Below, one piece after another: positions 1 through 64,000 of a DNA stretch of 64,000 nt (position 1 is the first letter of the stretch; each line of letters opens with the position of its first letter). This stretch comes from Xanthomonas rydalmerensis (lineage in GTDB: Bacteria > Pseudomonadota > Gammaproteobacteria > Xanthomonadales > Xanthomonadaceae), in the NCBI RefSeq assembly GCF_033170385.1, contig NZ_CP126170.1, forward strand, positions 3,558,001 through 3,622,000, written 5' to 3'. A model generated the notes under the pieces. It made no database searches and had not been told where the DNA came from. It saw only the letters and a list, made by a program, of their open reading frames with translations. The position numbers and the translations under genes were made by a program.

Positions 1-1284
1 CAGATCGGCCACGTCGATGCCGAGCAGCGCGTTGGCGCCGGTGGCCGGGGCGGCGTTGTCGCCGACCGCCGGACCGGCATTGGCCTGGGCGTCGTCGGCC
101 AGCGCGGTCAGTTGCACGGTCAGCTCGCGCGGCTTGCCGTCGCGCAGGATGCCCAGGCGCACCTTGGCGCCCGGCTGCATCGCGCCGATCATCGGTGGCA
201 GGTCGCTGGAGGCGCCGATCTCGGTGCCGTTGACGGTGCGGATCACGTCGCCCACTTCCAGGCCGGCCTTGGCCGCCGGGCTGCCCTGGACGAGCTGGTT
301 GACCAGGGCGCCGCGGGTATCCGGCAGGCCCAGGCCCTGCGCCTTCAGCGAATCGATGGCGCCGACCATGACCCCGAGCTGCGCGCGGGTGACCTTGCCG
401 GTCTTCTTGATCTGCTCGACCGCGCTCATCGCCAGGTCGATCGGGATCGCGAAGCTGATGCCCATGTAGCCGCCGGAGGCGGAGAAGATCTGCGAATTGA
501 TGCCGACCACCTCGCCACGGGTGTTGAGCAGCGGGCCGCCGGAGTTGCCCTGGTTGATCGCCACGTCGGTCTGGATGAACGGCACGTAGCGCTGGTCGGC
601 GTAGGGGTTGCTGCGGCCGGTGGCGCTGACGATGCCGGCGGTGACCGAGTGGTCCAGGCCGAACGGCGAGCCGATCGCCACCACCCACTGGCCGGGCTTG
701 AGCAGGTTGGAGTCGCCGATGCGCACCGTCGGCAGGTTCTTGCCGTCGATCTTCAGCAGGGCCACGTCGTACTGCTGGTCGCTGCCGACCACCTTGGCGG
801 TGAACTCGCGGCGGTCGGTGAGCTTGACCTTGACCTCGCTGGCGCCGTCGACCACGTGGTGGTTGGTCAGCACGTAGCCGTCGGGCGAGATGATGAAGCC
901 CGAGCCCATCGAGCGCCCGGCGGGGCCGCCATCGTCGTCCGGCGCGCCGCCGCGCGGTTGCCCGGGCATGCCCGGCATGCCTTCCGGACCGAAGAAGCGG
1001 CGGAAGAATTCGGGTATCTGGTCGTCGTCGGGCATGCCGCCGCCGGAGCGCGCGGCCGCGGCGCGGCGGCTGATGGTGGTCTCGACATTGACCACGCCCG
1101 GACCGACCTGTTCGACCAGGCGGGTGAAGTCGGGAAGATTGCCGACCAGCTGCGGCGCGGGCGCGGACTGCGCGGCCGGCGGCGTGGTGCTGGCGGCGCT
1201 GGGGCTGGGCTGCTGCGCGCAGGCGGCCAGCGGCACGGTCAGCGCCAGCAGGCCCAACAGATGGTGGCGGATACGGTGAGTCAT
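1..1284 (-). CDS. degP: Periplasmic serine endoprotease DegP/MucD (C-terminus outside window)
   Basis: Do-family protease that degrades or refolds damaged envelope proteins in the periplasm. The ATG is at 1284 on the minus strand and the reading frame stays open to base 1, so the 3' end lies outside. The translation opens with a signal peptide whose LAAC lipobox-like end is close to residue 22. It continues into a trypsin-like domain with catalytic His in TNHHV, Asp in QYDVALL and Ser in NQGNSGGP. A first PDZ domain follows, with GALVNQLVQGSPAAKAGL, and a second begins near the window edge. It is the last visible gene of the rpoE-rseA-degP cluster, the usual place for the protease of the sigma-E response (mucD in Pseudomonas). 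The lipoprotein reading of the N-terminus is an inference. Confidence 0.93.
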   Translation of the reverse strand, partial: MTHRIRHHLLGLLALTVPLAACAQQPSPSAASTTPPAAQSAPAPQLVGNLPDFTRLVEQVGPGVVNVETTISRRAAAARSGGGMPDDDQIPEFFRRFFGPEGMPGMPGQPRGGAPDDDGGPAGRSMGSGFIISPDGYVLTNHHVVDGASEVKVKLTDRREFTAKVVGSDQQYDVALLKIDGKNLPTVRIGDSNLLKPGQWVVAIGSPFGLDHSVTAGIVSATGRSNPYADQRYVPFIQTDVAINQGNSGGPLLNTRGEVVGINSQIFSASGGYMGISFAIPIDLAMSAVEQIKKTGKVTRAQLGVMVGAIDSLKAQGLGLPDTRGALVNQLVQGSPAAKAGLEVGDVIRTVNGTEIGASSDLPPMIGAMQPGAKVRLGILRDGKPRELTVQLTALADDAQANAGPAVGDNAAPATGANALLGIDVADL

Positions 1285-1383
1285 CGGACGCGAGCCTCCG
1301 GTTCGGGAAGGGGAAGAACGAGGGAACGAAGCAACGGGGACCACGCGCCGGGACGCAGCACGGACGCCTGCCGGCGCGCGGGG

Positions 1384-2343
1384 TCAGCGCTGCGGATGCG
1401 GCGGCGGGTTGGCCGCGGCGTCGGCAGGCAATCGGGGTTCGAACGGATAGAACGCCGCCGGGTCCGCGCCGCTGTGCGGGAAGCTGGCGGTGAATTCGCT
1501 GCCGGCGTCGGCGGCCGGCAGGGTCGAGCGCGGCCACGGCCGGGCCTGCAGCGGCGTTGCCGGATGCCCGAACGGATCGCTGGCGTGTTGCGCGACCATC
1601 GTCGGGGGCGCGACCGGCGCCACGAACGGCGTCTGCGCCGGCGCCTTGGCGTGCGGCTTGGCGGGCGCCGCCGCCGCGTAGGCGCGCTCGGCGGGGACGC
1701 TGCGGGTGCGCGCGGCCTGTTCGCTGCGCGTGGCCTCGCGTCGCGCCGCGGCGTCCTGGCGGCGGTTGGCGGCGATCGCCATCGCCGGCGCCGCAGCAAC
1801 GGCTGCGGCGAGATCGCCCTGCGGATCGGCCGGCGCCGGTGCAGGCGTCGGGACCTGCGGCGTGGTCGCCGCCGGAGTCGGCGCAGGCGCGGTGGCATCG
1901 GCGACCTGCGCCGGCGGCAGCGCCTCGGGGGTCTGCGGCAGGCGCTGGGTCACGAACAGGGCCAGCACGGCGACCGAGGCGGCCAGCGCCGCACTGCCGC
2001 CCCAGCGCCAGCTGCGGCGCTTGCCGGCCGCGCTGGCCGCCTCGGCGCGCGCGGCGTGCTGCGCTTCGGCGGCCACCGCCTGGCGCACGCGGGCACTGAA
2101 ATCGCTGGGCGCCGGCACGCTGACGCGGCCGCGCAGGATGTCGCCGCACAACTGCCAGCGCTCGTGGCAGCCGGACAGTTCCTCGTCGTGCTGCAGCCGG
2201 CGCAGCACGAAACGCGCTTCGTCGGCCGGCAGTTCGCCGTCGATCAGGGCGGACAGTTGCTGCCGGTAGTGCAACTCGAACTTGTCCGGCGCGGCGCTGT
2301 CGGGCGCCGGCACTGGCTTGGGAAAGGGCGTGCTCTCAGTCAT
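1384..2343 (-). CDS. rseA: Anti-sigma-E factor RseA (MucA-like)
   Basis: Inner-membrane anti-sigma factor that holds RpoE inactive until it is cleaved under envelope stress. The N-terminal 100 residues carry the RseA signature: LSALIDGELPADEARFVLRRL, then W-LCGDILRG. A single membrane segment, ALAASVAVLALFV, lies near residue 140. The rest is a long Ala/Pro-rich periplasmic region. At 319 residues it is longer than E. coli RseA (216), and the excess is low-complexity tail. Its ATG overlaps the TGA of rpoE (ATGA), so translation is coupled. No rseB is seen between it and degP. Confidence 0.88.
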   Translation of the reverse strand: MTESTPFPKPVPAPDSAAPDKFELHYRQQLSALIDGELPADEARFVLRRLQHDEELSGCHERWQLCGDILRGRVSVPAPSDFSARVRQAVAAEAQHAARAEAASAAGKRRSWRWGGSAALAASVAVLALFVTQRLPQTPEALPPAQVADATAPAPTPAATTPQVPTPAPAPADPQGDLAAAVAAAPAMAIAANRRQDAAARREATRSEQAARTRSVPAERAYAAAAPAKPHAKAPAQTPFVAPVAPPTMVAQHASDPFGHPATPLQARPWPRSTLPAADAGSEFTASFPHSGADPAAFYPFEPRLPADAAANPPPHPQR

Positions 2344-2960
2344 ACGCGGTGTCGCTCACGGGTGGCGCTGTCGGTATCCAGCAGGGGACGGAGTTCGGCG
2401 TCGATGGCCTCGCGGGCGCGGAAGATCCGCGAACGCACGGTGCCGATCGGGCAGCCCATCTTCTGCGCGATGTCCTCGTAGCTCATGCCCTCCACCTCGC
2501 GCAGGGTGATGGCGGTACGCAATTCTTCCGGCAACGCGTTCACCGCCTTCATCACCGTCTGCTCCAGTTCCTGGCGCATCAACTCGCGCTCGGGCGTGTC
2601 GGTGTCGCGCAGGCGGGTGCCGCTGTCGAACTGCTCGGCATCGAGCACGTCGACATCGTCGGTGGGCGGCCTGCGGTTGTGCGCGACCAGGTAGTTCTTG
2701 GCGGTATTCACGGCGATCCGGTGCAACCATGTGGAGAACTGGGCGTCGCCGCGGAAGCTCCCCATCGCGCGGTAGGCGCGGATGAAGGTGTCCTGGGCCA
2801 CGTCCTGACATTCGCTCCAGTCGGCGATGTAGCGCCCGATCAGGCCGACGATCCGGTGTTGGTACTTGCGCACCAGCACATCGAACGCCGCGCTTTCGCC
2901 GCGCTGCACACGCCGGACCAGTTCCAGGTCCAGCTCCTGGGGTGTTTCGACATCGGCCAT
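2340..2960 (-). CDS. rpoE: ECF RNA polymerase sigma-E factor
   Basis: Extracytoplasmic-function sigma factor that directs transcription of envelope-stress genes, including its own operon. Region 2 is seen as FDVLVRKYQHRI..DVAQDTFIRAYRA and FSTWLHRIAVNTAKN. Region 4 is seen as LPEELRTAITLREVEGMSYEDIA and GTVRSRIFRARE. I chose the ATG at 2960 (MADVETPQ) over the in-frame GTG at 2972 because AGGAG lies 11 bases before the ATG and overlaps the GTG itself. This gives 206 residues, the normal family size. A sigma-E type promoter sits 40-70 bp upstream. Confidence 0.95.
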   Translation of the reverse strand: MADVETPQELDLELVRRVQRGESAAFDVLVRKYQHRIVGLIGRYIADWSECQDVAQDTFIRAYRAMGSFRGDAQFSTWLHRIAVNTAKNYLVAHNRRPPTDDVDVLDAEQFDSGTRLRDTDTPERELMRQELEQTVMKAVNALPEELRTAITLREVEGMSYEDIAQKMGCPIGTVRSRIFRAREAIDAELRPLLDTDSATRERHRV

Positions 2961-3000
2961 AGCGGGCCGCACTCCTGTCAGCCCAACCTACGTCGGACCC

Positions 3001-3027
3001 TCTGACCGCCAATTCGGAAAAAAGTTC
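3001..3027 (-). promoter_or_regulatory. Sigma-E type promoter of rpoE
   Basis: Read on the minus strand, GAACTT (3027-3022) is followed after 16 bases by TCAGA (3005-3001). This matches the classical sigma-E pattern of GAACTT, 16 bp, TCTGA, with one mismatch. It lies just upstream of the rpoE start and points into it, so positive autoregulation is likely. Read by eye only. Confidence 0.65.
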
Positions 3028-3198
3028 AGCGCCCCTCAGCGGATCGCCGCCCCACGACGTTAACCGGCGTTCCGTTAGGCTGGCGCAAGGCCAGCGGTCG
3101 CGGGACGCGCGTCAATTCCTTGGATTGGGATTTGACGCGACGGAAACAACCTCTGGATGATAACGATCTTCTCCATACATAAGCGGATGGTCCTCCCC

Positions 3199-5262
3199 AT
3201 GCTTTCAGGCTTCGACGGGCTCCGATTCAGTCACTGGCAGGCGGACTTTCGCGGCGACGGCGTGATCGTGCTCAGCCTCGATCGCCAGGACGCCCCCGTC
3301 AACGCGCTGTCGCAGGACGTGCTGCTGGAGCTGGGCGACCTGCTCGAGCGCATCGCCATCGATCCGCCCAAGGGCGTGGTGATCCGCTCGGCCAAGGACA
3401 ACGGCTTCATCGCCGGCGCCGACCTCAAGGAATTCCAGGAATTCGACCGCCGCGGCACCGTCAACGACGCCATCCGCCGCGGCCAGGCCACCTTCCAGAA
3501 GCTGGCGGAACTGCCCTGCCCCACGGTCGCGGCGATCCACGGCTTCTGCATGGGCGGCGGCACCGAGATCGCCCTGGCCTGCCGCTACCGCGTGGCCTCC
3601 AGCGATGCGGCCACCCGCATCGGCCTGCCCGAGACCAAGCTCGGCATCTTCCCCGGCTGGGGCGGCAGCGCGCGCCTGCCGCGGCTGATCGGCGCGCCGG
3701 CGGCGATGGACCTGATGCTCACCGGACGCACCGTGTCGGCTTCGGCGGCGCGGGCGATGGGCCTGGTCGACAAGGTCGCCGCACCGGCCGTGCTGACCGA
3801 TACCGCGGTGGCGCTGGCGCTGTCCGGCAGCGCCCGTCCCTTCAAGCAGCGCGCCACCGCCTGGGCCACCAACACCTGGCCGGCGCGCAAGCTGCTGGCG
3901 CCGCAGATGCGCAAGCAGGTGGCGCGCAAGGCGCGCAAGGAACACTACCCGGCGCCGTATGCGCTGATCGGCGTGTGGGAACGCAGCGGCGGCAGCGGCA
4001 TCCAGGCGCGCCTGGACGCCGAGCGCAAGGCGGTGGTCAAGCTGGCCAGCACGCCGACCGCGCGCAACCTGATCCGCATCTTCTTCCTCACCGAGCGGCT
4101 CAAGGCGCTGAGCGGCAAGGATCACGGCATCCGCCACGTGCACGTGGTCGGCGCCGGGGTGATGGGCGGCGACATCGCCGCCTGGTCGGCCTACAAGGGC
4201 TTCGAGGTGACCCTGCAGGACCGCGAGCAGCGCTTCATCGACGGTGCGCTGAGCCGCGCCGGCGAGTTGTTCGCCAAGCGGGTCAAGGACGACAGCAAGC
4301 GCCCGGCGGTGGCGGCGCGCCTGAAGGGCGACCTGGCCGGCGACGGCGTGCCGACCGCCGACCTGGTGATCGAGGCGATCATCGAGAACCCGCAGGCCAA
4401 GCGCGAGCTGTACCAGTCGCTGGAGCCGCGCATGCAGCCGAACGCACTGCTGAGCACCAACACCTCCTCGATTCCGCTGACCGAACTGCGCGAGCACATC
4501 CAGCGCCCGGCGCAGTTCGGCGGCCTGCACTACTTCAACCCGGTGGCGCAGATGCCGCTGGTGGAAATCGTCTGCCACAACGGGCTGGCGCCGGAGAACC
4601 AGAAGCGGCTGGCCGCCTTCTGCAAGGCGATCGACAAGCTGCCGGTGCCGGTCGCCGGCACGCCCGGCTTCCTGGTCAACCGCGTGCTGTTCCCGTACAT
4701 GCTGGAAGCGGCCACCGCCTATGCCGAAGGCATTCCCGGCCCGGCGATCGACAAGGCCGCGGTCAAGTTCGGCATGCCGATGGGCCCGATCGAACTGATC
4801 GACACGGTGGGCCTGGACGTGGCCGCCGGCGTCGGCGCCGAACTGGCGCCGTTCCTGGGCCTGCCGATCCCGGCGGCGCTGCAGACGGTGGAGCCGGGCA
4901 AGCGCGGCAAGAAGGACGGCCAGGGCCTGTACGCCTGGGAAAACGGCCGCGCTAAGAAGCCCGAACTACCCAAGGACTATCACGCGCCGGACGATCTGGA
5001 GGACCGCCTGATCCTGCCGCTGCTCAACGAGGCGGTCGCCTGCCTGCACGAAGGCGTGGTCGCCGATGCCGACCTGCTCGATGCCGGCGTGATCTTCGGC
5101 ACCGGCTTCGCCCCGTTCCGCGGCGGCCCGATCCAGCATATCCGTGCCGCCGGCGCCGACGTGCTGCTCGCCCGCCTGCGTGCCCTGCAGGCGCGCTACG
5201 GCGAGCGCTTCGCGCCGCGCCCGGGCTGGGAGTCGCCGGCGTTGCGCGAGCCGGTGGTCTGA
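3199..5262 (+). CDS. Bifunctional enoyl-CoA hydratase / 3-hydroxyacyl-CoA dehydrogenase (FadB/FadJ family)
   Basis: Fatty-acid beta-oxidation alpha subunit, hydrating 2-enoyl-CoA and then oxidising the 3-hydroxyacyl-CoA with NAD. The N-terminal crotonase domain shows the oxyanion loop GFIAGADLKEF and two catalytic-glutamate contexts, GGGTEIALACR and GLPETKLGIFPGWGG. The dehydrogenase half starts near residue 315 with the Rossmann motif GAGVMGGDIAAW, then NTSSIPLTEL and catalytic His in LHYFNPV. The C-terminal dimerisation domain follows. About 687 residues, slightly short of FadB. The start is uncertain: in-frame ATGs occur at 3157, 3187 and 3199, none with a convincing ribosome site. I took the last because family homology begins there. 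No thiolase (fadA) is adjacent, which fits FadJ-like or stand-alone types as well as FadB. Confidence 0.9.
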   Translation: MLSGFDGLRFSHWQADFRGDGVIVLSLDRQDAPVNALSQDVLLELGDLLERIAIDPPKGVVIRSAKDNGFIAGADLKEFQEFDRRGTVNDAIRRGQATFQKLAELPCPTVAAIHGFCMGGGTEIALACRYRVASSDAATRIGLPETKLGIFPGWGGSARLPRLIGAPAAMDLMLTGRTVSASAARAMGLVDKVAAPAVLTDTAVALALSGSARPFKQRATAWATNTWPARKLLAPQMRKQVARKARKEHYPAPYALIGVWERSGGSGIQARLDAERKAVVKLASTPTARNLIRIFFLTERLKALSGKDHGIRHVHVVGAGVMGGDIAAWSAYKGFEVTLQDREQRFIDGALSRAGELFAKRVKDDSKRPAVAARLKGDLAGDGVPTADLVIEAIIENPQAKRELYQSLEPRMQPNALLSTNTSSIPLTELREHIQRPAQFGGLHYFNPVAQMPLVEIVCHNGLAPENQKRLAAFCKAIDKLPVPVAGTPGFLVNRVLFPYMLEAATAYAEGIPGPAIDKAAVKFGMPMGPIELIDTVGLDVAAGVGAELAPFLGLPIPAALQTVEPGKRGKKDGQGLYAWENGRAKKPELPKDYHAPDDLEDRLILPLLNEAVACLHEGVVADADLLDAGVIFGTGFAPFRGGPIQHIRAAGADVLLARLRALQARYGERFAPRPGWESPALREPVV

Positions 5263-5280
5263 GGCGCGCAGGCGCTCACA

Positions 5281-5349
5281 TGTAGGCACGGTTTCAACCG
5301 CGATAGGCGCCATTGGGAAAGCGCGTCGCGGCTGAAGCCGCTCCTACGA
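5281..5349. repeat. REP-like inverted pair, GTAGG...CTCCTAC type
   Basis: A left arm TGTAGGCACGGTTTCAACCG faces a right arm GTCGCGGCTGAAGCCGCTCC that ends in TACGA. It belongs to the same family as the elements at 5423, 44144, 46904 and 54981. It sits in the convergent gap between the fad gene and the CDF exporter, where such elements can act as transcript ends. The left arm has diverged more than the right. Confidence 0.7.
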
Positions 5350-5422
5350 AAGCGCCTCGCGGCGCTGGGTGAAGCGCATGCAGCTGATTCGGCATCTAGG
5401 CAACCGTCGAGGCGGACGCCCT

Positions 5423-5456
5423 TGTAGGATTCGCAGGAGCGGCTTCAGCCGCGACC
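5423..5456. repeat. REP-like element, single copy
   Basis: TGTAGGATTCGC followed by AGGAGCGGCTTCAGCCGCGA. The core is a palindromic GCGGCT-TCAGCCGC. A 5-8 base insertion splits the usual GTAGGAGC start. It is the second element in this gap, about 75 bp from the first. Confidence 0.65.
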
Positions 5457-5541
5457 GGCATTGCCGATAACCGCGGGTAGCCAATTCCGAACCGAAGACA
5501 CGCGCTGCGCCTGCACGAACGTCATCACGCAGCAGTGTTGC

Positions 5542-6555
5542 CTACGAGTGCGAATGCCCATGCATGTGGCCGTGCCCATGTGTGGGATGAGCATGACCAT
5601 GATCGTGGTCCTCGTGACCATGCCCATGATGATCGTGACCACCGCCCTCACCCGCCGCGGCCGGCGCGCCGCACGGGGTGGCACCGCAATGGCCGGCTTC
5701 CATCTGCAGGGTGATGTGGTCGATGTCGAACTGCGCATGCAGGCCATCGCACAGCGCAGCGCGCAGCGCATCGGCGTCGCCGCCCTCGTCCACCACCACG
5801 TGCGCGGTCAGCGCCGGCGTGCTGGAGGCCAGTGCCCACACGTGCAGGTCGTGCACGCTGGCCACGCCGGGCGCCGACTGCAGGTAGCCGCGCACCGCGT
5901 CCAGATCCACGCCCTTGGGCACGCCTTCCAGCAGCACGTTGACCGCTTCGCGCAGCAGCACCCAAGTCCGTGGCAATACCCACAGACCGATCAGCACCGC
6001 CAGGATCGGATCGATCAGCTTCCACCCGGTGACACGGATCGCCAGCGCGCCGACGATCACCGCGACCGAGCCGAGCATGTCGCTCCACACTTCCAGGTAG
6101 GCGCCCTTCATGTTGAGGCTCTCGCCGCTGCCGGCCTTGAGCAGGCGCATCGAGATCAGGTTGATCAGCAGGCCGAACGCGGCGATGCCGAGCATGCCGA
6201 CGGTGGCGATCTCCTGCGGCTGGCGGAAACGCTGTACCGCCTCCCACAGGATGTAGCCGGCCACCACGAACAGCAGTGCGCCATTGACCAGCGCGCCCAG
6301 CGCCTCCAGCCGCGCATAGCCATAGCTGCGCTTGGCATCGGGCGGGCGCCGGCTCAGCCGCACCGCCACCAAGGCGATCATCAGCGCCAGCGTGTCGGTG
6401 GCCATGTGCGCGGCGTCGGACAACAGCGCCAGGCTGTTGGTGACGAAGGCGCCGGCCACTTCCACCACCAGGAACAGCGCGGTGAGGCCGAGCGCCCACC
6501 ACAGGGGCTGCTCGTGACGGATTTCGGTGGGGGCGTGGCTGTGATCGTGTCCCAT
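5542..6555 (-). CDS. Cation diffusion facilitator exporter (CzcD/ZitB-like), His-rich at both ends
   Basis: Proton-coupled exporter of zinc, cobalt or cadmium in the inner membrane. It has six predicted membrane segments, with the TM2 metal site H-MAT-D in LLSDAAHMATDTL. In TM5 the equivalent position reads E-VWS-D in YLEVWSDMLGS, with Glu where the common motif has His. The cytoplasmic domain has the metal-binding HVVVDEGGD and a final stretch of roughly 25 residues almost wholly His, Gly and Asp. The N-terminus (MGHDHSH) is also His-rich. At 337 residues it is slightly long because of the tail. It is single, with no regulator adjacent. Metal specificity cannot be read from sequence alone. 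Confidence 0.88.
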   Translation of the reverse strand: MGHDHSHAPTEIRHEQPLWWALGLTALFLVVEVAGAFVTNSLALLSDAAHMATDTLALMIALVAVRLSRRPPDAKRSYGYARLEALGALVNGALLFVVAGYILWEAVQRFRQPQEIATVGMLGIAAFGLLINLISMRLLKAGSGESLNMKGAYLEVWSDMLGSVAVIVGALAIRVTGWKLIDPILAVLIGLWVLPRTWVLLREAVNVLLEGVPKGVDLDAVRGYLQSAPGVASVHDLHVWALASSTPALTAHVVVDEGGDADALRAALCDGLHAQFDIDHITLQMEAGHCGATPCGAPAAAGEGGGHDHHGHGHEDHDHGHAHPTHGHGHMHGHSHS

Positions 6556-6736
6556 GGGGCGACCGATGGCGATGCGGAGGAAGATGGCCGCTACCTTAGG
6601 TCGCCGCCTGCGCGGAGACTATTACACCGCCGGTGCGACGCCCCTGGACCGCAACGAAACGCCGCGCACGCGGCCGCCGCGAGCGACGCGGTCGCGGTGC
6701 GGGTCGCGGCGGCTCGGCCGCGACCCGCAGCATGGC

Positions 6737-7375
6737 TCAGCGGCTGGAACCGGCCGGCGTGGCGCCAGCGCTCTGCAGCTGCTGCGCCTTGGCCAAGTGC
6801 TCGGCCACATGCGTGCGCGTGGTGCGCAGATGCGCGGCCACTTCCGGGGTCTTGGCCGCAGGGATCAGCGTGCTGTCGAGCATCTGCAGGGCGGCCTGGT
6901 GATCCTTGACCATCGCCGCCACGTAGGCCTGCTCGAAGCGATCGCCGTCCAATGCCTGCAGCTTGCCGGCTTCCGCCTTGGCCTTCTTCATCTGCTGCTG
7001 CGCAGGCGCGGCCTTGGTGTCGGGACCCCAAGGCGCGATCTTGGCGTTGTTGTCGGAATGCTCCTTCACCATCTGCATGGCGTAGTCGCGCACCGGGCCC
7101 TTGACCTGCTTCTGCAGGGCCAGATTGGCGGCGTTGACCTCGCTGGTGTTGATCGCCGACAGCACGCCGAGCGCCTGCTTTTCGTTGAGCGCAGCCGTCC
7201 GCGCGCCTTGCATGCTGGTCGACGCCGGCGAGGCAGTCGTCGACGGGGCGTTCTGCTGCATCGCGCCGGGATCGCGCGTGCCGGCCTGGCCGGAGGTATC
7301 GGTCTGTGCGTGGGCCAGGCCGATGCCGAAGACCGACACCAGCGCCAGGGAGAGAACGGAACGGGAAGGACGCAT
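6737..7375 (-). CDS. Secreted DUF4142 ferritin-like protein
   Basis: Exported four-helix protein of the DUF4142 family, with function not established. I chose the start at 7375 because it begins a clear signal peptide, MRPSRSVLSLALVSVFGIGLAHA. The longer open frame to 7492 adds an unlikely Cys/His-rich stretch. The mature part has the family pattern of spaced acidic and His residues on helices: INTSEVNAANLAL, MVKEHSDNN, MVKDHQAAL and RTHVAEHLAKAQ. A low-complexity Thr/Ser/Pro linker follows the signal peptide. It is monocistronic and divergent from the SDR gene. Such proteins are often stress-induced in proteobacteria, but nothing here shows regulation. Confidence 0.8.
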   Translation of the reverse strand: MRPSRSVLSLALVSVFGIGLAHAQTDTSGQAGTRDPGAMQQNAPSTTASPASTSMQGARTAALNEKQALGVLSAINTSEVNAANLALQKQVKGPVRDYAMQMVKEHSDNNAKIAPWGPDTKAAPAQQQMKKAKAEAGKLQALDGDRFEQAYVAAMVKDHQAALQMLDSTLIPAAKTPEVAAHLRTTRTHVAEHLAKAQQLQSAGATPAGSSR

Positions 7376-7614
7376 GACGATTTCCTTTGCATGACAGGTG
7401 CAGCCATGCTCTGCCGCCTCTCGTGAGCGCTTGGTTGAACGTGGGTGCAGACGATGCGAAATGCTGCAGCCGCAAAAGGGACCAATGCGCACCCAGCATC
7501 GCTTGCGGAGATTTATGTGATGCCCGCGACGATTGACGCCACCGCGATCCGTACCTCACACCCCCCAACGCGCCGCGGCCCAGGCTGGGGCTATCCCACT
7601 CCGGAGCACAGCAC

Positions 7615-8496
7615 ATGGCACAGCGACATCTTCCGCTCGCGCAACAGGTGATCGTGATCACCGGCGCCTCCAGCGGCATCGGCCTATGTACCGCACTACT
7701 GGCCGCCGAACGCGGTGCCCGCCTGGTGCTGGTGGCGCGCAGCCAGGGCGTTCTCGACGCGACCGTGCAGACCATCCGCGATGGCGGCGGCGACGCGATC
7801 GCCGTCGTCGCCGATGTCGCCGAGCGCACGCAGCTGGACGAAGCCGCGGCGGTGGCGATCCGGCACTTCGGGCGCGTCGACACCTGGGTGAACAACGCCG
7901 GCGTGGCGATCTACGGCAAGCTTGCCGATGTGGACGATGGCGACAGCAGGCGCCTGTTCGACGTGAACTTCTGGGGCGTGGTGCATGGATCGATGGCGGC
8001 GCTGCCGCATCTGCTCGCCTCGCGCGGCACCCTGATCAATCTGGGCAGTGAGGCCTCCGAGGCGGCCCTTCCGCTACAGGGCATGTATGCGGCATCCAAG
8101 CACGCGGTAAAGGGCTTCACCGATACCTTGCGGATCGAACTGGACCAGCTGGACGGCGCACCGATATCGGTGGTGCTGATCCAGCCGACCGCGGTGAACA
8201 CGCCGTATCCGCAGCATGCGCGCAACTATCTGCGCGAGGAACCGACGCTGCCCAAACCGATGATCGCACCGCTGCGGGTCGCCGAGGCGATCCTGCATGC
8301 GGCCGAACACGGCGGTCGCGATGTCAAGGTCGGCATGCTGGCCAGCGCCAACGTGGCGATGACCCACTTGCTGCCGCGCCTGACCGACCGGCTCTCGGCG
8401 CTGCGCAGCGAACAGCAGCGGCAGGCGCAGCCGGCGCGCGACCCACAAGGCACGCTGTACCGCGCTGGCGAGAGCGGCCGCATCCACGGCGACTGA
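7615..8496 (+). CDS. Short-chain dehydrogenase/reductase
   Basis: NAD(P)-dependent oxidoreductase of the classical SDR family, substrate unknown. The N-terminal cofactor loop is TGASSGIG. NNAG follows near residue 91, and the catalytic Tyr and Lys are in MYAASKHAVKGF with a preceding Ser in NLGSEAS. The extended C-terminal part (about 293 residues overall, with RLTDRLSALRSEQQ) resembles the subgroup often annotated as SDR family oxidoreductase in soil bacteria. No operon partner is evident. The next gene downstream is convergent. Confidence 0.85.
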   Translation: MAQRHLPLAQQVIVITGASSGIGLCTALLAAERGARLVLVARSQGVLDATVQTIRDGGGDAIAVVADVAERTQLDEAAAVAIRHFGRVDTWVNNAGVAIYGKLADVDDGDSRRLFDVNFWGVVHGSMAALPHLLASRGTLINLGSEASEAALPLQGMYAASKHAVKGFTDTLRIELDQLDGAPISVVLIQPTAVNTPYPQHARNYLREEPTLPKPMIAPLRVAEAILHAAEHGGRDVKVGMLASANVAMTHLLPRLTDRLSALRSEQQRQAQPARDPQGTLYRAGESGRIHGD

Positions 8497-8522
8497 CCAC
8501 GAACGCGCCGCGGCGCCCGCGC

Positions 8523-9530
8523 TTACGGCAACCAGCGCAGCAGCAGCACGCTGAGGCTGGCCAGCGCCAGCAGCGATAGCGTGCCGGCGGCGAGCACGCG
8601 GCCGCCGGAGGCGAGCACGCTGCGCAGATTCACCGACAGGCCCAGTGCCGCCATCGCCACCAGGGTGAACAGCAGCGACAGCGTTTGCGCCGCCTCGATC
8701 ACTGGGGCCGGCAGCACGCCCAGCGCGCGCAGGCCCATCATGCCGACGAAACCGAACACGAACCACGGCACCAGCGCATGCAGTGGGCGCCGCTGCGCCG
8801 GCGATCCGCCGCGGATCAAGCCCAGCAGCAGCATCACCGGCCCCAGCATCACCACCCGCATCAGCTTCACCAACGCGCCCACCTGCGCGCTGACCGCCCC
8901 CACCGGCACGGTTGCCGCCAGCACCTGCGGCACGGCGTAGACGGTCATGCCGGCGAGGATGCCGTAGTGGCGCTGGTCCAGCCCCAGCAACGGCACCGCC
9001 AGCGGCAGCAGCAGCACCACCAGCACGCCCAGGGCGGCGGTGAACGCGATCGAGGCGGCGACGTCGTCGGAGTCGGCATCGATCACCGGCGCGGCGGCGA
9101 CGATCGCCGAATTGCCGCAGATCGCGTTGCCGCAGGCGACCAGCGTGGCCAGCCGCGACGGCAACCCCAGCGCGCGGCCGATGCCGTAGCCGAGCGCGAT
9201 CGCCAGCAGCACCACCGCGGCGATGGCGCCCAGCAACAGACCGCCGGCGGCGCCGATGGCGCCGATGCCGACCGAGGCGCCGAGCAGCACGATCGCCAGT
9301 TCCAGCGGCAGCTTGGCGGCGAAGGCGATGCCGGCGTGGCTGGACGGCGGCAGCCGCCAGGCGGTGCGCAGCAGCGTGCCGAGCACGATCGCGAACACCA
9401 ACGCGTCGATCCAGCGCCGACCCAGCCACTGCAGTTGCGCGCGCTCGGCCAGCCAGGCCAGCGCCGCCACCGCGATGGCCAGGGCCAGCCCGGGCAGCAA
9501 GGTCGAAGGTCTGTGCAAGTGCGTACGCAT
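8523..9530 (-). CDS. yeiH: YeiH-family putative sulfate/sulfite exporter (UPF0324)
   Basis: Inner-membrane protein of the YeiH/UPF0324 family with about ten hydrophobic segments. Family hallmarks are seen: LLGASVGIGAIGAAGG, a CGNAICGNSAIVAAAPVI stretch and QVLAATVPVGAVSAQVG. The nearest known relatives are annotated as sulfate exporters, on limited evidence. I use the ATG at 9530 (MRTHLHRP). The open frame runs back to 9602, but that would leave only 31 bp to the divergent regulator. The LysR gene next door is the usual YeiE partner, so sulfite or sulfur-compound inducible expression is likely. Confidence 0.82.
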   Translation of the reverse strand: MRTHLHRPSTLLPGLALAIAVAALAWLAERAQLQWLGRRWIDALVFAIVLGTLLRTAWRLPPSSHAGIAFAAKLPLELAIVLLGASVGIGAIGAAGGLLLGAIAAVVLLAIALGYGIGRALGLPSRLATLVACGNAICGNSAIVAAAPVIDADSDDVAASIAFTAALGVLVVLLLPLAVPLLGLDQRHYGILAGMTVYAVPQVLAATVPVGAVSAQVGALVKLMRVVMLGPVMLLLGLIRGGSPAQRRPLHALVPWFVFGFVGMMGLRALGVLPAPVIEAAQTLSLLFTLVAMAALGLSVNLRSVLASGGRVLAAGTLSLLALASLSVLLLRWLP

Positions 9531-9633
9531 GGGAGCGGTCCGGATCGAAGTGGCGGCAGATTGCGCCCGTTGACCATTTCGATCCATCGCATAATGACGC
9601 ACACTTCATTCGATCCATCCGAACGGTCCTCGC

Positions 9634-10527
9634 ATGACCCTGGAACAACTCGCGCTGTTCGTGGCGGTGGCCGAGCGCCAGCACCTGACCCTGGGCGCAC
9701 AGGCCGCGCATCGCACGCCCTCGGCCGCCAGCGCCGCGATCAAGGCGCTGGAGCATCGGTACGGGGTGGCGCTGTTCGACCGGGTCGGCCGCGGCCTGGT
9801 GCTGACCGCGGCCGGGGCGGCGTTCTGCGAGGACGCCAAGGCGATCCTGGCGCGCAGCCGCGCCGCCGAGCTGGCGCTGAGCGAATGGCGCGGCGTGCTG
9901 CGCGGCACGCTCGACCTGCACGCCAGCCAGACCGTGGCCAGCTACTGGTTGCCAACCCGGCTGATGGCGTTCCACGCGCGCTATCCGCAGATCGAGATCC
10001 GCCTGAGCGTGGGCAACACCGACAGCGTGGCGCGTGCGGTACGCGAGGGGCGCGCGGAACTGGGCTTCGTCGAGGGGCGCGTGCAGGCCGCGGAACTGCG
10101 GAGTTCGCCGCTGGACCACGACCGGCTGAGCGTGGTGGCCGCGCCGGACCACCCGCTGGCCGGGCGCCGCCGCCCCGGGCTGGCACGGCTGGTCGCGGAC
10201 AGCACCTGGATCATGCGCGAGCCCGGCTCGGGCACCCGTTCGGCGTTCGAGGCGGCGCTGCGCACCGCCGGCATCGCCCCGGACCGCCTGCGCGTGGCGC
10301 TGTCCCTGCCCTCCAACGAAGCGGTGCTGTCGGCGGTGCAGGCCGGGCACAGCCTGGCGGCGATCTCGGAGCTGGCCGCGGCGCCTTGGCTGGAGAGCGG
10401 CCGCCTGCAGCGCCTCGCCGTGACGCTGAGCGAACGCACCTTCCATGCGCTGCACCACCGCGAACGCAGCCTGGGCGCGGCGGCGGCCGCCCTGCTCGGC
10501 TTGCAGACCCCATCCGCCACGGCCTGA
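9634..10527 (+). CDS. LysR-type regulator (YeiE-like) of yeiH
   Basis: DNA-binding transcriptional regulator. The N-terminal winged helix-turn-helix reads LALFVAVAERQHLTLGAQAAHRTPSAASAAIKALE, followed by the linker helix. The C-terminal periplasmic-binding-like co-inducer domain begins near residue 90. The length of 297 is normal for the family. It is divergent from yeiH with a spacer of about 100 bp, the classical arrangement for a LysR regulator acting on its neighbour. In E. coli YeiE responds to sulfite; ligand identity here is inferred from context only. Confidence 0.86.
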   Translation: MTLEQLALFVAVAERQHLTLGAQAAHRTPSAASAAIKALEHRYGVALFDRVGRGLVLTAAGAAFCEDAKAILARSRAAELALSEWRGVLRGTLDLHASQTVASYWLPTRLMAFHARYPQIEIRLSVGNTDSVARAVREGRAELGFVEGRVQAAELRSSPLDHDRLSVVAAPDHPLAGRRRPGLARLVADSTWIMREPGSGTRSAFEAALRTAGIAPDRLRVALSLPSNEAVLSAVQAGHSLAAISELAAAPWLESGRLQRLAVTLSERTFHALHHRERSLGAAAAALLGLQTPSATA

Positions 10528-10856
10528 GCACAGCGCAGACCGGGTGACGCGCCGCGGCGCGCGACATCCATTCCAAAACGAGATAGCCCTCGGCAAATGC
10601 TTCATTGGAATGGAATGCCTTGCGCTTCTATCCTCGCTCCCGGTCTCTCGCGCGCCAAGGCAGCGGAACGGGGATGTCCCCGGCGCCGCCGCAGGACATG
10701 CCACGCCCGCCCTGCCGCGCCGACAGACACGCCATCGAGGACAACGACCAGGACAGCCTGCAGTCACGCACGCCGTCCTGTCGATGCCCCCAGGACCGGA
10801 CCCTTCCGGCCCATGCCAACTTGCTCGGTCACTTTTTGTCCTGGGAGGGAACAAAA
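10528..10856 (+). promoter_or_regulatory. Leader of the galactan operon with a 9-bp inverted repeat
   Basis: Gene-free stretch upstream of the TonB receptor. CCATTCCAA at 10568-10576 is matched exactly in reverse complement by TTGGAATGG at 10605-10613, centre to centre 37 bp. Paired half-sites of this kind could bind a regulator of the operon (candidate GalR/LacI or other). A second short GGAATGGAATG direct repeat overlaps the right arm. No promoter hexamers are convincing. A strong Shine-Dalgarno GGGAGGGA lies at 10844-10851. Confidence 0.4.
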
Positions 10857-13553
10857 ATGCCTTTGGAACAGCTCCGTCGCCCGGTCGGCCGGCGCGCGCA
10901 TCGCCCTGCCGCCCGCACCCTGCTGGGCGCGGCCATCATCTTGGCGCTGTCCGGCAACATCGCCGCGCACGCGCAGAGCGCCACCGCCGATCCGGCGGCC
11001 GCGGCCACGCCGCCCTCCACGCCCGACGCCAAGAACGGCCAGCAACCGGTCACCCTGGACAACGTGATGGTGGTCGGCCAGCGCGCCAGCCTGGAACAGG
11101 CGGTGCAGGCCAAGCAGCTCGACGACCACGTGGTCGAGGTGATCTCGGCCGACAACATGGGGCAGATGCCCAACGTCACCGTGGCCGAGGCGCTGGTGCG
11201 CCTGCCCGGCGTCAACGGCACCCGCGACCGCGGCAACGAAAGTCTGGCCACGGTGCGCGGCCTCGGCCCGCGCATGACCATGGGTACGGTCAACGGCCGC
11301 GAGATCGCCTCCTCCGAACCCAACCGCGCGGTGCGCTGGGAGGTATTCCCCACCGAGATCGTCTCCACCGTCAAGGTCTACAAGACCCCTTCGGCGGACC
11401 TGATCGCCGGCGGCATCGCCGCCACCGTGGACATCTCCACCATCAACCCGCTCGATCACACCGGCCCGACCTTCGTCGCCACCGCCGGCCCGGTCTACTA
11501 CGACGAGGCCAAGGACGCACGCGACTACTCGCCGTGGGGCCAGCGCCTGGGCGCGAGCTGGATCCACCGCATCAACGACAACCTGGCGGTCGCGCTCGGC
11601 GCCACCTACCAGAAGCAGAAGAACGCCGGCGTCTCGATCGGCACCTGGGGTTACACCGACGCCAGCAGCGCGCGCGACGTCGATGGCGACGGCAAGGTCG
11701 ACTACACGCCCTGGGGCGCGGCCGACCAGCTCAAGCTGACCGAGCAGACCCGCACCGGCGCGATGGGCACCGTGCAGTGGCGCTCGGGCAACCTGGAACT
11801 CAAGCTCGACGGGCTGTACTCGCGCATCCGCATCGACGAGGACCAGCGCCAGAACTGGTTCAACAACCTCGGCTACAGCATCTATTCGACCAGCAACCCG
11901 TACACCACGCCCGGCTCGTCCTACACCATCGTCGACGGCGACGTGGTCGCCGGCACCCTGGCCAATTCCAGGCTGCAGGTGGACCACGTCATCGCCAACT
12001 ACAACGAGGTCAAGACGCTGGCGGCCGGCGGCCTCAACGCCAAGTGGCGCGGCGACGTGTGGACGCTGGGCAGCGACCTGTCGTTCTCGCAGGCCAAGCG
12101 CGACAACGACTGGCGCGCGGTGCGCTTCGGCAGCAACCCGGACACGGTATCGTTCGACTTCCGCCATGGCGTCACCCCCACCATCAGCACCAGCTCCGAT
12201 GCGCCGGAATGGGGCATCAGCGGCCAGACCGAACCGCAGGCGCTGCGCGACCGCATCGCCGCGCTGGCACTGAGCGCCAGCCGCGCGATCGAGGATTCGC
12301 CGATCACCGCGCTGGAGTTCGGCGCGCGCGCCGCACGCCGCGAGAAGCAGAACCGCCATTTCACCAGCTTCCAGTCCGGCTACGACCAGCCGATCTCCGC
12401 CTACCAGAACCTGATCTACCCGGTAACGATGCCGGATCTGAACGTGCCGACGCTGACCGGCGGCGACCTGGACGCGATCGCCAAGCTCGGCTTCGGCGGC
12501 TTCGATCCCGGCCTGGCCGCCGAACAGCGCCTGGACCACTGGAACGTCGAGGAGAACGTGCGCGAGGCCTTCGCCAAGGCGGTGTTCAGTGCGCAGTGGT
12601 TCGGCGTGGACGTCACCGGCAATGCCGGCGTACGCGTGGTCCACACCGACACCGACAGCAACGGCTACGACACCGTCGGCGGCGTGGTGCAGCCGAGCAG
12701 CGCCGGCAAGACCTACACCGACGTGCTGCCCAGCGCCACGGTCAACTTCCTGATCGACCCCGAGCGCATCCTGCGCGTATCGGTGGCCAAGGTGATGGCG
12801 CGGCCGCCGCTGGACGAACTGCGTACCGGACGCGCGCTCGACGATCCCAACACCACCGTCGGCCAGCTCACCGGCAGCGGCGGCAACCCGCAGCTCAACC
12901 CGTTCCGCGCCACCCAGCTCGACCTGTCCTACGAGTGGTACTTCCACAAGGAAGCGCTGGCGGCGCTGGCGCTGTACCGCAAATGGGTGGATTCGAGCAT
13001 CGGCTACAAGACCCAGCACGAGACCATCGACGGCCGCGACTACCTGATCAGCGGGCCGTTCAACGGTGGCGGCGGCTACATCAACGGCGCCGAGCTGACC
13101 TTCCAGACCCCGTTCTTCTTCATCCCGCACATGGAGAACTTCGGCATCTACTCGAACTACTCGTACGTGGAGTCCAACCTGCACGAGTTCTCGCCGGCGG
13201 ACAATCCGCTGCCGCTCAGCGGCCTGGCGCGCAACACCGGCACGCTGGACTTCTGGTACAACAACGGCAGTTTCGAAGCGCGGATCGGCTACAAGTACCA
13301 CAGCCCCTACACCGTGGTGTACGGCTGGAACGCGGCGCGGCTGGCGCGACTGGAGAGCGAAGGCACGGTGGACCTGAGCCTGGCCTGGCGCTACAGCGAG
13401 CACCTGGGCTTCAAGTTCCAGGTCGGCAACCTGACCAACGAACCACTGCGCGCCTACAGCGACAACAAGCGCAACCGGCTCGCCAACCAGGACGATGGCG
13501 GCTACCAGTTGTTCGGGCGCCGCTTCGCCCTGGAAGCGACCTACACGTTCTGA
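10857..13553 (+). CDS. TonB-dependent outer-membrane receptor, galactan locus
   Basis: Energised outer-membrane transporter, by context for galactan oligosaccharides. A signal peptide covers residues 1-40 (ILALSGNIAAHAQS). A TonB-box-like stretch, TLDNVMVVGQRAS, follows, then the plug domain with VVEVISADNMGQMPNVTVAEALVRLPGV and RGLGPRMTMGTVNGREI. A 22-strand barrel with C-terminal aromatic residue (ATYTF) completes it. I chose the ATG at 10857 because GGGAGGGA is close upstream. The open frame extends back to 10605 without a signal peptide. 898 residues. It is the first gene of a three-gene operon with GH53 and GH2 enzymes, the arrangement known as a carbohydrate utilisation locus in Xanthomonas. 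Confidence 0.9.
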   Translation: MPLEQLRRPVGRRAHRPAARTLLGAAIILALSGNIAAHAQSATADPAAAATPPSTPDAKNGQQPVTLDNVMVVGQRASLEQAVQAKQLDDHVVEVISADNMGQMPNVTVAEALVRLPGVNGTRDRGNESLATVRGLGPRMTMGTVNGREIASSEPNRAVRWEVFPTEIVSTVKVYKTPSADLIAGGIAATVDISTINPLDHTGPTFVATAGPVYYDEAKDARDYSPWGQRLGASWIHRINDNLAVALGATYQKQKNAGVSIGTWGYTDASSARDVDGDGKVDYTPWGAADQLKLTEQTRTGAMGTVQWRSGNLELKLDGLYSRIRIDEDQRQNWFNNLGYSIYSTSNPYTTPGSSYTIVDGDVVAGTLANSRLQVDHVIANYNEVKTLAAGGLNAKWRGDVWTLGSDLSFSQAKRDNDWRAVRFGSNPDTVSFDFRHGVTPTISTSSDAPEWGISGQTEPQALRDRIAALALSASRAIEDSPITALEFGARAARREKQNRHFTSFQSGYDQPISAYQNLIYPVTMPDLNVPTLTGGDLDAIAKLGFGGFDPGLAAEQRLDHWNVEENVREAFAKAVFSAQWFGVDVTGNAGVRVVHTDTDSNGYDTVGGVVQPSSAGKTYTDVLPSATVNFLIDPERILRVSVAKVMARPPLDELRTGRALDDPNTTVGQLTGSGGNPQLNPFRATQLDLSYEWYFHKEALAALALYRKWVDSSIGYKTQHETIDGRDYLISGPFNGGGGYINGAELTFQTPFFFIPHMENFGIYSNYSYVESNLHEFSPADNPLPLSGLARNTGTLDFWYNNGSFEARIGYKYHSPYTVVYGWNAARLARLESEGTVDLSLAWRYSEHLGFKFQVGNLTNEPLRAYSDNKRNRLANQDDGGYQLFGRRFALEATYTF

Positions 13554-13569
13554 GCCGGTGGAGACCCGC

Positions 13570-14745
13570 ATGCGATCCAAACGCACCTGGCTGCCGGCGC
13601 TCGCGCTGGCCATGGCCGCCGCCCTCGCCGCGCCCATGGCCGGCGCCGGCCCGCTGTACCTGGGCGCCGACCTGTCCTACGTCAACGAGATGGAGGATTG
13701 CGGCGTGCAGTACCGCGAGCAGGGTACGGTGCGCGACCCGTTCGAGCTGTTCCACGCGCACGGCGCCAACCTGGTGCGCGTGCGCCTGTGGAACGATGCG
13801 CGCTGGACCCGCTACAGCGACCTGAGCGACGTCAAGAAGACCATCCGTCGCGCGCGTGCGCAGGGCATGCAGGTGCTGCTGGACTTCCACTACTCCGACG
13901 ACTGGGCAGACGGCGACAAGCAATTGATCCCCAAGGCCTGGGCCTCGATCACCGACCAGGACGAACTGGCGCGCACGCTGTACGGCTTCACCTATGACAC
14001 GCTGAGCGCGCTGGACCGCGCAGGGCTGATGCCGGAACTGGTGCAGGTGGGCAACGAGAGCAATTCGGACCTGATGGACAGCCAGCCCTGGGACAAGCGC
14101 CGGCCGATCGACTGGACCCGCAACGCCAAGCTGTTCAACGCCGGCATCAAGGCAGTGCGCGACGCCGGCGCGCGCTCGACGATCAAACCGAAGGTGATGC
14201 TGCATATCGCCCAGCCGGAGAACGTGGAGCCGTGGTTCGCCGACGCGGCCAAGGCCGGCGTGCGCGACTTCGACTTCATCGGCATCAGCTACTACCGCAA
14301 GTGGTCGCGCGAGACCATGGACCAGCTCGGCGCCACCATCAAGCGCCTGCGCCAGCGCTATCCGGCCGAAGTGATGGTGGTGGAGACCGCCTATCCATGG
14401 ACGCTGGAGAGCGGCGATCCCTCGCCCAACCTGCTCGGCGCGGACTCGCTGATTCCGGGCTACCCGGCCACGCCGCAGGGCCAGCTGAAGTACCTGGTCG
14501 ACCTCACCCAACTGGTGGTCGACAACGGCGGCAGCGGCGTCGTGTACTGGGAGCCGGCGTGGACCAGCAACCAGTGCAAGACCCGCTGGGGCGTCGGCTC
14601 CTCGTGGGAGAACGCCAGTTTCTTCGATTTCCGCCACGGCAACGAACTGCTGCCCGGCATCGGCTTCATGCAGCACGCCTACCGGCCGGCTCCGGCCACG
14701 GCAGCGAGCAAGGCCGACGCGCCGGCGCAGGACGCGCGGCCATGA
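13570..14745 (+). CDS. Endo-beta-1,4-galactanase, GH53
   Basis: Secreted enzyme that cuts beta-1,4-galactan, the side chain of pectic rhamnogalacturonan I. A signal peptide (residues 1-26, ending in AGAGP) is followed by GADLSYVNEMEDCGV, the usual GH53 opening. The catalytic acid/base Glu is in VQVGNESNSDLM and the nucleophile Glu in VMVVETAYPW. Other family marks are RLWNDARW, LLDFHYSDDWAD and GISYYRKW. 391 residues, normal. Start at 13570: the longer open frame begins inside the receptor gene. It lies 16 bp after the receptor and its stop overlaps the next ATG, so the three genes are one transcript. Confidence 0.93.
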   Translation: MRSKRTWLPALALAMAAALAAPMAGAGPLYLGADLSYVNEMEDCGVQYREQGTVRDPFELFHAHGANLVRVRLWNDARWTRYSDLSDVKKTIRRARAQGMQVLLDFHYSDDWADGDKQLIPKAWASITDQDELARTLYGFTYDTLSALDRAGLMPELVQVGNESNSDLMDSQPWDKRRPIDWTRNAKLFNAGIKAVRDAGARSTIKPKVMLHIAQPENVEPWFADAAKAGVRDFDFIGISYYRKWSRETMDQLGATIKRLRQRYPAEVMVVETAYPWTLESGDPSPNLLGADSLIPGYPATPQGQLKYLVDLTQLVVDNGGSGVVYWEPAWTSNQCKTRWGVGSSWENASFFDFRHGNELLPGIGFMQHAYRPAPATAASKADAPAQDARP

Positions 14746-17303
14746 TCGAACTGAGCCGCCGCGACCTCCTGCGCTCGCTGGTCGCCGGCGGCGTGCAGGT
14801 GGCAGTGCCCGGCGCGGCCGCGGCGCTGGCGCCGGCCGCGCTGGCCGCCACGCCCGCCAGCGGTAGCGCCGCGTCACCGCTGTGGCTGGACCTGGACGAC
14901 GACGCGCCGCGCCGGCGCCTGCTGTGCGATACCGGCTGGCGTTTCCATCTCGGCCACGCCGACGATCCGGCGCGCGACTTCAACTTCGGCACCTTCCAGC
15001 GCACCTACGCCAAGGCCGGCAAGGACACCGCCGATGCCGCCCTGCTCGGCTTCGACGACAGCGACTGGGAGCGCATCGACCTGCCGCACGACTGGGCAGT
15101 CACGCTGCCGCCACGGAAGGACCCGACCTCCACCCTGGTCAATGGCGAAGACCCGGCCGCCGCGCATGGCTACAAGCCGCTGGGCCGCACCGATCCGCAG
15201 ACCAGCATCGGCTGGTACCGGCGCGTGCTGGAGATTCCGACCGAGGACCTGGGCAAGCGCATCAGCCTGGAATTCGACGGCGTGTTCCGCGATTGCATCG
15301 TGTTCTGCAACGGCCACATCGTCGGCCGCAACGGCAGCGGCTACTGCGGCTTCGAGGTCGACCTCAGCGACGTGCTCGACTACGGCGCCAGGAACATCAT
15401 CGCCGTACGCGTGGACGCCACCCTCGGCGAAGGCTGGTTCTACGAAGGCGCCGGCATCTACCGCCACGTCTGGCTGCGCACCACCGACGCGCTGCACGTG
15501 CCGATGGATGGCGTCTTCGTGCGCAGCGCCTGGGACGGCGGCGACGCACAAGCAATGGTGGAAACCGAACTCGGCAACAACGGCGCGACACCGCGCCAGT
15601 GCAGCGTGGTGTCGGTGATCCGCGCCCCCGACGGGCGCATCGTCGCCCAGGCCAGCTCGGCGCCGATTACGGTCGAACCGGGCGTGGTGCAGCGCGTGCA
15701 GCAGACCCTGGACCTGGGCACACCCGCGCCGTGGTCGCCGGAAACCCCGCAGCGCTACACCCTGTCCACGCGCCTGCTCGGCGATGGCCGCACCTGCGAC
15801 GCCACCACCACGCATTTCGGCGTGCGCCGCCTGCAGTTCGATCCGCAGCGCGGCCTGCTGCTCAACGGCGCCGTCTACAAGCTGCACGGCACCAACAACC
15901 ACCAGGACCATGCCGGCGTCGGCACCGCCATCCCCGACCGCCTGCACGAATGGCGCCTGCGCCAGCTCAAGTCGATGGGCTGCAATGCCTACCGCAGCGC
16001 ACACAACCCGGCCTCGCCCGCGGTGCTGGAGCTGTGCGATCGGCTGGGCCTGCTGCTGATCGACGAGACCCGGCGCATGTCCTCCGACGAGGAGGCCATG
16101 ACCGAACTGACCGCGATGGTGCGGCGCGGCCGCAACCATCCCTGCGTGATGCTGTGGTCGCTGGGCAACGAAGAACCGCAGATGGTCACCGCGCGCGGTG
16201 CGCGCATCGTCGCGCGCATGCAGCGCCTGGTGCGGCGCCTGGACCCGACCCGGCCCACCACCTTCGCCATGGACAAGGGCTTCGACGACTGCGTCGGCCA
16301 GGTCGTGGACGTGGTCGGCTTCAACTACCGCACCACGCAGATGGACGCCTTCCATGCGCGCCATCCGCAGATCCCGGTCTACGGCAGCGAAACCGGCAGC
16401 ACCGTCGGCGTGCGCGGCAACTACCGCACCGACGACGTGCGCGGCTACGCCCGCGCCTACGACCTCGACTACCCCTGGTGGGCCAGCAGCGCCGAAGCCT
16501 GGTGGAGCTATGTCGCGCAGCGCCCGTACATCGCCGGCGGCTTCGTCTGGACCGGCTTCGACTACCGCGGCGAACCGACCCCGTACAACCGCTGGCCGAA
16601 CGTGGCCTCGCAGTTCGGCATCCTCGACAGCTGCGGCTTTCCCAAGGACAACTACTGGTACTACCGCGCGCAGTGGACCGCCGAGCCGGTGCTGCACCTG
16701 TTCCCGCACTGGAACTGGGATGGCCTGCTGGACGAGCGCGACAACGGCATGGTCGACGTGTGGTGCCACAGCAACCTGGACGCGGTGGAACTGTTGGTCA
16801 ACGGCGTCAGCCAGGGCCTGCAACAGGTGCCGGCCTACGGTCACGTCGAGTGGCGCGTGCGCTACGCCCCCGGTCGCATCGAAGCGCGCGGCTACCGCGG
16901 CGGCAAGCAGGTGCTGACGCAACTGCGCGAGACCGTCGGCGCTCCGGCCGCGGTGCGCCTGCGCTGCGAGCGCACCACCCTGCTGGCCGACGCCGAGGAC
17001 GTGGCCGTGGTCGCGGTGGAAATCGTCGACGCGCAGGGCCGCGTCGTACCCACCGCCAGCGACGCCGTGCGCTTCGCCGTCCGCGGCCCCGGCCGCCTGA
17101 TCGGCGTGGGCAACGGCGACCCGTCCAGCCACGAGAGCGACAAGGCCGACCATCGCCACGCCTTCAACGGCCTGTGCATGGCCTTGCTGCAGACCACGCG
17201 CACGGCGGGCACGCTGACAGTGGAAGCCACGGCGCCCGGGTTGGCATCGGCGCGGTTGGCGTTGCCTGTGGAACGCGCGCGATCGCGTCCGTTCGTGGCG
17301 TAA
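14742..17303 (+). CDS. GH2 beta-galactosidase, Tat-exported
   Basis: Hydrolyses terminal beta-galactosides released by the galactanase. The start is at 14742 (ATGA overlap with the GH53 gene). It opens with a twin-arginine signal, SRRDLLRSLVAGG. The family-2 sugar-binding domain (LGKRISLEFDGVFRDCIVFCNG) and an immunoglobulin-like domain precede the TIM barrel. The acid/base Glu is in LWSLGNEEP and the nucleophile Glu in PVYGSETGSTVG. Also seen are SAHNPASPAVLELCDRLGLLLIDE and the C-terminal domains GH2_C5-like with RVVPTASDAVRFAVRGPG. 853 residues. Periplasmic action is inferred from the Tat signal. It completes the galactan operon; no sugar transporter of the inner membrane is adjacent. Confidence 0.92.
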   Translation: MIELSRRDLLRSLVAGGVQVAVPGAAAALAPAALAATPASGSAASPLWLDLDDDAPRRRLLCDTGWRFHLGHADDPARDFNFGTFQRTYAKAGKDTADAALLGFDDSDWERIDLPHDWAVTLPPRKDPTSTLVNGEDPAAAHGYKPLGRTDPQTSIGWYRRVLEIPTEDLGKRISLEFDGVFRDCIVFCNGHIVGRNGSGYCGFEVDLSDVLDYGARNIIAVRVDATLGEGWFYEGAGIYRHVWLRTTDALHVPMDGVFVRSAWDGGDAQAMVETELGNNGATPRQCSVVSVIRAPDGRIVAQASSAPITVEPGVVQRVQQTLDLGTPAPWSPETPQRYTLSTRLLGDGRTCDATTTHFGVRRLQFDPQRGLLLNGAVYKLHGTNNHQDHAGVGTAIPDRLHEWRLRQLKSMGCNAYRSAHNPASPAVLELCDRLGLLLIDETRRMSSDEEAMTELTAMVRRGRNHPCVMLWSLGNEEPQMVTARGARIVARMQRLVRRLDPTRPTTFAMDKGFDDCVGQVVDVVGFNYRTTQMDAFHARHPQIPVYGSETGSTVGVRGNYRTDDVRGYARAYDLDYPWWASSAEAWWSYVAQRPYIAGGFVWTGFDYRGEPTPYNRWPNVASQFGILDSCGFPKDNYWYYRAQWTAEPVLHLFPHWNWDGLLDERDNGMVDVWCHSNLDAVELLVNGVSQGLQQVPAYGHVEWRVRYAPGRIEARGYRGGKQVLTQLRETVGAPAAVRLRCERTTLLADAEDVAVVAVEIVDAQGRVVPTASDAVRFAVRGPGRLIGVGNGDPSSHESDKADHRHAFNGLCMALLQTTRTAGTLTVEATAPGLASARLALPVERARSRPFVA

Positions 17304-17873
17304 GCGCTGGGCGCCTTCGCTGCTGCGAGGGTGCGGCGATGGACACAGGGCAGCTGCACTTCGGCGGCGGCATCATTGCCGGTCTTCTGCGCCCCAACCT
17401 TGATCATTGCCAATCGAGGCACGTGCGGCTTCCGGCTGGATGGCGTCAATGCGCCCAGCATCACGCCCGCGCTTGTCCATGGCGCGATGGCCACCGCGCC
17501 GTCACCGCAATGCGTGGCATGCGCAGGCGCGTCCCGCGACATCTCACCGTCATACCTTCAGCATCGTCGCGTCACCAACTCTGAAACAACGCTGCGGGCG
17601 TCTCATCAAGTAGACACTTTGAGACAAGTGTCGCAGATCAATTGACGCACTTTGCGCCGACGCCTATATCTCGCATCACACGGCGGGCATGCGGGGGCAT
17701 GCCGACACCACCGACTCGCATCGTAGCCACTTTTCGCGCGACACCGCTTCGCGCACCCAGCATCCGTACCGACTCAACGCCTCACCCGCACCACCACGTG
17801 GAACACGCAGGTGCAGTTGCTCGCGCCTGCTCATCACCCAGCCCAACGCCAGGCCCACCACGGAGAAGGTTTC
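17304..17873. other. Gene-free stretch between the galactan and MNIO operons
   Basis: About 570 bp without a supported gene. Short open frames on both strands show no family resemblance. The stretch presumably ends the galactan operon and carries the promoter for the MNIO operon, but no clear hexamers or terminator were found. A Shine-Dalgarno GGAGAAGG sits at 17862-17869. Confidence 0.6.
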
Positions 17874-19964
17874 ATGAGCGCATCGCAAGCCCCTGCCGTC
17901 CGCGGCATCATCCCCAAGCAGCCCATTCAGATCACCGGACAGCCACTGAGCGAACTGGCCGCCGACACCGCAGCGCTGAAGGCTCTGGTGCAGGCCGCGG
18001 TCAACGTGGAGCTCTTCACCATCCCGCTGTACATGTGCACGATGAAGTCGATCCAGGGCACGCACGCGATCAACGCCAGCGGCATTTCCTACTACAAGGG
18101 CCGCGTCTGGCCGGGCATGGCGACCGGCGTCGTGGTGCCTGCCGACGACACCTCGCCCGCGACTGCACCACAGCGCGCCTACAACCTGCTGTTCTCGGTC
18201 TTCATCGACGAGATGCTGCACCTGCAGATGGCGGCCAACATCTGCAACGCCGTTGGCGGGCAGCCCAATTTCAACAGCCCGCTGCTGCAGGACGCCAACT
18301 ACAACTGGATCTGCTACGGCCCCACGCAGACCGTCATTCCGCACGTGATCGATCTGCGCGACCTGAAAGATCCCTCGGTCGGCAGCAACCTGACCGTGCA
18401 GCTATCCGAACTGAGTGAAGACCAGGTCACGTTGTTCACCCTCATCGAGGAAGACCACGCGGCCGCACTCGCCAGGATCAAGTCCAACCCAGGTAATGCG
18501 TATTTCCCCCAGGTCCCGTTCGCGGACTGGACGGCACAAAGCAAGGAAACCGACCTGCCGCTGTTCGGGACGATCGGATGGATGTACTACAGCCTTTACC
18601 GGTACATGACCATCAAGTACGAGGACGGACAGCTGCTGTGGGAGAAACTGTTCGTCGGACCCGTCAGGCAGTGGGACCTGTTCAACAGCACGGCCAAGTC
18701 CGCGGAAAAGGAGTATCCGCTGATGCCGACGCAGATCACCGCCAAGGCCGCGGTGACCGCCGGCATGCAGGCGATCACCATGATGGCCGCCATCTGCGAC
18801 CAGGGCGAAGGCGGCATCGACGCATCGACCACCCGCGAGTTCCTGAACATGCTGCACGCGCGTGCGCTGGAGATTGGCATGTCCCTGGCCGAGATCAACA
18901 GCGTGGTTCCGACGTTCCAGCCGGACAAGGAGGCGATGGCCAACAACCACCCCTCCTATACCGACACCGGCGCATCGGCCACCTCCACGGATGCCGACGC
19001 ACGCGCGACCAATGGCGCCCTGGACCACCACCAGCGTTTCGAGAACCTGCTGGGACTGGTCGGACAGGTGCAGACCTGGAGCCAATGGCATGCGATTTCG
19101 AGCAACGTCTGGACGGGCGCGATGCTGACCACCTCCGATTTCGATCCCACCACCGCGCCAAGCAACATCCCCAAGCCCGACGACGTGGCCACCGCACTCA
19201 ACAATCTGAAAAAGGTCGATCCCACCGCGCTGGACAACGTCGCGCAAGGCGCGCTCGCCGGCATCACCACGGTGTTGAGCACGTCGTGGGGCGCCACCGA
19301 TGTCCAGTTCCCGTATCCGTCGATGGTCGGCTCCGGCGATCGCCTGGGCCTGTACTGGGCGATCTACGGCAGCGCGCCCACCTTGCAGAAGGTGACCAGC
19401 AGCACGCAGGCGACAAGCACACTGCTGCACGCCTGCCAGGGACTCGCCCTCGATGGATCCGGCGGCGACTGCGCGGCGCCGGCGATCTATCACAGCTGCA
19501 AGGGTTCCAACCACTGCGCCACCCAGGGCGGCTGCGGATTCGTGCAATCGGTGGACGGCGGCGGCAATTGCTCGCAGGCCATCGGCGGCGGTTGCGGTCA
19601 GCGCGTCGCGGCGGCGGCACAGGCGGCGGCCAAGGCCGCAGCGGGCGAACAGGTCGGCGGAACCTGCGGCGCGCCCACGCTGTACAGCGCGCCAGCCAAC
19701 AACAAGTGCGGCGGCTTCGGCGGTTGTGCCGTGCCGATCTCGGCATCGCAACTCTATCCGGCTGCCGGCACCATGCAGGTCTTCGACTTCACCGCCCCGG
19801 ACAACACCCCGACGCCCTTGACGACGCAGGCGTTCGCCGTCGGCGATGCGGTCTACGACATCGCGTGGGATGCATACAAGAAGGTGATGACCGAGCGCAA
19901 ACTGCCGGTGGGCGACCAGCCAAAGCCCACCGACCTGCGCGTCGCCCTGCCGCCCTCGACCTGA
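17874..19964 (+). CDS. Ferritin-like (VioB-type) protein with Cys-rich C-terminal tail, likely MNIO substrate
   Basis: First gene of a four-gene operon. Residues about 25-200 form a ferritin-like iron-binding fold resembling the N-terminal half of VioB/iminophenylpyruvate dimer synthases. Candidate metal ligands are E46 in NVELFTIPLY, E113 and H116 in FIDEMLHLQMA, and E192/H195 in IEEDHAA. A middle region to residue 520 is unrecognised. Residues 521-620 hold ten cysteines (521, 533, 542, 548, 554, 566, 574, 598, 612, 618), often in GGC context. The next gene is an MNIO oxidase, a family that modifies Cys-containing precursor peptides, so I infer that this tail may be the modified part. No signal peptide was seen. 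696 residues. The start is supported by GGAGAAGG. Function unproven. Confidence 0.75.
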   Translation: MSASQAPAVRGIIPKQPIQITGQPLSELAADTAALKALVQAAVNVELFTIPLYMCTMKSIQGTHAINASGISYYKGRVWPGMATGVVVPADDTSPATAPQRAYNLLFSVFIDEMLHLQMAANICNAVGGQPNFNSPLLQDANYNWICYGPTQTVIPHVIDLRDLKDPSVGSNLTVQLSELSEDQVTLFTLIEEDHAAALARIKSNPGNAYFPQVPFADWTAQSKETDLPLFGTIGWMYYSLYRYMTIKYEDGQLLWEKLFVGPVRQWDLFNSTAKSAEKEYPLMPTQITAKAAVTAGMQAITMMAAICDQGEGGIDASTTREFLNMLHARALEIGMSLAEINSVVPTFQPDKEAMANNHPSYTDTGASATSTDADARATNGALDHHQRFENLLGLVGQVQTWSQWHAISSNVWTGAMLTTSDFDPTTAPSNIPKPDDVATALNNLKKVDPTALDNVAQGALAGITTVLSTSWGATDVQFPYPSMVGSGDRLGLYWAIYGSAPTLQKVTSSTQATSTLLHACQGLALDGSGGDCAAPAIYHSCKGSNHCATQGGCGFVQSVDGGGNCSQAIGGGCGQRVAAAAQAAAKAAAGEQVGGTCGAPTLYSAPANNKCGGFGGCAVPISASQLYPAAGTMQVFDFTAPDNTPTPLTTQAFAVGDAVYDIAWDAYKKVMTERKLPVGDQPKPTDLRVALPPST
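19434..19733 (+). other. Cys-rich segment, two imperfect repeats inside the ferritin-like gene
   Basis: Codes for residues 521-620. Two units align: C533-xAPAIYHSC-x5-C-x5-C554 and C598-xAPTLYSAP-x5-C-x5-C618. Both run from a Cys-x-AP opening through Tyr to a GGC end of nearly the same span (21 and 20 residues). The second unit lacks the Cys equivalent to C542. Between them lie C566 and C574 and a run of Ala. Confidence 0.7.
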
Positions 19965-19976
19965 GGAGGCAAGGCG

Positions 19977-20945
19977 ATGGCGGACATGGCAGACCCGACG
20001 CGCGCGCGGCCGCAGCAGGCAGCGCCAAATGCCGCACCACCGCGTCTGGGCCTGCCGAACCTGGGCTTCGGCGTCGGCCTGCGCCCGCAGCATCTCCCGG
20101 CCATTCTGGCCGGGGGAGCGCGTGTGGACTGGTTCGAGATCATCTCCGAAAACTACATCGAGGACGCCGGCTACCAGCGCGCGATGTTGAACGCGCTCGC
20201 CAAGCAGACGCCCATCGTCATGCATGGGGTCTGTCTTTCGATCGGATCGGACGCACCGCTGGATCACGACTATCTCGGCAAGCTCAAGCGCCTGGCGCGC
20301 GACGTCGACGCGGCATGGATCTCGGACCATCTGTGCTGGACCGGACTCGGCTCGCACAATGCGCACGATCTGCTGCCGTTGCCGTTCAATGCGGAATCCT
20401 TCGCGCATGTGCGCGATCGCGTGCTGCAGGTCCAGGACATCCTGGGCAGGCCGCTGGTGCTGGAGAACCCCTCCAGCTACGTGCAGTTCCAGACCTCGAC
20501 CATGCCCGAATGGGAGTTCCTCGGCGGCCTGGCCGATGCCACCGACTGCGGCATTCTGCTCGACGTCAACAACGTCTACGTGAGCGCGCACAACCATCGC
20601 TTCGATCCCGAGCGCTACCTGCGCGCCCTGCCCGCCGATCACGTGGTGCAACTGCACCTGGCCGGCCCCACCCGCCACGGCGATTGCCTGATCGACACCC
20701 ACGACCAACCGGTGCCTGGCCGCGTCTGGGAACTGTATGCGCTCGCGCAGCAACTCACCGGCGGCGTGTCCACCCTGCTGGAATGGGACGCCAGGCTGCC
20801 GGACTACGACGGCCTGCTGGAAGAACTGGACAAGGCACGCGCCGTCATGGCCGGCACGATGCCGGCCATGGCCGATCCCGTCTGCGCCGAGCACGCCGTG
20901 TCCACGCCGTTGCACTACGCACCAAGGGAACCTGCCGATGCCTGA
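19977..20945 (+). CDS. MNIO-family iron oxidase (DUF692)
   Basis: Multinuclear non-heme iron-dependent oxidase family (MbnB, TglH and bufferin enzymes are characterised members), which oxidises cysteines of precursor peptides in the cytoplasm. Metal-ligand and family motifs are complete: H39 in GLRPQH, E54 and E58 in FEIISENY, H83 in MHGVCLSIG, D117/H118 in SDHLCW, E163/N164 in LENPSSY, D196 in DVNNVYVSAH, H227 in QLHLAG, H234 in TRHGD, D240 and H242 in IDTHD, and E269 in LEWD. 322 residues, a TIM barrel of normal size. AGGAGG overlaps the preceding stop and the gene sits 12 bp after it. The chemistry on this substrate is unknown. Confidence 0.92.
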   Translation: MADMADPTRARPQQAAPNAAPPRLGLPNLGFGVGLRPQHLPAILAGGARVDWFEIISENYIEDAGYQRAMLNALAKQTPIVMHGVCLSIGSDAPLDHDYLGKLKRLARDVDAAWISDHLCWTGLGSHNAHDLLPLPFNAESFAHVRDRVLQVQDILGRPLVLENPSSYVQFQTSTMPEWEFLGGLADATDCGILLDVNNVYVSAHNHRFDPERYLRALPADHVVQLHLAGPTRHGDCLIDTHDQPVPGRVWELYALAQQLTGGVSTLLEWDARLPDYDGLLEELDKARAVMAGTMPAMADPVCAEHAVSTPLHYAPREPADA

Positions 20946-21876
20946 CGCCGCCGTCATCGGAACGGCGCCGGCAGCGCTCGCCCACGTGCAGCGCTGGATG
21001 CTGAGCGCCACCACGCATCCTGGCGGACTCGCGGCTGGCCTCCGCTACGCCGGCGACCTGCACGGATTGGATGCCGCCAGGCTGCTGACGTTGCCGGAGG
21101 GGGTCGATCCGCAGGCGCGACTGGCGATCTACGCCAACGGCTATTGGCAACGCCTGATCGAGGCGCTGCGTGCCGAATTCCCGGCACTGTGCCGCCTGCT
21201 CGGCGACGACCTGTTCGGCTTCTTCGCCCGTGCCTACCTCAGCGCGCGCCCGCCGCGTGCGCCATCGCTGCATACGCTGGGTGCGGGATTTCCCGCCTTC
21301 CTGCGCGCTTCCCAGCGCCGCCAGGGCCAGGCGCGTGATCGCTTCCCCGTGCAACTGGCGTGGCTGGAGCGCACCCTGGCCGAGGCCAGCCGTGCCGAGG
21401 GCCTGGAAGCCGCAGCGCAGGCGCCAGCCGTCGACGCCTCTGCGCTCGCGCTCGGCTGGCCCTGCCGCATCGGCGTGCCAGCGACCACCCGCTTGGCCAT
21501 GCTGTCCTATCCATGCGCCGCGTTTCGCGATTGGCTGTCCGGCACCGCGACCTCGGTGCCGGAACCCGCGCAACCCAGCTTCCTGTGCATTGGCCGCCAT
21601 CGGTTCCGCACCACCATCGCAGCGCTGAGCGATTGGCAGTTCTTCGCGTTGCGCCATGCCGTGCGCGGACGACGTCCACTGCAGGCCTGCGCCCAGGCGG
21701 CCGCGCGGCGCACCGGCCGCGATACGGGCGAGGTGTTGGCCCTGCTCGCGCTGTGGCTGCCCGATGCGCAGGCATCGAGCCTGGTGACGCTGACACCGCT
21801 CAACACGCCCGCACCGCCGGCTTTGCACCTCCCCAGCGCTTTCATCCACCGCGACAAGGACACCGCACATGACTGA
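20938..21876 (+). CDS. DUF2063 partner protein (putative peptide-recognition subunit of the MNIO)
   Basis: Family commonly encoded next to DUF692 enzymes, with an N-terminal PF09836-like domain. Seen: ARLAIYANGYWQRLIEALRAEFPALCRLLGDDLFGFFARAYL and PPRAPSLHTLGAGFPAFL. In studied MNIO systems the partner binds the leader or substrate peptide and holds it for the oxidase. The C-terminal 150 residues are less typical. 312 residues. It begins 8 bp inside the MNIO gene, so the two proteins are made together. A DNA-binding role, suggested by the Pfam name, is possible but less likely here. Confidence 0.85.
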   Translation: MPDAAVIGTAPAALAHVQRWMLSATTHPGGLAAGLRYAGDLHGLDAARLLTLPEGVDPQARLAIYANGYWQRLIEALRAEFPALCRLLGDDLFGFFARAYLSARPPRAPSLHTLGAGFPAFLRASQRRQGQARDRFPVQLAWLERTLAEASRAEGLEAAAQAPAVDASALALGWPCRIGVPATTRLAMLSYPCAAFRDWLSGTATSVPEPAQPSFLCIGRHRFRTTIAALSDWQFFALRHAVRGRRPLQACAQAAARRTGRDTGEVLALLALWLPDAQASSLVTLTPLNTPAPPALHLPSAFIHRDKDTAHD

Positions 21877-23137
21877 CATGAACGAAAGTGCGCTCGACAC
21901 GCACTACCGGAACAGCTTCGGCTGGCTCGCCGGCTACTTGCCGGAAGATCGCAGCGGCCTGCGGCACTGGCATGCCGCGTTTCGCGAACGCGCCCTGCGA
22001 CACCGCGACGGCACGGCACCCGGTTATGCGCACGATGCCGTGCAACACCTGGCCGACCTGATCGCGACCGACCCGATCGTGCGGATGTACGCGACCGAGG
22101 CCATCGCCCAGATCGTCCAGCAACCGCCAAACATCACCTCCATCGACGACATGCTGGCGCAACTGGACCTGATCTGCACCACCGCGCCCGAGTACAACGC
22201 CAACCCGAACAAGCGCGTGCTGTTTCCCATGTCGGCGTTGTTCGTCGACATGATGGCGACCCCGGCCGGCAAGGCGCTGTTCCGTCTCGACGCCTTCAAC
22301 GAAGGCCTCCGCGCCATCCTCGAGACCTGGGCCGCCTATCTCGACAGCCCGGCGAGTTGCTCGGTACTGAATCCGGACCCGGTGACCGGTTGGCTCGGCA
22401 CGGCCGCCATCGCTGAATTCAAGCTCGCCGACTTCGTGATCGACTGGGACGCCGAGTACGGCGGCTTCGGCTCCTACAACGCGTTCTTCCATCGCGAGAT
22501 CCAGTCCAAGGTTCGCCCCATCGCCGGCGTCGGCAACCCCGGCATCGTCACCTCGCCGAACGATGGGACGGTCTACCGCATCGCCACCGGCGTGCAGCAG
22601 ACCGCGGTGTTCTGGATCAAGGAGAAGGCCTACTCCTTGCAGGACATGCTGGCCAACCCCGACCCGGCGACGCTGCAGCGCTTCGTCGGCGGCACCGTCG
22701 TGCAAATCTTCCTGAGCGGTGCCGACTACCACCGCTGGCACGCACCGGTCGACGGCGTAGTGGCGTATCGCAACGTGGACGGACTGCTGTTCAGCGAAAA
22801 CGAGGACAGCACGTTCGATAAAGATGCCGGCGTGACCTCGCAGGTGTACGGCGCAGCCGTCAACAACCGCGGCATCGTCGCCATCACCGCCGACGACGCG
22901 CGGATCGGCACGGTGTTCGTCATGCCGATCGGCATCACCGAGATTTCCTCGCTGACCCAGACCGTGGCCGACGGCCAGCACGTCAGCAAGGGCGAGGAGC
23001 TCGGCTATTTCAGCTACGGCGGATCGACGCTGTGCGTGGTGTTCGAGAAGAAGGTGTCGCTGAACTTCGGCGCCCTCAAGCAGGGCGCGACCCTCCAGGT
23101 CAACGCGCAACTGGCGACGGTGAACCTCCCGGTCTGA
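21869..23137 (+). CDS. Phosphatidylserine-decarboxylase-like pyruvoyl enzyme
   Basis: Self-cleaving pyruvoyl-dependent decarboxylase family. The C-terminal half carries FFHREI...RPIAG, HRWHAPVDG with the catalytic His, and the cleavage site G385-S386 in YGGSTLCVVFEK, where Ser would become the pyruvoyl group. The N-terminal 170 residues resemble the PSD-associated domain (PF12588) seen in decarboxylases such as fungal PsiD, which act on amino acids rather than on lipids. No membrane segment is evident, unlike the housekeeping Psd. The gene overlaps the DUF2063 stop by 8 bp, so it belongs to the operon. I infer a role in finishing the MNIO product or providing a small amine. The substrate is unknown. 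Confidence 0.8.
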   Translation: MTDMNESALDTHYRNSFGWLAGYLPEDRSGLRHWHAAFRERALRHRDGTAPGYAHDAVQHLADLIATDPIVRMYATEAIAQIVQQPPNITSIDDMLAQLDLICTTAPEYNANPNKRVLFPMSALFVDMMATPAGKALFRLDAFNEGLRAILETWAAYLDSPASCSVLNPDPVTGWLGTAAIAEFKLADFVIDWDAEYGGFGSYNAFFHREIQSKVRPIAGVGNPGIVTSPNDGTVYRIATGVQQTAVFWIKEKAYSLQDMLANPDPATLQRFVGGTVVQIFLSGADYHRWHAPVDGVVAYRNVDGLLFSENEDSTFDKDAGVTSQVYGAAVNNRGIVAITADDARIGTVFVMPIGITEISSLTQTVADGQHVSKGEELGYFSYGGSTLCVVFEKKVSLNFGALKQGATLQVNAQLATVNLPV

Positions 23138-23379
23138 GCTGTCGCCCGCGCTGCGAACGCGCCAGACGCCGCCGCGGACTTGCGGCTGCGTCCGGTCTCG
23201 CCTCCACGCGTCCGCCAGTCCATCGTGGCCACGATCACCAGCCATACCGGCGGCCAGTCGAGCGTCATGCGTCGCCACCTTTCTCTTGGTGGCGCACGGC
23301 CAAGAAGAGCGCCTACGACGACGAAGCGCACGCCGGCAAGCAGGTGCGGCCGCTGCCGGCGCTACGCAAGTGCTGCGCC
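23138..23379. terminator. Convergent gap with a weak hairpin
   Basis: Between the PSD-like gene and phoD, both ending here. A stem CGCCACC (23273-23279) pairs with GGTGGCG (23288-23294) around an eight-base loop that is T-rich. It could terminate either transcript, but there is no long U tract. Nothing else is recognised. Confidence 0.35.
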
Positions 23380-24975
23380 TCAGGCCTCCTGCAAGCCGGG
23401 CTTGCCGTGGGCGATGGCGTAGCGCCGCCAGCTCTGCAGCGTTCCGTTCGGCAGCATCACCTGATCCAGCGTCTTCATGTCGCCGATCCACGCGTCGCGG
23501 CGCACGTCGCACAGCAGATAGCCGCGTTTGTCGGTACTGGCCTTCAGGTGCGGACTGTGTCGCAGCATGTTTTCGGCCACCGCATCCTCGCCGAGGCCAT
23601 CGGAGCCGGAGGTGATCGAGGTGGCCAGCAGCTCACTGGAGACGATGCCGGAATCGGCGTCGTCCTGCACCAGGTCGCTGGCGAAATGGCGGTGCGCGTC
23701 GCCGCAGGTGGTGACCACGTTACCGAAGCCGACCCGCTGGATGTGGTCGAGCAGGCGCCGGCGGCTGGCCAGATAGCCCGACCATTGGTCGTCGGAATAC
23801 ACCACCTCGCCGTTCTTCTCGATCGCGTAGTTGCCCAGCGCGACCTGATGGGCAATGGTGTGCCAGCGCGGCGCCTTGTCGGCCAGGCCGTCGAACAGCC
23901 ACTGCTCCTGCGCCTCGCCCATGATGCTGCGCGCCGGCGACTGCACCTGGTCGCGCTGCGTCATGTCGACCTGCTTGCTGCGGTACTGGCGGGTATCGAG
24001 CAGATGCAGGTCCATCAAGGTGCCGTAGCGGGCGCGCCGGTACAACTGCATGTGGCCGTCGCGTGGAAACGCGGTGCGGCGCAACGGCATGTTCTCGTAA
24101 TACGCCTGGAACGCCTGCGCGCGCCGCAACAGGAACACCTCGCTGGGGGTGTCGTCCTGGTCTTCGGCGCCGGCCCAGTTGTTGTCCACTTCGTGGTCGT
24201 CGAAGGTCACGAACCACGGCGCGGCGGCATGCGCCGCCTGCAGGTCGGCATCGGACTTGTACTGCGCGTAGCGGCGTCGGTAGTCGTCCAACGTGTAGAT
24301 CTCCGGACCGACATGATTGCGCAGGTTGGTGAACGGACGGCCGTTCATCGTGCGCGGGCCTGGCCGCGCTGCGCCTTCGTAGATGTAGTCGCCGTAGTGG
24401 AAGACGAAATCCAGCGGCTCCTCGGCAATGCACCGCCATGCGGTGTAGTGGCCTTCCTCGTAGTGCTGGCAGCCGGCAACGGCGAAACGCACCCGCTCCA
24501 CCTTGGCGGTGGCCGCCGGCAGCGTGCAGGTGCGGCCGACCGGGCTGGCGTGATCGCCGATCCTGAAGCGATACCAGTACGGCCGGCCCGGCGACAGGCC
24601 GTCCAGTTCGACGTGCAGCGCATGGCCCAGTTCCGGATGCGCCAGCGACGATCCGCGTCGCACCAGCGTGGCGAATCCCTCGTCGGCCGCCACCTCCCAG
24701 TCGACCACCATCGGCCGCGTCGGCATCCCGCCGCCGTACACCAACGGCTCGGTCGCCAGCCGCGTCCACAGCACCACGCCCTCCGGCGAGGGGTCCCCGG
24801 AGGCCACGCCCAGGGTGAACGGCGTGGTCGCGAACCGCGGGGAGGCAAGCAGGTTGCGGGGGAGCAAGGTCTTGGCATCGGTCTGCGTGGCCAGCGCGGA
24901 GGCGGTCTGCATCCAGGCGCCGAACGCGGAAAGGCCGGACAGGGCGAGAAAACGCCTGCGATTGAAGGTACTCAT
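23380..24975 (-). CDS. phoD: Alkaline phosphatase D (PhoD), Tat-exported
   Basis: Secreted calcium/iron phosphodiesterase-phosphomonoesterase of the PhoD family, releasing phosphate from organic esters. It opens with a twin-arginine signal, NRRRFLALSGLSAFGAW. The N-terminal fibronectin-like domain has GVASGDPSPEGVVLWTRL. Metal-site motifs are YGDYIYEG, FDDHEVDNNWAG and CGDAHRH. 531 residues, normal. It follows the TonB receptor by 10 bp and is co-transcribed. The FecI/FecR control of the receptor should therefore extend to this phosphatase, linking receptor signalling to phosphorus scavenging. Confidence 0.9.
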   Translation of the reverse strand: MSTFNRRRFLALSGLSAFGAWMQTASALATQTDAKTLLPRNLLASPRFATTPFTLGVASGDPSPEGVVLWTRLATEPLVYGGGMPTRPMVVDWEVAADEGFATLVRRGSSLAHPELGHALHVELDGLSPGRPYWYRFRIGDHASPVGRTCTLPAATAKVERVRFAVAGCQHYEEGHYTAWRCIAEEPLDFVFHYGDYIYEGAARPGPRTMNGRPFTNLRNHVGPEIYTLDDYRRRYAQYKSDADLQAAHAAAPWFVTFDDHEVDNNWAGAEDQDDTPSEVFLLRRAQAFQAYYENMPLRRTAFPRDGHMQLYRRARYGTLMDLHLLDTRQYRSKQVDMTQRDQVQSPARSIMGEAQEQWLFDGLADKAPRWHTIAHQVALGNYAIEKNGEVVYSDDQWSGYLASRRRLLDHIQRVGFGNVVTTCGDAHRHFASDLVQDDADSGIVSSELLATSITSGSDGLGEDAVAENMLRHSPHLKASTDKRGYLLCDVRRDAWIGDMKTLDQVMLPNGTLQSWRRYAIAHGKPGLQEA

Positions 24976-24985
24976 GGCGATCGCC

Positions 24986-27928
24986 TCAGTTGTAGATCAC
25001 ATGGAAGTAGAAGAAACGGCCGTAGTCATCGATCTCGGTGCGGAAGCGCCCGTTCGGGCCGGTGCTGTAGGTCGGCTGCGTGTTGAACAGGTTCTTTGCC
25101 TCGTACTTGAGCGTCACGTGCTTGCCGATCCTGTGGCTGAAGGCCAGGTTGAAGGTCATGTACGGGTCGTAGTACGAATCCAGCCACTGCGTATCGCCGA
25201 AGTCGACCAGCATGCGGCTGCGGTAGGTGCCGGAAAAGCGCAGTTGCGCGCTTTGCCAGGGCATGCGCCAGATCAGCGAGCCGTTCAACGACCAGTCCGG
25301 CTGGTACAGCAGGCGGTCCAGGCGGCGCTGGCTTCCGTCAGTGATGGTGTAGTTGGTCCGCCCTTGCAGGCGGGTAGCATTGAAATACATGTCCAGGTGC
25401 TGATTGCCCCAGCGCAGGTTGCGGTTGGCGACGGACAACTCGATGCCGCGCAGGGTGGACTGGTCGGTATTCATCGGCTGGGTCACCCGATAGCGGACGT
25501 CGCCGATGGTCTCGTAGGTGGTCAGGGTATAGATGTCGTCCTGGATGACCTTGTCGAACAGCGCCACCGACACCAGGCCGTTGTTGCCGTTGAAGTACAG
25601 ATCCCAGGCCAGGTCGAGGTTGGTGGCGCGGCGCGGCTTGAGGCCGGCGTTGCCCTGCTGGATGGTGCAGAAGTTGCCGCCCTGCCCATCGTCGCCGCAG
25701 TTGGTCTGGGTCGCCTGGGCGATGTTGCTCGGCGTCGGCCGGCCCAGCGTGCGGCTGGCCGACGCGCGCAGGCGCTGGTCGTCGCTGAGCTTGAAGGTGG
25801 CGTTCAGCGACGGCAGCACATTGGCGTAGCCGCCCGCGTTCTTGCGCAGGTCGGCGCTGTAGGTGGCGCCGCCATCGGCGCTGAAGGGGCTATACGCGTC
25901 GAAGCGCGTGTGGTCGTAGCGCAGGCCGCCGATCAGCAGCAGCCGCTCCCACGCATAATGCGCCGAGACGTAGGCATTGCCGATGTCCTCGACGTACCGG
26001 TAGTCGCTGGTGAGGTTGGCGTTCGGGTAGGCGGCGTTGTTGTTGCCCAGCGTCGGCAGCAGCTGCTCGGTCCACAGGCGGTTGTCGATCAGCGGAAAGC
26101 CCGGCACGCTGCCGACCAGGGTCGCGCCGGGATACAGATAGCGATTGAGCGTGGCGCCGGTCTTGTAGTAGGTGAAGTCGATGTTCTGCCAGATGTCCAG
26201 GCGGCGGTACTCGGCGCCGGTGGCCAGGCCGAAGCCACGCGCGTCGGCGTCGATGTTGTGGGTGAAATCCACGCGCACATCGTCGATGCTTTCCTGCGCG
26301 TTGCGCGGAGAGATGTAGGCCTGCGCCGGATTGAGCTTGAACGCCGAGGTGGTCAGCAGGCTCGGATCGGACACGCCGACCGCGTTCGGAAAACCGTTGC
26401 CGTCGTTGGCGTAGTCGACGAACAGCCTGCTCGGATATGCGCGCACGCCCCAGTACACCTGGGTGTTGTCGAACGTCTCTTCGGTATGACCGGCGCGCAG
26501 GCTGAGCCGCGAGCGCTCGCCCACGTCCCAGTCGAACACGGCGATGGCGCCGCGGTTGCTGCGATCCCAGCGGTCGTGCCGGTTCTTGATGTAGATGCTG
26601 TTGATCTGGGTGGTGCCGCCGTCCTCGCTGGCGTTGCGGATCGGGAACTTCGGATTGGAGTACAGATCGGTCTTGTTCATCGTCGAGTTCTCGTAGAACC
26701 GGTACGAGTACAGCAGCAACGAGGCGTAGAACGGATCCTGCGACGGCTTCCACTCCAGCTTGGCCGACCCACCGAAGTTGGTGATGTAATTGGTATAGGT
26801 GCCGGTACTGAAATTGCCCGGCGCGCGCAGGCCGTTCCAGCCGGCAGCCGCCTCCGGATCGGTGGTGCCGTCGGTCAGGTACTTGCCTGCGGCGTCGAAG
26901 TAATAGTTCGATTCCACCCAGCGCTTGATGCTGTTGCGCGAGCGTTGCTCGTAGCGCGCCACCGCCACGACCCCGAATTCCTGATCGGCCCCGAACTGGT
27001 TGGAGAACACCGCCTTGGCGCTCTTGCCGAGGTGCCCCAGCGTCTTGTGGTCGCCGCCGGCGCTGCGGCCGACGTCGGTTTCGGCGGTGGAGTAGATGCC
27101 GGCGAGATCGGCGAAGACGTAGCGGCCCGAGCGATCGAAGGCGCTGCGGCTGACGATGTCGATCACCCCGCCGATGGCATCCGGCGCCTGCTCTGCACTG
27201 AAGCTCTTGTAGATGTCGGTGCGGGTGCCGATGTCGCTGGGAATGAGTTGCAGGTTGTTCATGCGCTCGCCCGAGCCGCTGCCGCCCACGCTGGCGATCG
27301 CGATCCCGTCGATGGTGGTGTAGTTGAGGTTGGGCTGCACGCCGCGCACGGTCACGTAGCGCGGCTCGCCCGCGTCCTCCACCGCGCTCACCCCCGGCGC
27401 GGCCATCAGGCTCTCGGCCAGCGTCTCGTCGCCGTAGCTGTCCATCTCGTCGTAGATCACCGAGTCCTTGATGCCCGGAGATTGCTTCTTCTGCTCGATC
27501 ACCTCGTGCGCGGCGATCACGTTCACCGCATCCAGCGTCGGTGCCGCACTTTCCTGCTCGGCGCCCGGCTGCGGCGCGGCCGTCTGCGGCACATCGCGTG
27601 GCGGCGGCGCGGAATCGATCGCGATGACGTTGCCGTCCACCACCGAATAGCGCAGGCCGGTGCCTGCCAGCAGTGCCTCCAGCGCCTGCTTGACCGTCGA
27701 CCCCGCCGCCACCGCGCCGCCCGTGCGCGGGGAGCCGTTGGGCGAGTACAGGAACTGCACGCCTGACTCACGCGACAGCTGCTGCAGCGCGCGGCTCAAC
27801 GGTTGCGCGGCGATCGGCGTGGTGATCTTCGCGGCCAGCGCATCCGGCGTCGCGGTCTGGGCCTGGCCGAGGAAGGCGTGGGAGAGGACGATGGCCAGGG
27901 CGATCGACAGGGAGAGCGGCTTCCGCAT
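24986..27928 (-). CDS. TonB-dependent transducer/receptor with STN domain (FecA type)
   Basis: Outer-membrane receptor that also signals to its own sigma factor. A signal peptide (SIALAIVLSHAFLGQAQ) precedes the N-terminal secretin/TonB short (STN) domain, residues 35-110, with SRALQQLSRESGVQFLYS and VKQALEALLAGTGLRYSVVDGN. The plug (KDSVIYDEMDSYGDETLAESLMAAPGVSA) and a barrel ending in FYFHVIYN follow. 980 residues. I chose the ATG at 27928: the frame is open far upstream, but the signal peptide starts here and AAGGA precedes it. It lies 137 bp after fecR and 10 bp before phoD. The substrate is not known; co-transcription with PhoD hints at a phosphorylated ligand. Confidence 0.9.
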   Translation of the reverse strand: MRKPLSLSIALAIVLSHAFLGQAQTATPDALAAKITTPIAAQPLSRALQQLSRESGVQFLYSPNGSPRTGGAVAAGSTVKQALEALLAGTGLRYSVVDGNVIAIDSAPPPRDVPQTAAPQPGAEQESAAPTLDAVNVIAAHEVIEQKKQSPGIKDSVIYDEMDSYGDETLAESLMAAPGVSAVEDAGEPRYVTVRGVQPNLNYTTIDGIAIASVGGSGSGERMNNLQLIPSDIGTRTDIYKSFSAEQAPDAIGGVIDIVSRSAFDRSGRYVFADLAGIYSTAETDVGRSAGGDHKTLGHLGKSAKAVFSNQFGADQEFGVVAVARYEQRSRNSIKRWVESNYYFDAAGKYLTDGTTDPEAAAGWNGLRAPGNFSTGTYTNYITNFGGSAKLEWKPSQDPFYASLLLYSYRFYENSTMNKTDLYSNPKFPIRNASEDGGTTQINSIYIKNRHDRWDRSNRGAIAVFDWDVGERSRLSLRAGHTEETFDNTQVYWGVRAYPSRLFVDYANDGNGFPNAVGVSDPSLLTTSAFKLNPAQAYISPRNAQESIDDVRVDFTHNIDADARGFGLATGAEYRRLDIWQNIDFTYYKTGATLNRYLYPGATLVGSVPGFPLIDNRLWTEQLLPTLGNNNAAYPNANLTSDYRYVEDIGNAYVSAHYAWERLLLIGGLRYDHTRFDAYSPFSADGGATYSADLRKNAGGYANVLPSLNATFKLSDDQRLRASASRTLGRPTPSNIAQATQTNCGDDGQGGNFCTIQQGNAGLKPRRATNLDLAWDLYFNGNNGLVSVALFDKVIQDDIYTLTTYETIGDVRYRVTQPMNTDQSTLRGIELSVANRNLRWGNQHLDMYFNATRLQGRTNYTITDGSQRRLDRLLYQPDWSLNGSLIWRMPWQSAQLRFSGTYRSRMLVDFGDTQWLDSYYDPYMTFNLAFSHRIGKHVTLKYEAKNLFNTQPTYSTGPNGRFRTEIDDYGRFFYFHVIYN

Positions 27929-28065
27929 CACGGATCCTTGAGGGAGAGAGGATGTCGACGCCGCGTCGCGGAACGACAGCGGCTTCTCCTTAAGAAAGAG
28001 CGGGCAAGCGCCGGAATGGAGAACGCGGATTCGATGAATTTTTTCTGACAACGTCCGCGGCATGC

Positions 28066-29106
28066 TCAGCGGCTGGAGACGCGCACCGTGTCGCCATCGC
28101 GCTGCACCACCAAGCGCGGGTCGCGCTGCAGGAAGGCTTGCAGCGCCGAGACCCGGTGCGCGTCCAGGCTGCCGGACAGGCGCGCCGATGCAGCCGCCTG
28201 GTCCGCGATCACCACCTGTACCGTGTTGTGGCGATTGAACGCCTGCGCGACCTCGTCCAGGCGTTCGTCGAGAAAGGAGATCTTGCGCTGCTGCCAGTCC
28301 AGCAGCATCGAGGCCGGCATGCTCAGCGGCCGCACCACCAGGCTGCCGTGATCGACCGTGGCCACCCGACCGGCATCCAGCCGCGCCAGGCAACGCGCAT
28401 TCTCGCCATTGCTGCAGACCTCCACTGCACCGGACACCACCCCGATCCGGGTGTCCTGCAACCGGCGCGCGACGTCGAACACGGTGCCGATGTCGCGGAT
28501 GTGCAGCCCGCCGACCTGCACCTGGAAGGGGCGCCGGTCCGCTGCGATGTCGAAGCTGGCCTCCCCGCGCAGCAATTCGGCGCGCCGGGCCAGCCATCCC
28601 AGCCGCACGCGCACCACGCTGTCCGCGTTGAGCCGCACCCGGCTGCCATCGGCCAGGGTGAACGCGCGCAGCTGTCCGTGCCCGGCCTGCAACAGCAGTT
28701 CCGGCGATTGCAGATGCGCCAGCAGGACGCCCAGGGCGATCGCCACGCAGGCCGCCGCCGCAATCGCCACCTGCCAGCGTCGACGCGGACGCCGGGCGGC
28801 CGGTGCGGCATCACGCGGTCCCGTGCCGGAGAACAGCGGCACGACCTTGGCGCGGGACGGATGCGCGGCGACGGCGGCTTGGCCGGCCGCCGCATCCTGC
28901 CGCCGCCGCGGGCTCATGGCCTCGCCCACTTCGCGATGCAGGCGCGAGGCGCGCAGGTATTCGCGCACATGTTCGGGCGAACGCTGCATCCACTCCAGGA
29001 ACGCCAGACGCTCGGGCTCGCCCAATGGCGCCTCGCGATGACGCAGGAACCAGGCCGCCGCCTGCTCGGCCACGGTGCCGTCCATGGTGGGTGGCGTTTG
29101 GTTCAT
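28066..29106 (-). CDS. FecR-family anti-sigma/transducer
   Basis: Inner-membrane protein that receives the signal from the STN domain in the periplasm and controls the FecI-like sigma factor. The N-terminal cytoplasmic DUF4880 region reads EQAAAWFLRHREAPLGEPERLAFLEWMQRSPEHVREYLR. A membrane segment near residue 115 (VAIAAAACVAIALGVLLA) follows. The FecR domain has TLADGSRVRLNADSVVRV and RGEASFDIA. A C-terminal DUF4974-like domain ends the protein. 346 residues. ATGA overlap with the sigma gene. Confidence 0.88.
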   Translation of the reverse strand: MNQTPPTMDGTVAEQAAAWFLRHREAPLGEPERLAFLEWMQRSPEHVREYLRASRLHREVGEAMSPRRRQDAAAGQAAVAAHPSRAKVVPLFSGTGPRDAAPAARRPRRRWQVAIAAAACVAIALGVLLAHLQSPELLLQAGHGQLRAFTLADGSRVRLNADSVVRVRLGWLARRAELLRGEASFDIAADRRPFQVQVGGLHIRDIGTVFDVARRLQDTRIGVVSGAVEVCSNGENARCLARLDAGRVATVDHGSLVVRPLSMPASMLLDWQQRKISFLDERLDEVAQAFNRHNTVQVVIADQAAASARLSGSLDAHRVSALQAFLQRDPRLVVQRDGDTVRVSSR

Positions 29107-29618
29107 GCCTCACCCCGGATGCGCAACCTCGCCCTGCACGCCTGCAGTCCCCTGCCGATGTGCTTGCGCACCATGTGCACGGACACGTCCATCCGCGCGC
29201 TGATCTGCTGGCACTCCAGTCCGTCGCGATAGTGCAGTTCCATCATCTGGCGGGTGGCCGGCGGCAGTTGCGCGATGGTGTTGCGGATGTCGCTCCAACG
29301 CTGCCGGCGTTCGAACTCGCCCTCCACGTCCTCTTCGCTTTCGAGCACTTCGGCCAGCAGCTCGACATCCTCCAGCGGCGGCAGCGCAGCGCGCGAGCGC
29401 GCATGTTCGCGCGCCAGGTTGGCCGCCACGGTATAGAGATAGGCTTCCGGGTTGGCGACGGCCTCGGCGTTCTCGCCGGTGCTGCGCAACAGGCGCAGAT
29501 AGACCTCCTGCGCAAGATCCTCGACGTCCTCGGCATGCGAGCCGCGGCGCAGGAAGAAGCCACGCAGCAGGCGCCCCCGCAGCGCATAGCTCTTTTCCCA
29601 TACCCTCGCGCCACTCAC
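29103..29618 (-). CDS. FecI-like ECF sigma factor
   Basis: Extracytoplasmic-function sigma factor for the receptor/phosphatase genes downstream. Region 2: GFFLRRGSHAEDVEDLAQEVYLRLLR and AYLYTVAANLAREHAR. Region 4: IAQLPPATRQMMELHYRDGLECQQISARMDVSVHMVRKHIGRGLQACR. 171 residues, typical of the FecI group. First gene of the sigma, anti-sigma, receptor, phosphatase series. Its own promoter was not identified. Confidence 0.88.
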   Translation of the reverse strand: MSGARVWEKSYALRGRLLRGFFLRRGSHAEDVEDLAQEVYLRLLRSTGENAEAVANPEAYLYTVAANLAREHARSRAALPPLEDVELLAEVLESEEDVEGEFERRQRWSDIRNTIAQLPPATRQMMELHYRDGLECQQISARMDVSVHMVRKHIGRGLQACRARLRIRGEA

Positions 29619-29779
29619 GACCGCTCCAACCGCGTCCAGAGATGGAAACAGGTGATCTTCCAGGGAGAAGATGACGCCACGATTTCATCGCCAGGCCGGG
29701 CCCCGTATGACCTGGAATCCGTATGCGATGCAAGCCTCTGCCATCGCTCGGGGTTCGACGAGGCGGCGTTCGCTGTTTG

Positions 29780-30295
29780 TCAGGGTCCGGCGGTAGCTGG
29801 GGTGCGGCAACTGGCGTTGAGTCGCGCAACGAGTTGCATACGCGCGTCGCCGACCGCGGCGCCCAGAATCCCCATTGCATCGGACGTGGATGAGTTCCAG
29901 TTGACTCTGGCCGACTGCCCGCGCACGACGAACGCCGAGGCGCCGTGGGGCCGAATCTCGAATGCCGCCACCCCGGTGACGGTTGCGGGCAAGGCGCTCA
30001 GATAGAGCTTCTGAATGCTGATCGTCACCGATGACGCATCCGCATCGCGCGACCAGCCTACCGATCCCAGCGCCTCACGGACGCTGGCAGCGATGTCAGG
30101 GAAGGCATACGTGCGCTTACCAAGCATTCCCACCTCCGTGGTCGATCGCGCATCGACGATCTGACCCAGCCGGTAGGGGCAGCGCAGACCGGAATCGACC
30201 GTCGTCGGCAGATGCAGCACCTCCGCGCGCTCCATGCGGGCTGCGCATGCGCATAGCGACAGCAGCAGGCTGAGCGAAGCGGCGATGCGGATCAT
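29780..30295 (-). CDS. Uncharacterised lipoprotein
   Basis: Signal sequence with lipobox L-C-A-C at residues 14-17 (MIRIAASLSLLLSLCAC), so a lipid-anchored envelope protein is likely. The mature part of about 150 residues has no family I can name. Its start overlaps the stop of the upstream exported protein, so they are co-translated and probably work together. Notable stretches are RCPYRLGQIVDARSTTEVG and AVGDARMQLVARLNAS. Confidence 0.7.
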   Translation of the reverse strand: MIRIAASLSLLLSLCACAARMERAEVLHLPTTVDSGLRCPYRLGQIVDARSTTEVGMLGKRTYAFPDIAASVREALGSVGWSRDADASSVTISIQKLYLSALPATVTGVAAFEIRPHGASAFVVRGQSARVNWNSSTSDAMGILGAAVGDARMQLVARLNASCRTPATAGP

Positions 30296-31443
30296 CAGGG
30301 ATGGGCCGCTTGGCCTTGAGGAATCGGTTGATCCTTCGGCCTGTATGTTTCCCAGAAGGTCTTGCGCTTGCCCGGCTCCGTGGATACGGACGTCTCTGCA
30401 GGCGCCTGCACTGGGTGGGCAGGTGTGTCGACGGCGGCAGACGCGCCCACGCTCGGAACCGGTTCGCTGTGCGACGCGGCGGCGACCTGCACGATGGACG
30501 TGTCAGCGCCCGACGGAGTCGGCGCGACTGCCTGGGATGCGGCTGCTTCGACAGCAACCGCCTGGTTCGGCACGGCCACCGGCAGCGTTGCCGGCTGATA
30601 GTCGGAACGCAACCACTGGTACCCGGTGATGGCCTGAAAGCGCGTGTTGCCAGCACGCACCCACACCACGTCCCCTTCGCGCCGCTCGATGCGGCCGGAC
30701 ACGCTACGTCCGGCAATGTCCGATTTCCCCTTGATCTTCTGGTCCCATTGCTGGCGACCTTCTGCGGAAAAGTCGTAGACCATCATGGCAATGGCCTGGT
30801 CGATCGATTGATCGATCAGCCCGCCCATCCGCGCTGCTCCCAGATCGAGCCAAGGCCTGCTTTCGCCTGGGGCGGGCAACTGGAAACTGGAGCGAACAGC
30901 ATAAGGACGCGAGAACAGAAACCTGGTCTTGACCGTTCCGTTCTTTATCTGGCGATCTTCGATCGTCACATTGAGCAGAACATAGGCCGTGCCCATCGCA
31001 TCGCCCATGGCGTACCGCGGCCTGATGACCAAGACATGCTTCGGCATGCCATCCAGGTCCTGCCGTGCCTCCCAAGGCGCATGAACGACCGTGATCACAG
31101 GGCGATCGGCGATTCCCGAGCCAGGCAGCCGGCGTTGCAGGGACCGCATCAACGGCGTTTCGAAATCGTAGCCGACCATCATGTTGCGCAACGGCAGCAC
31201 GGTAGCTTCGGCAGTCTTGTTCTTCGCGTTCTGCACGGCAGTTCCGATCAGGGCACCGACCAGCCCGAACTGCATCCCCATCTCCATCGCGGTTGACGAG
31301 ACATCGATCGCCAGTTCCTGCTGGGTGAGTTGCACCTCGACCGGCATGTCGGACGCCAATGGCAACGGCAACGCATTGTCGCGGGCCATCGAAGACGCAC
31401 AGAAAACGCTCAGCCCTAAGGCCAAGCACAGTCGCTTGAACAT
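30295..31443 (-). CDS. Uncharacterised exported protein, first of a two-gene unit
   Basis: Signal peptide (MFKRLCLALGLSVFCASSMA). A glycine-rich hydrophobic stretch, MQFGLVGALIGTAVQ, near residue 58 could be a membrane segment. The central part, about residues 80-270, is soluble-looking, with FSRPYAVRSSFQLPAPG. The last 110 residues are low-complexity Ala/Pro/Thr/Val. 382 residues. I recognise no family. ATGA coupling to the lipoprotein gene. Divergent from the GGDEF gene. Confidence 0.65.
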   Translation of the reverse strand: MFKRLCLALGLSVFCASSMARDNALPLPLASDMPVEVQLTQQELAIDVSSTAMEMGMQFGLVGALIGTAVQNAKNKTAEATVLPLRNMMVGYDFETPLMRSLQRRLPGSGIADRPVITVVHAPWEARQDLDGMPKHVLVIRPRYAMGDAMGTAYVLLNVTIEDRQIKNGTVKTRFLFSRPYAVRSSFQLPAPGESRPWLDLGAARMGGLIDQSIDQAIAMMVYDFSAEGRQQWDQKIKGKSDIAGRSVSGRIERREGDVVWVRAGNTRFQAITGYQWLRSDYQPATLPVAVPNQAVAVEAAASQAVAPTPSGADTSIVQVAAASHSEPVPSVGASAAVDTPAHPVQAPAETSVSTEPGKRKTFWETYRPKDQPIPQGQAAHP

Positions 31444-31797
31444 CGTTATCCCCCTGAGTCGGCACCGGCCAGCCGGCGGCGTGCCCGCCAGCCTCCCCGA
31501 TTCGGCAGTCTAGCCACGCCACCTGGGTTGAGTAAAGGCGAGCGATCGCGCACCTCGATGCCCAGCATCCCGTGACAGGCAATGGCGGCGACGGTCGGCG
31601 CATGGGTGCGATCAAGTCATGGGCGCTATCAAGAACAGGCGCGACGCGCCGACAACATACGAATGGGCCAACCGATGGCGCATTCCGCGCAACAACGTCG
31701 ACATCGGCCTTGTAATGATCGCGACACCATTACTCTTTCAGCACTTTAGCAACGGGTCGCCGGCATGGCCGCGGTACGCTCAACCCCGGACGGAACG
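31444..31797. other. Divergent intergenic region
   Basis: About 350 bp between the exported-protein gene (minus) and the GGDEF gene (plus). It is noticeably more AT-rich at 31640-31755 than its surroundings, as expected for promoters. No hexamers or operators are convincing and no ORF is supported. Confidence 0.5.
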
Positions 31798-33213
31798 ATG
31801 GGCATGCTGGGCCGGTATCTCTTCTATTTTTTCGCCTGCGCGCTGATCAACTATCTCGCGCTGCTGGAACAGAGCGCAGTTGGCCTGATCTTCTTCTGGC
31901 CCGGCAATGCCCTGGGCGCGCTGCTCGCGCTGCACTGGCGCAGCCGCGACCGCCGCGGGGCTCCCCTGCGGCATGGCGCATTCTTGCTGCTGTTCTTTGC
32001 CGGCCATTATGCGACCTCGCTGCTGGTGCCGCAGCCGATGACGCCGCAGCAGCAATTCTGGGCATGTCTGTTCGATACGCTGCATGTCGCCTCCTACGGT
32101 ATTGCGATGCGGCTCGTGGTGCGGCACCGGCACTGGTTCGCGCCCTACCGTCGCACCGCCCTGCTGATCGCGCCGGTGCTTCTGTCGGTCCTTGCCTCGG
32201 GAGCGTGCGTCGGGCTGCTTCTCAACCGCCTGGTTCCCCTCGGCACGACCGGTTTCGTCGTCATCGACTGGATCAGCGAACAGTTCCTCACCTGCCTGGT
32301 GGTCACCCTGATCTTCCATGGCGGCGTGCGGAGCAACTGGAGCGCCGAACGGCGGCGCCACGACCGCCCCGCGATCCTGCTGATCGCCGCGCTGGTGCTG
32401 GCGCAACTCATGCTGACCTTCAGCCCCTGGCTGACGATCACCTCGATCGCCGCCATTCCTGCCCTCGTCGCACTGGCACGGTTCGACTTCAAGGGCACCG
32501 TGCTGGTGACCGGACTGTGCATGACCCTGCCAACGCTGTCGCGCGTGCACTTCTACGTGGTCACCAACAACTACCAGAAGAGCGCCAACTTCTACCAGGA
32601 GATCTTCGCGCACCGGATCGAATTCGCCATCGTGGCGATCCTGGTGGTGTTCATGGCGGAACTGCTGGGTCAGAAGCACCGCCTGCTGGTGAAGACCACC
32701 TACCAGGCCGAGACCGATCGCCTGACCCGCCTGTACAACCGCGCCTTCATGGTCAAGGCCATCGATCGACTGCCGCCGGGGAGCAGGCTCGGACTCGCGG
32801 TCCTGGATATCGACGATTTCAAGAAGATCAACGACACCTACGGCCATGCCGTCGGCGATCGCATCCTGCTGATGGTATCGGCGGTCCTGCAACGCAGCGC
32901 GCACGCCACCGGCATCGCGGCGCGATGGGGCGGCGAGGAGTTCCTGATCGCGCTACCCGACATCTCGATGGACGACTTCCTCGTCGCCTGCGACCGCCTG
33001 GTCGCCGATGTCCGCAGCCAGCCGGACGAGCGCAGCAGCGGCCTCCCGCAAGTGACCATCAGCCTCGGCGGTGTCCACATCGAGCGCTTCGAGCGCGCCG
33101 CCTTCGAACACGCGTTCTCCGCCGCCGATGCACAACTGTACCAGGCCAAGCGCGAGGGCAAGGACCGCGCCCGCTTGCTGCGCATGCAGCAGGTGCCTGC
33201 TCTCGGCGGCTGA
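31798..33213 (+). CDS. Membrane-bound diguanylate cyclase (GGDEF)
   Basis: Makes the second messenger cyclic di-GMP from GTP. About eight hydrophobic segments over residues 1-290 form a MASE1-like sensor, starting with [16 protein letters not shown] short linker precedes the GGDEF domain, with [41 protein letters not shown] and the active site [12 protein letters not shown]. The motif is GGEEF, intact. The inhibitory I-site RxxD is not seen at its usual place, so product inhibition may be absent. No EAL domain. Start at 31798 (MGMLGRY); an alternative ATG is 31765. The ligand of the membrane sensor is unknown. Confidence 0.88.
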
Positions 33214-33499
33214 ACCGGCAGCACGCGCGGCACGACCCGTCGCCCGTCCTGCTCTACGCGCGGTCGCCGCGCATGCAGCGGCTCACATGGGCCGCCAATC
33301 GGCGCGACGGCTCCATCGCCCATGCCCACGGTGCCCCGATCGCACGGCACCGGCGCTCCGGCCTCGCGACCCACCCGACCAGCCGCAACCCCAATCCACT
33401 AAACTTGCCTCCCCCACGGGCGGCCCGCCGCCCCATGCCCTGTCGCACCGGCGGCGCGCGCCATGCGCCCGCCGCCCCGCACATCCGCACGAAGGCGCC

Positions 33500-36091
33500 A
33501 TGACCTCCGAGAAAGTCCCCGAACACACCCCGCTCATGAAGCAGTTCTTCGCCGCCAAGTCCGAGTACCCGGACCTGCTGCTGTTTTTCCGCATGGGCGA
33601 TTTCTACGAACTGTTCTACGACGACGCGCGCAAGGCCGCGCGGCTGCTGGACATCACCCTGACCCAGCGCGGCAGTTCCGGCGGCGCGCCGATTCCGATG
33701 GCCGGGGTGCCGGTGCATGCCTACGAGGGCTATCTGGCGCGGCTGGTGGCGCTGGGCGAGTCGGTGGCGATCTGCGAGCAGATCGGCGATCCGGCGCTGG
33801 CCAAGGGCCTGGTCGAGCGCAAGGTGGTGCGCATCGTCACCCCGGGCACGGTGACCGACGAGGCCTTGCTGGACGAGCGCCGCGACACTTTGCTGATGGC
33901 CATCGCGCGCACCAAGCAGGGTTACGGCCTGGCCTGGGCCGACCTGGCCGGCGGCCGTTTCCTGGTCAACGAGGTGGACAGCGAGGACGCGCTGGAAGCC
34001 GAACTGGCGCGACTGGAGCCGGCCGAGCTGCTGGTGCCCGACGAGGACCAATGGCCGGAATTCCTGCGCGAGCGCCGCGGCGTGCGACGCCGTCCGCCGT
34101 GGCTGTTCGACGCCGACAGCGGCCGCCGCCAGTTGCTGGCGTTCTTCCAGCTGCACGATCTGAGCGGCTTCGGCATCGACGACAAGCCGCGCGCCACCGC
34201 CGCCGCTGGCGCCCTGCTCGGCTACGTGGAGGAAACCCAGAAGCAACGTCTGCCGCACCTGACCGCGATCGCGATGGAGACCGCCAGCGAGGCGATCGCG
34301 ATGAACGCGGCCACGCGTCGTCATCTTGAATTGGACACGCGGGTCGACGGCGACACCCGCAACACCCTGCTCGGCGTGCTCGACAGCACGGTCACGCCGA
34401 TGGGCGGGCGCCTGCTGCGGCGCTGGCTGCACCGTCCGCTGCGCCTGCGCGAGGTGCTGGTGCAGCGTCACCACGCGGTCGGCACGTTGATCGACCGCGG
34501 CGCCGATGCCGACCTGCGCGAGGCGTTCCGCGCGCTCGGCGACGTCGAGCGCATCCTCACCCGCGTCGCCCTGCGCTCGGCGCGTCCGCGTGACTTCTCC
34601 ACCCTGCGCGACGGCCTGGGCCTGCTGCCGAAGGTGCGCGCGATCCTGGCGCCGCTGGATTCGCCGCGGCTGGCGGCACTGGCGGCGGAGCTGGGCCAGC
34701 ACGACGAGATCGCGCACCTGCTGGCGTCGGCGATCGCCGAACAGCCGCCGCTCAAGCTCAACGACGGCGGCGTCATCGCCGCCGACTACGACGCCGAGCT
34801 GGACGAACTGCGCCGGCTCAGCACCCACGCCGACCAGTTCCTGATCGATCTGGAAGCGCGCGAGCGCGCCAGCAGCGGCATCGCCACGCTGAAGGTCGGC
34901 TACAACCGCGTGCACGGCTACTACATCGAGATCAGCAAGGGCCAGGCCGACAAGGCGCCGGTGCACTACAGCCGGCGCCAGACGCTGACCAACGCCGAGC
35001 GCTACATCACCGAGGAGCTGAAGAACTTCGAGGACAAGGTGCTGTCGGCGCGCGAGCGTGCGCTGTCGCGCGAGAAGCTGCTCTACGAAGGCCTGCTCGA
35101 CACGCTGGGCGAGCGTCTGGAGCCGCTCAAGCGTGCCGCCGCCGCGCTCAGCGAACTGGACGTGCTGGCCGGCTTCGCCGAACGCGCACAGGCACTGGAC
35201 TGGACCCAGCCGGAGCTGGACAGCGGTGCCTGCCTGCGCATCGAACGCGGCCGCCACCCGGTGGTGGAAGCGGTGCGCGAGCAACCGTTCGAGCCGAACG
35301 ATCTGGATCTTCATCCGGACCGACGCATGCTGGTGATCACCGGCCCGAACATGGGCGGTAAATCGACCTACATGCGCCAGAACGCGTTGATCGTGCTGCT
35401 CGCGCACATCGGCAGCTATGTGCCGGCGCGGCGTGCGGTGATCGGCCCGATCGACCGCATCCTCACCCGCATCGGCGCCGGCGACGACCTGGCCCGCGGC
35501 CAGTCCACCTTCATGGTCGAGATGGCCGAGACCAGCTACATCCTGCACCACGCCACCGCGCAATCGCTGGTGCTGATGGACGAGATCGGCCGCGGCACTT
35601 CCACCTACGACGGCCTGGCCCTGGCCGATGCGGTGGCGCGCCATCTCGCCCACCACAACCGCTGCTACACGCTGTTCGCCACGCACTATTTCGAGCTGAC
35701 CGCATTGGCCGACGAATCGGTCGAAGGCGGCCCCAGCGGCATCGCCAACGTGCACCTGGACGCGGTCGAGCACGGCGACCGCCTGGTGTTCATGCACGCG
35801 GTCAAGGACGGTCCGGCCAACCGCAGCTTCGGCCTGCAGGTCGCGGCGCTGGCCGGCCTGCCCAAGACCACCGTGGCGCAGGCGCGGCGGCGCCTGGCGG
35901 AGCTGGAGCAACGCGGCGGCGAGAGCCATGCCTCGCAGATGGCGCCGCAGGCCCTGGACGCGCCGCAGCAGTTCGGCCTGTTCGCGGCCACGCCCTCCGC
36001 AGCACAGGAAGCGCTGGCCGCGCTGGATCCGGACGAACTCACGCCCAAGCAGGCGCTGGAAGCGCTGTACCGGCTCAAGTCGCTGCTGTAG
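33500..36091 (+). CDS. mutS: DNA mismatch repair protein MutS
   Basis: Recognises mispaired bases and recruits MutL. The mismatch-reading Phe-x-Glu is in [14 protein letters not shown] near residue 35. The core and clamp domains follow. The ATPase has Walker [34 protein letters not shown] (Walker B) and [14 protein letters not shown]. The C-terminus has [19 protein letters not shown]. 863 residues, normal. The start at 33500 begins the conserved N-terminus, although the frame is open well upstream. Confidence 0.97.
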
Positions 36092-36106
36092 GGCGGCGTG
36101 CGATAG

Positions 36107-36418
36107 CCCCTCTCACATCGGGAGAGGGGTTGGGGTGAGGGTACGGGGCGCGCAGCGCGTGCACTGATCTGGCAATGCGAGGCTGTGCCCGTACCCTCAT
36201 CCGCCCCTGCGGGGCACCTTCCCCCGACGGGAGAAGGGAACAGCCGAGCCCCTCTCCCACCGGGAGAGGGGTTGGGGTGAGGGTACGGGGCGCGCAGCGC
36301 CTGCACTGATCTGGCAATGCGAGGCTGTGCCCGTACCCTCATCCGCCCCTGCGGGGCACCTTCTCCCGGAGGGAGAAGGGAAGCGCCGAGCCCCTCTCCC
36401 ACCGGGAGAGGGGTTGCC
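36107..36418. repeat. 142-bp tandem repeat, two full copies plus a partial third
   Basis: Units start at 36107, 36249 and 36391, exactly 142 bp apart. The first two are full-length and differ at a few bases; the third stops after 28 bp. Each unit opens with a hairpin, CCCCTCTCCC-ACC-GGGAGAGGGG, then GTTGGGGTGAGGGTACGGGG. A second inverted motif ends the unit, GTACCCTCATCCGCCCCTGC and GGGCACCTTCTCCC. The same opening hairpin recurs alone at 58134. These are dispersed REP-type elements, tandemly duplicated here in the gap after mutS. Confidence 0.9.
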
Positions 36419-36454
36419 GCACGGCACACCCAACCGCCAGTCCTCCACATCCCG

Positions 36455-37114
36455 CTAGGCGCTCGCCGGCACGGCGTTCGGGCGCGGCATGAACGGATTC
36501 GGATGCGCGGCCAGCAACGCATCGTCGATGGCCGCGGCACGCTGCGCCGCCGGCCGTGCCATGTGCCGCTGCACGAACGCGACGAACGCCGGCCGCGCCT
36601 GCAGCACGCCGATGCGCGTGTAGAAGCCAAGGAACGCGGCGGCATACAGGTCGACCGCACTGAAGCGGTCGCCGGCCAGGTGCTCGCGACCGGCGACGCC
36701 CTGCTCCAGCATGTCCAGCAGATCCTCGCCGTGGCCGTAGCCCGCACTGTGCGCCGGCGCCAGGGTGCCGTGCTGCCTGGCGGTGAGAAACGCCTCGGCC
36801 GGCCCGGCCAGCAGGAACAGCCAGCGGTAGTACTCGCCCCGCGCCGGCGATCCCAGCGGCGGCGCCAGTTGCCGCTCCGGCACCAGGTCGGCCAGGTAGG
36901 CGCAGATCGCCGCGTTCTCGGTGACGGTGGTGGTGCCGTGGACCAGCGCCGGCACCTTGCCCATCGGGTTGATCGCCAGATAGTCGGGCGACTTCATGCC
37001 GGTGCCGTAGTCGAGGATCTGCGCGCGGTACGCCAGGCCGGTTTCTTCGAGCATCCAGCGCGCGATGCGACCGCGCGACATGGGGTGGGTGTAGAGCACA
37101 AGATCGTGGGACAT
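36455..37114 (-). CDS. Glutathione S-transferase family protein
   Basis: Cytoplasmic enzyme conjugating glutathione to electrophiles. The thioredoxin-like N-terminal domain reads LVLYTHPMSRGRIARWMLEETGL, with cis-Pro in MGKVPALVHG and the glutathione-contact TENAAICAYLAD. The helical C-terminal domain has YYRWLFLLAGPAEAF and GDRFSAVDLYAAAFLGFY. Start at 37114 (MSHDLVLY); the longer frame adds an atypical leader. 219 residues. It is followed upstream on the same strand by a WYL regulator, which may control it. Confidence 0.85.
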   Translation of the reverse strand: MSHDLVLYTHPMSRGRIARWMLEETGLAYRAQILDYGTGMKSPDYLAINPMGKVPALVHGTTTVTENAAICAYLADLVPERQLAPPLGSPARGEYYRWLFLLAGPAEAFLTARQHGTLAPAHSAGYGHGEDLLDMLEQGVAGREHLAGDRFSAVDLYAAAFLGFYTRIGVLQARPAFVAFVQRHMARPAAQRAAAIDDALLAAHPNPFMPRPNAVPASA

Positions 37115-37171
37115 GGTCGGACTCCGTGGTGGACGCCACGCAGTCTGCGCGCGCCCTGCTGACACCTGCTG

Positions 37172-37867
37172 TCAGGAGCCGACGCCGTGTCCGGTGGCGG
37201 CGCGCCAGCGCCGGATCAGCAGATGCCGCCGCGTCGGATAGCGTTCGCCGTCGTCGTGCAGCGCCAGCACCCGGTCGGCGCGGAAATGACGGAAGTCGCC
37301 GCGCAGTTCGCACCACGCCGCAATCATGCCGAAGCCGCCCAGGAAGGCCATCGCGAACGGCCAGATGCGCCGTTGCGAGGCGACGCCGCCGGCATCGGCG
37401 TAGTCCATGTGCAACACATGCTCCAGGCGGATGCCACGACGCAGGACCGGCAACCACGGCGCCGCCGGCTGCGCGGGCGGGGCCGCGGGCACCAGCAACC
37501 CGCTGGTCTCCAGCGCCAGCCGCAACGGCGCCGGCAGCGACGCCCCGATCCGGGTGATGGCGCGCTGCGCCGCCTGCGCCAGTTCCGGATCGGCCTGGCT
37601 CGCCACCCAGCGCGCGCCCAGGGTCAGCGCCTCCAGCTCGTCCTCGCTGAAGTTCAGCTCCGGCAGCAGGAAGCCCGGGCGCAACACGTAGCCCACGCCC
37701 GGGTCGCCGAGGATGTCGGCGCCCTGCCCGCGCAGGCTGGCGATGTCGCGATACAGCGTGCGCAGGCTCACCCCCAGGTCGGCGGCGAGCTGCGCCCCGG
37801 CCACGGGCCGGCGGCGCCCGCGCAGGGCGTCGAGCAGGCGCAACAGACGGGTGGCGCGTTGGGTCAT
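37172..37867 (-). CDS. YafY-type HTH/WYL transcriptional regulator
   Basis: DNA-binding protein. The N-terminal winged helix (TRLLRLLDALRGRRRPVAGAQLAADLGVSLRTLYRDIASLR) is followed by the WYL-like domain with LHMDYADAGGVASQRRIWPFAMAFLGGFGMIAAWCELRGDFRHFRADRV. 231 residues. It ends 57 bp before the GST start on the same strand, so they may be co-transcribed or the regulator may control the GST. Ligand unknown. Confidence 0.85.
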   Translation of the reverse strand: MTQRATRLLRLLDALRGRRRPVAGAQLAADLGVSLRTLYRDIASLRGQGADILGDPGVGYVLRPGFLLPELNFSEDELEALTLGARWVASQADPELAQAAQRAITRIGASLPAPLRLALETSGLLVPAAPPAQPAAPWLPVLRRGIRLEHVLHMDYADAGGVASQRRIWPFAMAFLGGFGMIAAWCELRGDFRHFRADRVLALHDDGERYPTRRHLLIRRWRAATGHGVGS

Positions 37868-38216
37868 CGCGACAGGATAGTGGGCAGGCGCCGCCAACGG
37901 GAGGCACTGTTGCGTCAGGCATCGCCCGCCTGTCGCTGCATTCCGATCGGTGTCGCACGGCGCAGCGACGCTGTCGCCTGGAGGAAACAGGGACTTCTAT
38001 ACTCGACGGCGAACGCGCCGCCCCGCTCCGTCGCAAACGGAGCCGCGGACACCAGCACACGCCGCACGCGTCCGCGACGGCTACATCCAACGAGGGAACG
38101 CATGCAGCCACGCTCGCGAACGTCGTCACGCCCCCCGGTCCGCTGCGCCACCGCAGGTGCCATGCAGGCGCCGCATCCGCGCAGCGGCCGTCGCGGCACC
38201 CAGGCCTGAGGCGACG
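37868..38216. other. Divergent region before the AAA+ gene
   Basis: About 350 bp between the WYL regulator (minus) and the AAA+ gene (plus). The frame of the AAA+ gene is open through part of it, but no start with a ribosome site is evident before 38217. No promoter or operator recognised. Confidence 0.5.
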
Positions 38217-41200
38217 ATGATGGAATTCGCCCTTTTTGCCATCGGCGTGGTCGTCGGCGCGGTGCTGTTGCATCTGGCTCGCCCTCTCGGGCGCAGCGCC
38301 TCCGCGCAACGGCCTGCACCGGCCACCGACGCTGACGACCACTACCACGCCGCGCCCGAGGTAACGCAGGAGACCCCGGCGCAGCATCTGCAGCGGCTGC
38401 GGCAGCAGGTGGAAGCACAGGACGAGCAGATCCACAGCCCGGCCGATCTGGCACAGATTCCGCAGTTCCAGCAAGGCGTGGCGCTGCTGGCGGGCGCGGA
38501 GTTCTCCCATGAGGAGCTGGTCGAGGCGCTGGGCAGCCCAGGCTACGTGCTGCCGTGCATGGCAGCGCAGGCCTTGGCGCAACGCCGCCACACGGATGCG
38601 GACGCGGTCCTGGACGTGCTCCCGCACCTAGGCTCGTATCCACTGAGCTTCCTGTTCGACTACCTGCAGCGCCTGCCGGATGCCGACCATCTGCACGCGC
38701 TGCTGCGCCACGCACGCGACTGGTGGTGGAACGTCGTCCCGTTCCGGCAACGCCTGCGCGCGTATCTGCAGTGGGCCGCGAGCAAAGCCCCGGCGGACCG
38801 CCCGGTGGATTTCGACGAACTCGATGATGCAGCGCTGACCGCACTTGGCGACACCCTCGCGCAGTTCAAGGAACCGGTGCTGGAGCCGTTCCTGCAGCGC
38901 CTGCACGACGCACGCAAGCAGCGTCGCGAGCAGCGCGTGCTCGGCGCCTTCGGCCGTGTCGTCGCCGCGGTGCCGGCGCGCCTGCGCCTGCGCCACCCGG
39001 GGCTGGACGCGGCCTTGCAGCGTGCCTACGAGCACGTGGTGACCACGCCCCCGCAGCCGGTCCTGCTGGTCGGCGAACACGGCGTGGGCAAGAGCGTGCT
39101 GATCGACCTGCTCAGCGAACGCCTGCTCGGCGAAGGCTGGCGTGTGTTCGAGGCCTCCGCCGCGGAGATCCTGGCGGGGCAGAGCTACATCGGCGAACTG
39201 GAGGGGCGCATCCGCGAGATGCTGGCGGTCCTGCATCGCGAGCGCGCCCTGTGGCGCGCGCCGGACTTCTACGACCTGCTGCACAAGGGCGCGCATTCGC
39301 GCGATCCGCGCGGCATCCTCGATCTGGTGCTGCCGGCGCTGGAGCGCGGTGAGCTGCGCCTGATCGGCGAGATCACGCCGCGGCAACTGGCGCAATTGCA
39401 GGTGGCGCGGCCGACCACGCGCTCGCGCTTCGAAGTGGTGACGCTGGAACCGGCCGCGTCCACCGCGCTGGCGCAGATCGGCGCACAGTGGGCGCAGGCC
39501 CAGGCGCAGGCGCTGCAGACCGAGGTGATCGACGCACGGGCCCTGGCCGAAGCCGAACGCCTGGCCGCGCAGTACTTCCCCGATCAGCACGAACCCGGCC
39601 GCCTGCTGCAACTGCTCGACGAGACCCTGCAGTCCGCGAAGGACGGCGACGACGCTCGCCTGCCGCTGGACGACGATGCCCTGCTGCAGGCGGTGGCCAG
39701 GCGCAGCGGGCTGCCGCTGGAGGTGATCGATGATCGCCAACGGCTGGAACTGGAGACGCTGCGCCGTTTCTTCCGCAAGCGCGTGCTGGGCCAGGACGAG
39801 GCGGTGGAGACCCTGCTCGACCGCATCGCCATGCTCAAGGCCGGGCTGATCGACAGCCGCCGCCCGATCGGCGTGTTCCTGTTCGCCGGTCCGACCGGCA
39901 CCGGCAAGACCGAATTGGCCAAGGCACTGGGCGAACTGCTGTTCGGCACTCCCGAGCGCCTGCTGCGCCTGGACATGAGCGAGTTCCAGGGCGAGGACGC
40001 GCTGTATCGGCTCACCGGCGACGACAGCGCCGGGCAGCGCACGCTGATCGCTCGCATCCGCGAGCAGCCGTTCTCGGTGGTGCTGCTGGACGAGTTCGAA
40101 AAGGCCCACCCCAAGGTCTGGGACCTGTTCCTGCAGGTGTTCGACGACGCCCGCCTGAGCGACCGCAACGGCAACACCGCCGACTTCCGCCACAGCATCA
40201 TCATTCTCACCAGCAACGTCGGCGCCACGCTGGCCCGCGGCGCCGGCCCCGGCTTCGCCACCGTCGCCGGCGGCTACTCGCGCAACGCGGTGGAAAAGGC
40301 GGTGTACGAGACGTTCCGCCGCGAGTTCGTCAACCGGCTCGACAAAGTGGTGCTGTTCAACCCGCTGGATCGGGCGCTGATGCGCGAGATCCTGCACAAG
40401 GAACTGGATCGCACGCTGACCCGGCGCGGTCTGCGCAATCGCGCCTGGGCGGTGGAATGGGAGCCGTCGGCGATCGAGTTCCTGCTCGACCGCGGCTTCA
40501 CCCCGGACCTGGGCGCTCGGCCGCTGCGCCGCGCGATCGAACAGCATCTGCTCGCGCCCCTGGCACGGAGCATCGTCGAGCAACGCGCACCCGAGGGCGA
40601 CCAGTTCCTGTTCGTGCGCGGCGCCAGCGACCGCCTCGACGTGCGCTTCATCGCACCGGACGCGCCGCCGACGCCGGAGCCCCTGCCCGCCGCGGTCGAC
40701 CCCGCCGCGCCGACGGATCTGCGCGACCTGGTGTATGCGCCCAACGCGGACAACGCGGTCCTGCCGCGCCTGGATGCGGCCTTGCATCGTCTGCAGGAAT
40801 CGCATGCCACGCCGGCCTGGCGGCAGGCGCGCGAGGCCGACTTCGCCGCCATGGGCGAGCGCGATTTCTGGTCGCAATCCGGCCGCTTCCAGGTGCTGGA
40901 CCGGATCGAGCGCCGCGACCGCATCGAAAGCGCGCTGGCCACCGCCGTGCGCCTGCGCGCGCGGCTGGACGGCGGCGCCCAACGCGACGGCGAGTTCGTG
41001 GCGCGGCTGACGCAGTTGCTGTGGCTGCTGCACCTGGCCAGCACCGCGCTGCAGGAGCAACGCCCGCAGGATGCGCTGCTGGACCTGCGCATCGGTGCCA
41101 GCGAGCTGCACCGGCATCCGGCCGAAGCGCGGCAGTGGTGGCAACGTCTGCTGCAGATGTATCTGGCCTGGGCCGAGCAGCGCAACATGCGGGTGGACGT

Positions 41201-41528
41201 GCTGGCACAGGATCCGCAGCAAGGTCGCGCCTGGCTGGCCATCGCCGGCTTCGGGGCACTGGCGTTGCTGGACGCGGAAGCCGGCCTGCACGTGCAGGAA
41301 CAGGAGGTCGACGAACCTACCCTGCGCCGGCTCGCGGTGCAGGTGCGGGTCGCCCCGGACCTGCCCGGGCAGGCACGGCGCGCACCCATCGGCGAGGACG
41401 AACTGCGGGTGTGCCGACGCTATCGGATCGCGCCTTCGCCGCTGGTGCGCGACAGCGTCCGCGGCTGGCGCAGCGGACGCCTGGAACGGGTGCTGGGCGG
41501 CGATTTCGACGTGATGCCGGTGGACTGA
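38217..41528 (+). CDS. Membrane-anchored ClpB-like AAA+ ATPase fused to a release-factor-2-like domain without GGQ
   Basis: 1103 residues. A membrane segment (about residues 3-20) is followed by a helical region resembling HEAT repeats. Then come two Clp-type ATPase modules. NBD1: Walker A GEHGVGKS at 286-293, but the Walker B position (APDFYDLL) lacks the DE pair. NBD2: Walker A GPTGTGKT at 558-565, Walker B LLDEFEKAH at about 625, TSNVGA, arginine finger in REFVNRLD, and sensor 2 LGARPLRR. From about 835 the sequence follows RF2: ERDFWSQ (883), then QMYLAWAEQR (about 979) and a C-terminal RRYRIAPSPLVRDS, with VLGGDFD. The codon-reading SPF and the catalytic GGQ domain are missing. No Clp_N domain and no ClpP-binding loop were seen. 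Role unknown; I infer ribosome or stalled-complex remodelling at the membrane. Confidence 0.85.
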   Translation: MMEFALFAIGVVVGAVLLHLARPLGRSASAQRPAPATDADDHYHAAPEVTQETPAQHLQRLRQQVEAQDEQIHSPADLAQIPQFQQGVALLAGAEFSHEELVEALGSPGYVLPCMAAQALAQRRHTDADAVLDVLPHLGSYPLSFLFDYLQRLPDADHLHALLRHARDWWWNVVPFRQRLRAYLQWAASKAPADRPVDFDELDDAALTALGDTLAQFKEPVLEPFLQRLHDARKQRREQRVLGAFGRVVAAVPARLRLRHPGLDAALQRAYEHVVTTPPQPVLLVGEHGVGKSVLIDLLSERLLGEGWRVFEASAAEILAGQSYIGELEGRIREMLAVLHRERALWRAPDFYDLLHKGAHSRDPRGILDLVLPALERGELRLIGEITPRQLAQLQVARPTTRSRFEVVTLEPAASTALAQIGAQWAQAQAQALQTEVIDARALAEAERLAAQYFPDQHEPGRLLQLLDETLQSAKDGDDARLPLDDDALLQAVARRSGLPLEVIDDRQRLELETLRRFFRKRVLGQDEAVETLLDRIAMLKAGLIDSRRPIGVFLFAGPTGTGKTELAKALGELLFGTPERLLRLDMSEFQGEDALYRLTGDDSAGQRTLIARIREQPFSVVLLDEFEKAHPKVWDLFLQVFDDARLSDRNGNTADFRHSIIILTSNVGATLARGAGPGFATVAGGYSRNAVEKAVYETFRREFVNRLDKVVLFNPLDRALMREILHKELDRTLTRRGLRNRAWAVEWEPSAIEFLLDRGFTPDLGARPLRRAIEQHLLAPLARSIVEQRAPEGDQFLFVRGASDRLDVRFIAPDAPPTPEPLPAAVDPAAPTDLRDLVYAPNADNAVLPRLDAALHRLQESHATPAWRQAREADFAAMGERDFWSQSGRFQVLDRIERRDRIESALATAVRLRARLDGGAQRDGEFVARLTQLLWLLHLASTALQEQRPQDALLDLRIGASELHRHPAEARQWWQRLLQMYLAWAEQRNMRVDVLAQDPQQGRAWLAIAGFGALALLDAEAGLHVQEQEVDEPTLRRLAVQVRVAPDLPGQARRAPIGEDELRVCRRYRIAPSPLVRDSVRGWRSGRLERVLGGDFDVMPVD

Positions 41529-41623
41529 GTCCTGTCAGGGACGGGCACAGCATGCGGGCCACTGCAGGGACCGCCGGCCGGCGCGCGACGCGCGCGACCA
41601 CACCGCGCATCGCCATCGATGCG

Positions 41624-41665
41624 ATAGCCAGCCCCTATCGATTGATTAGAATAATTCGAATTCTA
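41624..41665 (+). promoter_or_regulatory. OxyR-type site and overlapping palindrome upstream of katG
   Basis: ATAG (41624) - 7 bp - CTAT - 7 bp - TTAG - 7 bp - CGAA (to 41660). This matches the OxyR pattern ATAG-N7-CTAT-N7-ATAG-N7-CTAT with three good quarters. An overlapping palindrome TAGAAT-N7-ATTCTA lies at 41647-41665. The site is 108 bp before the katG start, and catalase-peroxidase genes are standard OxyR targets. Regulation is inferred. Confidence 0.55.
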
Positions 41666-41721
41666 TATATCGCCGCTTACGCCTATCGTGTCTCCAGTTT
41701 CACCGTATCGCCGCCGTATGA

Positions 41722-44022
<2,301 letters not shown>

Positions 44023-44038
44023 AGACCGTAGCGCACGC

Positions 44039-44073
44039 CACGACAACGCCCCGCTCGCCGGGGCGTTGTCGTG
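44039..44073 (+). terminator. katG terminator hairpin
   Basis: A perfect 14-bp stem (CACGACAACGCCCC with its complement) and a seven-base loop begin 17 bp after the katG stop. There is no clear U run, but the stem is very stable. Confidence 0.75.
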
Positions 44074-44143
44074 CGTGTGGATGGCAACCGCCATGCGCCG
44101 AACGTGTGGCAGAGACGACAGGATGGTCGCGCGACGTCTCAGC

Positions 44144-44325
44144 GCGACGCGGCTGAAGCCGCTCCGACAGCCAAGCCGACCAGGCCGAGCGCAACCGCTC
44201 GGTGTGGCAGGGACTTCGGTCCCGACTGCTGGACGGGCCAGGCAATCTCCCGCCTTCGGTCGTCGCCACTGAAGTCGCTCGCACAGGACGCGCCGACCGC
44301 CGTAGGAGCGGCGTCAGCCGCGACT
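44144..44325. repeat. Cluster of REP-like elements between katG and hslR
   Basis: GCGACGCGGCTGAAGCCGCT at 44144 and CGTAGGAGCGGCGTCAGCCG at 44301 are the outward-facing arms of the GTAGGAGCGGCTTCAGCC family. Between them are two shorter variants, GGGACTTCGGTCCCGAC at 44210 and ACTGAAGTCGCTCGCACAGG at 44269, which look like a related GACTTCAGTC type. The gap of about 420 bp between the genes otherwise holds nothing recognised. Confidence 0.65.
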
Positions 44326-44445
44326 GCAGCACCGAACGCGCGGCCGCATCCATCGAGGCGAGCGGCCTGCAGTCCACAGCCCGTCCGCTGGCCGCGATCG
44401 ATACCGCGCCGTCGTGCCAATCGCGCGACGACGCACCGCGCTCGG

Positions 44446-44853
44446 CTACAGCGCGTCCAGATCCCCCAGCGCGCGGATCAGCCGCCGCGCACGCTTGTCC
44501 GGCTTGCCCTCCGGCGCCTGGTAGCCGTTGCGCTCGGCGCTGCGTTGCGCGCGCAACTGCGCACGGCGTTCGCGCGAGGCCTCGCTCTCCTGGTACAGCG
44601 TCTGCGCCACGCTGGCCGGGCCGCGCGTATCGCTCAGCCCCAGCACCTGGATCTCGAACACCTCGTCGCCGCGCTGCACGCGCACCTGCTCGCCCACGCG
44701 CACCGCGCGCGAAGATTTCGGCCGCTGCCCGGCCACGTCCACCTTGCCGGTTTCCACCGCCTGCTTGGCAAGGCTGCGGGTCTTGAAGAAGCGCGCGGCC
44801 CACAGCCAGACATCCAGGCGCACCGCGGCAGCTTGCACGACAGATTCATTCAT
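44446..44853 (-). CDS. hslR: Hsp15-like S4-domain RNA-binding protein
   Basis: Ribosome-associated protein that binds 50S subunits carrying stalled nascent chains (E. coli Hsp15). The S4 domain reads VRLDVWLWAARFFKTRSLAKQAVETGKVDVAGQRPKSSRAVRVGE. The C-terminus is basic, with ERNGYQAPEGKPDKRARRLIRAL. 135 residues from ATG 44853 (MNESVV); an in-frame ATG at 44868 is an alternative. It fits the E. coli size (133). Confidence 0.88.
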   Translation of the reverse strand: MNESVVQAAAVRLDVWLWAARFFKTRSLAKQAVETGKVDVAGQRPKSSRAVRVGEQVRVQRGDEVFEIQVLGLSDTRGPASVAQTLYQESEASRERRAQLRAQRSAERNGYQAPEGKPDKRARRLIRALGDLDAL

Positions 44854-45398
44854 TGCGTTGCTCGACATCCACTTGCGTTGGAGGTTGCAGGCAGCCAGAG
44901 GCAATGCCGGAACGGAACACCGCGCCTGCCGGAGACATGGGCCGGCGCACATGTCTCCCCGCACAGATGGCGATGCCGTCGCTTCAATACAAGCACGGCG
45001 CCCGTCAGGACCCACCCCTCCAGGATGAATGGGTTGGCAGGGAAGAATGGGGCGATGGGTAGCAACCGGCCACGATGCGGACGCGCCCGGGCGCGGCTTG
45101 CCCAGGTCGTTCGTCACGGGCCGCCGGTACACGCCTCGATCCACGCCCGCGCCAAGGCGCGCATGACGCGATCTGTGCCGAACGCGCGCCCATCCTTGCC
45201 GGAAGCACACGACCGCACGACTCGGGTAAGACTGACCGCCGCACGCGACGGCACAGGCCGCACGCCGCGCGGCAGCGCAGGCCCGCACCATGCACGACTA
45301 CCACGCGAACGCTCCAGACCACGACCCCCAACCGCTCATCGCCCCACCGCCATCCGTCGGTGCTAGTGTGGCCGGCTCACGCTCGATCCCGACCCGCG
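44854..45398. other. Divergent region between hslR and the MATE exporter
   Basis: About 545 bp. Open frames here run in from the neighbours and show no family resemblance. Presumed promoters for both genes; none identified. The hslR side contains two alternative ATGs. Confidence 0.5.
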
Positions 45399-46859
45399 AT
45401 GCCCAAGCCCGCCGTGCTCACCGAAGGCCCGATCGGCCGCCAGTTGCTGCTGTTCTCGCTGCCGATCATGGCCGGCAACATCGCGCAATCGCTCAACGGC
45501 TCGGTCAATGCCGTGTGGATCGGCCGCTATCTCGGCGAAGCCGCGCTCACCGCCGCGGCCAACGCCAACAGCATCATGTTCTTCCTGATCGGCTCGGTGT
45601 TCGGCATCGGCATGGCCTCCACCATCCTGATCGGCCAGGCGATGGGCCGCAGCGACGTGGCCCAGGCGCGGCGGGTGATGGGTACCAGCGCCACCTTCTT
45701 CATCGGCATCTCGGTGCTGATCGCCGCCAGCGGCTGGTGGCTGGCGCGGCACCTGCTGGCGGCGATGGGCACGCCGGCGGCGTCGCTGCCGCTGGCCGAG
45801 GCCTACCTGCGGGTGATCTTCCTGGCGATGCCGCTGCTGTACACGTTCGCGTTCCTGTCGGCGGCGCTACGCGGCACCGGCGATTCGCGCACACCGTTTC
45901 GCTTCCTGCTGCTGTCGGTGGTGCTGGACATCGGTTTCAATCCGCTGCTGCTGTTCGGGCTGGGGCCGTTCCCAAAGTTGGGCATCGCCGGTGCGGCCTG
46001 GGCCACGCTGATCGCGCAGGCGGTGGCGCTGACCGGCTTGCTGCTGTACCTGCGCCACAAGCGCCACGTGCTATGGCTGGGTCGCCGCGACGCGCGGCTG
46101 TTCCGGCTCGACCTGCCGATCCTGCGTGCGCTGATCGTCAAGGGCGTGCCGATGGGCCTGCAGATGGTGCTGATCTCGCTGGCGATGATCGTGATGATCG
46201 CGCTGGTCAACGGCTACGGCACCGCCACTTCCGCGGCCTACGGCGCGGCGCTGCAGCTGTGGGCCTACCTGCAGATGCCGGCGATGGCGATCGGCGCGGC
46301 CTGCTCGTCGATGGCCGCGCAGAACGTCGGCGCGCAGCGTTGGGACCGGGTCGCGGCGACCGCGCGCAAGGGCGTGCTGTTCAACTTCCTGCTGACCGGC
46401 GCGCTGATCGCGCCGCTGATCCTGTTCGATCGCTGGACCCTGGCGCTGTTCCTGCCGCCGCACAGCGCAGCGCTGGAGATCGCGCGCCATCTCAACCACA
46501 TCGCGGTGTGGTCGTTCCTGTTCTTCGGCGTCACTTTCGTGATTTCCGGCGTGGTCCGCGCCACCGGCGCGGTGATCCCGCCGTTGCTGATCCTGGCGCT
46601 GTCGCTGTGGGGCATCCGCGTGCCGTTCGCGCAGTTGCTGCAGCCGCAACTGGGCGTGGATGCGGTGTGGTGGAGTTTCCCGACCAGCGCCACCTGCGCG
46701 ATGCTGCTGTCGCTGGCGTATTACCGCTGGGGCAACTGGCGCAAGGCGCGCATGCTGGCGCCCTCGCCGCCGGAGACGGTGGCGCATCCGGCGGAAGTGC
46801 CGGCGCAGCCGCCGGCACCGGTCGCCGACGTGGCGGTCGCCCAGGACCCGGCGCGCTGA
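45399..46859 (+). CDS. MATE-family multidrug/sodium antiporter
   Basis: Inner-membrane exporter of cationic drugs or metabolites coupled to Na+ or H+. Twelve membrane segments as two six-helix halves. Seen: PIMAGNIAQSLNGSVNAVWIGRYLGEAALTAAANAN, GSVFGIGMASTILIGQAMG and, in the second half, KGVPMGLQMVLISLAMIVMIALVNGYG and SSMAAQNVGAQRWDRV. A Pro-rich tail ends it. 486 residues from 45399. No regulator adjacent. Confidence 0.9.
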   Translation: MPKPAVLTEGPIGRQLLLFSLPIMAGNIAQSLNGSVNAVWIGRYLGEAALTAAANANSIMFFLIGSVFGIGMASTILIGQAMGRSDVAQARRVMGTSATFFIGISVLIAASGWWLARHLLAAMGTPAASLPLAEAYLRVIFLAMPLLYTFAFLSAALRGTGDSRTPFRFLLLSVVLDIGFNPLLLFGLGPFPKLGIAGAAWATLIAQAVALTGLLLYLRHKRHVLWLGRRDARLFRLDLPILRALIVKGVPMGLQMVLISLAMIVMIALVNGYGTATSAAYGAALQLWAYLQMPAMAIGAACSSMAAQNVGAQRWDRVAATARKGVLFNFLLTGALIAPLILFDRWTLALFLPPHSAALEIARHLNHIAVWSFLFFGVTFVISGVVRATGAVIPPLLILALSLWGIRVPFAQLLQPQLGVDAVWWSFPTSATCAMLLSLAYYRWGNWRKARMLAPSPPETVAHPAEVPAQPPAPVADVAVAQDPAR

Positions 46860-46903
46860 GTGCCTGGCGGCGGCAATGCCTTGCGGCCGAATCCTCCGCC
46901 ACT

Positions 46904-47017
46904 TGTAGGAGCGGCTTCAGCCGCGACCAGCCCGCCGACCATCATCGAGACGCAGGCAGGCGCTCGGCGGCGAGCGATTCTGGGAATGCCCGGTCGCGGC
47001 TGAAGCCGCTCCTACGA
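46904..47017. repeat. REP-like inverted pair
   Basis: TGTAGGAGCGGCTTCAGCCG (46904) and its near-exact reverse, GCGGCTGAAGCCGCTCCTAC (46996-47015), separated by about 65 bp. Both arms are the consensus form. It sits in the convergent gap between the MATE gene and rplS, next to the rplS terminator. Confidence 0.85.
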
Positions 47018-47108
47018 GGGCGTCCCGCGCGTGCGTCGGTTAAACAACAGCGTCGCGAATCATCGCACCGCAGGCCACGGCGCACACCCAGCCCATTCCA
47101 CAAACGCA

Positions 47109-47132
47109 AACGGCCGCCCGAAGGCGGCCGTT
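47109..47132 (-). terminator. rplS operon terminator
   Basis: Stem AACGGCCGCC pairs with GGCGGCCGTT around a four-base CGAA loop, then a T-rich run in the minus direction (TTTGCGTTTG). It begins about 28 bp after the rplS stop. Confidence 0.8.
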
Positions 47133-47160
47133 GCGGCAGCGACCAAAGGTCGCCGGGAGA

Positions 47161-47577
47161 TTACTCGGCCTTGGCGGCAGCAGCAGCGGCCTGGCGCGCG
47201 ACCTTGGCCTGCGCAGCGGCGGCCAGATCTTCCTTGATGCGGGCAGCCTTGCCTTCCAGGCCACGCAGGTAGTACAGCTTGCCGGCGCGGACCTTACCGC
47301 GGCGCTTCACTTCGACCGAGTCGATGGTGGCGCTGTGGGTCTGGAACACGCGCTCGACTCCGTATCCGTGCGAGATCTTGCGCACGGTGAACGAGGAGTT
47401 CAGGCCGGCGTTCTTGGTGCCGATCACCACGCCTTCGTAGGCCTGCACGCGCTCGCGGTTGCCTTCCTTCACCTTGACGTTGACGACGACGGTGTCGCCC
47501 TGGTTGAACTCCGGCAGCTTGCGCTGGATCTGGGCGGCTTCGAAGTCGGCCAGGATGGTCTTGTTGAGCTTGCTCAT
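47161..47577 (-). CDS. rplS: 50S ribosomal protein L19
   Basis: Large-subunit protein at the 30S interface. Hallmarks: [55 protein letters not shown] and [24 protein letters not shown]. 138 residues with an Ala-rich tail, as in other xanthomonads. Start at 47577 (MSKLN). Last gene of rpsP-rimM-trmD-rplS. Confidence 0.97.
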
Positions 47578-47708
47578 GGTGGGCACCGCTTGTGTCTGGT
47601 GAGGTGGTCCGGCAGTCGCCGCACGGCGATTGCACGATATCGGATGGGCCAAGCACGGAACGCACTGGCCGGAAAGCCGGGCATTTTAACCCAGCCCGGC
47701 GGCCATGG

Positions 47709-48491
47709 CTAGGGCCTGGGTGGATTTTCCTGTTCGGCGGCCGCGGCCGCTTCCCGTTCCTGGCGAAATTCCTGCAGCAGCCGCCGGTCGGCCACGCTCA
47801 GCGCCGCCTCGTCCAGCAGCTCAGGGCGCCGCAGCCAGGTGCGCCCCAACGCCTGCATGCGCCGCCAACGGGCGATCGCGGCGTGGTTGCCGGAACGCAG
47901 CACCGCCGGCACCTCGCCCAGGGCGTGCTCGCGCGGGTGCGTGTAGTGCGGGCAGTCGAGCAGACCGTCCGGGCCTTCGAAACTGTCCTGGGCCGCGGAT
48001 TCGGCGTCGTTCAGCGCGCCCTCCTGCAGCCGGGTCACCGCATCCACCAGCACCGCCGCGGCCAGTTCGCCGCCGGACAGCACGTAGTCGCCGATCGAGA
48101 TTTCCTCGTCCACCGCGGCGGCGACGAAGCGCTCGTCCACGCCCTCGTAGCGCCCGCACAGCAGCAGCAGCCGCGGCAGCGCGGCCAGTTCGCGAGCCTT
48201 GGCCTGGGTCAGCGGCCGCCCCTGCGGGCTCAGGTAGATCAGCGGCGCCGGCTGCGGATCGGCCGCGCGCACCGCCTCAAGGCAGGCCTGCAGCGGCTCG
48301 ATCATCATCACCATGCCCGGGCCGCCGCCGAACGGACGGTCGTCGACCTTGCGGTAGCCGCCCGTGGCGTAGTCGCGCGGGTTCCAACCATGCAGGTCCA
48401 GCAGCGCGCGCTCCTGCGCGCGCCCGACCACGCCGAACCCGGCGCACTGGGCGACGAACTCGGGGAACAGGCTGATGACGTCGATGCGCAT
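47709..48491 (-). CDS. trmD: tRNA (guanine-N1)-methyltransferase TrmD
   Basis: Methylates G37 of tRNAs with SAM, preventing frameshifts. The start at 48491 gives [13 protein letters not shown]. Trefoil-knot motifs: [53 protein letters not shown] and [29 protein letters not shown]. 260 residues, normal. Confidence 0.97.
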
Positions 48492-48565
48492 GGGGCGGGG
48501 ATTGGGGAGTCGGGATTGGGGATTCGGCAAAGCGACAGCGGGGCCGGCGTGCGCGCGGGCATCGC

Positions 48566-49078
48566 TCAGAACTCGGGGTCCCAGTCGACCACGACCAGGT
48601 TGGCCTCGAAATCCACCGACTTGACGTAGTCCGGTTGCACGAACGGCACCAGCCGTTCGCGGTCGCCACGCACCACCATCACGTCATTGGCACCGGTGGA
48701 AAACAGATGCGATACCTGCCCCAGCGCCACGCCGTCGACGGTGCGCACGTCCAGGCCTTCCAGGTCCACCCAGTAGTACTCGTCCGGGCGCGGCGGCGGT
48801 AGGCTGCTGCGCGCCACGTAGATCTCGGTCCCGCGCAGCGCCTCGACCGCGTCACGGTCGGTGACCTCGGGCAGTGTGGCGATCAGGGACTTGCCGGACT
48901 CGCGGCCGCGCACGCCGTTGAGGCTGCTTTCGCTGCCGTCGGGCTTGCGCACGATCCAGGGCTGATAACGGAAAATGGCGAGGCGCGGCTCGGTCCAGGA
49001 CTCGAGCTTCGCCTCGCCACGAATGCCGAACGCGCCGAGGACCCGACCAAGCAGGATGCGGCGCTGGCTGTCTTTCAT
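48566..49078 (-). CDS. rimM: Ribosome maturation factor RimM
   Basis: Assists 30S head assembly with protein S19. N-terminal [22 protein letters not shown] and C-terminal PRC barrel with [38 protein letters not shown]. 170 residues. Between rpsP and trmD in the conserved order. Confidence 0.96.
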
Positions 49079-49092
49079 CGGAGCAAACGCAA

Positions 49093-49115
49093 GGGCCGCG
49101 CGCGGGGCGCGGCCC
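49093..49115 (-). terminator. Hairpin between rpsP and rimM (attenuator candidate)
   Basis: Stem GGGCCGCG with CGCGGCCC, seven-base loop, in the gap between rpsP and rimM. On the minus strand it is followed by TTGCGTTTGC. It could partially terminate or protect the rpsP transcript, fitting the higher need for S16 than for RimM. Confidence 0.55.
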
Positions 49116-49121
49116 GCAGGA

Positions 49122-49382
49122 TCAGGCCGCGACGGCCTGGGCCTTGGTGGCTTCCTTGTACAGGTTGCGCACCTTGTCGGTCAGCTGCGCGCCATTGGAC
49201 ACCCAATGGTCGACGCGGGCCAGGTCCAGCACCACGCGCGGCTCGGCGCCCTGGGCAACCGGGTTGTAGTAACCCAGGCGCTCGATGTTGCGGCCGTCGC
49301 GCGCGCTGCGCACGTCGGACACGATGATGTGATAGAAGGGGCGCTTCTTGGCGCCGCCACGGGTAAGGCGGATCTTGACCAT
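49122..49382 (-). CDS. rpsP: 30S ribosomal protein S16
   Basis: Small-subunit assembly protein: [23 protein letters not shown], then [44 protein letters not shown]. 86 residues. First gene of rpsP-rimM-trmD-rplS. In many gammaproteobacteria ffh is immediately upstream; here three other genes intervene. Confidence 0.97.
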
Positions 49383-49540
49383 GGTGAGTTTCCGGTGTTG
49401 CCCAGTCGCCAGGATGGCGCGGTGAACCGACGATTATAGCGGCCGGCCCCGCCGCTGCCAAGTCGTTGCCGCTGATGCGGCAAGGGGATTGGGGATTCGC
49501 TAGAAGCGGCGCCAATGGTGGCGGGAGGTCCCCAGGTTAC

Positions 49541-50341
49541 TCAGATCGCCTGCCAGGGCTGGGTGTGCAGCGCGGCCTCCAGCATGGCCAATAGATCCGC
49601 GGCCGGGCGCAGCGTGCACCCGTCCACCGCCGCGACCGCCTGTTGCCCGCGGGCATTGCAAGTGAAGGCGGCCACGTCCGCGCCGAGTTCGTGGAGCGAC
49701 AGCGGCCGCACGGCCTGCGCCACGCCCAGCGCGGCGAGCCCGGCCTGCAGCAACCGCTCCTGGGTGCCGCGCAGCGCCGACGCCTGCGGCCAGTACAGGC
49801 AGGCCCCATCCCACAGTCCCAGGTTCCAGGTCGGCCCCTCGGCCACCTGCCCCTGCGAGTCCACGAAAAGCGCATCGTCGCTGCCCGCCTGCAGCGCCAG
49901 GCGGCGCTGGTGGAATGCGCCGAAGGTGCCGACATGCTTGAACTGCGGCGCCTCGCGCGCGAACACGGTGCTGCGCAGGCGCAGCGGCGCCAGGTCGGCC
50001 TGCGCCGGCTCCGCCAGCGATACCAGCAGTTCCACCGCGCAGTCGGCATCGGCCCGGCGCAGCGAGAAACCCGGCGCGAACACGGTGACGCGCAGCGAGG
50101 CGTCGCCACTGCCGAACGCGGCCAGCGCCGCGCGCAGCGCGTCGCGCACGCGCGCAGCCGGCAAGTCGCTGCCGAACAGCGCCGCGTTGGCCTGCTGCAG
50201 CCGCTGCAGATGCAGATCGAACCCGCGCACCGCGCCATCGCGGACCTGCATGGTGCTGAAATGCCCGTAGTTCACCAGCGCGGCCGCGGCCAGCAGTTCT
50301 GCGCCCGCAGGCTGCCCGTGGTGGAAGACCTGCGTGCTCAC
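49541..50341 (-). CDS. PLP-dependent class IV aminotransferase / aminodeoxychorismate lyase-like
   Basis: Fold-type IV PLP enzyme; the PabC/IlvE/D-amino-acid transaminase group. Catalytic Lys in PQFKHVGTF. Substrate-side motifs are [25 protein letters not shown] and the cofactor phosphate loop [13 protein letters not shown] use the GTG at 50341 (VSTQVFHH), which overlaps the stop of the preceding gene as GTGA. 266 residues. PabC (folate pathway) is plausible, but synthesis of another amine or keto acid is not excluded. Coupled to a nitronate monooxygenase gene. Confidence 0.8.
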
Positions 50342-51408
50342 GGCAGGTCCTGCGCCTGCGCCCACCAGCGTGCCAGCAGGTCAGCGGCAGGCTCGGCCGG
50401 CGCCATCCATGCCGACTGCCCCGCCCAGGCCTGCATCGTCGCCAGGTGGTCGTCGCGCTGCGCGGCCTGGCGCATCGGCGCGGTCAGCCCGCGCTGCACC
50501 GGGTACGGCCGCGGCGGCGGCGCCTCCGGCGCGGCGGCCGCGCGCACGTAGTCGGTGACCAGCGCCCGGCCGAGGCGGCCCGAGAAGGCGCGGGTCAGCG
50601 CGGTCTGCTCGGGTTCGGCCTGGGCCAGCGCGGCCGCCCAGGCCGGCGCCAGTGCTGCCTCGGGGCTGCGCAGCAAGGCGGTGCCGATCTGTACCGCACT
50701 CGCACCCAGGGCCAGCGCGGCGGCGATGCCGCGCCCGTCGCCGATGCCGCCTGCGGCGATCACCGGGATCTGCAGATGATCGACCAGCCGCGGCAGCAGG
50801 GCGAACAGCCCGGTCGCCTGCCGCTCGGCGCTGCCGGCCTCGAACGCACCGCGATGGCCGCCAGCCTCGGCGCCCTGCGCGACCACCGCATCGGCGCCGG
50901 CGGCCTGCGCGGCCAGCGCCTCGTCCAGGGTCGTGGCGCAGGCGAACCAGGCGATTCCGGCCTGCTGCAGGCGCTGCACCTGGTCCGGCCGGAACAGGCC
51001 CATGATCGACGAGGCCACCGCCGGCCGCGCCGCGAGCAGGGCCTCGAACTGGGCATCGAAATCGGCCGGCGCCGCATCGCCGGCGGCCGCATCGACCGAC
51101 GGGCCCCAGGCGCCGAGAAAAGCACGCACCTCGGCCTCGGCGGCGGCATCGCGCGCGGGCGGCGGATCCGGTACCCACAGGTTGATCTGCGCCGGCCCGC
51201 CGCCAGCGGCGCGGAATGCGTCCATCCACGTCACGATGTCCTGCGGCGCGGACAGCACCGCGCCCATCGCGCCCATGCCCCCGGCCGCGGCGACCGCGGC
51301 CGACAGCGGCACCGGGCAGGCACCGGCCATCGGGCTGAGCAGGATCGGCAGGCGCAGGCCGAAGCGGGCGCAGAAGGTGGTGGCGCGAGTCTGAAGCGAA
51401 GGATGCAT
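50338..51408 (-). CDS. Nitronate monooxygenase / NPD-like flavin enzyme
   Basis: FMN enzyme oxidising nitronates to carbonyl compounds and nitrite. TIM barrel with [47 protein letters not shown] with the catalytic His, [32 protein letters not shown] and a C-terminal flavin loop ([15 protein letters not shown]). Start at 51408 after GAGAGGG; 356 residues. First of a two-gene unit with the class IV aminotransferase. The function of the pair is unclear. Confidence 0.85.
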
Positions 51409-51620
51409 TGCCCTCTCACCGTGCACGGAAGGCGTCAGTATGCGGGACGCACCCCGCCCTCTGCCGGTCGGGAGCATCAGCAGCAAAGAGCTTCCTATCG
51501 TGGTGGGCGGCGCATCCAGCGCGATGTCGTGGGCTGCCGTGCGCGCCACGGCATGTCTTGCCGGGATTTCGAGCGCCCCTCTCGCACATCCGATGACGTC
51601 ACGAGCGCAACGAAGTAGAA

Positions 51621-51645
51621 GCGGGTCCGTGCATCACGGACCCGC
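51621..51645 (-). terminator. Terminator of the duplicated-domain secreted protein
   Basis: Perfect 11-bp stem (GCGGGTCCGTG and its complement) with a three-base loop, followed on the minus strand by the T-rich TTCTACTTCGTTG. It starts ten bases after the stop of the gene at 51655. Confidence 0.75.
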
Positions 51646-51654
51646 CAAGCGCAG

Positions 51655-52557
51655 TCAGGCGCCGAAGTGGATGCTGCCACGCAAGGGAGCGGGATTGGCA
51701 TCGCAGTACTGCTCGAAGTCCGCATAGAACCGGACCACATTGCCCTGCGCATCCTGTTCAATCTTGCGCACGTTCAAGGTGCCACGGGTCGCGTTGCACC
51801 CGCGCCCGTTGCCATAGAAATCGAAACCGGCGTTGACGCTATCGGCGAACCGGCTGATGGAATAACGCCCCGGTGCCAAGGTCTTGCCAGCGGGCGCCGC
51901 AATGGTCGCAGTCCAATCGTCGCGCAGGCCCGAGGCGGCATAGCGAAGCCGTGACGGCGTCCCGTCCAACGCAAACACGCTCGTGTCGTTGTAGTACGTC
52001 TTGTCCACGCCACCCCCGACATAGTCGCCATCGCCGCTGTTCAATTTCAGAAACAGCGGCGCCGCGTTATAGCTGACCACGCCCGCAAGCGCCGGCGCCT
52101 TGTTGGTCTCGCATTGCTGAACGAACGACGCTTCCAGCTGATCCACGTTCCCGGCAGAGTCGAACGAGACCTGCCGGATCGACACCTTCCCCCAGATCCG
52201 GTTGCAGCCCCGTCCGGTGCTTGAGACGTCGAGCCCGGGCGAGCGGCCGGTCTTGAACGACGAGCGCTCTGCATTGGCATAAACACCGGGAGCGAGCCCA
52301 GTCCCGACGGGAGGCGCGATCGTGATCGACCAGTACTCGCCCGTCGTACTGGTGATGGATAGCGCGACCCGATCCTTGTTGCCACGCACGCCGAAGGTCG
52401 CGTTCGCGTCGGTCAGGACGGCCTTCTTGCCCTGGCCGATGTAGTCGCCCGCGTTGCTGGAGTAAGAAAATATCGAGGCTGCGTCACACGCGAACGCCAA
52501 TCCGGCACCCGCCAACACCGCCGCGAACCTGCACACGTGTCCATTGAGTCCTTGCAT
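51655..52557 (-). CDS. Secreted protein made of two tandem copies of an unknown domain
   Basis: Signal peptide (residues 1-27; FAAVLAGAGLAFACDAAS). The rest consists of two copies, about residues 28-165 and 166-300. Matching stretches are AGDYIGQGK and DGDYVGGGV; YWSITIAPPVGTGLAPGVY and DWTATIAAPAGKTLAPGRY; STGRGCNRIWGKVSIRQV and GNGRGCNATRGTLNVRKI; and FVQQCE and FEQYCD. Each copy thus has two Cys that could form a disulfide. I recognise no family. It has its own terminator and sits between ffh and the nitronate monooxygenase without an apparent operon. Confidence 0.75.
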   Translation of the reverse strand: MQGLNGHVCRFAAVLAGAGLAFACDAASIFSYSSNAGDYIGQGKKAVLTDANATFGVRGNKDRVALSITSTTGEYWSITIAPPVGTGLAPGVYANAERSSFKTGRSPGLDVSSTGRGCNRIWGKVSIRQVSFDSAGNVDQLEASFVQQCETNKAPALAGVVSYNAAPLFLKLNSGDGDYVGGGVDKTYYNDTSVFALDGTPSRLRYAASGLRDDWTATIAAPAGKTLAPGRYSISRFADSVNAGFDFYGNGRGCNATRGTLNVRKIEQDAQGNVVRFYADFEQYCDANPAPLRGSIHFGA

Positions 52558-52671
52558 ACATCCTCCGATGATTAGGGTTGCCCGGTCCGGAGCAAGCCGC
52601 GTCCGTCCGCGGACGCGTCATCCTAAACATCGGCAGTGTCATGGGCTGCGACAGGCGTCGCCGCCGCGGAC

Positions 52672-54051
52672 TCAGCGGAACGGCAGGCCGCCGCGGCCTC
52701 CCATGCCACCCATCATGCCCTTCATGCCGCGCATCAGGCCCTTCATGCCGCCGCCTGCCATCTTGCTCATCATCTTTTCCATCTGCTGATACTGCTTCAT
52801 CAGCTTGTTGACGTCGGCCGGCTGGGTGCCGGAGCCGCGGGCGATGCGCGCGCGGCGCGAGCCGTTGAGCAGGCCCGGGTTGCGCCGCTCCTTCTTGGTC
52901 ATCGAGCCGATGATGGCGATCATCCGCGGCACGTCCTTGTTGCCGGCGACCTGCTGCTTGAGGTGCTCGGGGATCTGGCCCATGCCCGGCAGCTTGTCCA
53001 TCAGTCCGGACAGGCCGCCCATGTTCTGCATCTGCTCGAGCTGGTCGCGCATGTCGTTGAGGTCGAACTTCTTGCCCTTGGCGACCTTCTCGGCCAGCTT
53101 CTGCGCCTTGTCCTTGTCGACCTGGTGCTCGACCTGCTCGACCAGCGACAGCACGTCGCCCATGTCGAGGATGCGGCTGGCCAGGCGGTCGGGGTGGAAC
53201 ACATCCAGGCCGTCGGGCTTCTCGCCGACGCCGATGAACTTGATCGGCTTGCCGGTGATGTAGCGCACGCTCAGCGCCGCACCGCCGCGGGCGTCGCCGT
53301 CGGTCTTGGTCAGCACCACGCCGGTCAGCGGCAGCGCCTCGCTGAACGCCTTGGCGGTATTGGCCGCGTCCTGGCCGGTCATCGCGTCGACCACGAACAG
53401 CGTCTCGGCCGGGTTGATCGCCGCGTGCAGCGCCTTGATCTCCTCCATCATCGCCGCGTCGATGGCCAGGCGGCCGGCGGTATCCACCAGCAGCACGTCG
53501 ACGAAGGACTTGCGCGCGTCGGCGATGGCGGCGCGGACGATGTCCACCGGCTTCTGCGAGGCCTCGGACGGGAAGAACAGCACCCCGACCTGCTCGGCCA
53601 GGGTCTGGAGCTGCTCGATCGCGGCCGGGCGGTAGACGTCGGCCGACACCACCATCACCTTCTTCTTGCGCTTTTCCTTCAGGTGCTTGGCCAGCTTGCC
53701 GACCGTGGTGGTCTTGCCCGCGCCCTGCAGGCCGGCCATCAGCACGATCGCTGGCGCCGGCACGTTGAGGTTGAGGTCGCTGGCGGCCGAGCCCATCACC
53801 GCGGTCAGCTCGTCGCGCACGACCTTGATCAGCGCCTGGCCCGGGGTCAGGCTCTTGAGCACTTCCTGGCCGACCGCGCGCACCTTGATGCGCTCGATCA
53901 GCGCCTGCACCACCGGCAGGGCGACGTCGGCCTCGAGCAGCGCGATGCGCACTTCGCGGGTGGCTTCGCGGATGTTCTCCTCGGTCAGGCGACCGCGGCC
54001 GCGCAGGCGCTGCATGGTGCCGGAGAGGCGTTGGGTGAGGGATTCGAACAT
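52672..54051 (-). CDS. ffh: Signal recognition particle protein Ffh (SRP54)
   Basis: Binds signal sequences and 4.5S RNA and delivers ribosomes to FtsY. NG domain: GLQGAGKTTTVGKLAKHL, DTAGRLAID, LTKTDGDARGGAALS. The M domain is Met/Gly-rich at the end (KMAGGGMKGLMRGMKGMMGG). 459 residues. A ccsA-like gene lies divergently upstream, the usual neighbour in gammaproteobacteria. Confidence 0.97.
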   Translation of the reverse strand: MFESLTQRLSGTMQRLRGRGRLTEENIREATREVRIALLEADVALPVVQALIERIKVRAVGQEVLKSLTPGQALIKVVRDELTAVMGSAASDLNLNVPAPAIVLMAGLQGAGKTTTVGKLAKHLKEKRKKKVMVVSADVYRPAAIEQLQTLAEQVGVLFFPSEASQKPVDIVRAAIADARKSFVDVLLVDTAGRLAIDAAMMEEIKALHAAINPAETLFVVDAMTGQDAANTAKAFSEALPLTGVVLTKTDGDARGGAALSVRYITGKPIKFIGVGEKPDGLDVFHPDRLASRILDMGDVLSLVEQVEHQVDKDKAQKLAEKVAKGKKFDLNDMRDQLEQMQNMGGLSGLMDKLPGMGQIPEHLKQQVAGNKDVPRMIAIIGSMTKKERRNPGLLNGSRRARIARGSGTQPADVNKLMKQYQQMEKMMSKMAGGGMKGLMRGMKGMMGGMGGRGGLPFR

Positions 54052-54157
54052 GCGGGCAGGTCGCGGACGGGAAACGGCCGTCGATTATAGCCGGGCGCGC
54101 CGGCGATCCCCCGGCGGCGCCGTCACGGCCGCCGGCGCGATATGCGAAACTGACCCG

Positions 54158-54952
54158 ATGCTCATCACCGTCCTCGCCACCCTGCTGTACCTGGCCGCCA
54201 GCGGCCTGCTGATCGCCGCGGTGGTGCGCGACCGGGTGGACCGCAGTCGGGCCTGGCTGTGGCCGGCGCTGCCGGCGGTGGCCCTGCATGCGGGCTATCA
54301 CGTGCAGGTCGCCCTGCACACCGCCGGCGGCCCGGACATGCACTTCTTCGCCGCGCTGTCGCTGGTCAGCCTGGGCATGGCGCTAATGACCGCGCTGGTC
54401 GGCGCCAGCGGGCGCATGGCCGCGCTGGGCGTGGTGGTGTTCCCGCTGTCGGCGGCGCTGCTGCTGGCCTACCACGGCTACGGCCACGAGCCGGCGCCGG
54501 TGCTGGACTGGCGGCTGCAGTTGCATGCCTGGCTGGCGCTGCTGGCCTACGCCACGCTGGGCATCGCCGCCCTGCTGGCGGTGATGCTGTGGCTGCAGGA
54601 GCGCGCACTGCGGCGCCGCGACTTCCATCCCTGGCTGCGCGCGCTGCCGCCGCTGACTGCGCTGGAGACGCTGCTGTTCCGCACTATCGTGGTCGGCTTC
54701 ATCCTGCTGACCCTGACCCTGTTGACCGGCGTGCTGTTCGTGCAGGATTTCCTGGCGCAGCGGCTGGTGCACAAGACCGTGCTCAGCGTGCTGTCGTGGA
54801 TCGTGTTCGGCGCGTTGCTGTTCGGCCGCTGGCGCTACGGCTGGCGCGGGGTCAAGGCGGTGCACTGGACCCTGGCGGCGATGCTGTTGCTGCTGCTGTC
54901 GTTCTTCGGCAGCAAGTTCGTGATCGAGCTGGTGCTGGGGCACGCGCAGTAG
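54158..54952 (+). CDS. CcsA/HemX-like inner-membrane protein (YpjD family)
   Basis: Cytochrome c assembly-type membrane protein; YpjD homologues lie beside ffh in many gammaproteobacteria. Eight hydrophobic segments. Seen: FAALSLVSLGMALMTALVG, LQLHAWLALLAYATLGIAALLAVMLWLQE and HKTVLSVLSWIVFGALLFGRWRYGWRG with conserved His. 264 residues. Role in haem or cytochrome handling is inferred from family. Confidence 0.85.
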   Translation: MLITVLATLLYLAASGLLIAAVVRDRVDRSRAWLWPALPAVALHAGYHVQVALHTAGGPDMHFFAALSLVSLGMALMTALVGASGRMAALGVVVFPLSAALLLAYHGYGHEPAPVLDWRLQLHAWLALLAYATLGIAALLAVMLWLQERALRRRDFHPWLRALPPLTALETLLFRTIVVGFILLTLTLLTGVLFVQDFLAQRLVHKTVLSVLSWIVFGALLFGRWRYGWRGVKAVHWTLAAMLLLLLSFFGSKFVIELVLGHAQ

Positions 54953-54980
54953 CCCGCACAACCTGACGCGGCGCGTGTTT

Positions 54981-55051
54981 TGTAGGAGCGGCTTTAGCCG
55001 CGACCGGGCGTTTCCGGGAACGCCTGGTCGCGGCTAAAACCGCTCCTACGA
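54981..55051. repeat. REP-like inverted pair after the ccsA-like gene
   Basis: TGTAGGAGCGGCTTTAGCCG at 54981 and its near reverse, GCGGCTAAAACCGCTCCTAC at 55030-55049, about 20 bp apart. The core is TTTAGCC instead of TTCAGCC. Lies in the convergent gap before the epimerase gene. Confidence 0.85.
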
Positions 55052-55062
55052 TGTCCCCCGCA

Positions 55063-56127
55063 TCAACCGCCGCCCTGCCCCACCAGCGCCGCCTCCACCG
55101 CCGTCCAGTCGGCGCCGCGGCCGACCTCGGCGACGTGGTAGGCGATGCGATGCCGATAGACCTGGCCCGGACGCAGGATGCTGTCGGGGAAACCAGGCTG
55201 GTTCGGGGCGTCCGGGTAGCCCTGCGGCTCCAGGCAGATACCGCGGCCCAGCGCCGGATGCTGCCGGTCCAGGCCCTGGCCTTCATAGAGTTGCACGGCC
55301 GGCATCGGGCTGACGATGCGCATGGCCACGCCGCTGTGCGGCGAATACAGCATGGCGGTGCAGTCGTGGCCGTCGGCCAGCACCAGGCAGTGGTCGTAGC
55401 CGGCGCTGATCGACAGTTGCGGATCGGCGGCGATGTCCTTGTCGGCGATGGCGCGCGCGTGGCGGAAATCGAACGGCGTACCGGCCACGGTGGCGACCTC
55501 GCCGCGCGGCAGCAGCGCCGCGTCGCCGACTGGCAGGTAACGATCGGCCGGCACGCGCAGCCACTGCGCGGCGGCAGGCACCGCGGCATCGCCGGCCAGG
55601 TTGAAATAAGGATGATGGGTGAGATTGAGCGGGGTCGGCGCATCGGTCTGGGCGACGAACTCCACGCTCAGGCAGCGGCCTTCGACGCGGTAGGTCGCCT
55701 CCACCGAGACGTTGCCCGGGTAGCCCTCCTCGCCGGCCGGCGAGTCGTAGCGCAACTGCAGCATGCGCTCGGTCTGTGCCAGCACCGTCCACACCCGGCG
55801 ACCGAAGCCCAGCGCCCCGCCATGCAGATGATTGGCGCCCTCGTTGGCGGTGACCGCGTAATGCCGGCCATCGAGGGTGAAGGCCGAGCCGGCGATGCGG
55901 TTGCCGAAGCGCCCGACCAGCACGCCCAGGTAGGCCGGATCCTGCAGGTAGTCCTGCAGCGTCGGCAGCCCCAGCACCAGCTCGGTCTCGCCGTGCGCAC
56001 CACGCAGGCGCAGGCTGCGCAACAGGCCGCCGTAGGTCAGCAGTTCGGCGCGCAGGCCGTCGCCGCTGTCCAGGACCATGCACTGGATGGCGGTACCGTC
56101 GGGAAGATGACCGAAGAGCGAGGACAT
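55063..56127 (-). CDS. Aldose 1-epimerase (GalM type)
   Basis: Interconverts alpha and beta anomers of aldoses. Typical motifs: YGGLLRSLRL, VGRFGNRIAGSAFTLDGRHY, NHLHGGALGFGRRVW, LTHHPYFNLAG with catalytic His, and ICLEPQGYPDAPNQPGFPDSILRPGQVY with the catalytic Glu. 354 residues from 56127. Divergent from the arabinofuranosidase, so both probably serve pentose or galactose use. Confidence 0.9.
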   Translation of the reverse strand: MSSLFGHLPDGTAIQCMVLDSGDGLRAELLTYGGLLRSLRLRGAHGETELVLGLPTLQDYLQDPAYLGVLVGRFGNRIAGSAFTLDGRHYAVTANEGANHLHGGALGFGRRVWTVLAQTERMLQLRYDSPAGEEGYPGNVSVEATYRVEGRCLSVEFVAQTDAPTPLNLTHHPYFNLAGDAAVPAAAQWLRVPADRYLPVGDAALLPRGEVATVAGTPFDFRHARAIADKDIAADPQLSISAGYDHCLVLADGHDCTAMLYSPHSGVAMRIVSPMPAVQLYEGQGLDRQHPALGRGICLEPQGYPDAPNQPGFPDSILRPGQVYRHRIAYHVAEVGRGADWTAVEAALVGQGGG

Positions 56128-56520
56128 GCAGGAGCCTGGGCGGTGCGCGCATGCGCGGGGTCCGCAGCATAACCAGCGATGGCGCGACGCGGCCATCGCT
56201 GCACGGGCATCGGCGTTGCGCTGTGCGATACCGCGCACGTTCTGGGCGCGGACAAGGTGGGATGCCGTACGCGCATTGCAATTCCGGTATAGCGGCGTCG
56301 CATTTGCGCATTGGTCCACTCTGCGCGTGTCTTCTATGCTCGGACCAGGGGACGGATAGCAATTACCGGGGGCAGCGCACCGAGGCGGCGCCGACGCGAT
56401 CGCGTCGAGGTTGCCTCCCAGCAGGCGACATCCCCTTGGCGCCACGCCAACGCGACGCGCCGGCCGTGACTCACACGCAGCGCTGGCGACGGCGCCGCCC
56501 TACACGACAAGGAGCTCCCG
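56128..56520. other. Divergent region between epimerase and arabinofuranosidase
   Basis: About 390 bp with no supported gene. It must hold promoters for both genes. No operator or hexamers are convincing; a GACAAGGAG ribosome site precedes the arabinofuranosidase at 56508-56516. Confidence 0.5.
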
Positions 56521-58110
56521 ATGCGTTCGCCCCGTTTCCTGAAGCAGCGTGCGGTGTGTTGGCGGCGGTTGCCGCTGATCGCCGCGACGATCGGCCTGGC
56601 ACTGACCGCCACGCTGGCGCAGGCCGCCGACGTCAAGGTACGTGGCACCCTGCATGCCGACCGTCCAGGCGCCGCGGTGTCGCGCCACCTGTTCGGGCAG
56701 TTCGCCGAGCACCTGGGCAACGGCATCTACGGCGGGGTCTGGGTCGGCCCGGACTCGAAGATCCCCAATACCCGCGGCTACCGCAACGACGTGGTCGCCG
56801 CGCTGAAGGCACTGGACGTGCCCGACATCCGTTGGCCCGGCGGCTGCTTCGCCGACGAGTACCACTGGCGCGACGGCGTCGGTCCGCGCAACCAGCGTCC
56901 GACCAGCGTCAACACCCACTGGGGCGGCGTGGAGGAACCCAACAGCTTCGGCACCCACGAGTTCATGGACTTCACCGAACTGCTCGGCACGCAGGCCTAT
57001 GTGGCCGGCAATGTCGGCGATGCCGCACCGGACGAGATGGCGCAGTGGGTGGAGTACATGACCGCGCCCACGCGCTCGACCCTGGCCGAGCAGCGCCGCC
57101 GCAACGGCCGCCAGGACCCGTGGAAGGTGCCGTTCTTCGGCGTCGGCAACGAGCTGTGGGGCTGCGGCGGCAACATGCGCGCAGAGTACGCCGCCGACGT
57201 GTTCCGCCGTTACCAGACCTTCGTCAAGGCGCCGGCCGACCAGAAGATCATGAAGATCGCCCCCGGCCCCAGCGATGCCGACTACCACTGGACCGAGGTG
57301 ATGATGCGCGAGGCCGCCAAGTTCATGGACGGCCTCAGCCTGCACTACTACACCATCCCCGGCGGCTGGCCGCCGCGCGCCTCGTCCACCACGTTCGACG
57401 AGGCGGCCTGGATCGAGACGCTGTCGCGCACACTGCTGATGGACGAGCTGATCACCAAGCACAGCGCGATCATGGACAAGTACGACCCGGACAAGAAGGT
57501 CGCGCTGGTGGTCGACGAATGGGGCACCTGGTACAAGGGCCTGCCCGACGTGAACCCGGGGTTCCTGCGCCAGCAGAACACCTTGCGCGACGCACTGGTG
57601 GCCTCGCTCAACCTGGACATCTTCGTCCAGCACGCCGACCGCGTGCGCATGGCCAACATCGCGCAGATGGTCAACGTGCTGCAGGCGATGATCCTCACCG
57701 ACGGCGACAAGATGCTGCTCACGCCGACCTATCACGTCTTCATGCTGTACAAGCCCTACCAGGACGCGACCGCGCTGCCGCTGCAGATCAGCACGCCGGA
57801 CTACCGGCATGCCGGCTATACGGTGCCGGCGGTGCACGGCTCGGCGGTCCGGGCCAAGGACGGGCACGTGTATGTGGCGCTGACCAATCTGGACCCCAAC
57901 CGCAGCGCCGACGTCGCGGTCCAGGTCGACGGCGTGCAGGCGCGCGGCGTGGGCGGGCAGATCCTGACCGCGCCGACCATCGACGCGCTCAACACCTTCG
58001 CGCAGCCGCAGGCGGTGCGCCCGGCCGCGTTCCAGGGCGCGCGCCTGCAGGGCGGCACGCTGCAGGTGACGTTGCCGGCCAAGGCGATCGTGATGCTGAA
58101 GCTGCAGTAG
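56521..58110 (+). CDS. Alpha-L-arabinofuranosidase, GH51, secreted
   Basis: Removes terminal arabinofuranose from arabinan and arabinogalactan. Signal peptide ending LTATLAQAADV. Catalytic acid/base Glu in PFFGVGNELWGCGGNM and nucleophile Glu in ALVVDEWGTWYKG. Also FGQFAEHLGNGIYGGVWVG, RWPGGCFADEYHWRDGVGP and LHYYTIPG. The C-terminal beta domain is present. 529 residues. It complements the galactan operon at 11-17 kb for pectin side chains, though the two are 40 kb apart. Confidence 0.93.
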   Translation: MRSPRFLKQRAVCWRRLPLIAATIGLALTATLAQAADVKVRGTLHADRPGAAVSRHLFGQFAEHLGNGIYGGVWVGPDSKIPNTRGYRNDVVAALKALDVPDIRWPGGCFADEYHWRDGVGPRNQRPTSVNTHWGGVEEPNSFGTHEFMDFTELLGTQAYVAGNVGDAAPDEMAQWVEYMTAPTRSTLAEQRRRNGRQDPWKVPFFGVGNELWGCGGNMRAEYAADVFRRYQTFVKAPADQKIMKIAPGPSDADYHWTEVMMREAAKFMDGLSLHYYTIPGGWPPRASSTTFDEAAWIETLSRTLLMDELITKHSAIMDKYDPDKKVALVVDEWGTWYKGLPDVNPGFLRQQNTLRDALVASLNLDIFVQHADRVRMANIAQMVNVLQAMILTDGDKMLLTPTYHVFMLYKPYQDATALPLQISTPDYRHAGYTVPAVHGSAVRAKDGHVYVALTNLDPNRSADVAVQVDGVQARGVGGQILTAPTIDALNTFAQPQAVRPAAFQGARLQGGTLQVTLPAKAIVMLKLQ

Positions 58111-58133
58111 TCACAGGCCACTGCCGCGCTGCT

Positions 58134-58172
58134 AGCCCCTCTCCCGCCGGGAGAGGGGTTGGGGTGAGGGTC
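58134..58172. repeat. REP-type hairpin, dispersed copy of the 36.1-kb repeat
   Basis: CCCCTCTCCC-GCC-GGGAGAGGGG followed by TTGGGGTGAGGGT, nearly identical to the opening of each 142-bp unit at 36107. It starts about 25 bp after the arabinofuranosidase stop and could end that transcript. Confidence 0.85.
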
Positions 58173-58364
58173 TGTGCGCGCAGCACATCCATTCATCCCC
58201 AATCGCCGGCCGCCGATCGATAGCGTATGCGCGGAGCAGACCCAACTGCCAGCGCATCCATCGTCTCCCGCCCAGTGAGGGCGGCATGCGGCAATGCGCA
58301 CGGCGCACCAGCCCTCTCGCAGCAGAAGGATCTGGATTCCTGGGCGACATGCCGCGCTGCGCGC

Positions 58365-58847
58365 CTAGCCCTCCGGATCGGTCAGCAGCGCGAACAGCGA
58401 CTGCCCATCCGGCGCGATCAGGTCGCTGACCGCCCAGCAACCGTTGCCGCGACGCTGCAGTTCGATCTTGACCGAGCGCGCCCGCGCGGCGCGGCCGCCG
58501 AGCGCGAGCCGGTAGTCCATCCGCACCTCCACCACGGTGGCCTGCGACCCGCCCGAGACCAGGGTGAAGCTCGGCGCGCCCTGAATGTCGCCGTCCTGCG
58601 CGCTGGTCCACGGATCGAAGTCCAGGCGGCACACGCCCTCGCGCGCGGCGCAGCGCTGATCGGCCTGCAGCGCGTGCGCGAAGGACGGCGTCAGCAAGCC
58701 GTCCAGGTTCTGCGGCTGCCAGTAGAAATCGCGCGCCTTGTACAGGCGCTCGGCCATCTGCAGCGGCGTCGCGCATGCCGGCGGCTGCGCCGCGGCGAGT
58801 GCCGGCGACAGGGCAAGCAGGGTCAGGAGGGCAAGACGGCGATGCAT
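58365..58847 (-). CDS. Small secreted protein (DUF3828-like)
   Basis: Signal peptide (LALLTLLALSPALAAAQP). Mature part of about 140 residues with Cys at CATPL, QRCAAREGVC and GCWAV, so one or two disulfides are likely. WAVSDLIAPDGQSLFALL near the end resembles DUF3828-type domains. 160 residues. Single gene; function not known. Confidence 0.65.
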   Translation of the reverse strand: MHRRLALLTLLALSPALAAAQPPACATPLQMAERLYKARDFYWQPQNLDGLLTPSFAHALQADQRCAAREGVCRLDFDPWTSAQDGDIQGAPSFTLVSGGSQATVVEVRMDYRLALGGRAARARSVKIELQRRGNGCWAVSDLIAPDGQSLFALLTDPEG

Positions 58848-59006
58848 GGGCGGCTCCGGCGATCGGGGCCGGCTATGAAGCCCGGTTCGCGGCGTCGACG
58901 CAAGCGGTGCGCATCAGCATGGCGAACAAAATGTCGCGTGCCGTTGCCAGGATTGCGAGCGCCATCCACGCCCGCTTGGCGGCTGCATCACGGCGTTGCT
59001 TGCCGC

Positions 59007-59037
59007 AAAAAAAGAGGAGCCGGCGAACCGGCTCCTC
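59007..59037 (-). terminator. Intrinsic terminator of the EF-G-like gene
   Basis: Ten-pair stem GAGGAGCCGG/CCGGCTCCTC with CGAA loop (59014-59037), followed on the minus strand by seven T. Classical form, about 35 bp after the stop. Confidence 0.92.
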
Positions 59038-59071
59038 GTCCTCCTGCCGCATTGCCAGATGGCAATCCGGC

Positions 59072-61123
59072 TCACGCGGCCTTGACCGGTGCATAGCCGT
59101 CGAAGGTCATGCTCGCCGAGGCGCGTCCCTGGGTCAGCGAGCGCAACGCGGTGGCATAGGCCTGCAGTTGCGCCAGCGGCGCCTGCGCGACGACCTCGGC
59201 ATGGGCTCCGCGCTCTTCGATCGCCACGACGCGTCCCTCGCGCCGCTGCAGATCGCCGAGCACGTCGCCGACGCTGTGCGCCGGCGTCTCGATCGCCAAG
59301 GCCATCACCGGCTCCAGCAGCAGCGTCCCGGCCTGCGCCAGCGCCACCTTCACCGCTTCCGAGGCCGCGCGCTGGAACGCCAGGTCCGACGAATCCACCG
59401 CATGCGCCTGGCCATCGACCAGTACCACCTCCACGCCGACCACCGGGTAGCCACGCGGACCTTGCGCCAGCGCCGCGCGCACGCCCTTCTCGGTCGCGGC
59501 GACGAAGGCCTTCGGCACCACGCCGCCACGGCTGCGGTCGACGAAGGTCACCGCACCGTCCGCACGCGGCAGCACATCCAGCACCACCTGCGCGAACTGG
59601 CCCTGGCCGCCGTTCTGCTTGGACAGCCGCGCCGCCACGCCCAGCGTGGCCGCACGCGGCGTTTCCTGGTAGGCCACGCGCGGCGCACCGGTGCGCACGT
59701 CCACGTGCCACTCGCTGCGCAGGCGCTCGACCATCACCTCCAGGTGCAGCTCGCCCATGCCCCAGATCACCGCTTCGCCGGTCTCCGGATCGCTGTCGAC
59801 GCGGAACGAGGGATCCTCCTGCGCCAGCCGCGCCAGGCCCTGTCCCAGCCGCACCAGCTCGGCCGCGTTGGCCGCGCCGAGCCGCCACGCCAGCACCGGC
59901 GGTTGCGTGCGGATGCGCTCCAGCACCCATCGCGCCTGCACGCCGCTGAGCGTCTCGCCGCTGACCGCGTCCTTCCAGCCGAGCACGGCGACGATCTCGC
60001 CGGCCTGGGCCTGGTCCACGTCGTGGGTCCGCTGCGCCTGCACCACCGCCAGCCGACCGACCCGGCGTGGCCGCCGCGCATGCGACGTCCACACCGTGTC
60101 GCCGACGCGCAAGGTGCCCGAATACACGCGCACGAAGGCCAACGGCCCCTGCGCGGTATGCGCGAACTTGAACACCAGCGCCGCCAGCGGACCGGATGGA
60201 TCCGGCGCCAGCAACGTGTCGTGTCCATCCTCGGCGTCGGCGTCGGGGCTGGCGGCGACCGGCGGGCGGTCCAACGGCGACGGCAACCAGTCGACGATCG
60301 CGTCCAGCAACGGCTCGATGCCTTTGCGCTTGAACGCCGATCCGGCCAGCACCGGCACACCGGCGCCGGCCAGGGTGGCCCGGCGCAAGGCGGCGCGCAG
60401 CAGCTCGGCGTCGATCGTGCGTTCCTCGAGATAGGCCTGCGCCAGCGCCTCGTCGTGTTCGGCCACGGCGGCGATCAACTGCTCGCGCGCGTCCGCGAAC
60501 GCGGCTGCCTCGGCGGCATGCCAGGCGCGCGTGTGCAATTTTCCCTCGTCGTCCCAGGTCAGCAGGCGGCCGCCGACCAGGTCGCTCCAGCCGTCGAAAC
60601 CGGAGTCGCCCGGCACCGGCACGCCGACCGCCCAGACCGTCGCGTCGAGCTTGCTGCGCAACTGCGCCAGTACGCCGTCGAACGAGGCGCCGGCACGGTC
60701 CATCTTGTTGACGAACGCGAGCATCGGCACGCCGTGGCGACGCGCCTGCCGCCACACGGTTTCCGACTGCGGCTGCACGCCGTCGACCGCGGAGAACACC
60801 GCGACCGCGCCGTCGAGCACGCGCAGCGAGCGTTCCACCTCGATCGCGAAATCGATGTGTCCGGGCGTGTCGATCAGGGTCAGGCGATGCGCCGGCTGCC
60901 CGGCCGGCGCCCAGTGCACCTGCACGGCGGACGCGCCGATGCTGATGCCGCGCGCGCGCTCGATGTCCGAGAAGTCGGTGGTGGCGGCACCGTCATGGAC
61001 TTCGCCGAGACGATGGATCGCACCGGCGGCCCACAGCAGGCGTTCGGTGAGGGTGGTCTTGCCGGCGTCGATGTGGGCGATGATGCCGAGATTGCGCCAG
61101 CGGGAAAGGGTATTCGTGTTCAT
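59072..61123 (-). CDS. Second elongation factor G (EF-G2-like) translational GTPase
   Basis: EF-G-type GTPase outside the usual str operon. G1 AHIDAGKTTLTERLL, EF-G-type VHDGAATTD, G2 RARGISIGASA, G3 DTPGHIDF, G4 NKMDRAG, G5 AGSAFKRKG. Domains II to V follow, ending SASMTFDGYAPV. In domain IV the usual GGRGQYG reads NGGQGQFAQV. 683 residues from ATG 61123; an in-frame ATG at 61162 lies in the leader hairpin and is less likely. A short leader peptide and hairpin precede it. EF-G paralogues may act in recycling, stress or drug protection; which applies here is unknown. There is no TetR or drug-resistance context. Confidence 0.88.
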   Translation of the reverse strand: MNTNTLSRWRNLGIIAHIDAGKTTLTERLLWAAGAIHRLGEVHDGAATTDFSDIERARGISIGASAVQVHWAPAGQPAHRLTLIDTPGHIDFAIEVERSLRVLDGAVAVFSAVDGVQPQSETVWRQARRHGVPMLAFVNKMDRAGASFDGVLAQLRSKLDATVWAVGVPVPGDSGFDGWSDLVGGRLLTWDDEGKLHTRAWHAAEAAAFADAREQLIAAVAEHDEALAQAYLEERTIDAELLRAALRRATLAGAGVPVLAGSAFKRKGIEPLLDAIVDWLPSPLDRPPVAASPDADAEDGHDTLLAPDPSGPLAALVFKFAHTAQGPLAFVRVYSGTLRVGDTVWTSHARRPRRVGRLAVVQAQRTHDVDQAQAGEIVAVLGWKDAVSGETLSGVQARWVLERIRTQPPVLAWRLGAANAAELVRLGQGLARLAQEDPSFRVDSDPETGEAVIWGMGELHLEVMVERLRSEWHVDVRTGAPRVAYQETPRAATLGVAARLSKQNGGQGQFAQVVLDVLPRADGAVTFVDRSRGGVVPKAFVAATEKGVRAALAQGPRGYPVVGVEVVLVDGQAHAVDSSDLAFQRAASEAVKVALAQAGTLLLEPVMALAIETPAHSVGDVLGDLQRREGRVVAIEERGAHAEVVAQAPLAQLQAYATALRSLTQGRASASMTFDGYAPVKAA

Positions 61124-61133
61124 GAGAGAGGTT

Positions 61134-61237
61134 CCGCATTGCCAACGCTGGGGAAGCCGCATGCCCCGGTTGGCGAGGCGGGCATGCGGCTAGGTTTCGG
61201 GTTCGGCGGCGTAGTGCATGGCACGTTCTCCTTGTCG
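61134..61237 (-). promoter_or_regulatory. Leader with hairpin before the EF-G-like gene (possible translational switch)
   Basis: On the minus strand, a strong ribosome site AAGGAG (near 61228-61233) precedes a nine-codon leader. An 11-bp perfect stem (61156-61166 with 61180-61190; GCCGCATGCCC and its complement) starts at the leader stop codon. A near-copy of the stem's second arm, GGCAATGCGG, lies at 61143-61134 just before the EF-G start. It could pair with the first arm instead. This gives two mutually exclusive structures, one covering the region before the EF-G start codon. Structure not computed. Confidence 0.5.
61190..61219 (-). CDS. Leader peptide MHYAAEPET
   Basis: Nine residues and TAG. 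The ribosome site is far better than that of the EF-G gene, AAGGAG eight bases before ATG. The stop codon overlaps the start of a stable hairpin. This layout is typical of leader peptides that sense ribosome movement, as for TetM-like or antibiotic-resistance genes. It is too short for any homology. Confidence 0.5.
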   Translation of the reverse strand: MHYAAEPET

Positions 61238-61271
61238 TGTCGGAACAGTGGAACAGCGAAAAACAGGCAAT

Positions 61272-61294
61272 AAAAAAGCACCCATCGGGTGCTT
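61272..61294 (-). terminator. Intrinsic terminator upstream of the EF-G leader
   Basis: Stem GCACCC/GGGTGC with ATC loop, followed on the minus strand by TTTTTTA. It lies 53 bp upstream of the leader peptide and points toward EF-G. It either ends the M19 dipeptidase transcript from 61578 or acts as a second-level attenuator of EF-G. Confidence 0.75.
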
Positions 61295-61577
61295 GTCTGC
61301 GTCGGATCGGCGATGGCCGGCGTTAGCGCACGGCGTCGACCACTCCTTCAGGCAGGCGCACCCGGCCTGCGCTGACGCGCAGGGCGTTGGGCAATATCAG
61401 CAGCGGTGCGTGGGCCATGGCGGCGTGGGCGTTCGAGGAAATGTGGCCGCAAGTCTGGACCTGTGCGAGGACCCGGTCAATGCGGGCGGCGCGTTGCCGC
61501 TGGAACGGTGAACGCCGCTGTTTGCAACGCACCACCTACCGTGGCGTCACGCCAGGCCAATTGCGCACTGCACAGCG
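61295..61577. other. Gap between the terminator and dipeptidase
   Basis: No convincing gene. A 70-codon frame on the minus strand (61323-61535) ends before the terminator but has no clear ribosome site or family. Nothing else is recognised. Confidence 0.5.
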
Positions 61578-62708
61578 TCACACGCTCCAGATCTCGCCAA
61601 AGACCCGCTCGAAGTTCAGGCCCAGCACCTTTTCGGCGACGCGGGCGCCGTAGCCCTGGCGCAGCAACGCGTCGGCGACGCGTTCGAGTTTGCGCGGAGT
61701 GTTGGCATCGGGCAGGTAGGGCAGACGGTTCTCGCCCGGGGCGCCGATGCCATCGCGGCGCCGCTGCACCAGGTCCGCGGCGAAGGCGCGCCGGTCCTCG
61801 TCGGTAATCGGGAAAAACAGCGAGTCGGTGCCGATACCGACATGGTCCTCGCCGCAGACGTCGAGAGCGTGCTGCAGGTGACGCATGTAGTCGGCCAGCT
61901 GCGGCTGGCGGCGGTCCTCGGTCAGGAACGGCAGCATGTAGACGCCCATCACCCCGCCCTTGTCGGCCAGCGCGCGCAGCTCGGCGTCCTGCTTGTTGCG
62001 CGGATGCGCGAACACCGCGGCGCATCCGGCATGGGTGATGACCGGCGGGCGCTGCGACAGGGCGATGCCATCGCGCGTGGTCTGCAGGTTGCAATGGCTG
62101 AGATCCAGCGCCACCCCGAGCCGGTTCATGCGCGCGACCGCGTCGCGGCCGAGCGCGGTGACGCCGCCCGCGTCGCCGTCCAGGCAGCCCACGCCGAACG
62201 GCGTGGTGCGGTTGTAGGTCAGTTGCATGACCCGCACCCCGAGCTGGCGGAACAGGTCGATGCGCGCGGGCTTGTCCTCCAGCATCGCCGCCGACTCGAA
62301 GGAGAAGATCAACGCGACGCGCCCCTCGCGCTTGGCGCGACGCAGGTCGGCTGGCTGCAGCACCTTGAGGAAGTGCTGCGGCTCGCGTTCGACCAGCGCC
62401 TGCGCGGCGGCGATGTCCTGCACGGCGGTCTCGAAGTCGCCCGCCGCACCGCCCAGCGTTGTCTTCAGCACCGATACGCCGGAGTCGCGCAGTTGCTGCA
62501 GCAGTTGCGGCGCATCCGCGCCAGCGAACACCTCCCCGATCGACGCCAAGGCATTGGCATCCAGCACCAATGTGCGCCGGTACAGCGCATCGGCGCCGCT
62601 CGCATCGGCAGTGGCGGCGCCCGCGATGGCGGCCCCGGGCCGCAGGCCGGCCACGGCGCCTGCGGCCACGGCGCCCAGGCATTGCCGCCGCGTCCATCCC
62701 TTGCTCAT
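61578..62708 (-). CDS. Membrane dipeptidase-like protein (M19), atypical metal site
   Basis: Zinc dipeptidase family, exported. Twin-arginine-like start, MSKGWTRRQCLGAVAAGAVAGL. Conserved marks: FSFESAAML (Glu bridging metal), LDLSHCN, VITHAGCAAVFAHPRNKQDAELRALADKGGVMGV and HVGIGTDSLF. The first metal motif, normally H-x-D in DGHND, reads LDANALA, so one or more zinc ligands are missing. Activity may be lost or the metal changed. 376 residues. Followed by a terminator-bearing gap before EF-G. Confidence 0.82.
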   Translation of the reverse strand: MSKGWTRRQCLGAVAAGAVAGLRPGAAIAGAATADASGADALYRRTLVLDANALASIGEVFAGADAPQLLQQLRDSGVSVLKTTLGGAAGDFETAVQDIAAAQALVEREPQHFLKVLQPADLRRAKREGRVALIFSFESAAMLEDKPARIDLFRQLGVRVMQLTYNRTTPFGVGCLDGDAGGVTALGRDAVARMNRLGVALDLSHCNLQTTRDGIALSQRPPVITHAGCAAVFAHPRNKQDAELRALADKGGVMGVYMLPFLTEDRRQPQLADYMRHLQHALDVCGEDHVGIGTDSLFFPITDEDRRAFAADLVQRRRDGIGAPGENRLPYLPDANTPRKLERVADALLRQGYGARVAEKVLGLNFERVFGEIWSV

Positions 62709-62887
62709 CGCTTCGTTCCCCGGTGCGTCCTGCGGTGTCGGCGCGCGTGCGTGCCGTCATGCGCGATGCGGCGCGCGCGAGGCACCATACCGCAAACGCG
62801 CCCCGCTCCACCACGTGGCGCGGCAGCCGCATGGATTTCGCGGCGCCGGCCTCCTATCATCCGCCGACACTTCCAGGACGGCCGCCC

Positions 62888-64000
62888 ATGACTACCCCGC
62901 AGATGTCGGTGTATTTCTTTCTGCAGGCAGCGGCGATCCTGCTGGCGTGCCGCCTGGTCGGCCTGCTGGCCAAGCGCCTGGGACAGCCGCAGGTGGTCGG
63001 CGAGATGATCGCCGGCGTCGCGCTGGGGCCGTCGCTGTTCGGCGCGCTGCTGCCGGACCTGCAGCAGGCGCTGTTTCCCAAGCCGACCCTGGACATGCTG
63101 TACGTGGCGGCGCAGTTCGGCGTCGGCCTGTACATGTTCCTGGTCGGTACCGATTTCCGTGGCGAGCACTTCCGCACGCGCTACCGCAGCGCGATGGGCG
63201 TGTCGCTGGCCGGCATCGCGGTGCCGTTCGTGCTGGCCTTCGTGCTGGCGCCGTGGCTGCTGCACGTGCCGGGGCTGTTCTCGGCCAAGGCCAAGCTGCT
63301 GGAGGCCTCGCTGTTCCTGGGCGCGGCCATCGCCATCACCGCGTTCCCGATGCTGGCGCGGATCATCCACGAGCGCGGCCTCACCGGCAGCCCGCTGGGC
63401 ACGCTGGCGCTGACCGCCGGCGCGGTCGACGACGCCGCGGCCTGGTGCATCCTCGCGGTGGTGTTGGCCAGCTTCGGCGGCAGTTGGGGCAGCGCCTATC
63501 TGGCGATCGGCGGCGGCGTGGGCTACGCGCTGTTCATGATGCTGGTCGGCCGCCATTGGCTGCGCCGCCTGGCCGACCACGTGCGCCCCGACCAGCCGTT
63601 GAGCGCAGGCGTGCTCGCGGTGGTGCTGATGCTGTTCTGCGTCAGCGCCTGGGCGATGGACGCCATTGGCATCCACGCGGTGTTCGGCGGTTTCCTGCTC
63701 GGTGCCTGCCTGCCCAAGGGCGCGCTGACCGAGAAGCTGCGCGAGCAGTTGCAGCCGTTCGTGGTGGTGTTCCTGCTGCCGATGTTCTTCACCTTCTCCG
63801 GGCTCAAGACCGAGCTGAGCGTGCTGCTGGACCCGCAGATCCTGCTGGCCGCCGGCGTGGTGCTGCTGGCCTCGTTCCTGGGCAAGGGCATCGCCTGCTG
63901 GGCCGCGGCGCGGATCAGCGGCGAGAACAACCACAATGCGATGGCGATCGGCGCACTGATGAACGCGCGCGGCCTGATGGAGCTGATCATCATCAACATC
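62888..64000 (+). CDS. CPA2-family cation:proton antiporter (KefB-like), truncated by window end
   Basis: Inner-membrane Na+ or K+/H+ exchanger. At least ten hydrophobic segments are visible, with LAKRLGQPQVVGEMIAGVALGPSLFG and the ion-site region GAAIAITAFPMLARIIHERG and LTAGAVDDAAAWCILAVV (paired Asp). The frame is still open at base 64000 after 371 codons; a C-terminal regulatory domain may lie outside. Start at 62888, which follows a weak ribosome site. Confidence 0.88.
   Translation, partial: MTTPQMSVYFFLQAAAILLACRLVGLLAKRLGQPQVVGEMIAGVALGPSLFGALLPDLQQALFPKPTLDMLYVAAQFGVGLYMFLVGTDFRGEHFRTRYRSAMGVSLAGIAVPFVLAFVLAPWLLHVPGLFSAKAKLLEASLFLGAAIAITAFPMLARIIHERGLTGSPLGTLALTAGAVDDAAAWCILAVVLASFGGSWGSAYLAIGGGVGYALFMMLVGRHWLRRLADHVRPDQPLSAGVLAVVLMLFCVSAWAMDAIGIHAVFGGFLLGACLPKGALTEKLREQLQPFVVVFLLPMFFTFSGLKTELSVLLDPQILLAAGVVLLASFLGKGIACWAAARISGENNHNAMAIGALMNARGLMELIIINI

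Follow-up and report, generated by a model that had tools for sequence, protein, structure and literature searches.

MNIO chemistry is known on peptides, for the most part natural products or copper binders that are exported. The classical gene order in such systems is precursor, MNIO and partner, and DUF2063 partners have been linked to precursors with Sec signals (PMC12452194). It has also already been proposed that MNIOs modify proteins (Antoine et al. 2025, PMC12452194). PME1-dependent MNIOs are reported to install 5-thiooxazoles, each of which lowers the mass by 4 Da per Cys (PMC13097082). Here, a window of 64,000 nucleotides from Xanthomonas rydalmerensis (contig NZ_CP126170.1, positions 3,558,001 to 3,622,000) was analysed, in which an MNIO and its partner are encoded behind a ferritin-like protein with a Cys-rich domain.

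The locus and its conserved core

Four genes lie in one tight run on the + strand: a ferritin-like protein with a built-in Cys domain (17874..19964, 696 aa; PF12902, 75.4 bits, cut-off 22.3), a BufB-type MNIO (19977..20945, 322 aa; PF05114, 344.1 bits, cut-off 25), a DUF2063 partner of PME-type 1 (20938..21876; PF09836, 73.7 bits, cut-off 27.2) and an accessory PSD-like pyruvoyl-type decarboxylase (21869..23137, 422 aa; PF02666, 131 bits, and PF12588, 115.3 bits). A ribosome-binding-site-like sequence stands upstream of the ATG at 17874, the first two genes are separated by 12 bases, and the MNIO/partner and partner/PSD-like pairs overlap by 8 bases each. The order of four touching or overlapping genes in the earlier note was thus borne out by the coordinates and the Pfam matches. 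The same note had found no separate precursor, which also held: among the window ORFs of at least 30 aa, the Cys-domain models matched the ferritin-like ORF alone, and no NCBIfam bufferin model matched, at E<=0.1, any of ten small + strand ORFs located inside or shortly ahead of the four genes, so that a separate unannotated precursor in the window was rejected.

The first three genes travel together. In 78 of 80 loci the MNIO was found just downstream on the same strand and in 77 of 80 the partner was present, the missing cases ending at contig edges; where the contig permits the check, the counts are 78/78 and 77/77. The spread covers at least four phyla (Pseudomonadota, Actinomycetota, Bacteroidota and Acidobacteriota). 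Further fusions, L155 and L166, lie upstream of an MNIO, and the fusion L167 is convergent with its MNIO and partner. In 23 further genomes with a PF12902 match, an MNIO accompanied the match in 4/4 cases with the Cys domain and in 0/19 without it.

The decarboxylase does not share this distribution. It was found in 4/80 loci, and since 8 of the 80 were too short to judge, in 4/72 checkable ones, at the same position in Xanthomonas and Actinophytocola. The search for the gene set across genomes proposed in the earlier note therefore confirmed ferritin-like protein, MNIO and partner as a unit and removed the fourth gene from it; a four-gene core was rejected, and the decarboxylase is accessory. 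The GGST in its translation is presumably the autoprocessing motif of PSD / PsiD-type decarboxylases, and the enzyme would add a function to the unit in Xanthomonas and in a single actinomycete. A conserved wider neighbourhood was likewise rejected: none of the top 30 neighbour families, taken as unannotated families, kept a fixed place across genera, and DyP peroxidase, phage-collar-like, RTX, ABC-transporter-like and amine-oxidase-like genes were genus-limited or scattered.

These neighbours bear on a rather unlikely reading, in which a VioB/RebD-like PF12902 enzyme would act in a small-molecule pathway on an amino-acid-derived substrate that the PSD-like decarboxylase supplies or consumes, and MNIO-built metal binding would play a supporting part. 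It would fit the constant place of the PSD-like gene in the two genera, the relatives P0025 and P0020, two among 120 listed for the ferritin-like protein, whose UniRef labels begin 'Iminophenyl-pyruvate d' (that of P0020 being cut shorter), and a flavoprotein gene near the split locus L179, which we take to be amine-oxidase-like and which has relatives in L073 and L077 (3/104 loci searched). The rarity of the decarboxylase speaks against it, as does the absence of any NCBIfam match to the ferritin-like protein at E<=1. Such a pathway is nevertheless compatible with the maturation of the ferritin-like protein proposed below.

The ferritin-like protein and its Cys-rich domain

The ferritin-like domain spans residues 39-316 (17988..18821, + strand) and contains the conserved residues E46, E113, H116, E192 and E312; H385, beyond the Pfam range of the domain, is conserved too. 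As putative metal ligands, E46, E113, H116 and E192 were present in 22/22 sequences and E312 and H385 in 21/22. Membership in PF12902 was indicated by both profile match and fold, and fold and metal-ligand positions are common to this protein and CC_0557 (PDB 3hl1). The fold comparison covers model residues 27-502, and past residue 502 nothing convincing was among the matches listed; the PHROGs comparison gave no match. Among 8000 candidates scored, 590 relatives were found at E<=1e-10, and the conservation counts given below for the Cys and for the C-terminal end use 120 of them that were listed, mostly full length. The open frames measure 609-908 residues across the 80 loci. The protein was also found on two Pseudoalteromonas records of a plasmid collection.

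The Cys-rich domain, the proposed MNIO target, comprises residues 519-626 (19428..19751, + strand). Residues 521-618 hold ten of the protein's 14 Cys, and when 14 Cys were placed at random, at least ten fell within 98 residues in 9/100,000 trials. Conservation is a stronger argument than this clustering statistic: nine of the ten domain Cys (521, 533, 542, 548, 554, 566, 598, 612 and 618) each recur in 109-119 of 120 relatives, and the tenth, C574, recurs in 5/120. A chance cluster was rejected on this ground, and the domain belongs to the ferritin-like protein family.

The model of the protein gave pLDDT blocks of 46-74 across residues 501-620, and the Cys domain, fused or stand-alone, is the part modelled with the lowest confidence. 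Downstream of it, the 76 residues 621-696 reach blocks of 81-91. The C-terminal segment after the domain (residues 627-696; 19752..19961, + strand) ends in ...PPST, of which P693, P694, S695 and T696 are each kept in 117/120 listed relatives. The Cys-rich stretch described by the earlier note is real. Since confidently modelled residues follow it, it lies inside the protein, and the word tail used in the note does not fit.

Split relatives, the MNIO clade and a proposed maturation

Four Sphingomonadaceae loci (4/4) carry a split form, in which a ferritin-like gene without the domain is followed by a Cys protein of 231-245 residues, an MNIO and a partner. The stand-alone and ferritin-borne domains were matched by HHalign at 98.5% (E 1.5e-14). 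With a single stand-alone protein as query, ferritin-borne domains were found at E 2e-6 to 6e-4 in 3/18 genomes searched, and the stand-alone model matched 34/82 ferritin-like ORFs at E<=1e-3. Against this, it does not reach the Cys domain of the window, and the stand-alone family was reached solely via the divergent fusion L155. A separate Cys precursor near the locus in relatives had been named in the earlier note as evidence against a built-in substrate. Such a gene does exist in distant relatives, and since it encodes this domain in split form, it supports the substrate idea rather than refuting it.

Further searches for the stand-alone protein yielded one match among 78 genomes from the class to which G416 belongs, namely the fusion already known, and two weak matches, one of them BufA2-like, among 289 genomes of the class of G572 (a Caulobacter genome); it was not found in 8 genomes of another family or in plasmids. 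The stand-alone alignment had no match in the window's own genome, but it missed the window's own domain too and is hence uninformative there. None of 57 matches of 109-332 aa to residues 505-696 was accepted as stand-alone, and the 20 inspected look like fragments or misread starts. L181, with ferritin-like and Cys parts in two ORFs 146 bases apart, looks like an interrupted gene and was not counted as a split form.

The MNIO scored 343.8 bits against the NCBIfam model MNIO_BufB (NF050167, cut-off 310), and the gene directly upstream, where a bufferin precursor would stand, encodes the ferritin-like protein. Residues H83, H118, E163, H227, D240, H242, E269 and D271 occur in 111/111 MNIO rows, and at least 95% of the 111 rows agree with the window MNIO in 20 H/D/E/N columns and in one Cys column; both counts refer to alignment columns, which are candidate catalytic and metal positions. 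Among the enzymes sampled, the ferritin-linked MNIOs form a dedicated clade, with their 34 rows on one side of a branch (96/96). The selectivity residue, which directly follows the invariant E-x-D, is Ala in 77/80 fused-type MNIOs, Phe in 12/13 EGKCG-type and Asp in 4/4 BufA2-type enzymes. The remaining eight ferritin-linked rows are not uniform, with Gly (four), Ser, Asp, Glu and Ala (one each), which counts against the proposal made below. The DUF2063 signature of the partner is above its cut-off, and all ten partners tested in related loci, including split-form loci and four Massilia, also pass, being DUF2063 proteins, which corresponds to PME-type 1. Against the narrower HvfC model the partner reached 27.7, below the cut-off of 142.

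Based on the linkage to the MNIO, the coupling of domain and MNIO, and the split form with a homologous domain, the ferritin-like protein is very probably the substrate of the MNIO, via its Cys domain. The built-in substrate proposed in the earlier note thus gains support from comparative genomics, also through the lack of a precursor in the window, once the four-gene set and the tail are set aside. It could be that the conserved Cys array is structural rather than modified, as Cys arrays often are. The corresponding reading, an unmodified domain that binds metal or is stabilised by disulfides while the MNIO acts elsewhere in a merely co-regulated operon, is very unlikely: the linkage extends across phyla and is kept in L167 despite the altered orientation, the MNIO is absent where the domain is absent, Sphingomonadaceae retain the domain in a split operon, and no part of the protein is modelled less confidently.

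We consider it probable that the three-gene unit matures a ferritin-like metalloprotein, the MNIO and partner modifying the Cys domain, which is retained and serves the dimetal site. The three core genes would yield a single matured metalloprotein, probably a cytoplasmic one. The DUF2063 partner would present the substrate to the MNIO, and we infer that the MNIO oxidises several Cys of the built-in domain, and likewise which of them. The mean pLDDT of 44.4 for the stand-alone Cys protein (20-row alignment) points to flexibility of the MNIO target. By analogy with the nearest characterised relatives, the PME1-dependent MNIOs, the product would most likely be thiooxazole-type groups. The modified domain would be neither cut off nor exported as a peptide and would stay on the protein, or as a separate subunit in the split relatives, where it may act as a metal-binding or redox group for the ferritin-like dimetal site.

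Retention is favoured by the absence of a signal-peptide-like start and by a C-terminus beyond the domain that is conserved and modelled with confidence. In a crude hydropathy test with a threshold of 1.6, 5/72 ferritin-like relatives reached the threshold, the window protein not among them; among them, P0073 and P0102 begin inside or close to ferritin helix 1, P0108 contains another Met downstream of the stretch, and P0090 and P0100 exceed the threshold slightly (1.66 and 1.67). In the same test, 0/120 stand-alone Cys proteins and 5/5 BufA2-type controls passed. The lack of a Sec-type start also counts against the proposal, given the link of DUF2063 partners to precursors that carry such a signal (PMC12452194). 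An ABC-transporter-like family, as read from the sequence, lies no more than 10 kb away in 11 locus groups, with varying positions on either strand, which leaves some room for export. Release is central to an unlikely alternative, in which the ferritin-like domain would be a tailoring enzyme acting in cis on MNIO-modified Cys, and a piece of this long RiPP precursor would be set free as a peptide metallophore. The gene order is indeed the classical one (PMC12452194), the metal-ligand set is kept in the ferritin-like domain, and the model of the stand-alone Cys protein is unfolded. However, this alternative fits poorly with the confident segment and near-invariant end beyond the Cys domain, the start of the protein, and the lack of a neighbour family at a fixed place; moreover, PF12902 proteins mostly come without Cys domain and MNIO (19/23), which indicates other functions of the fold.

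Returning to maturation with retention, a further step can be proposed tentatively, with chances a little short of even: the MNIO would be a cofactor builder, and the modified Cys domain, fused or as a subunit, a lasting metal or redox centre feeding the dimetal site of a ferritin-like oxidoreductase. If true, an MNIO would here produce a protein-derived cofactor, with a RiPP-type substrate domesticated as part of an enzyme. MNIO and partner would then act in enzyme finishing, on a domain of a ferritin-like protein, beyond small copper-binding peptides. The unit makes it testable whether MNIOs modify proteins and for what purpose, with the fused, split and convergent forms and the domain-less ferritin-like relatives as the comparison set.

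Comparison with known systems

The earlier note knew of no described pathway with this gene set, and none was found among the main texts, mostly open-access, that were searched. The main text of PMC12452194 contains the word 'ferritin' 0 times and mentions no ferritin-like fusion. Bufferins and captophorins (BufA1, BufA2 and EGKCG-oxazolin) share with this locus the BufB-type MNIO, the DUF2063 partner, the order of substrate, MNIO and partner, and a Cys-rich substrate. In contrast to them, the substrate here is a large ferritin-like protein without a signal-peptide-like start or a bufferin family match, and its MNIO lies in a separate clade with its own selectivity residue. The Cys domain of the window matched none of the DUF2282, BufA2 and EGKCG families, and no NCBIfam or Pfam bufferin model at E<=5. 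Its nearest known substrate type is BufA2 (HHalign 54.7% with the ferritin-borne domain and 83.8% with the stand-alone one, against 0.1-0.3% for the negative controls EGKCG and Buf1), and the MNIO, too, sits nearest to bufferin type 2. The stand-alone model matched 2/4 BufA2 precursors, and the stand-alone relatives match BufA2 at 17-25 bits, short of its cut-off of 60. With just 54.7% and no NCBIfam match, BufA2 membership of the ferritin-borne domain was rejected, and the weakness of this link counts against the proposed maturation.

Large proteins with Cys-rich stretches and an adjacent MNIO are also found among the TIGR04222 proteins and the MerC/Buf, Buf1/cytochrome c/FGE-sulfatase and Buf_EGKCG/EF-hand fusions (PMC12452194). 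Unlike the protein studied here, these were reported to be membrane-bound, to have a transmembrane helix or to form signal-peptide families, and TIGR04222 loci lack the DUF2063 genes (PMC12452194). The putative precursors adjamnio-1, -2 and -I are similar in having no Sec signal, containing Cys and lying next to an MNIO, and adjamnio-I, with 122-293 aa and 8-21 Cys, resembles the stand-alone Cys proteins (PMC12452194). These families were reported with PME-type 2 partners (PMC12452194), whereas the partners here are PME-type 1. They are set apart by the main-text description and partner type, and may be identical with part of the present family.

PF12902 proteins of the VioB/RebD type and CC_0557 (PDB 3hl1) share the fold and metal-ligand positions and differ in that 19/23 sampled genomes have neither Cys domain nor MNIO at the PF12902 match. 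The quinohemoprotein amine dehydrogenase gamma subunit and the quinoproteins LodA/GoxA (PMC4417212) differ in folds and chemistry, and no homology to them is claimed; the analogy is functional, for in these proteins a part of the protein becomes a lasting cofactor after translation through a dedicated enzyme encoded next to it.

The four-gene run and its linkage across genomes

The host genome is a single contig of 5.04 Mb, and the closest named relative of the window's ferritin-like protein, among the relatives listed, is 89% identical and comes from a Xanthomonas MAG. The genes for the ferritin-like protein (17874-19964), the MNIO (19977-20945), the DUF2063 partner (20938-21876) and the PSD-like decarboxylase (21869-23137) are consecutive on the plus strand, in the order that the earlier note described. 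The flanking genes, which look unrelated to the run, encode GH53 and GH2 enzymes on the upstream side and, on the downstream side, a PhoD-like phosphatase, a TonB-dependent receptor and FecR. On another Xanthomonas contig, the PSD-like gene appears as two ORFs (L004:5115-6382).

Of the 172 relatives found, the best 80 supplied the loci in which linkage was analyzed. The MNIO gene lies downstream of the ferritin-like gene on the same strand in 78 of the 80 and is followed by the DUF2063 partner in 77; the contig ends right after the ferritin-like gene in L007 and L039 and right after the MNIO gene in L045. The decarboxylase gene was found in four of the 80 loci (three Xanthomonas, one Actinophytocola), with eight loci too short to judge. 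The four-gene set proposed earlier was thus borne out for the MNIO and the partner, and not for the decarboxylase, whose participation in a small-molecule pathway is one rival explanation of the unit. The hosts include Pseudomonadota, Actinomycetota (Saccharothrix, Actinophytocola), Bacteroidota and Acidobacteriota. The unit is patchy, since among 20 genomes of the window's genus the ferritin-like protein was present in the window's own alone.

Several other genes adjoin the unit elsewhere. Genes of an ABC-transporter-like family, named from sequence, turn up near the unit (10 kb or less) in 11 locus groups, so that export may be involved; their position varies between about -9 kb and +7 kb relative to the ferritin-like gene, and so does their strand. 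A DyP-type peroxidase gene adjoins the unit in Mucilaginibacter; it is located just upstream of the ferritin-like gene in L060, L063, L068, L073, L077 and L083, and about 7.5 kb away in L071, whose protein was checked against Pfam. In the Caulobacter loci L036-L038, L048, L051 and L054 a very large protein is encoded upstream of the ferritin-like gene, with RTX and cadherin-like domains in L038.

Fused, split and domain-less forms

PF12902 was searched (E<=0.001) in 274 genomes of the window's class and 398 of its phylum, and matches beyond the window's genome were obtained in 7 and 16 genomes, respectively, two of them under the Pfam cut-off. The Cys domain is present in 4 of these 23 (L124, L125, L155, L157; L155 matched the window-type model weakly, E 1.9e-4), and the MNIO and DUF2063 genes adjoin in all four. 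In the other 19, of which 15 offered at least 9 kb of sequence, no match to the Cys-domain, MNIO or DUF2063 models was found. Such a perfect division has a chance probability of 1/8855, with L125 and L157 not independent of the 80 loci because their contigs equal in length those of L061 and L056, two loci of that set with which they were taken as identical.

The fusion protein of L155, 742 aa with 21 Cys, is divergent, and its gene precedes that of an MNIO. As a query, the Cys part of this fusion gave 497 protein matches at E<=0.001. The 120 listed have lengths of 175-291 residues, and 117 of them have a Met start. The profile of these stand-alone Cys proteins aligned with that of the window-type domain (HHalign probability 98.5%, E 1.5e-14), matching HAC.GL, HTC..N.C..QGGCG and N.C...G.CA.PI.A. 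With one stand-alone protein as query, 18 genomes were searched, and ferritin-borne domains were retrieved in those of L055, L058 and L081 (E 2e-6 to 6e-4). Of 82 ferritin-like ORFs, 34 matched the stand-alone model at E<=1e-3, but the window's own ferritin-like ORF did not.

Of 298 genomes from the same family as a Sphingomonas genome, 4 encode the stand-alone Cys protein. In all four split loci (L177-L180) a ferritin-like gene without the domain, the Cys protein, the MNIO and the DUF2063 partner follow one another on one strand; in L180 the ferritin-like open frame exceeds the likely gene length. Second-type fusions precede an MNIO in two loci (L155, L166), and a third-type fusion (L167) is convergent with the MNIO and partner. 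The fused and split versions agree in tying the Cys part to the ferritin-like protein as well as to the MNIO. Release of the Cys domain as a peptide, or an unmodified domain with a structural role, are rival explanations.

In a second copy in Acanthopleuribacter (L181:5573-9196), the ferritin-like and Cys parts are two ORFs with 146 bases between them, which looks like an interrupted gene. In the relatives P0158 and P0159 the Cys-domain spacer is lengthened by CGGPTPTP- or CGGPKPP-like repeats, adding Cys. Beside the split unit of L179, an amine-oxidase-like flavoprotein gene (2774-4750, minus strand) has relatives in L073 and L077, and a further neighbour (4844-5725) in L022, L151 and L180.

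The MNIO and its putative substrate

In an MNIO tree of 53 rows, thinned from 111, the 34 ferritin-linked rows stand together on one side of a branch (support 96/96), a grouping that holds among the sources sampled. They comprise 26 window-type fusions (99/95), six split or second-type rows (100/99), and L167 with L181; the branching order at the root is weakly supported. By mean identity to the fused-type MNIOs, BufA2-linked enzymes are nearest (48.8%), followed by Buf1 (39.6%) and EGKCG types (34.8%). H83, H118, E163, H227, D240, H242, E269 and D271 are found in 111/111 rows. The residue after the invariant E-x-D is Ala in 77 of 80 fused-type MNIOs (Gly 2, Ser 1), Phe in 12/13 EGKCG types and Asp in 4/4 BufA2 types; among the eight remaining ferritin-linked rows it is Gly in four and Ser, Asp, Glu or Ala in one each. 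According to passages of PMC13097082, the residue next to the catalytic Asp, Phe in Lys-Cys enzymes and Asp in Cys-Lys enzymes, steers substrate choice. We infer that the column after E-x-D is this position, equated through the residue pattern and not through alignment with FonB. The pattern points to a separate substrate class for the fused-type MNIOs.

The window's genome also holds a second, ordinary MNIO locus (L168:7124-8351; G000:C1 about 1805123-1806350) with a secreted-looking 131-residue EGKCG-type precursor. At the selectivity position, the MNIOs of L094, L095 and L098 have Asp as in the BufA2 type, and no credible Cys precursor was found in their short flanks.

In a crude hydropathy test for signal-peptide-like starts, 5/5 BufA2-type controls, 5/72 ferritin-like proteins and 0/120 stand-alone Cys proteins were over threshold. 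Where translation probably begins, none of these five ferritin-like proteins shows what looks like a classical signal peptide, and in P0108 a second Met follows the hydrophobic stretch. By this test, then, both the ferritin-like and the stand-alone Cys proteins lack a signal-peptide-like start. The stand-alone proteins matched the BufA2 model under its cut-off, and two of four BufA2 precursors matched the stand-alone model (9e-6, 4e-5). In HHalign against BufA2, the stand-alone domain reached a probability of 83.8% and the ferritin-borne one 54.7%; EGKCG and Buf1 controls gave 0.1-0.3%. Judged from these sequence comparisons, kinship to BufA2 is a lead only. One BufA2-like precursor (L165:7212-7574, minus strand) had no MNIO within the surrounding 15 kb.

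Proposed role and known systems

Most likely, the MNIO, to which the DUF2063 partner would present the Cys domain, would convert several Cys of this domain to thiooxazole-type groups, which would remain on the ferritin-like protein. In our reading, the modified domain would be a metal or redox group serving the ferritin-like site; this role is favoured because of the fusion, the constant company of a ferritin-like gene in the split forms seen, and the lack of a signal peptide.

In literature searches for ferritin(-like) with MNIO, DUF692, MbnB, bufferin, captophorin or RiPP, no title pointed to a paper on the subject; among the papers listed, those combining ferritin with another such term were medical or nanoparticle studies by title, plus PMC8224329, where the passages concerned belong to a reference and to a table listing copper-induced genes. 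The word ferritin does not occur in the main text of PMC12452194 or PMC13097082. Passages of PMC12452194 argue that MNIOs may modify proteins, and since signal-less precursors were gathered there with no size limit, members of the ferritin-like family may stand unnamed in its supplements. The same source describes DUF2063 partners as accompanying Sec-signal precursors and other partners as accompanying signal-less ones. All ten partners tested, drawn from loci of the fused, split and convergent kinds, have DUF2063; the unit, with a DUF2063 partner and a putative substrate that lacks a signal, is thus contrary to this rule. A distant parallel is offered by PF12902 genes next to fungal lodA-like quinoprotein genes, according to passages of PMC4417212.
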